The notes under the pieces were generated by a model that saw nothing but the letters and a program-made list of their open reading frames with translations, had not been told where the DNA came from and searched no databases. DNA of 38,823 nt from a virus. Shown here in pieces: positions 1 to 38,823 of this stretch; positions within the stretch are counted from its first letter, which is position 1, and each line of letters begins with the position of its first letter. Position numbers and translations under genes: made by a program. The stretch is from positions 1-38,823 of the IMG/VR virus record IMGVR_UViG_3300046476_000191; one strand, given 5' to 3'.

Positions 1-18
1 GGTGTAGCACCGAAAATC
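1..18. repeat. Left copy of the 18-bp terminal direct repeat
   Basis: The first 18 bases are identical to the last 18 (38806-38823). Genes on both sides of the ends point the same way (HNH gene at 108-434, terminase at 37112-38731, both leftward), so the ends probably join in the real molecule. The repeat may be an assembly overlap of a circular map or lie in the packaging site. An att repeat is less likely because the recombinase gene is 10 kb away. Confidence 0.9.
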
Positions 19-107
19 CGAAATTTTCGACCTACCCCCCTGATATCATTGAAGAATTAGCAAAACGGCATCAGCGTACCATCGAAGCGGCATAACGATA
101 CCATCAG
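1..107. other. Junction non-coding region, candidate packaging (cos/pac) site, left part
   Basis: I see no gene here. A dyad with 7-bp arms (CGAAAAT / ATTTTCG) lies at 11-29. The 12-mer GAAAATCCGAAA at 12-23 is a direct repeat of 38768-38779. ACCCCCCT at 34-41 is the inverse of AGGGGGGT at 38791-38798. Once the ends are joined these repeats cluster within about 100 bp between the HNH gene and the terminase gene. That is where cos/pac sites lie in many HK97-like phages. The assignment is inference. Confidence 0.4.
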
Positions 108-434
108 CTAAGTGACGCTTATCCTCTTACCATCATGCTTGTTCCATGGATGATCGGGATCGAGCGGTGTCCCATCGACCGAGCAACCATGAGCACCACG
201 TCCATGCTCCCTGTTGTGGCATCGACTGCACAAGGCCTCGAGGTTGAACGGATCGTAGGCTAGTCCTGGTGCATGGTTGGTGGGGATGACGTGATGGACA
301 TGGGCCATGTACTTGGCCTGATGCATGTCGGTGTTGCACCGAGCACAACGATAGCCGGCATCGAGCAGGGCTTGCTTGCGTGCTACATGACGCCAGCGTG
401 CTTTCTCGTATAGGTGCCTGGGGTGAGGGGCCAT
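108..434 (-). CDS. HNH endonuclease, terminase-associated type
   Basis: Protein of 108 residues. It has the paired-cysteine HNH fold: CARC near residue 30, the HHVIP core near residue 47, an N-N-L-type segment (DPFNLEALC) and a second pair CSRC near residue 70. This is the compact His-Me-finger nuclease type encoded beside phage terminases. In HK97-like phages such enzymes work with terminase in DNA packaging and cos cleavage. It starts at ATG 434 with GGTGGG upstream, partly sequestered in a small hairpin. It is the last leftward gene before the map ends. After joining, TerL follows about 200 bp further on, which fits a packaging role. A homing-type free-standing HNH is the alternative, but the position argues against it. 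Confidence 0.88.
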   Translation of the reverse strand: MAPHPRHLYEKARWRHVARKQALLDAGYRCARCNTDMHQAKYMAHVHHVIPTNHAPGLAYDPFNLEALCSRCHNREHGRGAHGCSVDGTPLDPDHPWNKHDGKRISVT

Positions 435-444
435 AGCTGAAGCC

Positions 445-481
445 CACCTTTCGGGAAGGTGCGGGTCCGGCGTTTTGCCGG
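445..481. promoter_or_regulatory. Two adjacent hairpins in the HNH leader; rest of 435-706 non-coding
   Basis: Arms CACCTT/AAGGTG (445-450, 456-461) and CCGGC/GCCGG (467-471, 477-481) form two stems directly upstream of the HNH start. The first includes the GGTGGG ribosome-binding segment of that gene on the minus strand. The wider interval 435-706 has no convincing gene on either strand. It also holds a weaker dyad with arms CTGGG (559-563) and CCCAG (590-594), and an imperfect 8-bp stem at 656-663/683-690. It lies between the NusG-like gene and the packaging/late genes, so it would be transcribed as a structured RNA. Confidence 0.45.
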
Positions 482-706
482 TGTGGCCGGTTCGCGCTTA
501 GAGCCTCGTCCTTGGCACAGCCTTGAACTGGGAAACCCTGACCACGTCGATGCTACATCTGGGCAGCACCGAACAACCGGGACGCTATACCCAGAAGGAA
601 CCGCCTAGCAAGCCCGCTGGTGCGTTTTTCCTATTGTACCCTTGGACAGGTAGCGGCTTGGCGGCAAAACGCATGGGCGGGCACGGCAAGCCCGGCGCGG
701 GGCATC

Positions 707-1234
707 TCAGACTGCCGCCACCATGTCGATCGGCAACGTATGCCGGATCATGCCGAACAGCACCTCGACCCTGCCGCGCGCATCCACCCGGTCCACTGAC
801 GCTACCAGACCGGAATAGATCCCGCCATCGTCGACCCGAACGCTTTGACCCGGTTTCAGGTTGCTGGCGAAGTATCGGCCTCGGCGTGAGGCTGTGATGA
901 ACTCGTCGAGCTCCTGCTGCTGCTTGTCGTAGATCGCCAGTACCGCCTCGTGCGGCAGCGTCACCGGATCGTCACGCTCGTTGCGCAGGAAGTCGCGCAC
1001 GCCATGGACGCCGAGGATCGCGTCGGTGTCGGCGTCGCCCTGGCGCACGAAGCCGTAGGACGGGAACATCGGCCGCACCACCAGCCGGGTGATCTGGCGT
1101 CCGCGGTGGACGCGGCCGGTCCGGATCCGGCGCCGCAACACCGGCGTGAACATCTCGATCCCGAGCAGGTGCAGCCGCCAGACGGTGGTGATCTCTTGCT
1201 GGGAACCGGTGAGGACGACGTACCATGGTTCCAT
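707..1234 (-). CDS. NusG/RfaH-family transcription elongation factor
   Basis: Protein of 175 residues. The N-terminal NGN-like domain opens with MEPWYVVLTGSQQE, the W-Y-V-V pattern of NusG proteins. It continues with the F-P-S-Y-x-F-V pattern (MFPSYGFV near residue 55). The C-terminal KOW-like segment begins near residue 127 (LKPGQSVRVDDGGIYSGL). Full-length bacterial NusG is similar in size, so this looks like a complete paralogue. Specialised paralogues (RfaH, LoaP) make RNA polymerase processive over particular operons. Here it precedes a structured 272-bp interval and the roughly 25-kb late operon, so late antitermination is a reasonable inference. ATG 1234 is preceded by AAGGAAG. Confidence 0.85.
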   Translation of the reverse strand: MEPWYVVLTGSQQEITTVWRLHLLGIEMFTPVLRRRIRTGRVHRGRQITRLVVRPMFPSYGFVRQGDADTDAILGVHGVRDFLRNERDDPVTLPHEAVLAIYDKQQQELDEFITASRRGRYFASNLKPGQSVRVDDGGIYSGLVASVDRVDARGRVEVLFGMIRHTLPIDMVAAV

Positions 1235-1312
1235 TTCTTGCTTCCTTTTTTGCTTTGCAACATAGAAACGGAATTTCCTTTTGCTCGCCTGGTCGCCCGC
1301 AGTCCCAGTAAT

Positions 1313-1348
1313 CCCTAGAGAGGGATGCTTCGCGCATCCTCTATAGGG
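1313..1348. other. Long imperfect stem-loop, part of a candidate replication origin
   Basis: The left strand CCCTAGAGAGGGATGC (1313-1328) and right strand GCATCCTCTATAGGG (1334-1348) pair almost completely around the loop TTCGC. One base is bulged and one pair is mismatched. There is no T-run on either side, so a simple intrinsic terminator is unlikely. It lies next to a cluster of GCGCGAA repeats and just past the RepA-like ATPase gene. Confidence 0.55.
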
Positions 1349-1361
1349 TTACAAAGGGAGC

Positions 1362-1403
1362 GCGCGAACACCCATGCGCGAAGCATGCGCGAAGGTGCGC
1401 GAA
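1362..1403. repeat. Iteron-like cluster, four copies of GCGCGAA
   Basis: The heptamer GCGCGAA occurs at 1362, 1376, 1387 and 1397, spaced 14, 11 and 10 bases. The middle copies sit in a longer shared unit (ATGCGCGAAG). Spacing close to one helical turn is typical of initiator-protein binding arrays. The inverse TTCGCGC forms the loop of the adjacent stem. The cluster ends 6 bases before the stop of the RepA-like ATPase gene. An origin function is inferred from position and repeat pattern only. Confidence 0.5.
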
Positions 1404-1408
1404 TGTGC

Positions 1409-2848
1409 TCATAAAAATCCTCTTGCAATGCGGTAAGCTAACTTGGAACTCGGCCCGTAAGGTTGCGCTGCAACCTTGCCGGCGGTCATCAAACGGTCGA
1501 GCGCATCGGCCAACTGGTCTTTTGACACCCTCGCCGATTTGGCCTCTCTGGTCTTTGCGAACACGGTCGGCGCGTAGTTGTTGGAGGTTCGCTTCGGGCT
1601 GAAGTTGTCACCCTTGGCTGTTCCCTTGTCGAGCAGTTCCAGGAACAGCCCATCCACCGCCACATGCACCGCCGCCTGTTCCGGCCCGCTCGGTACCCGC
1701 GTCGGCACGAACAGGCCGTTGGCCCATTGCAGTTCGATCTGCTCGGCAAGGGCGCTGTAGTTGCTTTTCATGAACTCGAGCACGCGCGTGCCGGGATCGT
1801 CGTCGTTGTCATCGTCCTTGCCCTGGACGTGCATGTAAGCCCGAGCCCGCACCGAATTGTGCCACTGGGTGGATCCTGACAACCCGGTCTTGCTGGCGAT
1901 GCCGGTCAATGACGGATGCGCCGACATGATGACGTAGCCGTTGGCGGCGATCGCCAGCTGTCGCATCAGCGCAACAAACTGCCGGACATGGCTGCGGTCG
2001 ATCTCGGATCCACCGAACACGTCGGCGACGTTGTCGATCACGGTACAGACCGGCTGGACTTCCTTCACCTCGGCCAGCAGTTCGCCATACAGCGGCGTTG
2101 CCACCATACGGCCCTTGCGGTCGAGGCCGGCCAATAACGGATCGGCGCCGCCGTCGACCAGGGGAAACAAATGCAGGCCCTCGGCGACATCACCAAACGA
2201 AGCGTTGTAGCTCTTGAGCACCGGCTGCAGTCGGCGCACCAGTTCGGCCTCGTTGTCCTCGCAGTTGATCAGCACGACGGGCCCCTGCTCGGGCACCGAG
2301 CGCAGCCAGTCCTTTCCGAGCACATGCGCCGCCGCCAACTGCAGAAACAGGATCGACTTGCCGATCGCACCCTCGCCGGACATCAGCGCGACGTTATGCC
2401 GGGGAAAGCGGTCGCGGACGCCCCACTCGCGTTCCGGGATCGGCTCGGTGTCATAACGCGCGATGTTGACGCGGACCAGTTTCGGCAGTGGCGGCGGTAT
2501 ATAGGCCGGCTCCGGATCGGGTAGCCAGGCCGGCGGCGGCTGTTCTTCCAGCAACGGCTCGGGCAGGACCAGTCCATCGGCGACGAGGGTTTCCACCGCC
2601 TCGCGGCCGCCGAGCTCGTCGACGAGCTCGTGCATCTCGGCCCGCTCGATCAGCGCCTCGGCGATCAGGCCGCGCGGTGCGCCCCTGGCGATGAACATCG
2701 CGCCCTCGGCGACGCAATTCTGGAACACGACCGATCGGCTGGCTGCCCCGTTGGCCGATGTCGCAATCATTTTCGCCCACAGCCGAACGCCCTCGGCAAA
2801 AACACCGAGACCTGGCGGGTCAACGCTGTGGACGTATTCGCTGGGCAT
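1409..2848 (-). CDS. RepA-like hexameric ATPase/helicase (RecA-fold, AAA_25 type)
   Basis: Protein of 479 residues. The Walker A motif GEGAIGKS lies at residues 158-165. The B strand VCTVIDNV lies near residue 270 and is followed by a sensor-like segment ending VIMSAHPS. A GLSGSTQWHNSVRARAYM-type segment is characteristic of the plasmid RepA/phage replicative ATPase family. The first 150 residues are poorly conserved, with a Pro-rich linker at about 100-125. Such proteins act as hexameric DNA helicases or loaders in replication. No DnaB, primase or polymerase gene is visible, so it is the best replication candidate in this genome. An iteron-like cluster follows its stop. It starts at ATG 2848, 13 bases after the upstream gene. 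Confidence 0.85.
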   Translation of the reverse strand: MPSEYVHSVDPPGLGVFAEGVRLWAKMIATSANGAASRSVVFQNCVAEGAMFIARGAPRGLIAEALIERAEMHELVDELGGREAVETLVADGLVLPEPLLEEQPPPAWLPDPEPAYIPPPLPKLVRVNIARYDTEPIPEREWGVRDRFPRHNVALMSGEGAIGKSILFLQLAAAHVLGKDWLRSVPEQGPVVLINCEDNEAELVRRLQPVLKSYNASFGDVAEGLHLFPLVDGGADPLLAGLDRKGRMVATPLYGELLAEVKEVQPVCTVIDNVADVFGGSEIDRSHVRQFVALMRQLAIAANGYVIMSAHPSLTGIASKTGLSGSTQWHNSVRARAYMHVQGKDDDNDDDPGTRVLEFMKSNYSALAEQIELQWANGLFVPTRVPSGPEQAAVHVAVDGLFLELLDKGTAKGDNFSPKRTSNNYAPTVFAKTREAKSARVSKDQLADALDRLMTAGKVAAQPYGPSSKLAYRIARGFL

Positions 2849-2860
2849 TAAACCGCCTTC

Positions 2861-3181
2861 TTATTGTTGGATGTGGGCGCCTCCCTGCTCCTCGATCGCA
2901 TGACAACTGCGATAGACCAGCCGCGCGGCGTTCTCGAACTCCATCAAACTACAGGGCATTCTTGCGGCCATGATCAGGCGCATCGCGGTTTCCATCAGGC
3001 TGTGGGCAATAATGCCGGTGGTTTCATGCATCGACAGCGTCCCCGCTTCCGGTACCTGGCTCATGGCGATGTCGATCCCCTCGGCGACCTCGACCTGAAG
3101 TGAGCAATAAAGCCGCTCGCCGGCGAACACCTGCTCCATCGTCCAATCGCTCGCCGTCACCCCGTCGCCATTGACCAGCAT
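2861..3181 (-). CDS. Hypothetical protein
   Basis: I do not recognise the family. The ATG at 3181 gives 106 residues and follows a strong purine-rich site (GGGAGCGAGG, 4 bases away). A GTG at 3205 would add eight residues but lies inside the parS-like palindrome and is less likely. The protein is mixed alpha/beta-like with a Met-rich middle. A C-terminal helix with two Cys residues (PCSLMEF and RSCHAIEE) precedes a short polar tail. It sits tightly between the TSCPD gene and the replicative ATPase, so it is probably co-transcribed with replication or nucleotide functions. Confidence 0.65.
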   Translation of the reverse strand: MLVNGDGVTASDWTMEQVFAGERLYCSLQVEVAEGIDIAMSQVPEAGTLSMHETTGIIAHSLMETAMRLIMAARMPCSLMEFENAARLVYRSCHAIEEQGGAHIQQ

Positions 3182-3197
3182 CAAACCTCGCTCCCTT

Positions 3198-3213
3198 CGT
3201 TTCACGTGAAATT
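3198..3213. promoter_or_regulatory. parS-like palindrome (possible host ParB binding site)
   Basis: TTTCACGTGAAA at 3200-3211 is a perfect 12-bp palindrome. With the preceding G, 13 contiguous bases match the chromosomal parS consensus TGTTTCACGTGAAACA. The three outer positions differ (C, T, T instead of T, C, A). It fills the short gap between the TSCPD gene and the next gene. ParB-parS recognition of this sequence is well established in bacterial chromosome segregation. Its use by this phage is inference. Confidence 0.5.
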
Positions 3214-3520
3214 ACCCCTTCAGCCGGTCGACCACGGCACCGACGATCGACGACGGCGCGCCCTGGCCGTCGCGCGTCATGGCGTGGCCGATGGTTTCCA
3301 GTTCCACGCCATGCTGCAGGCATAGAGACAGCAGCACAGCCCCGTCGCGCGCGATCGCCTCGACCTGTTCGCCCGACCGGCCGCCATTGATGAACACCTC
3401 GCCAGGCTGATCGTCAGCGTAGTAGCCGATCGTCACGGTGTGGTCGCGCAACAGCCCGCCGAACGAGACCTCGAACGTCTCGGCCCGGCGGCGCAAAGGC
3501 AAGGGGCGGCGGCGGGTCAT
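3212..3520 (-). CDS. Stand-alone TSCPD-domain protein (ribonucleotide-reductase-associated fold)
   Basis: Protein of 102 residues. From residue 12 it matches the TSCPD pattern: a beta-rich start, then PGEVFINGGRSGEQVEAIARD, then a helix LLSLCLQHGVELETI, ending SSIVGAVVDRL. TSCPD domains occur at the C-terminus of B12-dependent (class II) ribonucleotide reductases and as small separate proteins of unclear role. No reductase catalytic subunit is present here, so it may act on the host enzyme; that is inference. The first 34 bases of the gene (MTRRRPLPLRR) are repeated 1.1 kb upstream at 4634-4667, flanking an apparent insertion. ATG 3520 follows GAAGGAA. Confidence 0.75.
   Translation of the reverse strand: MTRRRPLPLRRRAETFEVSFGGLLRDHTVTIGYYADDQPGEVFINGGRSGEQVEAIARDGAVLLSLCLQHGVELETIGHAMTRDGQGAPSSIVGAVVDRLKG
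3487..3520. repeat. 34-bp direct repeat, copy 1 (5' end of TSCPD gene)
   Basis: Identical to 4634-4667 except one base (C versus T, at 3500 and 4647). The sequence just upstream of both copies is also related: each has a T-run followed by an AAGGAA ribosome-binding segment. The pair brackets the two-gene surface-protein cassette. This suggests insertion with duplication of the TSCPD gene start, or recombination between related segments. Confidence 0.9.
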
Positions 3521-3532
3521 GATTGATTTCCT

Positions 3533-3766
3533 TCAGAAAAACCAAAACGCGGCCATCATCGCCAGAATGAACATCAGCACACCCTGCAACGCACCCCACC
3601 AGCCCGATTCGAGATACCACCACACCGTGCTGACGGTGCCGAGGGTGCCGACCAGCACGTCGACGATGCGGACGACGAGCTGGCCGCGCCGATACAGCAC
3701 CACGTTGAGAAAATCGCCGAAGTCGTCGGCCCACCTCGCAACGCGGTGCGGTATCTTGATCTGCAT
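3533..3766 (-). CDS. Small membrane protein, partner of the surface-protein gene
   Basis: Protein of 77 residues. An amphipathic N-terminal half (RVARWADDFGDFLNVVLYRRG) is followed by two hydrophobic stretches, about 29-50 (VVRIVDVLVGTLGTVSTVWWYL) and 56-77 (WGALQGVLMFILAMMAAFWFF). It ends at the second, so it should be an inner-membrane protein with a very short C-terminus. Its ATG overlaps the TGA of the upstream exosortase-type gene (TGATG at 3764-3768), which implies coupled translation. Both genes lie between the 34-bp direct repeats and probably travelled together. I cannot name the family. A holin is possible by shape, but the position among early genes argues against it. Confidence 0.65.
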   Translation of the reverse strand: MQIKIPHRVARWADDFGDFLNVVLYRRGQLVVRIVDVLVGTLGTVSTVWWYLESGWWGALQGVLMFILAMMAAFWFF

Positions 3767-4560
3767 CAGGCGAGCCTCAATTCGCCGCCGCCATCACGCC
3801 GCCGGCGAAGGCGGTTCATGCCGAACAGTGCAAGACAAGCCGCGAGCAGGCCCGGCAGACCGGCGCCGACGATCGGACCGGGGACCCCCGCGGCCGGTTC
3901 GATGAAGAAACTATCGGGTCCGTCGTTGAGGCCGGACATCCGCGCGACGAACAGGATGGTATCGCCGGAATTGACGCCAGAGAGCGTGAAGCCCGACAGC
4001 GTGTAATCCGGGAAGCCGGTGCCGTTATTCAAATCAGGAACATTGCCCGCGGTGCCGCCGGTGTAGGACGCCAGCACCGTGTGCGTGGTCAGGTCCAGCA
4101 TGTAGAAGCTGTTTAGGGTCTCGGCCTGGTTGGTGGAGTTGATGTCGACGCCGATGGAGAAACCAAGATTGCCCAGCGTTGCGCCGTTCGCCAGCAGGAA
4201 CGTCAATAGCGGCGAGCCGCTGCCGATGGTGTATCCGGTGGCGAAGGTGTTGTCGGCGAGTGTGTTCCTACCGCCATTGCCCTGATCGGAGAACGCACTG
4301 ATAGTGGTGAGGTTGCCTGCGTTGGAATAGTCGTTATAGCCGAAGCCGGAGGGCTGTTGCGGCTGTGTCGCGCCGCAGATGATGCAGGGCGCGTTCAGCG
4401 GCTGGTTGCCGTCTGGCACCGTGGCCGCCAGCGTGGCGTTGCCGGAATTGGTGGTGTTCCAGTCGACGCCACCGAGGGTGACGAAGGTGTCCGCGCTGGC
4501 CGGCGATGCAATCGCAATTGCCCCCACCGCAATCGATGAAAGTAAAAGTTTTTTCAACAT
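3766..4560 (-). CDS. Secreted protein with PEP-CTERM-like (exosortase-type) sorting tail
   Basis: Protein of 264 residues from ATG 4560. A strong AGGAGAG site lies 4 bases upstream, so the longer open frame to 4851 is not used. An Sec signal peptide (MLKKLLLSSIAVGAIAIASP, probable cleavage after ASA) is followed by a Ser/Thr/Gly/Asn-rich beta-type body of about 200 residues. Two Cys residues in APCIICG may form a disulfide. The C-terminus is tripartite: VPGP, a GAGLPGLLAACLALFG membrane segment, and the basic cluster RLRRRR. This matches the layout of PEP-CTERM tails sorted by exosortases, with VPGP in place of the VPEP box. No exosortase is in the window, so host machinery would be required. 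It would be a surface-modifying cargo gene in a lysogen; function unknown. Confidence 0.78.
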   Translation of the reverse strand: MLKKLLLSSIAVGAIAIASPASADTFVTLGGVDWNTTNSGNATLAATVPDGNQPLNAPCIICGATQPQQPSGFGYNDYSNAGNLTTISAFSDQGNGGRNTLADNTFATGYTIGSGSPLLTFLLANGATLGNLGFSIGVDINSTNQAETLNSFYMLDLTTHTVLASYTGGTAGNVPDLNNGTGFPDYTLSGFTLSGVNSGDTILFVARMSGLNDGPDSFFIEPAAGVPGPIVGAGLPGLLAACLALFGMNRLRRRRDGGGELRLA

Positions 4561-4667
4561 GCGTCTCTCCTGTCTTTTCTTGGTGCGATGGCGCACCGCG
4601 GAACGCGGCATATCCGCGCTCTGCGATGGGTCAGGCGGCGCAAAGGTAAGGGGCGGCGGCGGGTCAT
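4554..4667 (-). pseudogene. Truncated duplicate of the TSCPD gene start (37-residue frame)
   Basis: It opens with MTRRRPLPLRR, identical to the TSCPD protein start, behind an AGAAGGAACAG ribosome-binding site. It then diverges into an Arg-rich sequence without resemblance to TSCPD. The stop TGA lies inside the first codons of the signal-peptide gene (ATGTTGA at 4554-4560), so its translation could feed the downstream start. The best reading is a remnant left when the cassette entered. It may still serve as a leader peptide. Confidence 0.5.
4634..4667. repeat. 34-bp direct repeat, copy 2
   Basis: Matches 3487-3520 with a single difference. Together the copies bracket 3521-4633, which holds the exosortase-type surface protein gene and its small membrane partner. 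Confidence 0.9.
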
Positions 4668-4729
4668 TCTGTTCCTTCTCAAAAAGTAGGCGGCGGGACT
4701 GACATACCGCCGCCCCAAGTTGCCGCTCT

Positions 4730-5272
4730 CTAAGCCGCGGTTTGCTCAACGAGCGAAACAATGCCTTGCTTGACAACTGCCTTTGGCCGATGCTTGACCC
4801 CGAGCCGCATGATCCGCGTAACCTGTGGCTTCTCGCGCTTCTTAGGAACATGCTTGCCGGCTTTGATGCGAGCGGTGCGCGCTTTGTTGAGTTTACTACG
4901 CGCGGAAAGCGTGCGGCCGTTTGTTACGGCGGATAGCTCGATCATTTGTGTTGTTGCGCCTTTATGCGTTTCAAAATAATCGCGCACCCGCGCAGCCTGC
5001 GCATTGATGGTAAAATGCATCGCATGTGCCGCGCGCAGTTTAGTGCCTTTGAAGATGATGTAAGCATCTCGACCGCTGCCGATGTAAGCGGCTTCGACAT
5101 GGCGATCGCGCTTTGCCCCCAGCGCAATCAGACACTGACCTGGATCACCAACCTCCGCTCGACGGCAATCCGATTTGTAAACTGTGATCGCATAACTGTG
5201 CGTTGCCTCATAAAGCGGATACTTGGTACCGTCGCCCGCCACATAAAATCTTCTCCTACTCCTCGTTGTCAT
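4730..5272 (-). CDS. Hypothetical protein with basic C-terminal half
   Basis: Protein of 180 residues, family not recognised. The first half looks like a small globular domain containing CRRAEVGDPGQCLIALGAKR and an AAYIGSGRDAYIIF core. The second half is strongly basic and helical (residues 118-165, many Lys/Arg), which suggests nucleic-acid binding. Its ATG overlaps the stop of the preceding DUF3102-like gene (ATGA at 5269-5272). This gene and its upstream neighbour are visibly more AT-rich than the surrounding phage genes, roughly 50% GC in sampled lines against roughly 65%. That suggests more recent acquisition. The interval 4668-4729 before the TSCPD remnant is too short for a gene. Confidence 0.65.
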   Translation of the reverse strand: MTTRSRRRFYVAGDGTKYPLYEATHSYAITVYKSDCRRAEVGDPGQCLIALGAKRDRHVEAAYIGSGRDAYIIFKGTKLRAAHAMHFTINAQAARVRDYFETHKGATTQMIELSAVTNGRTLSARSKLNKARTARIKAGKHVPKKREKPQVTRIMRLGVKHRPKAVVKQGIVSLVEQTAA

Positions 5273-5904
5273 GACACAGTCTCCTCGATTGCGTCGGCGC
5301 TTTCCATTTCCAATAGCTCCTGCGCCAACTGGTTTAATTTGAAGCTATTGCTTTCAGCGAATTGTCTCAGACAAAACTGACTGTCGGGATTGAGGTCGGC
5401 ATAATGCCGATCCATCCAAGTATGAAGTTGGGTGATGTAACCATCGACAAACTTGCTGAGTTTGCCGACCATGGCGTTGACTTCGGCAGAGAGTGGCGCC
5501 GGTGGTTTTTTCTTTTTCGTTTTTGCCCGCGCCTTTTCCTCGGCAACAGCTTCCGCAACATCCTTGTGCTTCTGTCTGCCCTTAGATTTTTTGACCCTAT
5601 CAACTGCGGCTTTTGGCGTTGATGGTGAGGCAAGCAGATAGAGGCTACTCACGGACAGATCATCCAAATCCGCAAAGTTTGCGGATTTGCTCATCTTATT
5701 GATTTGTATAAAGTTTTGCGCTGTGCGCTCCTGCCATCCAAATTCCCGATCGAGCCACGGCAACCACCCCCCATGGCCAAGTATTTTTTTGCATTCAATG
5801 AGCCGACCGCCGATCTCGACGACATGAGCGACCGTTTGCTTGCCGAGTTTGCGGATCGCGTTCGCGTGCTTGGTCAATTCCGGGGAGCTGATTGATTGTC
5901 CCAT
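5269..5904 (-). CDS. DUF3102-like protein
   Basis: Protein of 211 residues from ATG 5904 (the frame is open further upstream but overlaps the nuclease gene). The N-terminal 90 residues match the DUF3102 pattern: an alternating helix with GKQTVAHVVEIGGRLIECK, then HGGWLPWLDREFGWQERTAQNF, then a segment on growth-related residues (SSLYLLASPSTP). Residues 118-140 are a Lys-rich linker (ARAKTKKKKPP). A C-terminal helical region of about 70 residues follows. DUF3102 proteins occur on plasmids and phages and have no firm function; a DNA-binding role is plausible. The start overlaps the nuclease stop by one base (TGATG), so the two genes are coupled. GC content is lower than that of the neighbours. 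Confidence 0.75.
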   Translation of the reverse strand: MGQSISSPELTKHANAIRKLGKQTVAHVVEIGGRLIECKKILGHGGWLPWLDREFGWQERTAQNFIQINKMSKSANFADLDDLSVSSLYLLASPSTPKAAVDRVKKSKGRQKHKDVAEAVAEEKARAKTKKKKPPAPLSAEVNAMVGKLSKFVDGYITQLHTWMDRHYADLNPDSQFCLRQFAESNSFKLNQLAQELLEMESADAIEETVS

Positions 5905-6320
5905 CACTGCACCTCCACCCCTGCCCGCACGACGCCCCAGCCCTTTAGAATTTCGATGGCATCCCTGAAGCCATCGGCAACCTCGAAACTGTGGCCGGCC
6001 GCGCGCAGAAACTCGGCCAGTTCCTCCTGCTCGTCGGTCAGCCGGTTGCCGCGCCGCTTCATCTCGAGGAAGCAGACCCGACCGCTGAGGTGCATGAAAA
6101 TGAAATCCGGCCAGCCCGCGACCGTGCCCATCCGCTTCAGCCTGGCAGCGGTGACCTTGTTGCGCAGTTCGCCGAGCGGGATGTGCGTGTAACGCCAGCC
6201 GGTCAGCTTCCAGCGCCGGATCGCATCGGCGACCGCGCATTGCAACGCGAATTCCTTTGCCGGCGGCGCCCTGGTCCCGCGCTGCCGCTTGCCCTTGAAC
6301 AGGCTGAGTTGCCCCGTCAT
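5904..6320 (-). CDS. VRR-NUC domain nuclease
   Basis: Protein of 138 residues. It carries the PD-(D/E)xK core of the VRR-NUC family: the phage-type segment TAARLKRMGTVAGWPDFIF with PD at 71-72, then FLEMKRRG with E86 and K88, then the conserved glutamine of LTDEQEE near 98. Stand-alone VRR-NUC proteins are common in phages and act as DNA nucleases, with some related proteins cutting branched structures. The start ATG at 6320 overlaps the upstream HTH gene's stop (TGATG). A GTG one codon earlier is possible. Fits a role in phage replication or recombination intermediates. Confidence 0.85.
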   Translation of the reverse strand: MTGQLSLFKGKRQRGTRAPPAKEFALQCAVADAIRRWKLTGWRYTHIPLGELRNKVTAARLKRMGTVAGWPDFIFMHLSGRVCFLEMKRRGNRLTDEQEELAEFLRAAGHSFEVADGFRDAIEILKGWGVVRAGVEVQ

Positions 6321-6580
6321 CACGCAACTTCATCGTCGGCGAGGATGGGCATCACGCCGAGTCTCTGCACGTTGAATTTCTTCGGTGCCAATTGCTCGCG
6401 CGTCACCCTGCCGCCGGTCGCAACCTCGATGCGAATGGCGAGCTCGGCCGAAATCCGGCCGCTATCCTTTGCTTTCCAGATCGCGTTTTGCGTATAGCCG
6501 ATCGCGCGCGCGAGTTTGCTCTGGCCGCCTGCAAGCCTGATAGCGCGTTCCAGCGCGCGTTCCGCATGGGTAATAGACAT
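6320..6580 (-). CDS. YdaS/Cro-like helix-turn-helix regulator
   Basis: Protein of 86 residues from ATG 6580. A TTG at 6634 would add 18 residues but has a poorer context. The sequence has the YdaS-type HTH: ALERAIRLAGGQSKLARAIGYTQNAIWKAKDSGRISAELAIRIEVATGGRVTREQL in segments, with the recognition helix at about residues 28-40. Proteins of this family act as Cro-like regulators in lambdoid prophages. It is the first leftward gene, facing the control region that holds the 6803-6820 dyad. It is therefore the natural early regulator of the leftward operon and perhaps of the rightward one. The ribosome-binding site (TCGGGG) is weak. Confidence 0.75.
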   Translation of the reverse strand: MSITHAERALERAIRLAGGQSKLARAIGYTQNAIWKAKDSGRISAELAIRIEVATGGRVTREQLAPKKFNVQRLGVMPILADDEVA

Positions 6581-6802
6581 TTGCACGAACCCCGAGAGAT
6601 CGATGATCCCTGCCGCCGTGGTTCGGTTCGACAAAAAGGGATTGTCGGGTTGGAAACGTCAACCAATAAAAATTATTTTTCTGCAACACGATAACGGGTT
6701 TGGTTGTTGCACGCGCTGTTCGCGGCATTGCAACCTGCGTCGATTTCAAAAACGCCATTTTGGAAAAGTCAAACGTCATAAAACCTTTATCAACAATTTT
6801 GC

Positions 6803-6820
6803 CTATAGCCGCAGCTATAG
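6803..6820. promoter_or_regulatory. Operator-like dyad, copy 1
   Basis: CTATAGC and GCTATAG form perfect 7-bp arms around CGCA. The same dyad recurs at 10345-10362 with a CATA centre and a similar flank (TTTT-x-C before, AT after). Two copies, one per early unit, suggest an operator of a phage repressor. Which HTH protein binds it cannot be told from sequence. Confidence 0.6.
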
Positions 6821-6858
6821 ATCGCGCATGCCAGATTTTCCCGATTCACCTTGTTTCA

Positions 6859-6873
6859 AGGGGTTTAACCCCT
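6859..6873. promoter_or_regulatory. 15-bp palindrome in control region
   Basis: AGGGGT and ACCCCT are perfect 6-bp arms around TTA. It lies 24 bp before the TTGACA hexamer and may be a second protein-binding site. I see no second copy. Confidence 0.35.
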
Positions 6874-6896
6874 ACAACCGCAATAAGTCGCCCCGG

Positions 6897-6926
6897 TTGA
6901 CAAAGGCTTTTTGACGAAGACCTAAA
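6897..6926 (+). promoter_or_regulatory. Possible rightward early promoter
   Basis: TTGACA at 6897-6902 is a full -35 consensus. The -10 candidate 17-18 bases on (ACCTAA/CCTAAA) is weak, so an activator or different spacing may be involved. An AAAGGAG ribosome-binding site follows at 6938-6944. Confidence 0.3.
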
Positions 6927-6976
6927 TGCATTGTTGCAAAGGAGACCGTGGCCCCGCGACCTGGGAGATGCCAACA

Positions 6977-7084
6977 ATGAAAGCCAGAAAGTCCGCGAAG
7001 AAGTCCGCGAAGAAACAGGCTTCCGCCGTCAAGACACCAGCCGTCAAGAAGTCCCGGCCGCGCTCATTGAAGGCCGGTCGCTAA
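6977..7084 (+). CDS. Small Lys/Ala-rich basic protein
   Basis: A 35-residue protein with repeated KSAKK and VK-x-P units, ending in an Arg/Lys-rich tail. It contains no acidic residue, like the tails of histone-H1-like or nucleoid proteins. GGGAG at 6963-6967 lies 9 bases before the ATG. The frame remains open upstream to an ATG at 6968 or 6926 (52 residues), so the start is uncertain. As the first gene of the rightward unit it may bind DNA or RNA early in infection. This is inference from composition only. Confidence 0.5.
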   Translation: MKARKSAKKSAKKQASAVKTPAVKKSRPRSLKAGR

Positions 7085-7157
7085 ACCAACCGAACGCCAA
7101 CTTCCTGCAACTGCCTGGCCGGTGACGTCGCGTCACTGGATGAGGAAAGGCTTTGCT

Positions 7158-8000
7158 ATGCTGACCGCCGAGCAACTTCGGTTGCGCGAACCCTTCGACG
7201 TGACCGGCTCGTTCATGCCGCCGCTGTGCGAAGGCAACGGCGCCCGGATCAACCGCCAGTTCCGCGAACGCACCGGCCTGCCGGTCGAGCCGATGGTCGA
7301 GACCTGGCCGATGAAGTTCGGTTCGTTCAACGAACCGCTGGTGCTGGACCATCACGAAGAGAAAACCGGCCACGCCATCACCCGCCGCGGTGAAGTGGTA
7401 GCGCATCCGCAGCGGCCGAACGTCGGCGTCACGCTGGACGGTTTTCGCGAACAGGACAACTGGATCATCCAGGTGAAATGCTGCGGATCCTGGCAGTCGC
7501 TGCCGCACATCCTCAACTATTACACATGCCAAGCCTGGCTCGAAGCCGAGTGCACCGGTGCCGCCGGCGCATCGTTGCTGATCATGCATGGCGGTGGCGA
7601 GCCGGTCGAGTACCCGATCCACACTGACGACGCCTATCGCACCGCCGTCTATGCGCGGATCGATGAATTCCTCGACTGCGTTGCAAATTTGGTCGAGCCG
7701 TATCCCACCGTGATCTCGCCGATCGTACCGCCCGAAAAGTGGCGGCGGATCGATCTGATCGAAGACGACGATCTGCCGAACTGGGGCACCGAAATGCGGG
7801 TGCTGCTGCAGGCCTGGGACGGGACGATCGAGGCGGCGAAAGAGAACGTCGCGATCACAAAGGCGATCAAAGAGATTTTGCCCGACGACGTCGGCCGCGT
7901 CACCTACGGCGCCAAGATCATCGCCCGCGCCAGGAGCGGCGCCGTCTCGATCAGGCGCGCCAAAGTCGATCGGGCCGGCAACGTTTTCACGGAGGAATAA
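7158..8000 (+). CDS. YqaJ-like exonuclease (lambda-exo fold)
   Basis: Protein of 280 residues. ATG 7158 has a strong GAGGAAAGG site 7 bases upstream; GTG 7122 and ATG 7140 lack one. The PD-(D/E)xK layout is visible: E59 in the helix segment FGSFNEP, D94 in VGVTLDGF, then IIQVK with Q105 and K107. A helix with HILNYYTCQAWLEAE matches the YqaJ Q-containing helix. The usual glutamate of E-x-K is replaced by glutamine, a variant known in some nuclease families such as Mrr. The enzyme should degrade one strand of duplex ends and load the RecT-type annealase encoded just downstream. A 1-base stop/start overlap (TAATG) couples it to the next gene. Confidence 0.82.
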   Translation: MLTAEQLRLREPFDVTGSFMPPLCEGNGARINRQFRERTGLPVEPMVETWPMKFGSFNEPLVLDHHEEKTGHAITRRGEVVAHPQRPNVGVTLDGFREQDNWIIQVKCCGSWQSLPHILNYYTCQAWLEAECTGAAGASLLIMHGGGEPVEYPIHTDDAYRTAVYARIDEFLDCVANLVEPYPTVISPIVPPEKWRRIDLIEDDDLPNWGTEMRVLLQAWDGTIEAAKENVAITKAIKEILPDDVGRVTYGAKIIARARSGAVSIRRAKVDRAGNVFTEE

Positions 8001-8248
8001 TGACCGACGTCGAGAAACTGCTCACCCTGCACCATCTCGCCACCGAACTCGGTGCCCTCGAGCAGGCGCCTGAATACCAGTTCGCCGGGATCGGGGATCT
8101 CGACCTGATCAAGGCGGTGGCGATCGACATCTACCGGATCGACGGCGACTGGAACGAGGCCGACACGCTGCAGCGCGTTCATGCCTACAAGATCGCCCAC
8201 ACTGCCATCACCAGTTTCGTCCGCCAGATTTTACGGAGCGCAGCATGA
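8000..8248 (+). CDS. Hypothetical protein between exonuclease and annealase
   Basis: Protein of 82 residues. The start ATG 8000 overlaps the exonuclease stop, and GGAGG lies 4 bases upstream, so it is clearly translated. It appears all-helical and acidic, with a YRIDGDWNEADTLQRVH segment and a C-terminal helix. Its stop overlaps the RecT start (ATGA at 8245-8248). Coupling to both neighbours suggests a small accessory subunit of the recombination pair, but I recognise no family. Confidence 0.7.
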   Translation: MTDVEKLLTLHHLATELGALEQAPEYQFAGIGDLDLIKAVAIDIYRIDGDWNEADTLQRVHAYKIAHTAITSFVRQILRSAA

Positions 8249-9063
8249 ACCAGGTCACAACTGTCGACCCACTCACTAACCTCAAGCTGGCGGAGGCGTT
8301 TGCCGGTGCCACGCTGGTGCCGGAGGTTTTCCGAAAAAGTGTTGGCAACTGTCTGATCGCCATCGATCTCGCCAATCGCTACGGCATGAATAGTTGGTCG
8401 CTCATGCAAGAAATGTACATTATCAACGGCCGGCCGATGATGAGCGGCAAACTGGCAATAGCCATCCTCAATAACTCGCTCGCAGAGCCGCTGCGGCCGG
8501 AATATTCCAGCGAAGGCGATGACCGCACCATCACGTTGACCGGACGCCTGCAAAACGAGGCCGCAGCGCAGTCCGTAAAACTCAAGGTCAGGGATGCGCG
8601 GACCGCGAACGAACAATGGAAAAAGAACCCGGACCAGATGTTAATGTACGCATCGGCCCGAACCTGGGGACGCCGGTTCGCGCCCGACATATTGCTCGGC
8701 ATTGTCTTTGACGACGAGGAGATTCCCGGCGTCACCGCGCCGGCCTCGCCGCCTGCCGCATTGGCACCCGCGCCAGGACTGAAGCCGCAAGCACCGCCGC
8801 CGCACGATCCCGAGACCGGCGAGATCAAGCCGCCTCATGAGATCGAGGTTCTATTCGACGCGAATGACCAGCCCGAGACGTTTGTGGAGTGGGGCAAGCG
8901 CTTCCTTGACTACGTCAAGACATCGGACACCGTTGCCCAGATGGCCGCCTGGAATGAATTGAACGCCGACAAGCTGGTCGAGATCAAGGAAGCCGCCCCC
9001 AAGGTCTACACCAGGCTGGATGCCGCCATCAATGCCCACCGGATCCGGCTCGAGGCCACCTGA
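8245..9063 (+). CDS. recT: RecT-family single-strand annealing protein
   Basis: Protein of 272 residues. Typical RecT features are visible: the N-terminal block LAEAFAGATLVPEVFRKSVGNCLIAIDLANRYGMN with SLMQEMYIINGRPMMSGK, and the diagnostic segment NPDQMLMYASARTWGRRFAPDILLGIVFDDEE near residues 125-160. Residues 165-195 are Pro/Ala-rich and flexible. The C-terminal part is helical and poorly conserved. RecT anneals complementary single strands and works with a 5'-3' exonuclease, here the YqaJ-like protein two genes upstream. The pair may serve replication, repair or exchange with other prophages. The stop overlaps the next start (TGATG). Confidence 0.85.
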   Translation: MNQVTTVDPLTNLKLAEAFAGATLVPEVFRKSVGNCLIAIDLANRYGMNSWSLMQEMYIINGRPMMSGKLAIAILNNSLAEPLRPEYSSEGDDRTITLTGRLQNEAAAQSVKLKVRDARTANEQWKKNPDQMLMYASARTWGRRFAPDILLGIVFDDEEIPGVTAPASPPAALAPAPGLKPQAPPPHDPETGEIKPPHEIEVLFDANDQPETFVEWGKRFLDYVKTSDTVAQMAAWNELNADKLVEIKEAAPKVYTRLDAAINAHRIRLEAT

Positions 9064-9515
9064 TGGAACGGGTGCCGATGATCGTGCATGGCATTGCCCT
9101 GCATTCCGGCGGCGCCGAGGCGACCGCGGTGCTGTCGCGGTTGAAGACCGGCCAGCGCGTGCAGGTCGAGATCTACCAGGAGCGGCCGAAGTTCCTGTCC
9201 AACCGGGCGGCAAAAGTGTTCGAGCTGATCGGCCAGGCCAAGGGGATGCGCGTGCGCAACGTCCGCGGCTGGATCGCAGTCGGCACCGGCCGCGCCGACC
9301 TGGTCGACATCGGCGGCGGCAAGGTGACGGCGATCCCGCACGGCACCGGCCCGCGCGACATGGATGGCGATCAGTTCGAGATGTTCTGGCAGGACGCGGT
9401 CGAGTTCATCGAGCGCGTGATCTTTCCAGGGATTTTACCGGAGCACCGCGAGTTGATCGCGCCGCTGCTCTGGATCGAAACCGGCGAAAGCCGGCCCGCA
9501 CCCGCGCCGTTCTGA
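9063..9515 (+). CDS. Hypothetical protein, recombination operon
   Basis: Protein of 150 residues coupled to RecT by a TGATG overlap. A conserved-looking core LKTGQRVQVEIYQERPKFLSNRAAKVFELIG is loosely reminiscent of NinB/DUF1367-type phage proteins, which open with a beta-turn-beta element and a helix carrying R and K residues. I do not regard that as proven. The remainder is mixed, ending in a Pro-rich tail (ESRPAPAPF). NinB-like proteins bind single-stranded DNA and assist recombination, which would suit this operon. Confidence 0.6.
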   Translation: MERVPMIVHGIALHSGGAEATAVLSRLKTGQRVQVEIYQERPKFLSNRAAKVFELIGQAKGMRVRNVRGWIAVGTGRADLVDIGGGKVTAIPHGTGPRDMDGDQFEMFWQDAVEFIERVIFPGILPEHRELIAPLLWIETGESRPAPAPF

Positions 9516-9571
9516 AAAGCCCACCCCTGCCGTCGTGGCAGGACGGCGCGGTGTTGCGGGAGGAGGCGATG

Positions 9572-9832
9572 ATGGGACGGGAAGAATTTTCGGTGTGGCA
9601 GTATTTCTCGGATCCCGAGCAGGCGCCGGAATGCGTCCGCCGCTACGTCTCGGCCGAGGAAGCCGTCAAGGCCGCCTGCCACTACACCACCTCGGTCGGC
9701 GCCAGATCCGGCTTTGTCGAGCGCGTCATCATCACCGACGGCGGCGACTGCACCGTGTTCGATTGGCGCAAAGGGATCGGCGTGATCTGGCCGGAAAAAC
9801 TTGAACCCGCAACCGAAGGAGATCCGCAATGA
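9572..9832 (+). CDS. Hypothetical protein
   Basis: Protein of 86 residues, no recognised family. GGGAGGAGG at 9558-9566 lies just before two adjacent ATG codons (9569 and 9572). The second has the better spacing. The sequence is compact and mixed alpha/beta with several aromatic residues (VWQYF near the start; FDWRKGIGVIWPEK near the end). This resembles small substrate- or protein-binding phage proteins but allows no functional call. Its stop overlaps the next start (ATGA). Confidence 0.62.
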   Translation: MGREEFSVWQYFSDPEQAPECVRRYVSAEEAVKAACHYTTSVGARSGFVERVIITDGGDCTVFDWRKGIGVIWPEKLEPATEGDPQ

Positions 9833-10128
9833 CCATCACCGACATCGAGCCGGCTTCGCACAACGAAAAAATGCGCGAGGCCATCAAGAAGGTGGTCGGC
9901 GAGCTCGCCACCGACGTGGTCAGAAACCTGAAGGATCTGCGCCGCCAGATCGACGAGCTCGAGCAGCTCGTCATGACCAACGCCGAGCGCGTTTCCGGCT
10001 CGCTCACCGAACACGCCAACATCTGCGGCGAGGTGCAGCAGGAAATCGTTCGGTTAAACGGCGTCGTTGCCACGATGCGCGCCAACCAGAACGAAGCAAC
10101 CCAGGTGAACGGCCATGGCAGCAACTGA
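9829..10128 (+). CDS. Hypothetical coiled-coil protein
   Basis: Protein of 99 residues, almost entirely helical. It has a heptad pattern across about residues 15-55 (VVGELATDVVRNLKDLRRQIDELEQLV) and a second helix 65-90. The start is translationally coupled to the preceding gene by ATGA. It overlaps the following gene by 14 bases. Probably a small oligomeric accessory protein; family unknown. Confidence 0.62.
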   Translation: MTITDIEPASHNEKMREAIKKVVGELATDVVRNLKDLRRQIDELEQLVMTNAERVSGSLTEHANICGEVQQEIVRLNGVVATMRANQNEATQVNGHGSN

Positions 10129-10315
10129 GAAGATCATCACCGCCGCCGACAAGTTGAAGTGCGCGGAGCGCGAATTGAAACAGCGTTATCGCGTCTATGC
10201 GCGGCTGGTAGACAAGGAAAAGATGACCCAGCAACAAGCCGACCGCGAGATCGAACTGATGGAAGAAATCGCCGCCGACTATCGGGCTTTGGCCGAAAAA
10301 GAACGGCTGCTTTGA
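10115..10315 (+). CDS. Hypothetical small charged helical protein
   Basis: Protein of 66 residues rich in Glu, Lys and Ala, predicted as two helices (EKIITAADKLKCAERELKQRYRVYARL and a C-terminal EEIAADYRALAEKERLL). The start lies within the end of the preceding coiled-coil gene, so the two are probably expressed together. It is the last gene before the second operator-like dyad. Confidence 0.6.
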   Translation: MAATEKIITAADKLKCAERELKQRYRVYARLVDKEKMTQQQADREIELMEEIAADYRALAEKERLL

Positions 10316-10344
10316 CCCAAGTCTTTGAAATCGCGCAGTTTTAC

Positions 10345-10362
10345 CTATAGCCATAGCTATAG
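10345..10362. promoter_or_regulatory. Operator-like dyad, copy 2
   Basis: CTATAGC and GCTATAG arms around CATA, matching copy 1 at 6803-6820 in both arms and in part of the flanks. It sits 30 bp before the small gene that leads into the recombinase. It could therefore control integration functions separately from the upstream recombination genes. Confidence 0.6.
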
Positions 10363-10391
10363 ATTTATTAACGCAAATCAGGGTAAATGTG

Positions 10392-10598
10392 ATGGTGCGT
10401 CGCCGTTCCAGCAAGGCGGTAATCAGGCCGCTGGATCCCTCTGATCCGCGAAACCTGGATCATCCGTCCCACAAGGAACAGTGGCTGGCACTCGCCCGCG
10501 CGCTGGGGCGGCTGGACGCAAGGCGAGATTTTGAAGCGCTTCGCAAGGGGGAAAGAATTGGCCAAACTTCAGCTCGTAAAACCAAGCCCGGTCCTTAG
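10392..10598 (+). CDS. Short protein preceding the recombinase
   Basis: Protein of 68 residues from ATG 10392 with CAGGG upstream (a GTG one codon earlier is possible). A DPSDPRNLDHPSHKEQWLALARALGR segment recalls short proteins that I remember lying directly before serine recombinase genes in alphaproteobacterial prophages. That recollection is unverified. The gene overlaps the recombinase start by about 40 bases in another frame, so the two are co-translated. A role as recombination accessory or directionality factor is possible but unsupported by any motif. Confidence 0.6.
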   Translation: MVRRRSSKAVIRPLDPSDPRNLDHPSHKEQWLALARALGRLDARRDFEALRKGERIGQTSARKTKPGP

Positions 10599-12285
10599 AG
10601 GCGCGATCTATGCGCGCTATTCCAGCGACGTGCAGAACGATCGTTCGATCGAGCGGCAAAATGCCGATCTGGAAAAAGCGGCGCCGCGGCTGAACATCGG
10701 GCTGAACAAACGGCTTTACTTTGAGGACCGTGGCCAGTCGGCAACGACGCTGTTCGATCGACCCGGTCTGACCCGCGGCCTGCTCGGCGCCGTTGAGCGG
10801 GGTGAGGTTGATGTGGTTCTGGTCGAGCATACCGACCGGCTGGCGCGCAAGGGCGCAGACAGTTATTGGCTGTTCGAGCAATTCAAGTTTTACAACGTCA
10901 AGGTCTACACGCTGAAAGGCGAGGTCACCGACATCCAGCTCGCCTTCGAGAGTTACCAGAACCAGGCCGACAGTGAAAAGACCAGCTTCCGCGTCCATAG
11001 CGGCCACAACGATGCGGCGCGCGAGGGACACGTCACCGGACCGTGCGCCTATGGCTATGTGGATGTGATCGGCAAGCCCGGCGAGAAGAACACAAACCCC
11101 GGCGAGGCGGAAATCGTCAACCGCATCGTGCTTGAGATGGCGAGCCGAAAGCCGCCGAGGCAAATCGCCTTCGACCTGACCCGCGACGGCATCCCTGCGC
11201 CGAAGGGCGGTCCGTGGACTTTCCAGACCGTCGTCAAGATCCTGCAAAATGAATTGTACGTTGGCGTGTATGTGCGGAACAAGGTCCGCAAGATCCGGAA
11301 CCCCAACACCGGCAACCGTGTCCCGCGCCCGTCGGCGCCCGAGGACATCCTCCGCGTTGAGATGCCTCGCCTGCGCATCGTGGATCAGGATCTATGGGAC
11401 GCCGCGCAAAAAGTCCGGCAGGATCGCGCCCACACCTACGGCGGCAAGCGAGGAACTGAGCGCGGAACGACGGCGCGCAAACTGCACCCGTTCGCCGGCT
11501 TGTTTCGCTGTTCCGACTGCGGGGGAAAGATGATCATCTGCGGCTCGGGTCGAAACGGCGACCGCTCGATTGCCTGCTCGGCCGCCTGGTGGAACAAGAG
11601 TTGCTCGCACGGGAAGAGCTACAGCCTGAGGCGGCTAACCAGGCACGCGACCGAAAAAATGCACGCCCACCTGACCGACCCGGACTTTGTCAAGGAACGC
11701 GCCAGGGAGCGGGAGAAGGAACTGATCCGCCTCGACCGGGAAGTCAACGGCGAGCGCACCGCCGCGCAGAGGGAACTGGACCGGGTCGACCTGCGGATGA
11801 AAAAGATCGTCCGGCTGATCGAGGACGACGAAGGCGACGACGTCCCGGCGGAAGTCCAGGCGAGGTACAAGGATCTGCGGATCGAACAGCGCGGGCTGCA
11901 GCAACGCATCGCGTTGCTTGACGCCTCGTCCCATGCGCCGCTGCTGCCCAGCGCCGTCAAGGCGCTGGCGAGGGATGTCGACACCCTGCACACCATGCTG
12001 CTCGACAATCCCGATGACCCGGCCTGCCGGATGGCGCTGGGTAATCTGATCGAGCGGGTTCTGGTTCACCCCAGTGGCTACAAGGAGGGTTATGACGTCA
12101 GCCTGTACGCCCGGCACGCGGCCTATTCCGGCACCCTGCCGCTGTTCCCGCAAGCCCGCGATAATAATCCCGTTAGAAAACAGGCACTTGCCCGTTCCAA
12201 TATAGACAATGCCATTGTCCCGTCATTGCCTATATTGGAACGGATGGTCTTCCTCGGCCGCTGGCGGGAAGCGAGGGCGGCGTGA
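10558..12285 (+). CDS. Large serine recombinase (phage integrase)
   Basis: Protein of 575 residues from TTG 10558, chosen because AAGGGGG lies 6-8 bases upstream. A TTG at 10531 would add nine residues. The resolvase domain starts near residue 14: YARYSSD with the catalytic serine at 22, and DRLAR with the two active-site arginines near 94 and 97. The recombinase domain follows (about 170-270), then a zinc ribbon with CSDCG, CS and SC pairs (about 320-360). A long coiled coil (about 380-460) typical of large serine integrases comes next. The enzyme would integrate phage DNA at a host attB by strand exchange through a 2-bp core. A 20-bp inverted repeat inside its 3' end (12192-12243) is a candidate attP. 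Confidence 0.93.
   Translation: MAKLQLVKPSPVLRGAIYARYSSDVQNDRSIERQNADLEKAAPRLNIGLNKRLYFEDRGQSATTLFDRPGLTRGLLGAVERGEVDVVLVEHTDRLARKGADSYWLFEQFKFYNVKVYTLKGEVTDIQLAFESYQNQADSEKTSFRVHSGHNDAAREGHVTGPCAYGYVDVIGKPGEKNTNPGEAEIVNRIVLEMASRKPPRQIAFDLTRDGIPAPKGGPWTFQTVVKILQNELYVGVYVRNKVRKIRNPNTGNRVPRPSAPEDILRVEMPRLRIVDQDLWDAAQKVRQDRAHTYGGKRGTERGTTARKLHPFAGLFRCSDCGGKMIICGSGRNGDRSIACSAAWWNKSCSHGKSYSLRRLTRHATEKMHAHLTDPDFVKERAREREKELIRLDREVNGERTAAQRELDRVDLRMKKIVRLIEDDEGDDVPAEVQARYKDLRIEQRGLQQRIALLDASSHAPLLPSAVKALARDVDTLHTMLLDNPDDPACRMALGNLIERVLVHPSGYKEGYDVSLYARHAAYSGTLPLFPQARDNNPVRKQALARSNIDNAIVPSLPILERMVFLGRWREARAA
12192..12243. other. 52-bp dyad, candidate attP within the recombinase gene
   Basis: The arms at 12192-12211 and 12224-12243 are inverted copies with one mismatch over 20 positions (core CGTTCCAATATAG, then N, then CAATG). 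A 12-base centre separates them. A second, smaller dyad ACAATG-C-CATTGT lies at 12206-12218. The total length and the inward half-site arrangement match attP sites of large serine recombinases. Such sites usually lie beside the integrase gene. Here the site would overlap the last 30 codons, so integration would change the protein's C-terminus. A transcription terminator is less likely because no T-run follows. Confidence 0.5.
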
Positions 12286-12288
12286 TGG

Positions 12289-12513
12289 CTACCGCCGCAG
12301 CAGCTCGATCGGGTCCACTCCCAGCGCGCGCGCCAGCCGCTCGATGTTGTCGATCGAGATGTTGCGCTCGCCGTGCTCGACCGAGCCGATATAGGTCCGG
12401 TGCAGGTCGGCCTCATGGGCAAGCCGTTCCTGGGACAGGCCGCGGGCGATCCGCGCCGCCTTCAGGTTTGCGGCAAAACATTTCCTTAAGGATCGGTTGT
12501 TCTTGCGTGGCAT
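12289..12513 (-). CDS. XRE/Cro-C1-type repressor-like regulator
   Basis: Protein of 74 residues, essentially one HTH_3 domain. LKAARIARGLSQERLAHEADLHRTYIGSVEHGERN places the recognition helix at about 38-48. A dimerisation-type end IDNIERLARALGVDPIELL follows. The architecture is the short transcriptional-repressor type. It is transcribed toward the recombinase gene with only 3 bases between the stops. It is the likeliest lysogeny repressor, or a regulator of integration. ATG 12513 has GGGAGG about 10 bases upstream. A promoter-like arrangement with an overlapping palindrome lies at 12571-12604. Confidence 0.85.
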   Translation of the reverse strand: MPRKNNRSLRKCFAANLKAARIARGLSQERLAHEADLHRTYIGSVEHGERNISIDNIERLARALGVDPIELLRR

Positions 12514-12570
12514 GGGCGGAATTCCTCCCAGCCCGGACGCCTATCGGTCGACAGACTCTAGTAGGAGTTT

Positions 12571-12604
12571 TGCCCAAAAATAGGGCACGGTTGTCACTCC
12601 ACAA
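12571..12604 (-). promoter_or_regulatory. Possible promoter and operator of the XRE gene
   Basis: On the minus strand TTGTGG (12604-12599) and TATTTT (12582-12577) are 16 bases apart, a plausible -35/-10 pair. The palindrome TGCCC-AAAAATA-GGGCA (12571-12587) covers the -10, as expected for autoregulation by a repressor. A second small palindrome, GTGTA-T-TACAC, is at 12638-12648. All are short, so confidence is limited. Confidence 0.35.
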
Positions 12605-12742
12605 TGTAGACTTTAAGTGGCAACCTTTTGCTCGGTTGTGTATTACACCTGTTGTTAGTCTGGAAGCCAAAGCTGAGTGCCATTCCCGCTTGCGCCGTCG
12701 GGACCGGCGCCAGGCGTCTTGCGGCGCGTCGAGGAGGGGTCG

Positions 12743-13111
12743 ATGATGACTCCGCTCCTCAAGGCTGCGTTGGGTGGTGCTGCGTTGTGGTCGGTGATGT
12801 TGATCGCCGTCACGGAACGCGATCCCCCTCGCCCTCAAGCCAGCGTCCCCGATCCAATTGCGGAGCGCTGGCCACCCGAACCCGAACTGCTGCGGAAAGC
12901 CGACCGACTTCCTCTGCCCCCAGTCGAGACGGTCGCCGCAACGGTGGAGCCGGCGGCGGAGCCGCCTTCGTCGCCGGCGTTCATCCCACAACCCAAACCC
13001 CGCGTCAGGACGATCAGCCACCACGCCAGCCTCGACGTCTGCACCCGTCACGGCATGCGCAAGGTGACGACACATGGCGGCCGGTCCTGGCGCTGCCGGA
13101 GGTCCGCATGA
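12743..13111 (+). CDS. Hypothetical membrane-anchored proline-rich protein
   Basis: Protein of 122 residues from ATG 12743 (a second ATG follows directly). GAGGAGGGG at 12731-12739 serves as ribosome-binding site. An N-terminal hydrophobic segment (residues 5-23, LLKAALGGAALWSVMLIAV) acts as an uncleaved anchor or signal. A Pro-rich spacer of about 60 residues follows. The tail contains CTRHGMRK and RSWRCRR, a short Cys/His/Arg motif that I recall from other rhizobial hypothetical proteins. A membrane-tethered protein with a basic, possibly metal- or nucleic-acid-binding tail is consistent. Function unknown. Confidence 0.62.
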   Translation: MMTPLLKAALGGAALWSVMLIAVTERDPPRPQASVPDPIAERWPPEPELLRKADRLPLPPVETVAATVEPAAEPPSSPAFIPQPKPRVRTISHHASLDVCTRHGMRKVTTHGGRSWRCRRSA

Positions 13112-13293
13112 AAAAAAGGGAATGGAGAAAGGCCGAGGCCGAGAAGCTCAAGCGGGCCAAGTTGAAGAAGGCCACGACTGTTGCAAGCGGCAAGTACCCT
13201 CTCGGCGGTGTCGAAAAGACGCGCCGCCACAAGCCGCCACCGGTCACGCTGGCAAGCGCGCGGACATTGCAGAAACTGATCGACGAGAGTTAG
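13108..13293 (+). CDS. Small basic hypothetical protein
   Basis: Protein of 61 residues, strongly basic in its first 25 (KKREWRKAEAEKLKRAKLKK). A helical tail (LASARTLQKLIDES) follows. The start is coupled to the preceding gene by ATGA. It ends 5 bases from the stop of the leftward late operon, so transcription converges here. I find no intrinsic terminator between them. Family not recognised. Confidence 0.6.
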   Translation: MKKREWRKAEAEKLKRAKLKKATTVASGKYPLGGVEKTRRHKPPPVTLASARTLQKLIDES

Positions 13294-13298
13294 CAGGG

Positions 13299-13577
13299 CT
13301 ATTTAGTTTTGATCTTCAGCGTCACCGTCTGGTCCATGATGCGGCCCTCCACGGTGTTCACCCGATTAAGCACGTCATAGACTTCGCCGGTGGTACCCGA
13401 CGACAGCCAGATCGTGGTCGAGCTATCCGACATTTCCTCGTTATCGCCGACCAGGCCATCCGGAACGAACCATTCCGAGGCTGAGATCACGTCGGGACTA
13501 GTCAGCCGTGGTGACCAGTCGATGTTGTAATCCAGCAGTTCGTCTTCGTCCTTGTCGCTCCATTTGGGAAACGCCAT
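13299..13577 (-). CDS. Phage fibre-tail adaptor-like protein
   Basis: Protein of 92 residues beginning MAFPKWSDKDEDELLDYNIDW, then an Ig-like beta domain (VISASEWFVPDGL, TTIWLSSGTTGEVYDV, MDQTVTLKIKTK). I recall this WSDKDPDE-x-LDY-x-IDW family from phage tail regions, named fibre-tail adaptor in some annotations; the name is from memory. It is the last gene of the late operon and directly follows the giant repeat fibre, whose 3' end it overlaps by 80 bases in another frame. Probably helps attach or complete the fibre. Confidence 0.72.
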   Translation of the reverse strand: MAFPKWSDKDEDELLDYNIDWSPRLTSPDVISASEWFVPDGLVGDNEEMSDSSTTIWLSSGTTGEVYDVLNRVNTVEGRIMDQTVTLKIKTK

Positions 13578-16500
13578 GGATTTCTCCCTTCGCTTGTATG
13601 GTTCTGAATTCCTCGATCGCCAACGCGACGCGGCTTTCCACCGGCACGGCGATCATGCGCCGTTCGGCAACGGCCTGCGCGATGCGTGTCTCCGCCATGA
13701 CCTGGACGATGCGATCCTCGGCCACGGCCTGCACGGTCCGATCGGAAATCGTCCATTCGCCACCGAAGATCCGCGCCACGTTGCCGGTCAGGACATAGTG
13801 GCCCGGCTCGGCGACCACGGAATGCAGACCGATCCGGTTGATGATGGCCGAACTGCCAGTCAGGGCATAGGACGCAGCGGCTGCCTGCAGCTTCCTGGCG
13901 CGGCGCAGGATGGCCGGCGTGCCGGCGATGGCATACGAACTGCCGGCGGCCGGGAGGCGCCAGTTGTAGAGCACCAGCGCCGGTTTGCCCGCCAGGGCAT
14001 AGGCCCCGGCTTGTGCGGTGACGACCTTGCGCAGCCGGGCCAGCGTGACCGCCGCACCTGTCAGTGCGTAATTAGCCGAGCCGACCGAAACCTTGTAGCC
14101 GTGCCACGGTCTCGCCGGACCGCCTGTCAGCGCGTAGCTGCCGCCGATCGGCGCGAACAGTTTCAGGCTGAGCCGTGTAGAGGCATCCGTTCCCGTCAGC
14201 GCATAGGATCCCGGCGCCGCGGTGATGGTCCTGGCCGGCACATGGTTGATGGTGGCGGCAGTGCCTGTGACTGCGTAGCTCGAGGCGCCGGCTATAACCG
14301 CGTAGCCGTGCCATGGTCTCGCCGCAGTGCCGATCAGGGCATACGAACCGCCGAGCGCCGTGTGCTTCCAGGTATGCAGGACCGAGACAGCGGCACCGGT
14401 CAGCGTATAGCTGGCGCTGCCGGCGACCAGGAACTTGTTCGCAAACCTGGTGATCGTCGCGGCGTTGCCGGTGATGGCATAGCTTCCGGCCAGTGCTGCC
14501 GGCTTGTAGGTCCGCCGCATGGTGACGGCGGTGCCGGTCAGTGCATAGACGCCGCTCGCCGCCGAGACGAACTTGTCGGAGCGGATCTGGAAGTTGACGG
14601 CCGAGCCCGTCAGCGCATAGGCGCCTGGTGCTGCGCTCAGCAAGTCCCTGTGAATGACGAACGTGGCGGCATTGCCGGTCAGCGCATAGGCGGCTGGTGT
14701 GGTTGCGACGACCTTCCAGCCGTGTCGCAGATTGGCGGCTGTACCCGTCAGCGCATAGCTGCTCGAGCCGGCCGCCAGCGCCTTGTTGGCGAACTTGGTC
14801 AGTGTCGCCGCGGTGCCGGTGAGGGCATACGAACCGCTGCCGGCAATCGGCCGCCAGGCGTGCAGCACCGCTGCTGCAGATCCCGTCAGTGCATAAGAAC
14901 CGCCAACCGCAGCCAGCGTCTTGAACGTGCGCTTGATGACCGCGGCGTCGGTGCCGGTGAGGGCATAGGATCCGCTGCCGGCGGCGATCGTCGACCTGTG
15001 CAGGAGATTGGTTGTAGCCGCGCCGGTGAGCGCATAAGAACCCGACAGCGCCGATGGCCGCCATTTGTGCAGCACGGCGGTGGTGCTGGCGCCAGTGAGC
15101 ACGTAACTGCCGCCGGCGGCCGGCAGCGTCTTGTTGACCAGCACCGTCGCCTTGGTGACCGCCGCATCGGTGCCGGTGAGAGAATAGCTGCCGCCGAGCG
15201 CCACCGGCCGATACTTGTGCAGCAGCGCGGTGGTGGCGGCACCCGTCAGCGCATAGTTGCCGCCAACCGTGGCATCGATCCGCGACTTGTGCAGGACGTT
15301 GGTCGTCGATGCGCCCGTGAGCGCGTAACTCGCGCCCGTCGTCGCGTCGATCCGGCGCTTGACCAGCACCGGCGTGGTGGTGCCGGTCAGCAGATAGCTG
15401 CCGCCACTCGCCGTCAGCGGATGGTCGACCGGTCCGGTAGTGCGGACCGTGTATTCGTTGTATTTCAGTGTGCCGTTGTCATTGACGACATACGGGATAA
15501 CGTAGGCGGTCCCGCGCAGGTAGATGGCCTGGTTCTTCGAGACGTTGGCGTCGGCGGCGGCCACCGTCGCCGTGAACACATCAATGCCAGATCCGAACGT
15601 CGCGCCGTTGTCGGTCGACTTCTTGACGTAGAGATCGCTGTCGGCGCTGTTCTGGTACAGCGCCCAGGCATCGGTGCCGTCGTCGGTGGCGCGGACCGGC
15701 GTGCCGAATGTGATGCTCGCCGCAGTGACAGTCGGGTTGTCGGCACTGTCCCAGCGGATCGATTGCGCCGCGGTATATCCTACATGCTTGATCGTGCCGG
15801 AACTGTCATACCGACATGCGTCCTGTACCGCGGTCGTAGCACCGGTAGAGGCCACCGTGCCCAGCACGTTGGCGCTGGTCAGGTGTCTCTGCAGCGTGTT
15901 GGTGGCGTTGTAGAATAGAAAATGCACCCGATCCGATGCGCCCAGCACCGCAATCGGGACCGTGTTGTTGACGCCAAGGCCGGCATCGACCAGGGTCTCG
16001 GTGCCGTAGGTGTTGACGCCAGTGCGTCGGCGGTAATAAACCCGCGACCACTGCGTCGAGACCTTGGTCTGCACGCCGTTGTAGAACGCGACCACCTCGC
16101 CGTTCGACCTGACAACCAGAGAGCAGCCCCAACCGGATGCCGCCGATCCGGTCAGGATCGATGCCGCCGATACCGTCTCTGTCGTCGCCAGGAACGTATC
16201 TGTTGCCGCGTCGAACGACAGATATTTTGTCGCGACCAGCGTCGCTGGCCCGGTGCCATCCTGCACCACCAGATGGATGACGTTGCCAACCTGATAGCCC
16301 GCGATGTTGAGGATGGCAGTCGTAAAGCCGGTGCGGTTGGCGATGGTAGACCACGACGTGTCCGGCGCGGTGGACTTGAATGCCTGCAGCGTGGTGGCGG
16401 TGGTGCCGTCGCGGCCGAAGAAGTAGTAGGCGTCGGAGAGGGTGACAGTTTTGTTGACGACAATCTGATAATCGCCGTTGCCCGCTGACCATGTCGTGCC

Positions 16501-17013
16501 GTTGTACAGCCAGAAGCTGCCACCCGCATAAACGCTGGTAGCGCCACTTGAGTTTATTTTCGGGAAATTCGAGACATCGGCGCCTCCTGTGCGCCAGAAC
16601 CTGACGGCAAACGTCGCACTTGCGGAAATTGTCGGCGGTGAGGCAAACGTGAACGTAATCGCGTTGGCCGTCGCAAATCCCGTTCCCGTTATGCTTGAGC
16701 AAGGGACGTTGGCGCTGGTTGCGAGCACCGATCCGTTGGCGTCGGTGGCGGTAATTTCAGCATAAACGTTGTCAGCCGGTGCCCCGGTTATCGACATCCA
16801 TACCGTGACGCTCGGTATTGTGAGCGCACTGGCACCGTTGGTGAGCGTCTGTGCGATGGCAGTCGTAGTTGTGCCGCCAGTGAGATTGGCGGCGGTGGTC
16901 GCGACGACAGCCGTGTCGATCCCGACGCCTGCATAATTCCCAGCCGCCACCTTGAACGGCCCGACAGGTGCGACCGCCGTCGAGATGCCGGTGATGGTGA
17001 CGGGCAGGGCCAT
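13498..17013 (-). CDS. Giant repeat-bearing tail fibre/host-recognition protein
   Basis: Protein of 1171 residues. Residues 1-190 form beta-sandwich material rich in Thr/Ala. About 200-530 is a sialidase-like propeller region; the Asp-box pattern STDNGATF is visible near 480. About 535-1095 holds 24 tandem repeats of 22-27 residues with the core G-S-Y-A-L-T-G-x-A-A, separated by basic linkers often containing LHKWRP-type elements. The last 75 residues carry an 8-residue periodic pattern with E-x-R anchors (AEDRIVQVMAETRIAQAVAERR). The repeats probably build an elongated shaft. Repeats of the same kind open the protein at 19362-20315. Receptor binding is inferred from size and location. Confidence 0.8.
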   Translation of the reverse strand: MALPVTITGISTAVAPVGPFKVAAGNYAGVGIDTAVVATTAANLTGGTTTTAIAQTLTNGASALTIPSVTVWMSITGAPADNVYAEITATDANGSVLATSANVPCSSITGTGFATANAITFTFASPPTISASATFAVRFWRTGGADVSNFPKINSSGATSVYAGGSFWLYNGTTWSAGNGDYQIVVNKTVTLSDAYYFFGRDGTTATTLQAFKSTAPDTSWSTIANRTGFTTAILNIAGYQVGNVIHLVVQDGTGPATLVATKYLSFDAATDTFLATTETVSAASILTGSAASGWGCSLVVRSNGEVVAFYNGVQTKVSTQWSRVYYRRRTGVNTYGTETLVDAGLGVNNTVPIAVLGASDRVHFLFYNATNTLQRHLTSANVLGTVASTGATTAVQDACRYDSSGTIKHVGYTAAQSIRWDSADNPTVTAASITFGTPVRATDDGTDAWALYQNSADSDLYVKKSTDNGATFGSGIDVFTATVAAADANVSKNQAIYLRGTAYVIPYVVNDNGTLKYNEYTVRTTGPVDHPLTASGGSYLLTGTTTPVLVKRRIDATTGASYALTGASTTNVLHKSRIDATVGGNYALTGAATTALLHKYRPVALGGSYSLTGTDAAVTKATVLVNKTLPAAGGSYVLTGASTTAVLHKWRPSALSGSYALTGAATTNLLHRSTIAAGSGSYALTGTDAAVIKRTFKTLAAVGGSYALTGSAAAVLHAWRPIAGSGSYALTGTAATLTKFANKALAAGSSSYALTGTAANLRHGWKVVATTPAAYALTGNAATFVIHRDLLSAAPGAYALTGSAVNFQIRSDKFVSAASGVYALTGTAVTMRRTYKPAALAGSYAITGNAATITRFANKFLVAGSASYTLTGAAVSVLHTWKHTALGGSYALIGTAARPWHGYAVIAGASSYAVTGTAATINHVPARTITAAPGSYALTGTDASTRLSLKLFAPIGGSYALTGGPARPWHGYKVSVGSANYALTGAAVTLARLRKVVTAQAGAYALAGKPALVLYNWRLPAAGSSYAIAGTPAILRRARKLQAAAASYALTGSSAIINRIGLHSVVAEPGHYVLTGNVARIFGGEWTISDRTVQAVAEDRIVQVMAETRIAQAVAERRMIAVPVESRVALAIEEFRTIQAKGEIHGVSQMERQGRRRTAGLQHRLVTTAD
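13765..15420 (-). repeat. 24-unit YALTG repeat array inside the giant fibre gene
   Basis: About 1.65 kb encodes 24 degenerate units of 22-27 residues, each centred on S-Y-A-L-T-G. The units differ enough in DNA to be old, yet short identical blocks remain and could drive unequal recombination and length change. Boundaries are approximate, taken from the first (GGSYLLTG) and last (PGHYVLTG) unit. Confidence 0.85.
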
Positions 17014-17364
17014 CTACTTCAAAAGCTCCCTGCCGCGTTCAAACAGCGGCCCGGTTGCGGTGTCGCGCTTCATCAGATCGCGGCGTTGATTGCGGGTATG
17101 ACTTAGAAAATATTCCCGGCAGTCGAACATCCGGCACTGATACGGTGTGCGGCCCCAGATCGTGCAGCCGCCATCGCCGAGATAGAAGCAATTGCCGTTG
17201 GGAAGCCGGTCGAGTATCGCGACAGGCGGCTTGTCCAACCCGTCGCGATACCACGAAGCGGTGACGTACTGCGACGCGTCATCGCCCCGATCGGGCTGCA
17301 TCTCCACCATCATGCTGTGGCAGCATAGCCGGCAACCGTTGCATGGCACTTCTGCGCGCAGCAT
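17014..17364 (-). CDS. YkgJ-family Cys-cluster protein
   Basis: Protein of 116 residues from ATG 17364. The N-terminal CNGCRLCC matches the CxxCxxCC signature of the YkgJ family (putative Fe-S or Zn binding). Further cysteines follow in NGNCFYLGDGGCTIW, and C-x-x-F-D-C in YQCRMFDCREYF completes the usual set. The family's biochemical role is not settled. Its place between fibre genes, coupled by TAATG to a second Cys-rich gene, is unexpected for a structural operon. It may assist folding or modification of fibre parts, or be cargo. Confidence 0.8.
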   Translation of the reverse strand: MLRAEVPCNGCRLCCHSMMVEMQPDRGDDASQYVTASWYRDGLDKPPVAILDRLPNGNCFYLGDGGCTIWGRTPYQCRMFDCREYFLSHTRNQRRDLMKRDTATGPLFERGRELLK

Positions 17365-17657
17365 TATCCCACTTCCCACATCGGCCGCTCGTCGCCGCCG
17401 CCGAGGCAGAAGCGACGATGCTGTTTGCCGCACCGGCAATGAAAGATGTAGATGTCCGGCGCGGTTTCTTCGGGGCGCGATCGCCACGCCTCGATCTCAT
17501 GGTCTTCGGGATGTCGGCAGCACAACGCGATCAGCTGGTTATGCTCGAGCGCTTCCAGGAAGCGATCAGGGATCAGCCCGCGCAGCTTCCTGACCGGATG
17601 GCGCTTGCAGGCCAGCACCATGGTGACGGGACGCTCGCCCTTCAGGTTATGGTCCAT
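17364..17657 (-). CDS. Hypothetical Cys/His-rich protein
   Basis: Protein of 97 residues from ATG 17657. The frame is open further upstream, but that would overlap more of the preceding tail gene. Metal-ligand candidates are abundant: CKRHP near 22, CCRHPEDHE near 52, and FHCRCGKQHRRFC near 75. A small zinc-binding fold is likely. Family unknown to me. The stop overlaps the YkgJ-type start (TAATG) and the start lies 16 bases inside the preceding gene, so the three genes form a tight unit. Confidence 0.65.
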   Translation of the reverse strand: MDHNLKGERPVTMVLACKRHPVRKLRGLIPDRFLEALEHNQLIALCCRHPEDHEIEAWRSRPEETAPDIYIFHCRCGKQHRRFCLGGGDERPMWEVG

Positions 17658-18070
17658 ATGTTGGCCCCGAAATCTAATGTGAGCGTTTCGCCTGTCGCCA
17701 CCGTGAAAACGCTCCCGTAATCCCACGACGCCCACAGATCCTTGGCCGTCGCGGTGGAATCATAGATCGAGACGTAGCGCCCGGTGGTCGACGCGCCGAG
17801 GTTGCCGCCCGATGCCGTCCACACCACGTCGGTGCCGGTCGCGGTGACGGTGCCGCCGGTCCGCGTCGAGTTGAACGTGATATCGGATCCGTCGGTGGTG
17901 TAGCCGTTGGATCCTGCGATCTGCACCAGGTCGGTCAGCACGCTGTCGGTTGCCGTGATCGGCGCGTCGGTGTGGATCACGGCTTTCCACAGGTCCGTCG
18001 TCCCGAAAGCATCGATCAGCTTGTTGCAGAGTTTTTCGATTGCGGTGTCGTATTTTGTGTACGTAGCGAT
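17642..18070 (-). CDS. Tail-associated protein with apparent ATC start
   Basis: The frame codes for 142 residues if read from the ATC codon at 18070-18068. The conserved-looking N-terminus I-A-T-Y-T-K-Y-D-T-A-I-E-K-L then directly follows a textbook AGGAGG with 5-base spacing. The next usable start in frame is a GTG at 17980, which would remove 30 well-formed residues. The body (TDSVLTDLVQIAGSNGYTTDG, then RTGGTVTATGTDVVWTASGG and WASWDYGSVFTVATGETLTLDFG) matches a small beta-rich phage structural family whose members begin M-A-T-Y. The ATC may be a true non-standard start, a G-to-C mutation or a sequencing error. Confidence 0.72.
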   Translation of the reverse strand: MATYTKYDTAIEKLCNKLIDAFGTTDLWKAVIHTDAPITATDSVLTDLVQIAGSNGYTTDGSDITFNSTRTGGTVTATGTDVVWTASGGNLGASTTGRYVSIYDSTATAKDLWASWDYGSVFTVATGETLTLDFGANIWTIT

Positions 18071-18138
18071 GGCAGCCTCCTATTAGGTTGGATGGATCAT
18101 TGTCTCACTTCACTTGCACGTCTTCCTTGTTGAGTCTT

Positions 18139-18228
18139 TCACGGAAACAGCGCATAGGCGAGCAGCGCCAGCAGTGTGATTGTCAGGACGAACAGCCCGA
18201 CCAGAATCATATCGCGCCGGCTCAGCAT
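18139..18228 (-). CDS. Tiny single-span membrane protein of the lysis region
   Basis: A 29-residue frame: a short basic head (MLSRRDM) and one hydrophobic segment of about 20 residues (ILVGLFVLTITLLALLAYAL). The ATG overlaps the stop of a small out-of-frame frame upstream (ATGCTGA) that ends DTTQPKICRGC and lies downstream of the holin-like gene. No good ribosome-binding site is present, so expression may depend on coupling. Topology fits a small lysis accessory or holin-like peptide. Low certainty. Confidence 0.4.
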   Translation of the reverse strand: MLSRRDMILVGLFVLTITLLALLAYALFP

Positions 18229-18282
18229 CCGCGGCAGATCTTCGGTTGCGTGGTGTCGAGCGGCGGCATCGGATCGATGTTG

Positions 18283-18516
18283 CTACCGGTAGAGCCAAAA
18301 GTGCGGAAGGCCCGGACCTCCGCCGAGCACGCCTGAGAGCCACACCACGATGGCGATCAGGCACAGCAGCGCGACGATGATCTGGCCAAACTTGTAGACG
18401 TTCGCCGGGATCGCCCAGCCGAACATGCCGGTGATCACCCAGACGATCACGTAGGCGATCAGGCAGATGATCGCGATGTAGAGCATCAGGTTCAGAAAAC
18501 TGATCAGTATGCCCAT
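18283..18516 (-). CDS. Holin-like small membrane protein
   Basis: Protein of 77 residues with two or three hydrophobic segments: about 3-32 (LISFLNLMLYIAIICLIAYVIVWVIT) and 44-65 (FGQIIVALLCLIAIVVWLSGVL). A Gly/Pro-rich tail follows. The gene begins 3 bases after the endolysin stop. Size, membrane pattern and position are those of phage holins, which permeabilise the inner membrane to release the endolysin. No family-specific motif can be cited. Confidence 0.65.
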   Translation of the reverse strand: MGILISFLNLMLYIAIICLIAYVIVWVITGMFGWAIPANVYKFGQIIVALLCLIAIVVWLSGVLGGGPGLPHFWLYR

Positions 18517-18519
18517 GGC

Positions 18520-19077
18520 TCATTCCTCCGGTTGGTCGACCGCCTGCGGCATCGGCTCGGTCATCGCTTTAACGACCTTGTCCGGCTTGCCGTCGTAGTT
18601 CTCGTCGGGAATGTTCTGGAACAGCAGGCTTTCGGACGCACGCCGCCGCACCAGGCCGGGCAACACCTTGCCGCCGCCCTTGTTCCATTTGTGGAATTCC
18701 TGCGCCGCGCCCGCGAAGTCGCCCGCGTTTACTTTTTTAAGGAGAGTTGACTTAGCAAGGTTTCCCTCTCCGCAATTGTAGCAGAACGACACCAGCGCAT
18801 CGTACTGATAATCAGTAAGGGGCACCGTGACCAATCGGCGTACAGCCTTTTCAAAGCCTTCCATGTCTTCGCTGAAAGCTGCATGGCATTCTTCAGCCGT
18901 CCATCGAGTAGTTGCATCGAACTTCCTGCCGTGGTGGTTGGTGTGGCCCCAGCCGATCGTCAGCACGTTGGCCGGACAATGATAAGCTTTGTACTTGCCT
19001 TCGTGCGGCTGCAGGCAACCCTCGAAATGCTTGATCAGGTTGGCGCCGGCCGCGGTCAGCTTGCGATCCTCGTTCAT
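18520..19077 (-). CDS. Endolysin, GH24 phage lysozyme
   Basis: Protein of 185 residues. The lysozyme motif is clear: catalytic E19 in IKHFEGC, then C34-x5-T40 and the following TIGWGHT, the arrangement of R/P21-type endolysins with Cys in place of the second Asp. Later conserved helices include LTDYQYDALVSFCYNCG and FHKWNKGGGKVLPGLVRRR, the latter diagnostic of the family. It should cleave the MurNAc-GlcNAc bond of peptidoglycan at the end of infection. There is no N-terminal signal-arrest segment, so a holin is probably required. ATG 19077 follows AGGGAGG. It lies between a membrane/coiled-coil gene and the holin-like gene. Confidence 0.93.
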   Translation of the reverse strand: MNEDRKLTAAGANLIKHFEGCLQPHEGKYKAYHCPANVLTIGWGHTNHHGRKFDATTRWTAEECHAAFSEDMEGFEKAVRRLVTVPLTDYQYDALVSFCYNCGEGNLAKSTLLKKVNAGDFAGAAQEFHKWNKGGGKVLPGLVRRRASESLLFQNIPDENYDGKPDKVVKAMTEPMPQAVDQPEE

Positions 19078-19089
19078 GATGGCCTCCCT

Positions 19090-19365
19090 TCATTTGATCG
19101 GCTTTCCCAGCTCGCGGGTCATGATCTCGACGACCCGGTCGATCCGCGCCTTGTTGGCCTCGGTCTCTTTCTCGGTAACGGTGAGGCGGTTGTTGATCTC
19201 GGCCAGGTGCGGCGAACCGCGCACTTCCAGCGTGTTGACGCGGCTTTCCAGCTTGGTCATGTAAGCAGTCATCGACAGCACCGCGGCGCCGATCGCGATG
19301 AACTGCGCGATCAGGAAATAGACCAGGGTCGAGTTTTGCTTGACCCAGGATTTCAGTTCGGTCAC
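19090..19365 (-). CDS. Membrane-anchored coiled-coil protein, possible holin or i-spanin
   Basis: Protein of 91 residues from GTG 19365, overlapping the preceding stop (GTGA). One transmembrane helix (about 12-32, LVYFLIAQFIAIGAAVLSMTA) follows a short polar head. The remaining 55 residues are a charged helix with heptads (LESRVNTLE ... NRLTVTEKETEANKARIDRVVEIMTRELG). A one-pass anchor with a periplasmic coiled coil is the shape of inner-membrane spanins. Some small holin-like proteins beside lysozymes look alike. Its location directly before the endolysin supports a lysis role. Confidence 0.6.
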   Translation of the reverse strand: MTELKSWVKQNSTLVYFLIAQFIAIGAAVLSMTAYMTKLESRVNTLEVRGSPHLAEINNRLTVTEKETEANKARIDRVVEIMTRELGKPIK

Positions 19366-20315
19366 AGGCCTACCTGGTTTCTCAACCAGGTATCGAGTGC
19401 GGCAACGGCGGTGGCGTCGGAATAGCCGGTAGCAACCCCGGACACTGCGATGGCGCCGCCCCAACTATCCGATCCATCGGTCCCCAGCGCAAAATTGCCA
19501 CCCGTGGCCCAGTTGCCGCCCAGGGTCGCCGATGTGGCTGCAACCCCGTCGATGTAGATGGTGATCACACCGCTCGAACTGACGGTGCCGATGATTCGGC
19601 GCGGCGTCGAGTAGCTCATCGTCGTGCTGATCGATTGGGTGCCGTTGCGGAACAGCCGCACCTGCGGCGTGCCTGGGCTCCTGGCGATACACCAGGATTG
19701 AGCGCTGTTGTCGTCGGTGTTGCCTGGCGAGGCATAATGGAATAGCCGGGCAAAACTGCCGCTGAAGGTTTCTATTTGAGCCGCCGCAAACACGGTCAGC
19801 GTGTTGCCGGTGCCCATCGGAAATGCGGTGCTGTTGACGAACGAGCCGTTGAACATCATCGACGGGCGCGAGTTGAAGCCGGTCGCGTTATAGGTTGCCC
19901 GGCTGAGGCCGGTTGAGTTGGCCAGGTTGGTTCCGGCGCCGCTTAGATCGGCGATGGCCAGAACATTGGAGCCTGAAAGCGTCAGGCTTGCCGTCACCGC
20001 CGCATCCCACCAGCCGATCAGGCCGGTGACCGGTGGCGACCCGGCGGCCCGGCTGACATTCGCCGCAGTGCCGGTGAGACCGTAAGAACCTACGCCGGCA
20101 ACTACCGCTTTCCTTGCATAGTTCAGGTTTGCGGCACCGCCGACCAGCACATAGGAGCCACTGCCAGCCGCCACCACTCTCAGGATGGTCGCTTTCCGGA
20201 CCTCCGCCACCGTGCCGGTCAACAAATAATCGCCAGGACTGGCCGTGACCTTGCCGGTCGTGACCGTGCCCGTTCCGCCAGCATCGAATCCAACGAGTTG
20301 CGTTAGCCTGAGCAC
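19362..20315 (-). CDS. Tail protein with LamG/concanavalin-like domain and YALTG repeats
   Basis: Protein of 317 residues, GTG start at 20315. Residues 20-95 hold three repeats of the type found in the giant fibre (GDYLLTG, GSYVLVG, GSYGLTG). From about residue 105 to the end there is a LamG-like beta-sandwich: GLIGWWDAAVTASLTLSG, then SFARLFHYASPG, then GVITIYIDGVAATSATLGG, ending NFALGTDG. LamG folds bind carbohydrates or proteins, which suits host-surface recognition. Sharing of the repeat with the 1171-residue fibre suggests duplication or recombination between the two genes. Confidence 0.75.
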   Translation of the reverse strand: MLRLTQLVGFDAGGTGTVTTGKVTASPGDYLLTGTVAEVRKATILRVVAAGSGSYVLVGGAANLNYARKAVVAGVGSYGLTGTAANVSRAAGSPPVTGLIGWWDAAVTASLTLSGSNVLAIADLSGAGTNLANSTGLSRATYNATGFNSRPSMMFNGSFVNSTAFPMGTGNTLTVFAAAQIETFSGSFARLFHYASPGNTDDNSAQSWCIARSPGTPQVRLFRNGTQSISTTMSYSTPRRIIGTVSSSGVITIYIDGVAATSATLGGNWATGGNFALGTDGSDSWGGAIAVSGVATGYSDATAVAALDTWLRNQVGL

Positions 20316-20318
20316 TCT

Positions 20319-21434
20319 TCAATCGTCCGTTGCGGTCGACGTGGCATAGAACACCTGGACGCCGTGCAGCCGCGCATCGATTGGCAACGTATCGCCGGCA
20401 TCCGATGGCGTGCGACCGATCCGCAGCATGACCAGATCGCCCACCGCCGGCGTACCGACCGCCGTCATGGCGGCAGATTCGTCGCTGACATATTGGGTAT
20501 TGGTCGTTCCACCGGTATCGACGACCGTCACAGCGGTGCCAAAGGCGCGATCCAGTGTGTCGGTGTTCGAGACGGCCACACCGGCAATCGCAAACGCCAC
20601 ACCGAAATTGGTTGTAGTGGCGGCGTGCGACCAGAACACTCTGAAAGCGAGAGTGCCCAGATCCCACGACTTTGGCATTGCAATATCGAACTGGGCATAT
20701 TCGGCCGTGGCCGCGTCGAAGTCGAGTGTCCGCACCATATTCTTGTTAGTGGTCATCTCGACGGCGCCGATCGCCGGGCCGTTGCTGGTGCGCGGTATCA
20801 TCGCCGCAGCCGGCACCCAGATGGTTTGCCGGCCGACCGCCGCAACGCCGGCCGCCACCTCCTCCAGCGCATCGGCGACATTGGACGAGGTTAGGCTCGA
20901 TCCGGTTGCCGGGACGAAATCGACCGCGTCTGCACTGGTAAAGCCCCAGCCGACCGCATAGTCCGTGGTGGTGGTTTTCTTCAGGAGCTGCCCGACCGCG
21001 CCGCCACTTGGCAGCGACGAACCCGGCGTCTGGATCATCAACTGGTAATAGTCGTGACCACTGCCGTCGTTGGCGCCGGGATCAAACGTGGTGCCCGACG
21101 TATGATCGAAGGTGACGACATAGAGCCCGCCGTTGACGGTAAACGTGTCCATCACCGAATAGACGGTGGAAGGCGCCCAGGCGCCGCGATCGTGGAAGGT
21201 CGCGACCGGCAGAACGTAGGGACCGAGCACGGTGGCATCGGTCATGTGGACGTACATATTGACGCCGACGATCTCGAAATGGTCGATGCCGGCCGCCGGA
21301 TCCGGCCGCGCCTCCTGCGCGATCATGCGCTGCACCAGGTCCCAGAAATTGATGTCGACCTGCGCCGCCGTCAGGTTGAAGCCCTGGCCCGTGCCCCAGC
21401 GTGCAAGGTCGTCGGTGCGGTAGGTTTGCGTCAC
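20319..21434 (-). CDS. Phage fibre-type structural protein
   Basis: Protein of 371 residues. The N-terminal region (TAAQVDINFWDLVQRMIAQEA, then GIDHFEIVGVNMYVHMTDATVLGPYVLPV) matches the start of many phage fibre proteins that dock on the tail tip. A Trp/Tyr-rich segment GAWAPSTVYSVMDTFTVNGGLYVV resembles small chitin-binding (CBM5/12-like) modules. The C-terminal half from about 205 contains VGRQTIWVPAAAMIPR, a pattern I associate with a phage structural beta domain. Position between the propeller protein and the LamG protein supports a tail-fibre role. Confidence 0.72.
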   Translation of the reverse strand: MTQTYRTDDLARWGTGQGFNLTAAQVDINFWDLVQRMIAQEARPDPAAGIDHFEIVGVNMYVHMTDATVLGPYVLPVATFHDRGAWAPSTVYSVMDTFTVNGGLYVVTFDHTSGTTFDPGANDGSGHDYYQLMIQTPGSSLPSGGAVGQLLKKTTTTDYAVGWGFTSADAVDFVPATGSSLTSSNVADALEEVAAGVAAVGRQTIWVPAAAMIPRTSNGPAIGAVEMTTNKNMVRTLDFDAATAEYAQFDIAMPKSWDLGTLAFRVFWSHAATTTNFGVAFAIAGVAVSNTDTLDRAFGTAVTVVDTGGTTNTQYVSDESAAMTAVGTPAVGDLVMLRIGRTPSDAGDTLPIDARLHGVQVFYATSTATDD

Positions 21435-21446
21435 GTCTTTTTCCTC

Positions 21447-23468
21447 TTAGACATAGACCACCTTGTCAGGATTGAATTTCTTGTTGATCTGGCTCATGGC
21501 GAGCGGAAACGCCGCTGCGCTCTCTCGCGTCAGTGTCCAGGTCACACCGTCCTCGGATCGCCAGACCTGGTTGTTGGCCCGGCCCGGCCCGGAGCCGCCG
21601 GCGCCGATCAGAAAGAACCCGCCGCTTTTGTCCCGTGTCTTGACGAAGGTCGAGCAATAGGAACTGCTGAAGTACTGAACCATAGCGGCGTAATTGAACG
21701 TTGACGGCGGCCCCAGTAATTTGTTCGTCCAGATCACGCCGTCGGGTGACGTGGCGACACTGCTTGCGATGACGTAGTAAGGCCAATTGATATTGGGATC
21801 GATGTGGCCGGGGTTGAGTGCATTGGCGTTGTTGTTGAGATTGTTGTTCTTGTAGAGCGCCGGCGCCACGAACAATCCCAGCTTGTCGCTGAAGCACACG
21901 GTCGACGCGCCGCCGGAATCGTTGGCGATATCCGTCGATGGATGGGTCGGGAAATTGTCGGTGCCGTAGCCTTCCGACAGATCGAATTTCGGCGTCCACC
22001 TGATGCCGTCACTTGAGACCGACGACATGAAATTTTTGTCGAATGCGGTGGAGGTTTGGATGTCGTCGCCGGCCTCCGCGGTGTGGATGGTGTACTTGAA
22101 ACGATAACCGCGCGTGAACGATCCGGTCGTGACATAGCGCTTGTTCTTCTTGTCGTAGGCGACCGATCCGCCGATCGGATCGGGCTGGTTGGCGCCCGCG
22201 CCATCCGGATTGCAGACCGACGAAGCGTCGACACCCACAAACGGGTTGACGCCATAACTGAATATCTGTCCGTCGAACGAGACGGCCATGTGGACGTTGT
22301 TGGCATCCTCGGCCAGATACTGGATGAAGAAAGCGTCCCCAGCAAAGCCGCAGGAAAATGCGCCGGCGTTATGGTAACTCGGGAAGGTGCCGATCGTCGT
22401 CCACTCCATCACACCCACGTTGTTCAGCACCCCGCGCCGGATAGAGTTGTCGGTGCCGCCGAACCAGTTGCCGTCGACCACGATGAAACAGGCCGGCGAT
22501 GCCGGTGGCCCATCCTTCGGCTTGCCGAATGCGACCAGGTGATAGCCGTTGCCGATCACGGTCTTGCCCAGCCCCGAGGATCCGCCAAAGCTGTCCGCGC
22601 CGAACTGCTCGATGTCGAATTCCAGACCGTCCTTGGTGGATATGGTCAGCGTCGGTGCGCCGAAGCCGCCGTTTGGCATCCCGATCGCGACCTGCTTCAG
22701 CGGTGCGAACTGACAGTTGACGATGGCCTGGAACGGATCGAGCGCCCATGGCGGATCGAAGCCATGCACCGGATTGACCGGCCCCTCCGCCTTGTCGGTA
22801 ATGGTGAGGTAGTGCGAATTCTTCAGGCTGAACTGCACGCCCTGGTTCTTGCCCTCATCCTCCTTGCGACCGGATTGATCGAACGTGTACGAGACATACT
22901 GCACCTCGATGAACTGATCCTTGTCCTCCTTCGAGGTGTCGTTTACGTCGACAAAATCATACTGGTCGGAGGCGACGACATAGGCTTTCAGCGAAGAGTC
23001 GGCGGCCGTGGCCGCGTCGACCTTGTCGTCGATCTTGGTGTCGCGGTGAAAGCAGCGCCGCGCCTCCACCATGCGCACCTGATTGTCGGCCGAGGTGCGA
23101 TTTCCCCGCCGCACGCCGAGCCGGTTGACGTCAGTGGTCTCGTTCCAGGCCATTTCGATGATGGTCCGGACCGGGATCCATTCCTCCGGATCCTCCTGGT
23201 CCTCCTCGTCCGGCGAACAGATCTTCAAGGTACCTTCGGCGCGCGCCGGGTTGCCTTCCTCGCTGTAGTCGGCGCCTTCCGGGTCATCCATCCAATGAAG
23301 CCGGCGATAGATGCCCTGGAATTGCCCACTAGGCGCTTTGGTGCTGATGCGGAAGATGTCGACCCGCTCGATGTCGAGCCAGATATCCTGCAGCACTTCT
23401 TTCTGTTTGTTGGTGCCGAAGATCCGGACGGTGTGCGAGGCGCGAATGTCGTTGTCGGAAAACCCCAT
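21447..23468 (-). CDS. Tail protein with beta-propeller (Asp-box) repeats
   Basis: Protein of 673 residues. Residues 1-220 are acidic and mixed, with an EEDQEDPEEW stretch near 92. The rest shows repeated Asp-box-type turns S-x-D-G-x-x-W: VSSDGIRWT, TSPDGVIWT and RSEDGVTWT. It also has recurrent F-V/I-x-G-G strands, consistent with a six- or seven-bladed propeller. Such domains in phage tails bind or cleave glycans. The catalytic residues of sialidases are not evident, so binding is the safer call. It lies between tail-tip genes and the fibres. Confidence 0.7.
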   Translation of the reverse strand: MGFSDNDIRASHTVRIFGTNKQKEVLQDIWLDIERVDIFRISTKAPSGQFQGIYRRLHWMDDPEGADYSEEGNPARAEGTLKICSPDEEDQEDPEEWIPVRTIIEMAWNETTDVNRLGVRRGNRTSADNQVRMVEARRCFHRDTKIDDKVDAATAADSSLKAYVVASDQYDFVDVNDTSKEDKDQFIEVQYVSYTFDQSGRKEDEGKNQGVQFSLKNSHYLTITDKAEGPVNPVHGFDPPWALDPFQAIVNCQFAPLKQVAIGMPNGGFGAPTLTISTKDGLEFDIEQFGADSFGGSSGLGKTVIGNGYHLVAFGKPKDGPPASPACFIVVDGNWFGGTDNSIRRGVLNNVGVMEWTTIGTFPSYHNAGAFSCGFAGDAFFIQYLAEDANNVHMAVSFDGQIFSYGVNPFVGVDASSVCNPDGAGANQPDPIGGSVAYDKKNKRYVTTGSFTRGYRFKYTIHTAEAGDDIQTSTAFDKNFMSSVSSDGIRWTPKFDLSEGYGTDNFPTHPSTDIANDSGGASTVCFSDKLGLFVAPALYKNNNLNNNANALNPGHIDPNINWPYYVIASSVATSPDGVIWTNKLLGPPSTFNYAAMVQYFSSSYCSTFVKTRDKSGGFFLIGAGGSGPGRANNQVWRSEDGVTWTLTRESAAAFPLAMSQINKKFNPDKVVYV

Positions 23469-23765
23469 TCACCGCCCCGGAACGCTCGAACCCATCGGCG
23501 AGCCGATGATGCCCTGGCCGAACTTGCCGACGAACTGGCTGTGATGGGCACCGGCGAGCGGCGTCTTGCGCTCGGTCTCATACTTGGTCATATAATGGGT
23601 TTCAGTGAAGTTATAGCTGCCCTGCAGCACCTTGCCCGATGCGCTGCGCCCGATGCGCAGGATCACGTTTGGGACACCGATCTGTCCCGGCTGATAATAG
23701 GTCTGCGCCGGCGTGATCTCGCCGCTCTGGAACGGCCTGACCAGGCTTTCTAATTCCCCGCTCAT
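23469..23765 (-). CDS. Small tail protein
   Basis: Protein of 98 residues, family not recognised. It has a beta-rich middle (VPNVILRIGRSASGKVLQGSYNFTETHYM) and a Gly-rich end (QFVGKFGQGIIGSPMGSS). Its ATG overlaps the stop of the large tail-tip gene (ATGA at 23762-23765) and its stop abuts the next gene, so it is part of the tail-tip series. A connector or minor tail role is inferred from position. Confidence 0.65.
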   Translation of the reverse strand: MSGELESLVRPFQSGEITPAQTYYQPGQIGVPNVILRIGRSASGKVLQGSYNFTETHYMTKYETERKTPLAGAHHSQFVGKFGQGIIGSPMGSSVPGR

Positions 23766-26404
23766 ACCGCACCCGATTGCAGGTCGATCCCCATCGGCAC
23801 CGAGAGATCGGAAAACCTGACGTTATAGACCTTATTGAACGGCCCGCCGTTGACAGGCTTGAACTGGAATTCCTGCCACGACGGATTTTCTTTCAGCATC
23901 TTCGGCAGCGAATTGGCCTGCAACAGCGTGATCTGCTGTTGCCGCCGGTATTGCGCATCGAGCGGCGTTAAGCCATCCAGCCTCGACAGTGGCTGTTGCG
24001 CCAGGTTTGCGGCGTCCGCCATCGCCGTCAGCGCCGCTTCGGAAACATCCGCACCCTCATGCCAGACATCGATCGCCGTGATCATGTCCCGCGTCAGCGG
24101 GAACGTCAGCCCGTCGTCAACAACGGTATAGGCCGGCGGCGCATAGCCGAGGTCGGTGGTGCCTGGCAGCACGATGGTTGCATTGTCAAACCATTGATAG
24201 CCGTCATCGACATAGCCGGCAGCCACATAGGAAGGATCACCTTCCACTTCCTCGACCGCGTTGCCCTTCCCCGCGCAGCAGGCGATCGTCACCCGGCAGC
24301 CGGCGACGCCGCTATCGCTGACGGATAATTCCGCGCCCTTGATCTTGCCGAGCGCCACCCCGCCGGCAATGCGCGGATCGTGAAGCGTGGCGGTCTTGCG
24401 GGTCGAGACGCTAACGCCGCGACCATAGTCGCAATCGAATGCGACCTCGATGCAGCGCGCGCGATACAGCAGTTTAGCCCGCACCAAAGCCGCCAGATAT
24501 TCCAGGCTTTGCCGGCCGCGGTCGGTGGCAAAATAGGTCGCAGTGTGGACGTCGCCCGGTATGCCGCCGGCCGGAATGATGCCGCTTCCGATTGATGTCC
24601 ATGTCACCGAGCCGTCGCTCGTGGTGGCGTGCAGCGTCTCATCGAACGGCGGGATCAGGTATAGCGCGCCAGTCGTGCCCGACGTCGTCGCCATGAAATG
24701 CGCGGTACCCGATGGCAGCGACATGCCGAGCGATGTCCACTGCGACGAACCGGCAGCGGTGACCGTTCCCCATGTGGTGGAAAATGCCGGGCTGGCATTG
24801 GCCGGGATCTCGCCGGCGAGCGTGCAAACCTGGAACGAGCCGTTGGCGGCCTGCACGATCTGCCCTTCCGAAACCGATAGCCCAACTTGCGGAAACACAT
24901 GCGTGCCCGGCAGCATCAGGGTTCCGAACGCCACATAGAACGGCCGGCTCGGCAGGATGATCGCTCCGGCGGCAACGTGCGAGATCGCAGTCCAGTCCGT
25001 GGCGTTCTCCGGCGGCGTGGCGGCGCCGAGCGACGACCATGTCACGCTGCCGTCGACCGTGGTCACGCCTTCGATGTCGGAAAAGTCCGGCGCGACCGTG
25101 CCAGCGGTGCCTGCGGTGGTGCAGACCTGCGCGCTCTTTCCTCCCGGCAGGCTGGGGTTGTCCGGAAAGATGATCTGGCCGACAGCGACCGCCGTCCCGG
25201 CGATGCTGTTCCAGTTCAACAGGTCGAGGATCGGCACCCCGACGTCGGCGCCGGATCGCGTCATCACTTCCGAGTTCTGTGACAATTCCGGCTGCGTCAG
25301 GACGGCTTGCGTGTCGGCCGCCACCCGGAAGATCACCCGCTCGGTTCGCGCCCGCGTCGCGTTGTATTGCAACACCAGGGAGGCTGCCACCGACCAGCCC
25401 ATGATGTAGCCGGTGGTCTCTTCATAGTGCAGCGGGATGTTAACCGGCGCCGGATCGCCGTTGCCGTCGACCGCGAACGGATCCATGAAGCCGGGCTGCG
25501 ATTTCCAGGTCAGCACCTTTTCCTTGTAGATGCTGCCGCCCATCGGCATCGAATAGCTGCTGCTCTGGCTCAGCGTGTCGCCGTCCGAATGCTCCTTTTC
25601 GTTGTTGGTCCATGATGACGAATAGCTGACGGTGGTCGATACCGCCGCGCCCGCGGTGTCGAAAGCATCGCTGAAGTAGACCTTGTAGCCGCCGCCGATA
25701 TCGGTCTGCGCTTTCGGCCAGTCCGAGATGATACCGTCGCCGCCGATGCCGGTGAACTTGCGGTAGCCATTGGTCGCGTCGACGATGCCGCGCGCGCTTT
25801 GCGTCCACGACACCGAGGCGTCCATCAGGATCGCGGTGGCCGGCGGTTGGCCGATCGTCATTTGCATGGCGTCATAGAAATGATCGTCGGCGGTGAAGTC
25901 CAGATTGCTGTCGCCGGTGATGATGTCGTTGGCGGTGACCTCATGCGTCACCGGATCGACATCCCAGACCTTGGCCCAGGCTTCCAGAATGCTGTTGGGA
26001 TCGTCGCGCTGTCCGACGTCGATGAACACCGGATCGTAGAACGGCGACACCTTCAGCGTCTCGGCGACGCGCTGCACCCGCTGTTTGTAGTCGAGGGGAT
26101 CGGCGACCAACTGCAGCTTGATCACTTCCTCGAAAATCTCTGCCGGCGTGCCGACGACGCGGCCGAAGAACAGCGGCACGATCGCACTGCCATTGTCCCA
26201 GGCAAACCAGGCCCAGTATTTTCGCGCCGGATTGAGGATGCCGATATGCGGGTTCTGGATCTCGATCTCGAGCAGCGGCTTCTCGCCCTCGGCCAGGATC
26301 CGCTTGGCCGCGAAGATGTATTCATCCATGCGGTGGTGGCTGACGTCGAAGGTGATCTCGTCCGGCTCGACCCAGGCAAAATAGAACGGCCCCGCGATCG
26401 GCAT
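23762..26404 (-). CDS. Large tail-tip (hub/baseplate) protein
   Basis: Protein of 880 residues. The first 150 residues (ISO-type strands with RILAEGEKPLLEIEIQNPHIGILNPARKYWAWFAW, then VPLFFGRVVG) resemble phage tail-tip hub proteins. The middle contains three Trp-containing repeat-like blocks (VTWSSLG, SQWTSLG and VTWTSIG) of the carbohydrate-binding type often inserted in hubs. The end (YVDDGYQWFDNATIVLPGTTDLG, then LQQ-rich helices) is unassigned. Its large size and place soon after the tape measure gene agree with a central tail-tip component. Related rhizobial phage genes are generally annotated only as tail proteins. Confidence 0.72.
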   Translation of the reverse strand: MPIAGPFYFAWVEPDEITFDVSHHRMDEYIFAAKRILAEGEKPLLEIEIQNPHIGILNPARKYWAWFAWDNGSAIVPLFFGRVVGTPAEIFEEVIKLQLVADPLDYKQRVQRVAETLKVSPFYDPVFIDVGQRDDPNSILEAWAKVWDVDPVTHEVTANDIITGDSNLDFTADDHFYDAMQMTIGQPPATAILMDASVSWTQSARGIVDATNGYRKFTGIGGDGIISDWPKAQTDIGGGYKVYFSDAFDTAGAAVSTTVSYSSSWTNNEKEHSDGDTLSQSSSYSMPMGGSIYKEKVLTWKSQPGFMDPFAVDGNGDPAPVNIPLHYEETTGYIMGWSVAASLVLQYNATRARTERVIFRVAADTQAVLTQPELSQNSEVMTRSGADVGVPILDLLNWNSIAGTAVAVGQIIFPDNPSLPGGKSAQVCTTAGTAGTVAPDFSDIEGVTTVDGSVTWSSLGAATPPENATDWTAISHVAAGAIILPSRPFYVAFGTLMLPGTHVFPQVGLSVSEGQIVQAANGSFQVCTLAGEIPANASPAFSTTWGTVTAAGSSQWTSLGMSLPSGTAHFMATTSGTTGALYLIPPFDETLHATTSDGSVTWTSIGSGIIPAGGIPGDVHTATYFATDRGRQSLEYLAALVRAKLLYRARCIEVAFDCDYGRGVSVSTRKTATLHDPRIAGGVALGKIKGAELSVSDSGVAGCRVTIACCAGKGNAVEEVEGDPSYVAAGYVDDGYQWFDNATIVLPGTTDLGYAPPAYTVVDDGLTFPLTRDMITAIDVWHEGADVSEAALTAMADAANLAQQPLSRLDGLTPLDAQYRRQQQITLLQANSLPKMLKENPSWQEFQFKPVNGGPFNKVYNVRFSDLSVPMGIDLQSGAV

Positions 26405-26405
26405 G

Positions 26406-26861
26406 TCAGATTTCCCTTAAAGAAATCTGCCATTGATAGTCGTGCGCGTATTCGTCCATCGATTGATTGTAGTCCGTCACCATGAATGCGATCTGCGGAT
26501 AATAGTAAGTGAAGCCGTCCGGCGTGGTGCGCGGCGTGGTTCCCGGCACAACGGTGCGGCCGGCCGAGCCGCCACTCGTCACATAGGCCAGTTCGCAAAC
26601 GCAATTCACCAGCACCGCCTGCCCTGGCCAGATGCCGTCGAACCGCGGTGCCTGCTGGTCGGTGCAGGAGATCACGCTTTCATATTTCTGCATCTGGACA
26701 AGTCCGAGCCAGCGCAACTCGCCGTTGACGGTGCGGCGTGGCGTTGGCTTGGCTTCGGAAACCGGCGTCAGTGTCTGCGTCAACCCGCGCGCGCTATACA
26801 GCGGCACGCCGATCGGCGACATCACCAGCAGGGTAAAGTTATTGTCGGCGCCGATCGTCAT
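26406..26861 (-). CDS. Minor tail protein
   Basis: Protein of 151 residues from ATG 26861, coupled to the tape measure stop by ATGA. It has beta-strand content throughout and a short Pro/Arg-rich loop (SEAKPTPRRTVNGELRW). The tail DGFTYYYPQIAFMVTDYNQSMDEY is a well-formed hydrophobic core. A tail-tip protein between tape measure and hub is the expected position for a distal tail component. Family not recognised by me. The frame is open well upstream in the tape measure gene but only this start is plausible. Confidence 0.68.
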   Translation of the reverse strand: MTIGADNNFTLLVMSPIGVPLYSARGLTQTLTPVSEAKPTPRRTVNGELRWLGLVQMQKYESVISCTDQQAPRFDGIWPGQAVLVNCVCELAYVTSGGSAGRTVVPGTTPRTTPDGFTYYYPQIAFMVTDYNQSMDEYAHDYQWQISLREI

Positions 26862-28402
26862 CCGACGAAGCCCGGCTTCCGCCCGGTCGAGGTCATCCGC
26901 CTGGTGACCGCCAGCCGCGACAATTGATCGACCGCGCTCGCACCGGCCATCAGCCTCACCGAGCCGTGGTCGGTGCGAAGATCCACCGTGCCGAGATGCC
27001 CGACCAGGCCGCCATCGGCAAACCGCGGCAGTCCCGGCACGACACCGCCGAGCGCAAACCGTCCGATGCCGGACCCGTGCCGCAGTGCTTCCAGCAATGC
27101 CAGCACGCCTGGCTGCCGCACCACCGAGGCCGGCATGATGTGCTCGCCACGCGAGACCCAGGCAAGATTGCTGTCCGACGTGCCGCTGCCGCTGCCGCCG
27201 ATTAGTCCACCGAGCGCGTGCCCAGGCGCCGGTTCGGGACCGCCAGGCGTGCCGCCGCCGCCGGTGGGGCTTGTCGCGCCGAGCTCGCCGATCTTCTTGA
27301 TCAGCTCGTCGATCTGCTTGATGCTGACATCGACCGACGTCGACACATAGTCCGAATACAGGGTCCACATCTTGCCAAGCTCGCCGACGTCGCCGGTGGT
27401 CTTGAAGCGATCCCACGCCGCCATGAACTTGTTGTTGGACTGTTCGTAGGAGTTGGCCGCGTTGGCCCACGACTGCGACAGCGTATCCACGACCTTGTCG
27501 AACTGCTCGGCTGTCAGGCTGCCGGTGCGCAGGCTCTGCACCACCTCGGTGCCGAGCTTGTCGCCCAGCACGGCTGCCGCCGTTGCGTTACGCTGCAGCC
27601 CGTCCGGCATTTTCTCCAGCGCCGCGATTGTCCCCTTCGCCGCTGCCGTCATGTCGGTGGTAGCGCCGATCATGTCGCGGATTTTCGTGACCGGGCTCTC
27701 CGGGATGTTGGTCGCGCCGAGTTTTTCCAGCGCCGCGCGCGCCGCATCAGCCGCCGGGCCGACGCCCTGCACCGCCTCGGTCAGCACGTTCCATGCGGCG
27801 CTGCCGAGCCCGGTGCCGGGACGATCCTGGATCGTCTTGAGGGCCTGGTTGACCTTGTCGACCTTGGCCTGCTCCATGATGTTGGCGAGCTTCTGGATGC
27901 CATCGCTGGCCGCGCCCGCCGAGATGCCGGCCCGCTTCAGGGTCTCGCTGATCTTGTCGAATGTTTCGATCGAGACCCCGGCCTTGATCGCGGCAGTGTC
28001 GATCTTGTTGATCGCTTCCGCCGCGCTGGTTGCCGCCTTGTACAGCGTGGTGCCAATCGCAACGGCCAGCGCGAGGACCGGGCCGGCAGCCGCAGTCACC
28101 GTGGTCGCCAGAGTGGCAAACCCGGCCTCCAGCGACTGCACCACGCCGACCAGGCTTTCGAGCTTCGTGGCCTGCGCCACCGCAGCGGTGATCTTGTTCA
28201 GTGCGTCGACGCCTGTGATGCCCATGTCCTTGAGCTTCTGCGTCACCTCTTCGGGTTTCAGGTTCTTCAAGCCGCCGGTCTTTGCGGCCTCCGCGGCAAT
28301 TTTCTGAAACGCCTTCTGGCCTTCCTCGCCAATGTCGGCGAGTTGCTTCTGGATCTCCTTGCCGCCTTCCAGCGCGATCGTGATCGAGAGTTTTTCGGCC
28401 AT
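26858..28402 (-). CDS. Tail tape measure protein
   Basis: Protein of 514 residues. A long helical region with Ala/Lys/Glu-rich heptads runs from the start (EGGKEIQKQLADIGEEGQKAFQKIAAEAAK). A hydrophobic block at about 95-130 (LATTVTAAAGPVLALAVAIGTTL) is typical of tape measures. The C-terminal part is Gly/Pro-rich (GGGGTPGGPEPAPG), with a GEHIMPASVVRQPG segment common in phage tape measure ends. At about 1.5 A per residue the tail would be roughly 75-80 nm, a short siphovirus tail. It follows the chaperone genes on the same strand, as in other siphoviruses. TAATG overlap with the preceding gene. Confidence 0.88.
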   Translation of the reverse strand: MAEKLSITIALEGGKEIQKQLADIGEEGQKAFQKIAAEAAKTGGLKNLKPEEVTQKLKDMGITGVDALNKITAAVAQATKLESLVGVVQSLEAGFATLATTVTAAAGPVLALAVAIGTTLYKAATSAAEAINKIDTAAIKAGVSIETFDKISETLKRAGISAGAASDGIQKLANIMEQAKVDKVNQALKTIQDRPGTGLGSAAWNVLTEAVQGVGPAADAARAALEKLGATNIPESPVTKIRDMIGATTDMTAAAKGTIAALEKMPDGLQRNATAAAVLGDKLGTEVVQSLRTGSLTAEQFDKVVDTLSQSWANAANSYEQSNNKFMAAWDRFKTTGDVGELGKMWTLYSDYVSTSVDVSIKQIDELIKKIGELGATSPTGGGGTPGGPEPAPGHALGGLIGGSGSGTSDSNLAWVSRGEHIMPASVVRQPGVLALLEALRHGSGIGRFALGGVVPGLPRFADGGLVGHLGTVDLRTDHGSVRLMAGASAVDQLSRLAVTRRMTSTGRKPGFVG

Positions 28403-28956
28403 TATTTATCCTTGAAATTCCGAATGAAGAATTCGGCCATACGCTTGAGGTTTTTCTGCACGATCTCGGTGATGTGGAAAACTTTCTTGATGGTGACGGA
28501 CGGCACGCCGACATAGAGCGGCTTGCGGTGGCGGTCATGGTCGGCGGCGTCGAACAGCATCGGATGGCCGTTGATGGTCGCCGAGACCAGTTTTTTGCCA
28601 GACTTCGAAGGTGCCGGCCCGGCGCGCGTGGTCGGGATCCACAACAGCGGCTTGCCGGAAATCGTCGCGCCGTGCTCGAACACGCCGGCGATGCCGTAGC
28701 GGTGGAAGATCGTGGCCTGCGCATTCAGCGATGCCGCCTGGTCCTTCTTCGCGCCCTTGGTGCGGTACTGTAGCCCCTGCTGCCAGTTGGCGCGGAAGTT
28801 CGGCCCTGCCGCGGCGATGTCCTTGCGCCCTTCCTGCACCGAGGCGGCGGCGACCTCGCGCAACGCGGCGACCGCGGCCTCGGCGACCGGTTTCTGCTTG
28901 TCGCGGATCGCCTGCAGCCATGCCGGCAGATCGGCGGTCACCTTGAACTCGGCCAT
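28402..28956 (-). CDS. Tail or neck protein of HK97 gp10-like type (tentative)
   Basis: Protein of 184 residues. A helical N-terminus (KPVAEAAVAALREVAAASVQEGRKDIAAAG) precedes a basic central region (FHRYGIAGVFEHGATI, LLWIPTTRAGPAPS). The C-terminus has helices KKVFHITEIVQKNLKRMAEFFIRNF. The plan recalls HK97 gp10-like tail completion proteins. However, the position after the chaperones and before the tape measure is unusual for them, so the assignment is cautious. Its start ATG at 28956 opens right beside the plus-strand insertion. Confidence 0.55.
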   Translation of the reverse strand: MAEFKVTADLPAWLQAIRDKQKPVAEAAVAALREVAAASVQEGRKDIAAAGPNFRANWQQGLQYRTKGAKKDQAASLNAQATIFHRYGIAGVFEHGATISGKPLLWIPTTRAGPAPSKSGKKLVSATINGHPMLFDAADHDRHRKPLYVGVPSVTIKKVFHITEIVQKNLKRMAEFFIRNFKDK

Positions 28957-28982
28957 TTAATTAATGTTAATCCTTCGGCTAG

Positions 28983-29012
28983 TTGCTTGGTAGGTCAGAT
29001 TGGTTCTATGCT
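28983..29012 (+). promoter_or_regulatory. Possible promoter of the plus-strand moron gene
   Basis: TTGCTT (28983-28988) and TATGCT (29007-29012) are 18 bases apart. This is a modest sigma-70-like pair located 130 bases before the moron's start. A cargo gene facing against the operon would need its own promoter, which favours this reading. Confidence 0.35.
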
Positions 29013-29020
29013 GACTATCG

Positions 29021-29113
29021 GCCCCGGCAGGTTCACCATTTTCATTAGACACCATCCGCCCAACCCCTCGGGGTCGCGGTTGGTCAGGCGGCGCGATCCA
29101 TCCCTGCCGGGGC
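29021..29113 (+). promoter_or_regulatory. Structured leader of the moron gene
   Basis: Perfect 11-bp arms GCCCCGGCAGG (29021-29031) and CCTGCCGGGGC (29103-29113) enclose nested shorter pairings. Those are CCGCC/GGCGG (29056-29060, 29087-29091) and CAACC/GGTTG (29061-29065, 29078-29082). The folded leader would end about 30 bases before the ATG. It may control expression of the membrane protein or mark the edge of an inserted element. Confidence 0.5.
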
Positions 29114-29144
29114 GGGTCGCGCTGCCGTTTGTCTGGGGAATAAA

Positions 29145-29459
29145 ATGGCATTTTTCTTCTTTTGGATTGCATTCTCTATCGCCGTTGGCATGTTTGCCAG
29201 CGTACGACGCAACCGCAATGGATTCGGCTGGCTAATCCTCTCCATGATCATCTCACCGCTACTGGCTGGCATCTTCATTTCCATTTTGAAGGAACGGCCG
29301 GCACGTTTGGCCTCAGACAGACGAATGAAGAACTTTTTCTGGCCAACTATGGCCATCTGGCTAGTCGTATTAATCATTGGACTCCTCGGCTTGATAGCAT
29401 CGAACATGAAGCAACAAACTCATCAGGCCCAGGCATCCATCACCCGCTCAACTCCTTGA
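29145..29459 (+). CDS. Small membrane protein on the opposite strand (moron, possible superinfection exclusion)
   Basis: Protein of 104 residues with an initial hydrophobic segment (about 2-17, AFFFFWIAFSIAVGMFA). A second lies near 27-46 (GFGWLILSMIISPLLAGIFIS) and a third near 66-86 (FFWPTMAIWLVVLIIGLLGLIA). Short charged loops separate them (RRNRN; KERPARLASDRR). It is transcribed against the whole late operon and is more AT-rich than its neighbours, about 50% GC in sampled lines. It has its own promoter-like and leader elements. These are hallmarks of a moron expressed in lysogens. Small multi-span proteins at such sites often block superinfection; here that is a guess. GGGG about 7 bases before ATG 29145. 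Confidence 0.72.
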   Translation: MAFFFFWIAFSIAVGMFASVRRNRNGFGWLILSMIISPLLAGIFISILKERPARLASDRRMKNFFWPTMAIWLVVLIIGLLGLIASNMKQQTHQAQASITRSTP

Positions 29460-29592
29460 GCACCTTCTCGATCGACTTCTGATCGCCCTGGCTACCTATC
29501 GCCGCCACCAGCAGCGCGTCCGCCCGCTCGATGCGGTCGATCTGTTCGGAGAATTCCAGATAGGCCGCGACCTGCCGCGGCGTCAGGCTCAT
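29440..29592 (-). CDS. Small second tail-assembly chaperone
   Basis: Protein of 50 residues (helical: MSLTPRQVAAYLEFSEQIDR, then IERADALLVAAIG, then SIEKVLKELSG). The ATG overlaps the preceding chaperone stop (ATGA at 29589-29592), and its last 20 bases overlap the 3' end of the moron gene on the other strand. Small helical proteins in this position correspond to the second chaperone (the T part of the lambda G/GT pair, elsewhere made by frameshifting). Here it is a separate coupled gene. I found no slippery site in the upstream gene. Confidence 0.72.
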   Translation of the reverse strand: MSLTPRQVAAYLEFSEQIDRIERADALLVAAIGSQGDQKSIEKVLKELSG

Positions 29593-30056
29593 TGCATAGT
29601 CGGGAGGGAAGCCTCGTCGGATGATGGCGGTGATGCCGATGGCGATGGTTTCAAGCGCACCTTGACGGGTTTTGGCACGTCGAGCGCCCCGCTCATCATG
29701 ATTGCCATTGATTCCATGATGGCGGCTAATCCGTTTGGGAATGTCAGCCGATAAATGGCCATGACCAGTTTCAACTGATCTTCCGGCAGGAAGCTCCCTG
29801 CAATTTCCTCGGCTTTCTCGTCGCCAATATGGCCACAGCCTGCGGCGATGATCGGCCCGATCGCGGTGCCGAACTGCCCGATCAGTCGCGGCACGATATT
29901 GTCGCCGCCGCCGAGCAGCATCACCAGCGCCGGAAACCGCGCCGCGATCGAGGCAATCGCATTGCCGTTGAGCCCGCGCACCACCAACCGCTCGCCGCTC
30001 GAAAGCTTGACCGCCTCGACCGCGGTGGCCGGCGCAATGTCCAGAAGATCTGCCAT
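29589..30056 (-). CDS. Tail assembly chaperone
   Basis: Protein of 155 residues. It has an N-terminal beta-type start (VEAVKLSSGERLVVRGLNGNAIASIAARFP), then a helical core (GFGTAIGPIIAAGCGHI and DQLKLVMAIYRLTFPNGLAAIMESMAIMM). The tail is Pro/Ser-rich. Size and fold pattern, and its place between the tail tube gene and the tape measure, match the first tail chaperone (lambda gpG-like). Such proteins coat the tape measure during tail assembly. A one-step ATGA overlap joins it to the 50-residue protein that follows. Confidence 0.75.
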   Translation of the reverse strand: MADLLDIAPATAVEAVKLSSGERLVVRGLNGNAIASIAARFPALVMLLGGGDNIVPRLIGQFGTAIGPIIAAGCGHIGDEKAEEIAGSFLPEDQLKLVMAIYRLTFPNGLAAIMESMAIMMSGALDVPKPVKVRLKPSPSASPPSSDEASLPTMQ

Positions 30057-30069
30057 TGGTTACCTCGCG

Positions 30070-30840
30070 TTACCAGCCAGCAATCCACGTCAAGGTGAAG
30101 GTCGCACCGGTGCCCGTGCCGCTGGTCGAGACTTGCGCCACCGGGTTGGCCGGCGGCGTTGCGGTGGAGGGAATGCTGCCGGGATTGGTGATGGTCGCCG
30201 TCGCGACCGCAGTCGATGTCAGCGTGGCAACGGTGAGAACGACACCGTTCCCCAACGAGATCGTGTTGCCGACCGCATAGGCCGTGCCGCCTGCTGCGAC
30301 CACCGCAACGCTGACTTTCTTGTATGGAATGTCATGGATGGTCCAGAGCCCGAACTCGCCGGTAGAGCCCGCCTGCACCTCGGCCTCGATTTCGATTTTG
30401 GAGAAGTCATCGGCGTCAGTAATAAAGCTGAAGTCGCCCGACGGGACGAACGAGACCGTGGCAATGAAGTCGACGTTCTGGCCGATCGCGTTGGTGCCGA
30501 CCACCTTGATATCGCCGGTGAACACGGTTTTTTTCAACCCGCTCAGCACGATCTGGCCGGGCGTGGTGGCATCTATCGTGGCCAGCGCGAACAGCGAAAG
30601 ATTGTTGCCAGTGATCTCGTCGAGGGTGAACTTGACGCTGGCGCCGACCGTGGTAACCGCGGTGAAGTCCTTGGTCTTGACACCGGTCCTTGAGGAGAAG
30701 TGTTCGAGCTTGTCGATCTTCGGCGTGTAGAGAAAGGACGGCGCGTTGCCGAGGTCGATAAAGGTCGACGTCCCGGTTTCCTTGAATGAGACTATTCCTT
30801 TGCCGATGTGATAGTTGGCGACGTTGGCTGACGTTGGCAT
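30070..30840 (-). CDS. Major tail tube protein with Ig-like C-terminal domain
   Basis: Protein of 256 residues. The first 165 show the tail-tube pattern: GKGIVSFKETGTSTFIDLGNAPSF, DKLEHFSSRTGVKTKDFTAVTTVG, and a long beta region ending FSFITDADDFSKIEIEAEVQ. From about 170 there is an Ala/Thr/Val-rich Ig-like extension with an SLGNGVVLTVATLTSTAVATATITN core, often exposed on the tube surface. Such domains may bind host cells weakly. Placement after the tail terminator and before the chaperones is standard. ATG 30840 is preceded by AGGAG within the 16-base gap. Confidence 0.85.
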   Translation of the reverse strand: MPTSANVANYHIGKGIVSFKETGTSTFIDLGNAPSFLYTPKIDKLEHFSSRTGVKTKDFTAVTTVGASVKFTLDEITGNNLSLFALATIDATTPGQIVLSGLKKTVFTGDIKVVGTNAIGQNVDFIATVSFVPSGDFSFITDADDFSKIEIEAEVQAGSTGEFGLWTIHDIPYKKVSVAVVAAGGTAYAVGNTISLGNGVVLTVATLTSTAVATATITNPGSIPSTATPPANPVAQVSTSGTGTGATFTLTWIAGW

Positions 30841-30856
30841 GGTGGTGTTTCTCCTG

Positions 30857-31294
30857 TCAGAGGTCGGCTGGTTTCAGCGGATACTTGAACGTGAACTTCA
30901 TCTGCAGCGCGCCGTACTGCTTTTCGGCCCAGCCAACCGATGTCTCGCAGCCGATATAGCTGATCTTGCCGTTAGTCCCGGTCTGCGCGTTGAGCACAGC
31001 ATCGGACAGCACCAGCTTCATTAGATCGACCCGGAACGTGGTGAGGTCACTTCCGATCTCGCTGGATTGCTCGACGATCTGGATCTCCGGCGACATCTCC
31101 ACCAGCAGTGGCCGGCCCGATGGCCGCGATCCATCATTGCCGGCAACCACATCCTCATCGCCGTCGAGCACCAGCGCCGCCGGCATCTGGTCGTCGGTGA
31201 TGTCGGTATTGTTGCGATGGACCGAGCGCATGTTCGGCACGGAAGCCACAACCTCGACCAGCCGCGCCAGGATGTTTTCGCGAATGTCAGTCAT
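30857..31294 (-). CDS. Tail terminator protein
   Basis: Protein of 145 residues. Features are an N-terminal helix (IRENILARLVEVVASVPNMR), a central beta-hairpin block (PAALVLDGDEDVV; LLVEMSPEIQIVEQ) and a helix/strand end (LMKLVLSDAVLNAQTGTNGKISYIGCETSVG). This is the common tail terminator fold. It caps the growing tail tube and fixes tail length. Its position directly before the tail tube gene, with a small overlap with the preceding gene, supports the call, although the family assignment is by pattern only. Confidence 0.68.
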   Translation of the reverse strand: MTDIRENILARLVEVVASVPNMRSVHRNNTDITDDQMPAALVLDGDEDVVAGNDGSRPSGRPLLVEMSPEIQIVEQSSEIGSDLTTFRVDLMKLVLSDAVLNAQTGTNGKISYIGCETSVGWAEKQYGALQMKFTFKYPLKPADL

Positions 31295-31634
31295 CGGTGG
31301 CTTTCAGCAGGAACCGCACCTCGCCCTGATCCTCGCCGTTCGGACTGCCGCGCAGTTCATAGGAACGCACGATCCAGTCGCCGCCATTGAATGTCAGCGC
31401 CGCGTCCTGCCAGTCGTCGCGCGTGATCCCGGCCGCCACCAGTTCCGGGATGCGCGCAAACGCGCCCGGCCCCATGCCGCGCACATCCGCCGATGCACCC
31501 GCCGGCAACTGCTTTGGCCTGGTGTCGTCGATCACGGTCAGCGACGCCTCGATCTCGCCCTGGATGAACGTGGCCGGCACACCGATCGCGGCATAGACGG
31601 GATCGTAGAGCGCTATGCTGTAGTCGATCGTCAT
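31287..31634 (-). CDS. Head-tail joining (head closure) protein
   Basis: Protein of 115 residues with the recurring rhizobial phage pattern DYSIALYDPVYAAIGVPATF, then a beta barrel (IEASLTVIDDTRPKQLP) and WQDAALTFNGGDWIVRSYELRG. Proteins of this shape close the connector after packaging. The start overlaps the connector gene's stop by 4 bases (ATGA), and its end overlaps the tail terminator gene, giving one compact connector module. Confidence 0.72.
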   Translation of the reverse strand: MTIDYSIALYDPVYAAIGVPATFIQGEIEASLTVIDDTRPKQLPAGASADVRGMGPGAFARIPELVAAGITRDDWQDAALTFNGGDWIVRSYELRGSPNGEDQGEVRFLLKATDD

Positions 31635-32287
31635 ACGTATTGCCGGCGGAACAGGTCGATCGACTCCGCCACCGATTGCGACATGCCATAGGTCGAGTTC
31701 AGCGGTTCGGAAAAATACGCAACGCGGGTGTCGCCGTGAGCCAGTTCACGCACAGATGGATCGCGCGACGAATAGGCCCGCCGCTGCCGCACCGACTCGA
31801 TCACCGCGCTTTGCAGCGTCGCGGGTGCTGCGTCCGGCAGATCATAGCCGCCGGAATACTGCGCCACGATCCGGCCGGACCACAGACCGGAATGCGGCCA
31901 CAACAGGCCAGATGCCGCGTTGAGATCGTAATCGGCCGGATCGATGTCGGTACCGTCGATCGAAAGCGACACAATCTCGGTCACCGGATATTGCATCAGC
32001 ACCAGCGGGATCGGCTGCGGCGAGGTGCCGAACGATCGCGCCTGCGGGCACAGCCGGTTGCTGGCATTGAAGGCAAAGGTTTCCTCGACCTCGACCAGCG
32101 CCAGGATCCGGTCGCAATATTCCGCGATCTGTTTCGACAGCCGGGTGATGCGCGCCTGCAGCGCCGCGTTCTCGGCAGTCCCCGCGATGCCGAGTTCGAG
32201 CTTGAGGTCGTCGAGCGTGATCAGGTCGGTCTCGATGTTGGTCATCGGCTGCAGGACCAGGAAAGAATGACCCCAGGCGCCGCTCAT
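31631..32287 (-). CDS. Head-tail connector protein (HK97 gp6-like)
   Basis: Protein of 218 residues from ATG 32287. A second start at 32245 ([15 protein letters not shown]) is possible. [41 protein letters not shown] is the typical helical start of gp6-like connectors. A beta strand region with [26 protein letters not shown] and [28 protein letters not shown] follows, again characteristic. It should form the ring beneath the portal. The ATGA overlap with the collagen-like gene shows that it is translated with it. Confidence 0.82.
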
Positions 32288-32991
32288 GCCACCGCCTCCT
32301 GGTAGTAGCGCTCGATGGCCGGCAGCAGATCGCACGTCAGCCTGGTGCCGTCCGAAAGATGAAACACCACATCGTAATCGACCATCACGGCCTTGACGAC
32401 CGACACCCCCGGCAGACCTTGCGGCCCCGACATTCCACGCTCGCCCCGCTCGCCTTTTTCACCGCGGTCGCCCGGCTTGCCCTTGACGCCCTTGGCGCCG
32501 AGCATCCAGCCATCGCCCGGCAACGGCCCAGGGTCATCCCTGACCGCGCGCCACTCCGAGCCGTTGAAGGCGACCACATCCATTGACCGATAGGCCTCGG
32601 ATGGGCTGTAGAGCCCACAGGCGCGTCCTGGATAGCCGGACTCTCCGGCATCGCCCTTCTCACCAATCGCGCCACGCTCGCCCTCCGGCCCCGTAGCGCC
32701 CCGTTCTCCAGGCACGCCACGATCACCAACCGGTCCAGGCAAACCATGCAATCCGTCGCGTCCGTCGCGGCCAGGTTCTCCCGATTTCCCAGGCTCGCCG
32801 GGAGGACCGATCGGCCCAGGTTTGCCGGGAGATCCGGCCGAACCAGTCTCGCCGCGCTCCCCCGTTGGGCCAGGCTGGCGCAATAGTTCGGCCAGCTCGT
32901 CGAACCTGGCCTGCAATGCAACGCGCGCGCTGCGTTCCTCAGCCACCAACTCACCGGCAGCGTCAATGATCGCCTGATAGTCAAGCTGCAT
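32284..32991 (-). CDS. Collagen-like virion protein
   Basis: Protein of 235 residues. A helical coiled-coil start (about 1-38) leads into an interrupted Gly-X-Y run from about 39 to 125 ([14 protein letters not shown] ... DAGESGYPG). A short folded segment [29 protein letters not shown] follows, resembling small carbohydrate-binding modules. A second Gly-X-Y run (about 165-200) and a beta-type C-terminal domain complete it. Phage collagen-like proteins usually form fibres or tail spikes. Here the gene lies between portal (11-base overlap) and connector, which would suit a head or neck decoration. Triple-helix formation is inferred from the repeat alone. Confidence 0.85.
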
Positions 32992-34399
32992 GACGATCCC
33001 TCGCCTGCCTCATTAAACCCAGCGCATATGCCTTCTGCTCGGCCGGATTGGCTGCCGGTGGCTTCGCCTGGTCGGTCGGGGGTGTCGGCGGTGCAGGTTT
33101 CGGCGGCTGCGATTGCGGCGCCTCGAACGAGAGCGGCACCATCTGCTGTTGCACGCGAGGTTCGTCACCCTTCTTCGCCGCAGCCAGGCCCATGATCCGA
33201 CGCGCATCGTTCGGCGCGTGGATGCCGGCTTGCACCGATCGAGCCAAGCCGTCGATCTGATCCTTGAACATCGAGCGCAGCAGCGCGCTGGTGTCGAATT
33301 CGGTCCATTCCCTGCCCGCCGGCAACGCCGACAGGCCGATGAAAGCGTCGATCGCCTGCTCGATATGGTTGATGACGAAGCCCAGCCCCGAGGCGAGCCA
33401 TTCCGCCATCATCGCCTCGGTGGTTTTCTGCGTGGCGGTGTCGTGGATGCCGAGCAGGATCCCCGGTACGCCGAACACCGCGGCGATCTTCTGGTCGGTC
33501 AGTTTCTGCTGTTCGACGATCTGCGCATCCTCGGCCGAGATCGAGATCGGCTGGAACTTGAGCCCGTGGGTCAGGATCGGCACGCCGCCGGCGTTCATCC
33601 CCTTGGCCTGCTCGTTCCAGCGCGCGCGCAGCGCCTCAACGTCCGGCTGTTTGATCTGCAGGTCGGTGGTCAGCACGCCGGATGGCCGGCTCATGTTGTT
33701 GGCGAACGTCGTGGTGGAATTGTACATCGAAGAGTAGGCGGCGACTTCCGGCGCCAGCGCCGACAGCCAGGTCTCGCCGATCAGCGGATTGCGCCTGGTG
33801 TCGAGCTTGACATGCAGCACGTCGCGCGCCGGTATCACCAGCGAATTTTCGGCAAGGCTGATCATGTTAACCAGCGGGTTGATGCCGATCTCGTAAAAGA
33901 TTTCGGAAAATACCTGACCCTCGATCCTGATCTCGCGCACCCGGCAGGAACGCGGATCGGTCCAGTGCAGCGCCTCGACTTCCTGGCGATCGTTGCGCTG
34001 CGCGATCCAGTAGGAATTGCCGGTGTAGAGCAGTGAGCGGATCAGGTGCACCAGAAAATCGGACGGTGTCTGGTAGGAGCTCGGCGCCCGCAACAGCCGC
34101 GACAGCGCCGATGTGGTCACCGTCTCGGTGCCGCCATTGCTTCCCTCGCGCTTGTGGTAGCCCGGCAATTGCGCGATGGCGCGGATATAGGCCCAGACGC
34201 AGGCCTCGACCGTCGAGCACGACGGCGGCGCCAGTGGATCATAGTCCATCTGCCAATAGTTGAGATATTGCCCCCAGTCATTCGGCAGCACGCCACCCGA
34301 GACCGTGTAAGGCCCCGGATGGTAGTTACCCTCGCCGGACGGGTTGGCTTTCTGGCGCGGAGTAATCATCCGCGCCAGCGATTGCATGATCGAGGCCAT
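32981..34399 (-). CDS. Portal protein (HK97 family)
   Basis: Protein of 472 residues from ATG 34399 (a TTG lies one codon earlier). Typical HK97 portal features are seen: [24 protein letters not shown], then [39 protein letters not shown], and the conserved [28 protein letters not shown] block near 320. The C-terminus is Pro-rich. The portal is the dodecameric DNA gate of the head. Gene order (terminase, protease/capsid, portal, connectors) is HK97-like but with capsid before portal. Confidence 0.93.
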
Positions 34400-34402
34400 C
34401 AA

Positions 34403-34732
34403 TCAGGACTTGGGCACGTCGCGTGTCTTGTAGTCGGCACCCTCGTCGGGCTTCATGGCCCGCCGTTTTGTAATCCCGCCTTCCGGTGGCGGCGGCGGTT
34501 CTTCGTTGAGCGCATCCTGTTGCGCCTGCGCCCAGGCATGCGCCGAATCGAGCGCGGTCTGGCGCTCGGCGTCGTCGAGCGGCGGATGTTCGTGCTCAGG
34601 GTCGTACAGCACGGCCGGGTCGACCGCCCAATGGTTGTTGATGGCGGAGTCGGCATCGGCCGCCGTCATCGTCAGGCGGTTGTCGCGGTAAGGCCCGCAC
34701 AACACCATCACCTGTTTGGTTTCGTCTGCCAT
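34403..34732 (-). CDS. Hypothetical protein between capsid and portal
   Basis: Protein of 109 residues. A compact start VMVLCGPYRDNRLTMTAADADSAINNHWAVDP is followed by an acidic/proline-rich half (YDPEHEHPPLDDAERQT, then EEPPPPPEGGITKRR). Family not recognised. Its position between the fused protease/capsid gene and the portal, with 9 bases to the former and 3 to the latter, makes a structural or assembly accessory likely. Confidence 0.65.
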   Translation of the reverse strand: MADETKQVMVLCGPYRDNRLTMTAADADSAINNHWAVDPAVLYDPEHEHPPLDDAERQTALDSAHAWAQAQQDALNEEPPPPPEGGITKRRAMKPDEGADYKTRDVPKS

Positions 34733-34741
34733 TGTCAGCTC

Positions 34742-36736
34742 CTACCAGGCCGTAATGCCGGAAATGAACTGCACCATGCTGGTGCGGCGCATCGCCCAGG
34801 TGACGTACATCGACATCCGGACCGCAACCGCGTCGGTCTGGAACAGCGACCGCATCGGGACTGCGAGGACGCCGGACCCTTGCGTGCCGGTGCCGAGCGC
34901 CAGCGGCGTGGTGTCCTCCTCATGCAGCGTGGCATCGGTAGACACCGCAAACCGCGGGCTATCGCCGGTGGCGGTGGCAAAGTCGGCTGCATCGACCGCA
35001 ATCACCGTGCCGGCGGGGCAGGATTGCGAGACGATGAACCGGGCCTGGAACTTGGCGGATGCCTCGGCCTGGCTGGCGAACAGGAAATCGCCGGTCGTGG
35101 TCTGCGCAAAGCCAAGACTGAGTGCCTGCGACGGGTTGAGGATGATGGCAATATCGCGGCCGCCGCCGGCGTTGATGATGGTGCCGATCAGGTTTTTCAG
35201 ATCCGCCACCATCGCCGACGTTGACGGCGTCAAAACCGACGGCGTCAGTGTCGATAGCCCGTTGAGCAGGCCGGCCGGACGAACGCCGGCGGACGCCGCG
35301 ACGTTGTCGATCAGATAGGCATCGAGCGCCATCGAGGTGTCGTCACTCATGGCCTGGCGGATGATCTGCTCGATCGACTGCGCCCCATAATTGGCCATCT
35401 CCTCGGTGAAGGTCGAGATCACCGACAGCTTGGTCGGCGACAGCGACACCGTGGTGAAGGACGCCCGCTTGACCGGTTTGGCCGAGCCTTCCCCGGTCCA
35501 GGCGCCCGCCAGCGTCTTGCTGGTCGTCCTTACCGGGATCTTGAGCACGCCGTTGTTTCCGAAGGTATAGCGCACGCCCATGTTGGCGAGCGGCAGATAG
35601 ATGCTTTTGGCGATCAGCCGGTCGAGGAACGGCGTGACATCGGTCTGGATCAGTTCCGCCGCCCAGGTCGACACCGTGGTGTTGGCGGGGTTGACCGCGG
35701 CGCGCAACACCATGTCGGTGACTTCGGTGTGTTTGCCGCCACCCTTGTACATGTCGCGGAGCGTGCGACCGAGGTCCGGATCGTGCAAGGCCTGCGCCTT
35801 GGTCCAGGCCGCGAGTGCCCGGAACTGGTGATCGGAGGCCTCGAGCTTCTTTTGCGGGATCGTCGGCCGCGCCGGATCGCTGGTTTCCCTGGCCTTGACG
35901 ATCGACGGCGCCATGATCGGCTCGTGCTCGACCGTGCGGGGTGGTTGCGGGGTCTCTGCAACGTTGCCGAACAGGGTCCGCTCGGCCTCCTGGTGACTTT
36001 TCAGTTCGGCCCTGGCTTCACCGATCTGCGACGGCAGATCGTCGCGGTAGCGTTTCACCTCGTCCTCGTTCATTTCGGTTTTCGAGGCGAGCTCTTCGTA
36101 ATTCGCGAGCAAGGCATTCAGCGTCTGCTGCGCGTTCTGGATCTTGTTTGAAATGGTCTCTTGTCTGGACATGGGTGCGCTCTTTCGCGCTTGAGGTGCG
36201 AAGGCAGGCTTGCCGGTTTGATCCGCGAAGCTTCGTGCAGACTCGCCGAAGACTTCCGCGACAATTTCGTCAGAGAGGTTGAGGGATTTTGCGATTGCGA
36301 TCGCGTTCGGGTTTGCCGGCACAGAGACCAGCGAGCATTCGAGCACCTCGCTTTTCGTGAACCGGAACGGCCCGAATTCCTTGTTGGCTTCTTTCGTCAG
36401 TGGCTCGCGCGCCAATGGCTTGAAACCGACAGACACGGTGCGCAGGTGACCGCCGCGCACCAGGCCGCGGATGTATTGTCCTTTCGGCCAATGGGTAAAA
36501 TCGGCCCAGGCAATACTGCCAACCAGTTGATTGCCGACCTGGCGGATGTTGGTCCAGCTGCCGAGTTGTTCGTCCTTGTTGTGATTGTACAGAACAGGCG
36601 GCGGCGTCTTGATCCGGTCGAGCTGCCAGCCCTTCGGGTCGATCACGTCGCCCATGCGGTCGATGGTGTCGTCCGACATGACGAATTCATCCGGCTCGCC
36701 GCCCGGAGGCGGCGCCGATTTCACGGCATAACGCAT
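34742..36736 (-). CDS. Fused prohead protease and HK97-type major capsid protein
   Basis: Protein of 664 residues. Residues 1-160 are the U35-type prohead protease: H52 in LYNHNKDEQLG, S102 in RTVSVGFKPL, and the LECSLVSVPANPNA end. Residues 189-255 are a helical delta/scaffold region (SNKIQNAQQTLNALLANYEEL). About 290-664 is the HK97 capsid fold, with TTVSTWAAELIQTDVTPFLDRL, SLSPTKLSVISTFTEEMANY and the C-terminal strands. Natural protease-capsid fusions are known in some phages. An in-frame ATG at 36172 (residue 189, M-S-R-Q-E-T) could initiate a separate capsid chain of 476 residues. ATG 36736 has AGAGGA upstream. Confidence 0.9.
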   Translation of the reverse strand: MRYAVKSAPPPGGEPDEFVMSDDTIDRMGDVIDPKGWQLDRIKTPPPVLYNHNKDEQLGSWTNIRQVGNQLVGSIAWADFTHWPKGQYIRGLVRGGHLRTVSVGFKPLAREPLTKEANKEFGPFRFTKSEVLECSLVSVPANPNAIAIAKSLNLSDEIVAEVFGESARSFADQTGKPAFAPQARKSAPMSRQETISNKIQNAQQTLNALLANYEELASKTEMNEDEVKRYRDDLPSQIGEARAELKSHQEAERTLFGNVAETPQPPRTVEHEPIMAPSIVKARETSDPARPTIPQKKLEASDHQFRALAAWTKAQALHDPDLGRTLRDMYKGGGKHTEVTDMVLRAAVNPANTTVSTWAAELIQTDVTPFLDRLIAKSIYLPLANMGVRYTFGNNGVLKIPVRTTSKTLAGAWTGEGSAKPVKRASFTTVSLSPTKLSVISTFTEEMANYGAQSIEQIIRQAMSDDTSMALDAYLIDNVAASAGVRPAGLLNGLSTLTPSVLTPSTSAMVADLKNLIGTIINAGGGRDIAIILNPSQALSLGFAQTTTGDFLFASQAEASAKFQARFIVSQSCPAGTVIAVDAADFATATGDSPRFAVSTDATLHEEDTTPLALGTGTQGSGVLAVPMRSLFQTDAVAVRMSMYVTWAMRRTSMVQFISGITAW

Positions 36737-36755
36737 GTGGTTGTCCTCTGGTTCG

Positions 36756-37100
36756 CTAGCTCTCGATCACGACGCCAAACTGGCAGGCCGCGCTCTGCAT
36801 TATGGGTGCTGCCGCAGTACCCGAGCGCAACTTGACCGCCTTGCAGCAGCGCATCCGGTCCGGATTGAGCATGACCATGGAATTGACCGAAACATTGAAC
36901 GCGAGTTCGGTTCCTGGCACGCCGTCATGCAGATCGTAAAAGATCGTGCCGTCCGGCGATCCCTGGATGGTGACCAGCGCCGGCGTCCAGGTTGCCGGCA
37001 TCACCAGGCCGACGATCGCGGTCGCCCCGGTCAGGTCAACGATGGCGGACATCGTGCCCCGCGCGGCAAAGGCGGCCGGACGTACTGAAATCGTCGTCAT
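36756..37100 (-). CDS. Small virion-associated protein upstream of capsid
   Basis: Protein of 114 residues from ATG 37100 with GGGAAAA upstream. The sequence is beta-rich with small hydrophobic strands (TMSAIVDLTGATAIVGLVMPATWTPALVTIQGSPDG). It has a LNPDRMRCCKAVKLRSG segment with two adjacent Cys and a beta C-terminus. It resembles small surface or decoration proteins of phage heads, but I do not recognise the family. It lies between terminase and protease/capsid genes. Confidence 0.65.
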   Translation of the reverse strand: MTTISVRPAAFAARGTMSAIVDLTGATAIVGLVMPATWTPALVTIQGSPDGTIFYDLHDGVPGTELAFNVSVNSMVMLNPDRMRCCKAVKLRSGTAAAPIMQSAACQFGVVIES

Positions 37101-37111
37101 GATGTTTTCCC

Positions 37112-38731
37112 TTAACCGATCAGCGCCGCGATGTCGTATTCCGGCGCCGGCGTCGTTACCTTGAGCGCACCGATCGCCATCAGTGCCGCAACGGCGAGAT
37201 CGATGCGGCCGTTGCCCCGCCGCTTTTCCGGCTTGCGGTTTTGTTGCGGCGTGCCCGCCGGCCCGCGCACCAGCATGGTGTTGGCAATGCACCAGCGCAG
37301 CACCGGATGCGCGCCGTGGCGGATCCTCCCCTCGGTACACTCGACCTCGAATGCCGAGATCGCCGGCGTGTAGCTCTTGTAGCCCTGGATGAACGGCTCG
37401 AGCGGCAGCGTCACGCCGGTGCGCTCGCAGGCCTGGCGCAGCGCGTTGCTGTTCCAGGTGTCGAACGCGACCGCCACCAGGTTCATGCCCTCGATCGCGG
37501 CGGCGATGTCGCCGACGACATAATCATAGTCGATCGCCAACCCTGGAGTAGACCGCAGCGCGCCACCGTTGATCCATGCCGCATAGGGTGCGGCGTCGCG
37601 CATCTCGCGGGTCGCAACCGTGCGCCCCGGCGTCCAGGCCAGCGGCTTCAGGTGCACAATCCCGGCGTTGTCCTCGGCCGCCAGTACCATCGCGGTGAGA
37701 TCGAGCCGGGCCGACAGATCAAGTCCGGCATAGACCGGACGTCCGTCGCGGAAGATCTTTTCGTCGATCGGATCGTTGCCGAGTGCCCACACGCTCGGCG
37801 TCACCAGCAGGTCCGGCGCCGCCGAGATCCGTTGATTGCAGCGCAAATTGCGGAACGCGCTCTCGCTCGACGGCAGCCGCCGCGCCTGGCGCGCTTCTTT
37901 CAACAGCGTGCCGGCATCGAGGAAAATACCGAATGCCGGATTGCACGCCCGGATCACGTCCTCGTCGAACACGTCGGCATCGACAGGTGCCGCCGTCAGA
38001 TCGACCACGATCGAGGGATCGACCCCGGCCAGGCCGTCGTCGATCAGTTGCGACAGCGGATGCTCGTCATCCTCGGCCTGCGTCGACAGCACGATGCCGA
38101 GCGCGCGCTTGCGCTTGCCCATGCCCGTCGTCAGCGCGTCGAGCAGCCGGCGATCCCGCGTCTGTGCCAGCTCGTCATACGCCCACCAGGACGGTGCCAG
38201 GCCGTGGCCACGTCGCGCATCGGCCGACAGCGCTTCATAGACCGAGCCAATGCCTGGCCCCGAAATCACTTCGATGCAGCGCCGTTGCCCGCCGCGGCGG
38301 ATGTTCACCACCGCTGCGAATTCCGGAACCCGCTCGATGATCGCCGACATCTCGCCGTGCATCAGACTCGACTGCAGCCGGTTCACCGCGGCCGAATAAC
38401 ACTCGCCGCGTTCTTCGGCTTCCGGCCCCAGCAGATGGCAAAGCGCCAGCCCCGAGACCAGCCCGGTCTTGCCATTGCCGCGCGGTTCAGATCTAACCGC
38501 AATGCGGACATCGGTCGCCCCATAGATGCGCTCGATGAACCGCCGTTGATTGGGCAACAGTTGCAGCTTCTTCCCGATCAAGATGCCTTTGGTAATCGGC
38601 AGAAATTCGAGAAATGCGATCACCCTTTCGACACGCGACAGCCCCTTGCGTTCCCACGGCAGAGATCGCTTGCGCTTGCCCTTCAGACCGGCAGCAGCCT
38701 GGCGTTGCAGTGCAGTGGAATTACCCGTCAC
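37112..38731 (-). CDS. terL: Terminase large subunit
   Basis: Protein of 539 residues, GTG start at 38731. The ATPase half has Walker A SEPRGNGKTG (about 81-90) and the Walker B strand APSWWAYDEL near residue 185. The C-terminal nuclease half includes YAGLDLSARLDLTAMVLA (first metal-binding Asp), AFDTWNSNALRQ and a late Asp in RIDLAVAALMAIG. This is the motor that pumps and cuts DNA. There is no recognisable small subunit upstream: the 199 bases between this start and the HNH gene (across the joined ends) hold no gene I can support. The preceding bases end with a short frame overlapping the GTG, but it has no convincing start. Confidence 0.92.
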   Translation of the reverse strand: MTGNSTALQRQAAAGLKGKRKRSLPWERKGLSRVERVIAFLEFLPITKGILIGKKLQLLPNQRRFIERIYGATDVRIAVRSEPRGNGKTGLVSGLALCHLLGPEAEERGECYSAAVNRLQSSLMHGEMSAIIERVPEFAAVVNIRRGGQRRCIEVISGPGIGSVYEALSADARRGHGLAPSWWAYDELAQTRDRRLLDALTTGMGKRKRALGIVLSTQAEDDEHPLSQLIDDGLAGVDPSIVVDLTAAPVDADVFDEDVIRACNPAFGIFLDAGTLLKEARQARRLPSSESAFRNLRCNQRISAAPDLLVTPSVWALGNDPIDEKIFRDGRPVYAGLDLSARLDLTAMVLAAEDNAGIVHLKPLAWTPGRTVATREMRDAAPYAAWINGGALRSTPGLAIDYDYVVGDIAAAIEGMNLVAVAFDTWNSNALRQACERTGVTLPLEPFIQGYKSYTPAISAFEVECTEGRIRHGAHPVLRWCIANTMLVRGPAGTPQQNRKPEKRRGNGRIDLAVAALMAIGALKVTTPAPEYDIAALIG

Positions 38732-38823
38732 GAAAGTTCCATTTCAGAATTTGCTTTCTCTGTCGCTGAAAATCCGAAAAATGCGTGCGGAGGGGGGTTG
38801 TGGCGGGTGTAGCACCGAAAATC
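38732..38823. other. Junction non-coding region, right part (candidate packaging site)
   Basis: It holds GAAAATCCGAAA at 38768-38779 (direct repeat of 12-23) and AGGGGGGT at 38791-38798 (inverse of 34-41). The right copy of the 18-bp terminal repeat closes it at 38806-38823. The repeats face the terminase start and are denser than elsewhere in intergenic DNA. That fits a terminase recognition or cutting site. Confidence 0.4.
38806..38823. repeat. Right copy of the 18-bp terminal direct repeat
   Basis: Identical to 1-18. The base before it is G, and nothing precedes the left copy, so the overlap is exactly 18. This supports a circular or terminally redundant molecule. Confidence 0.9.

Follow-up and report, generated by a model that had tools for sequence, protein, structure and literature searches.

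Can a phage integrase gene hold the phage attachment site (attP) within its own last codons, and what would integration then do to the end of the integrase? This question is raised by the viral record IMGVR_UViG_3300046476_000191 (38,823 bases), which was analysed over its whole length and is called the window here. It carries terminase (TerL) and capsid genes besides a repressor-like gene, a phage context, and an inverted repeat lies in the 3' end of its recombinase gene. Judged from sequence comparison, it is highly probable that this dyad is the attP of the serine integrase whose last codons hold it.

A dyad at the 3' end of a large serine integrase gene

The following features of the window are discussed:

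10531 to 12285, plus strand: gene of a large serine integrase; 584 codons when read from the listed TTG (Pfam, PHROG, structure match, invariant residues)
12192 to 12211, plus strand: left dyad arm, P half-site, codons 554-560 (repeat search, symmetry count, subfamily alignment)
12212 to 12223, plus strand: 12-nt centre with the proposed crossover dinucleotide GT at 12217-12218 (putative role)
12224 to 12243, plus strand: right dyad arm, P' half-site (repeat search, symmetry count, subfamily alignment)
12218 to 12282, plus strand: codons of the tail lying right of the proposed crossover (P' side), VPSLPILERMVFLGRWREARAA; predicted to be replaced on integration
12289 to 12513, minus strand: gene for a 74-aa helix-turn-helix protein (probable repressor), convergent to the integrase gene

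The recombinase has the domains of a large serine integrase, with Pfam Resolvase, Recombinase and Zn_ribbon_recom all above the cut-off. It belongs to the PHROG integrase family phrog_95 (E 2.9e-74), its nearest solved structure is SPbeta YokA (E 7.7e-8), and S31 and four cysteines (327, 330, 349, 358) are invariant across 29 sequences. The stop codon of the convergent helix-turn-helix gene ends 3 nt past the integrase stop.

The dyad is directly observed. A repeat search reproduced the 52-bp structure at 12192-12243 described in an earlier note, with two 20-nt arms that are 95% complementary (one mismatch) and stand 12 nt apart. Its score of 16 is the highest in the whole window (the runner-up has 13), and this score was reached by 2 of 200 first-order Markov sequences of window length and by 1 of 1000 synonymous-codon shuffles of the integrase gene. 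About the axis at 12217/12218, 20 of 22 positions pair, compared with 3 to 8 of 22 at 15 alternative centres. Since the integrase frame runs over 10531-12285 on the plus strand with 584 codons from the listed TTG, the dyad spans codons 554-571, within the last 31 codons, in agreement with the earlier observation that it overlaps codons near the recombinase C-terminus. Both ATA codons and the sole TCA codon of the gene fall within it. Its dimensions had been called attP-like, and indeed the 52 bp compare with the 50-bp stretch of attP over which contacts with a serine integrase dimer are expected (PMC3783163); the dyad has the length, the symmetry (20/22) and, with GT in all five members of its subfamily, the asymmetric central dinucleotide of a serine-integrase attP.

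Palindromes serve many dimeric DNA-binding proteins and a repressor gene is adjacent, so that the dyad might instead bind another protein, such as a repressor or directionality factor, or be a secondary control site of the integrase, with attP elsewhere. We regard this as quite unlikely: the length of the dyad, where it sits at the end of the gene, and the fact that relatives have their junctions at this very place (see below) all point to attP, and the next-best dyad within 9500-13500 has arms of only 13 bp.

Several further features of the window were observed. A minus-strand gene at 13498-17013 encodes a 1171-aa protein without PHROG match that contains many GSYALTG-like repeat units, which differ between the window and L003, the closest phage; the tRNA-Val called by ARAGORN at 16196-16275 on the minus strand lies inside these coding repeats and is probably a false positive. 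The window at position 1 and an independent contig, 3300046477_000260 (about 30331 of 30402), stop at nearly the same point, which adjoins the terminase end of the map and hints at a fixed genome end.

Conservation of the dyad in the close subfamily

The subfamily comprises five distinct members, namely the window, L003, L004 (equivalent to L006, with 99.99% identical DNA), L005 and the fragment L136; integrase protein identity to the window is 98% for L003, 89% for L004 and 88% for L005. The dyad is kept in all five and so is the central GT at 12217-12218; in L136 the arms, read by inspection, are 17 bp long with zero mismatches. Conservation at the level of nucleotides is directly visible: across the five members 86% of the arm cells pair, compared with 23-42% when one arm is slid, and 3 of 20 arm pairs have changed on both sides, 11 being invariant and uninformative either way. 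Among the four full-length genes, synonymous variation in the dyad (7.7% of 26 comparisons, versus 39.1% of 1485) is the minimum of the gene, so that selection acts on the DNA or the RNA and not on the protein alone. Beyond the dyad, inspection finds the motif LGRW[RK]E in every member though its codons differ, and the tail is therefore also conserved as protein.

As an alternative, the dyad might act as a hairpin at the 3' end of the integrase mRNA, common to the convergent integrase and repressor transcripts and serving stability or termination. The dyad folds at -32.2 kcal/mol (z -5.4, equalled by 0 of 200 shuffles), the two genes converge just downstream, and the paired arm changes fit an RNA as well. 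The strong fold does not discriminate between the readings. No Rfam match was found across 11900-12700, the stem, by inspection, is AT-rich and lacks a trailing T run, unlike an intrinsic terminator, and an RNA role leaves unexplained both the common junction point of the relatives and the scar at the centre of the dyad in L003, which makes the hairpin a very improbable explanation.

Junctions at the same place in relatives

Distant relatives were represented by 87 loci (the best 80 of 516 confirmed bacterial loci and seven viral ones) with an integrase identity of 27-37%. In this set the integrase stop codon lies within the locus in 82 of 87 cases and inside a tRNA gene on the opposite strand in 46; these are 44 tRNA-Met and 2 tRNA-Asn genes, the stop falls at an identical 44-nt offset in 40, and the integrase tails that end inside a tRNA read like ..VAGAGFEPATFRL. 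Because frame and offset are constant among diverse bacteria, an attachment site is placed at the end of the integrase gene. The contig stops less than 500 bp past the integrase stop in 40 of the 87, as if assembly breaks at the attachment site, a count that includes contigs possibly short for other causes.

When the ends were aligned on the tRNA-end motif, 81 junctions from 74 loci were obtained. These take in two phage genomes and six further contigs that carry the motif (L267-L272), and exclude the 21 among the 87 relatives that are without it. The same junction point is directly seen in distant relatives. Symmetry at all 81 was scored over 22 positions about one fixed centre, in loci that are not independent and whose kinship is uncorrected. 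The 60 junctions running into a tRNA have a mean symmetry of 5.1/22 (range 3-10), chance being 5.5, compared with 12.0/22 (range 0-17) for the 21 non-tRNA junctions, of which 17 reach at least 10. Low values among the latter belong to L020 (8), L066 (8), L068 (5) and the truncated L069 (0), without which the non-tRNA mean rises to 12.6. To judge from the sequences, this contrast is the pattern of attL versus attP. The published genomes of the free phages RR1-A (11/22) and Mae-JY30 (17/22) have integrase ends that are dyads with non-tRNA tails, and the viral contig L007 (19/22) carries a dyad at the same gene end; several other non-tRNA junctions sit in bacterial contigs or tandem arrays, and their status as free attP is only putative. 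In each of the pairs L018/L020, L037/L058 and L053/L068, the two sequences share 28-30 of the 30 nt left of the centre and 7-12 of the 30 nt right of it, with the first mismatch at +3, i.e., a split 3 nt right of the centre.

Tandem sites also occur: in L044, L045, L032, L046 and L081 a non-tRNA junction precedes a second, tRNA junction in one gene end. As an observation of its own, one open integrase frame in each of L032, L037, L044, L045, L046 and L081 contains attachment-like junctions in twos or threes, spaced 45-96 bp (69 bp in L037).

At 15 of the 60 tRNA junctions the match to the tRNA breaks off right after the integrase stop and other sequence follows (L018, L034, L041, L042, L047, L052, L056, L072, L078, L080, L094, L267, L268, L270 and L271); they keep only the 3' half of the tRNA, as seen in L018, L034, L270 and L271. 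If these are phage forms that carry a tRNA copy, the integrase tail may remain unchanged on integration; if the tRNA was displaced by another element, the tail would change. For L026, a tRNA-type prophage in Aureimonas, the empty site was searched in 20 congeners: two bear the same integrase end, the flank of a third (L258) gave no useful match to the prophage genome, and the other prophage end was not found.

The closest phage, L003, has an integrase 97-98% identical to that of the window, and the two sequences are collinear to either side of where the integrase gene ends. It contains in order a complete integrase gene with its own tail, a 1.2-kb methyltransferase segment and, 1220 bp past the first centre, a second right half-site that again has a complete tail. 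The second copy equals the first exactly for 20-21 nt from the position of window 12216, which is 2 nt left of the axis; further left, similarity to P drops to 10-12/26, a level reached by 761 of 20000 shuffles. The right half almost equals known P' halves, and no P half seen is as diverged as the left. A recombination scar is directly visible at the centre, and we read the second half-site, from a single contig that may contain an assembly error, as a putative hybrid left by a crossover at the dyad centre. The segment contains a DNA methyltransferase gene (L003:6752-7873, phrog_67) whose start codon overlaps the integrase stop; inspection suggests a frame shift near its 3' end, either a pseudogene or a sequencing error.

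The layout of L003 could also be ordinary phage mosaicism, in which an integrase-methyltransferase module arrived through recombination, homologous or illegitimate, and the old integrase gene survived only as its 3' end; the break at the centre would then be coincidental. The window and L003 differ by further large indels, and the segment left of the second half-site is weakly P-like (10 to 12/26) and shares its frame with the tail, as expected of a diverged integrase remnant. The right half is, however, near-identical to P' and the left beyond any P divergence, with the change at most 2 nt from the axis. No donor was found: the methyltransferase relatives (best 80 of 446) reach about 60% identity, with the integrase present in L003 only, and a 17-mer taken from the left side of the second half-site matches two unrelated contigs. 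We consider mosaicism a serious possibility for L003, though the less probable one.

Integrated copies of the subfamily itself were looked for as well. Integrase and alignment searches found none (best 80 of 516 confirmed genome-contig loci). A half-site pattern in viral contigs matched 15 stretches, i.e., 4 known family contigs and 11 other sequence contexts, another scan matched 51 stretches, in which a peptide-pattern screen picked out L136 as a new member, and a further one returned 5 stretches, all already known. An integrase protein search over 385 genomes of the class gave none at E 1e-70, an empty answer that is uninformative by itself, and the P-half pattern with one mismatch allowed hit 7 of 397 genomes of the order, with an integrase beside none. 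Two of these seven have the same coding motif at the site, presumably a GMC-oxidoreductase motif; as a candidate attB it was rejected, the base right of the centre being A and not T. Because no integrated subfamily copy was found in these scans, we infer attB and the crossover of the window phage; evidence resembling attL and attR comes from the pairs of distant relatives with shared left and different right sides and from the hybrid half-site in L003, and none was seen in the subfamily scans. That attP lies at the end of the integrase gene, as the earlier note had it, is well supported by the junctions at the same place in relatives and by the scar at the L003 centre, rather than by an integrated copy of this phage. 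Counting against attP, identity is no higher than 27-37% in the relatives that show junctions, and these relatives use tRNA genes, which the window phage seemingly does not.

Probable exchange of the integrase tail and comparison with known systems

If the dyad is attP, the half-sites 12192-12217 and 12218-12243 would be the targets of integrase dimers, with strand exchange at the central GT against a host attB. From about codon 562 the integrase gene would then continue in host DNA, which would provide a new tail and stop, and the original tail would move with the repressor gene to the opposite prophage end. Given the attP reading, integration probably exchanges the integrase tail of this phage, unless attB restores it. 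The idea that integration rewrites the integrase end is supported in relatives whose frame continues into a host tRNA, but perhaps not throughout, since 15 of the 60 tRNA junctions may keep the tail. The tail lies outside the conserved domains and is predicted to be disordered (pLDDT <50 for residues 541-584, in a model with mean pLDDT 76.5 and pTM 0.42), which suggests that the dyad encodes a loose tail whose exchange need not harm the enzyme.

Of six subfamily tails, which come from related members and include the orphan copy of L003, five end in -AA and one in -VA, and the linker after LGRW[RK]E differs in length among them; the 11 other non-tRNA tails contain 3 -AA and 1 -VA. As background, 16 -AA and 4 -VA endings occur in 291 long frames of the relatives' loci, and 5 -AA and 2 -VA in 73 long frames of close phages. 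As a sign of tail function, the protein motif together with the -AA ending is suggestive only, and a degradation tag is an attractive guess and no more, as shared descent could explain the -AA count. Tentatively, the phage-form tail (LGRW[RK]E...-AA) might mark the integrase for proteolysis or set its direction, and a crossover in its own codons would remove it and alter stability or directionality; the site might also take cargo, as in L003, each insert bringing a half-site and a tail so that the attP dyad is rebuilt at the integrase gene. We hold this scenario to be doubtful, and a functional switch between integrating and lysogenic integrase forms, as had been suggested, is likewise improbable.

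In phiC31 and Bxb1, attP lies outside the integrase gene. SSV-type archaeal viruses carry attP inside a tyrosine integrase gene, which is split on integration; the window phage also has its attachment site in the integrase gene, but its integrase would change only in a disordered tail. The alphaproteobacterial serine-integrase prophages at tRNA-Met (best 80 of 516 loci) share with the window the junction at the gene end, flanking inverted repeats and an open frame across it; they differ in their identity of 27-37% and in junctions at the tRNA 3' end, the window dyad not being tRNA-based. Large serine integrases with an attP of about 50 bp, such as the Listeria A118/LI family (PMC3783163), and SPbeta YokA by sequence, share the domain order and the catalytic and zinc-ribbon residues with the window integrase, and A118/LI-type attP resembles the dyad in length and in two-fold symmetry about a central dinucleotide (PMC3783163); in contrast to these types, the site of the window lies within the integrase's own last codons. 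The mycobacteriophages with integration-dependent immunity likewise have attP within a reading frame, and integration alters the C terminus (PMC8092301, PMC9934374). There, however, a repressor gene and, in the examples of PMC8092301, a tyrosine-type integrase are concerned, compared with the serine-type integrase gene itself in the window, where the repressor-like gene ends at 12289, outside the dyad. The virion-form proteins of mycobacteriophages with attP in the repressor gene often end in -AA, read as an ssrA-like tag lost on integration (PMC8092301).

No title on a serine integrase whose own gene contains attP was met in the literature searched, most subscription journals lying outside it, and we do not claim that such a case is unpublished. 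Serine-integrase attachment sites are described as hard to predict, the core shared with the host being very short (PMC10654092). If attP is regularly a dyad in the last integrase codons, it would be readable from sequence across an entire alphaproteobacterial clade and would provide ready integrase-attP pairs. With attP in the integrase's own codons, one could also test directly if the reaction that a phage integrase carries out alters the enzyme itself, which would parallel integration-dependent immunity.
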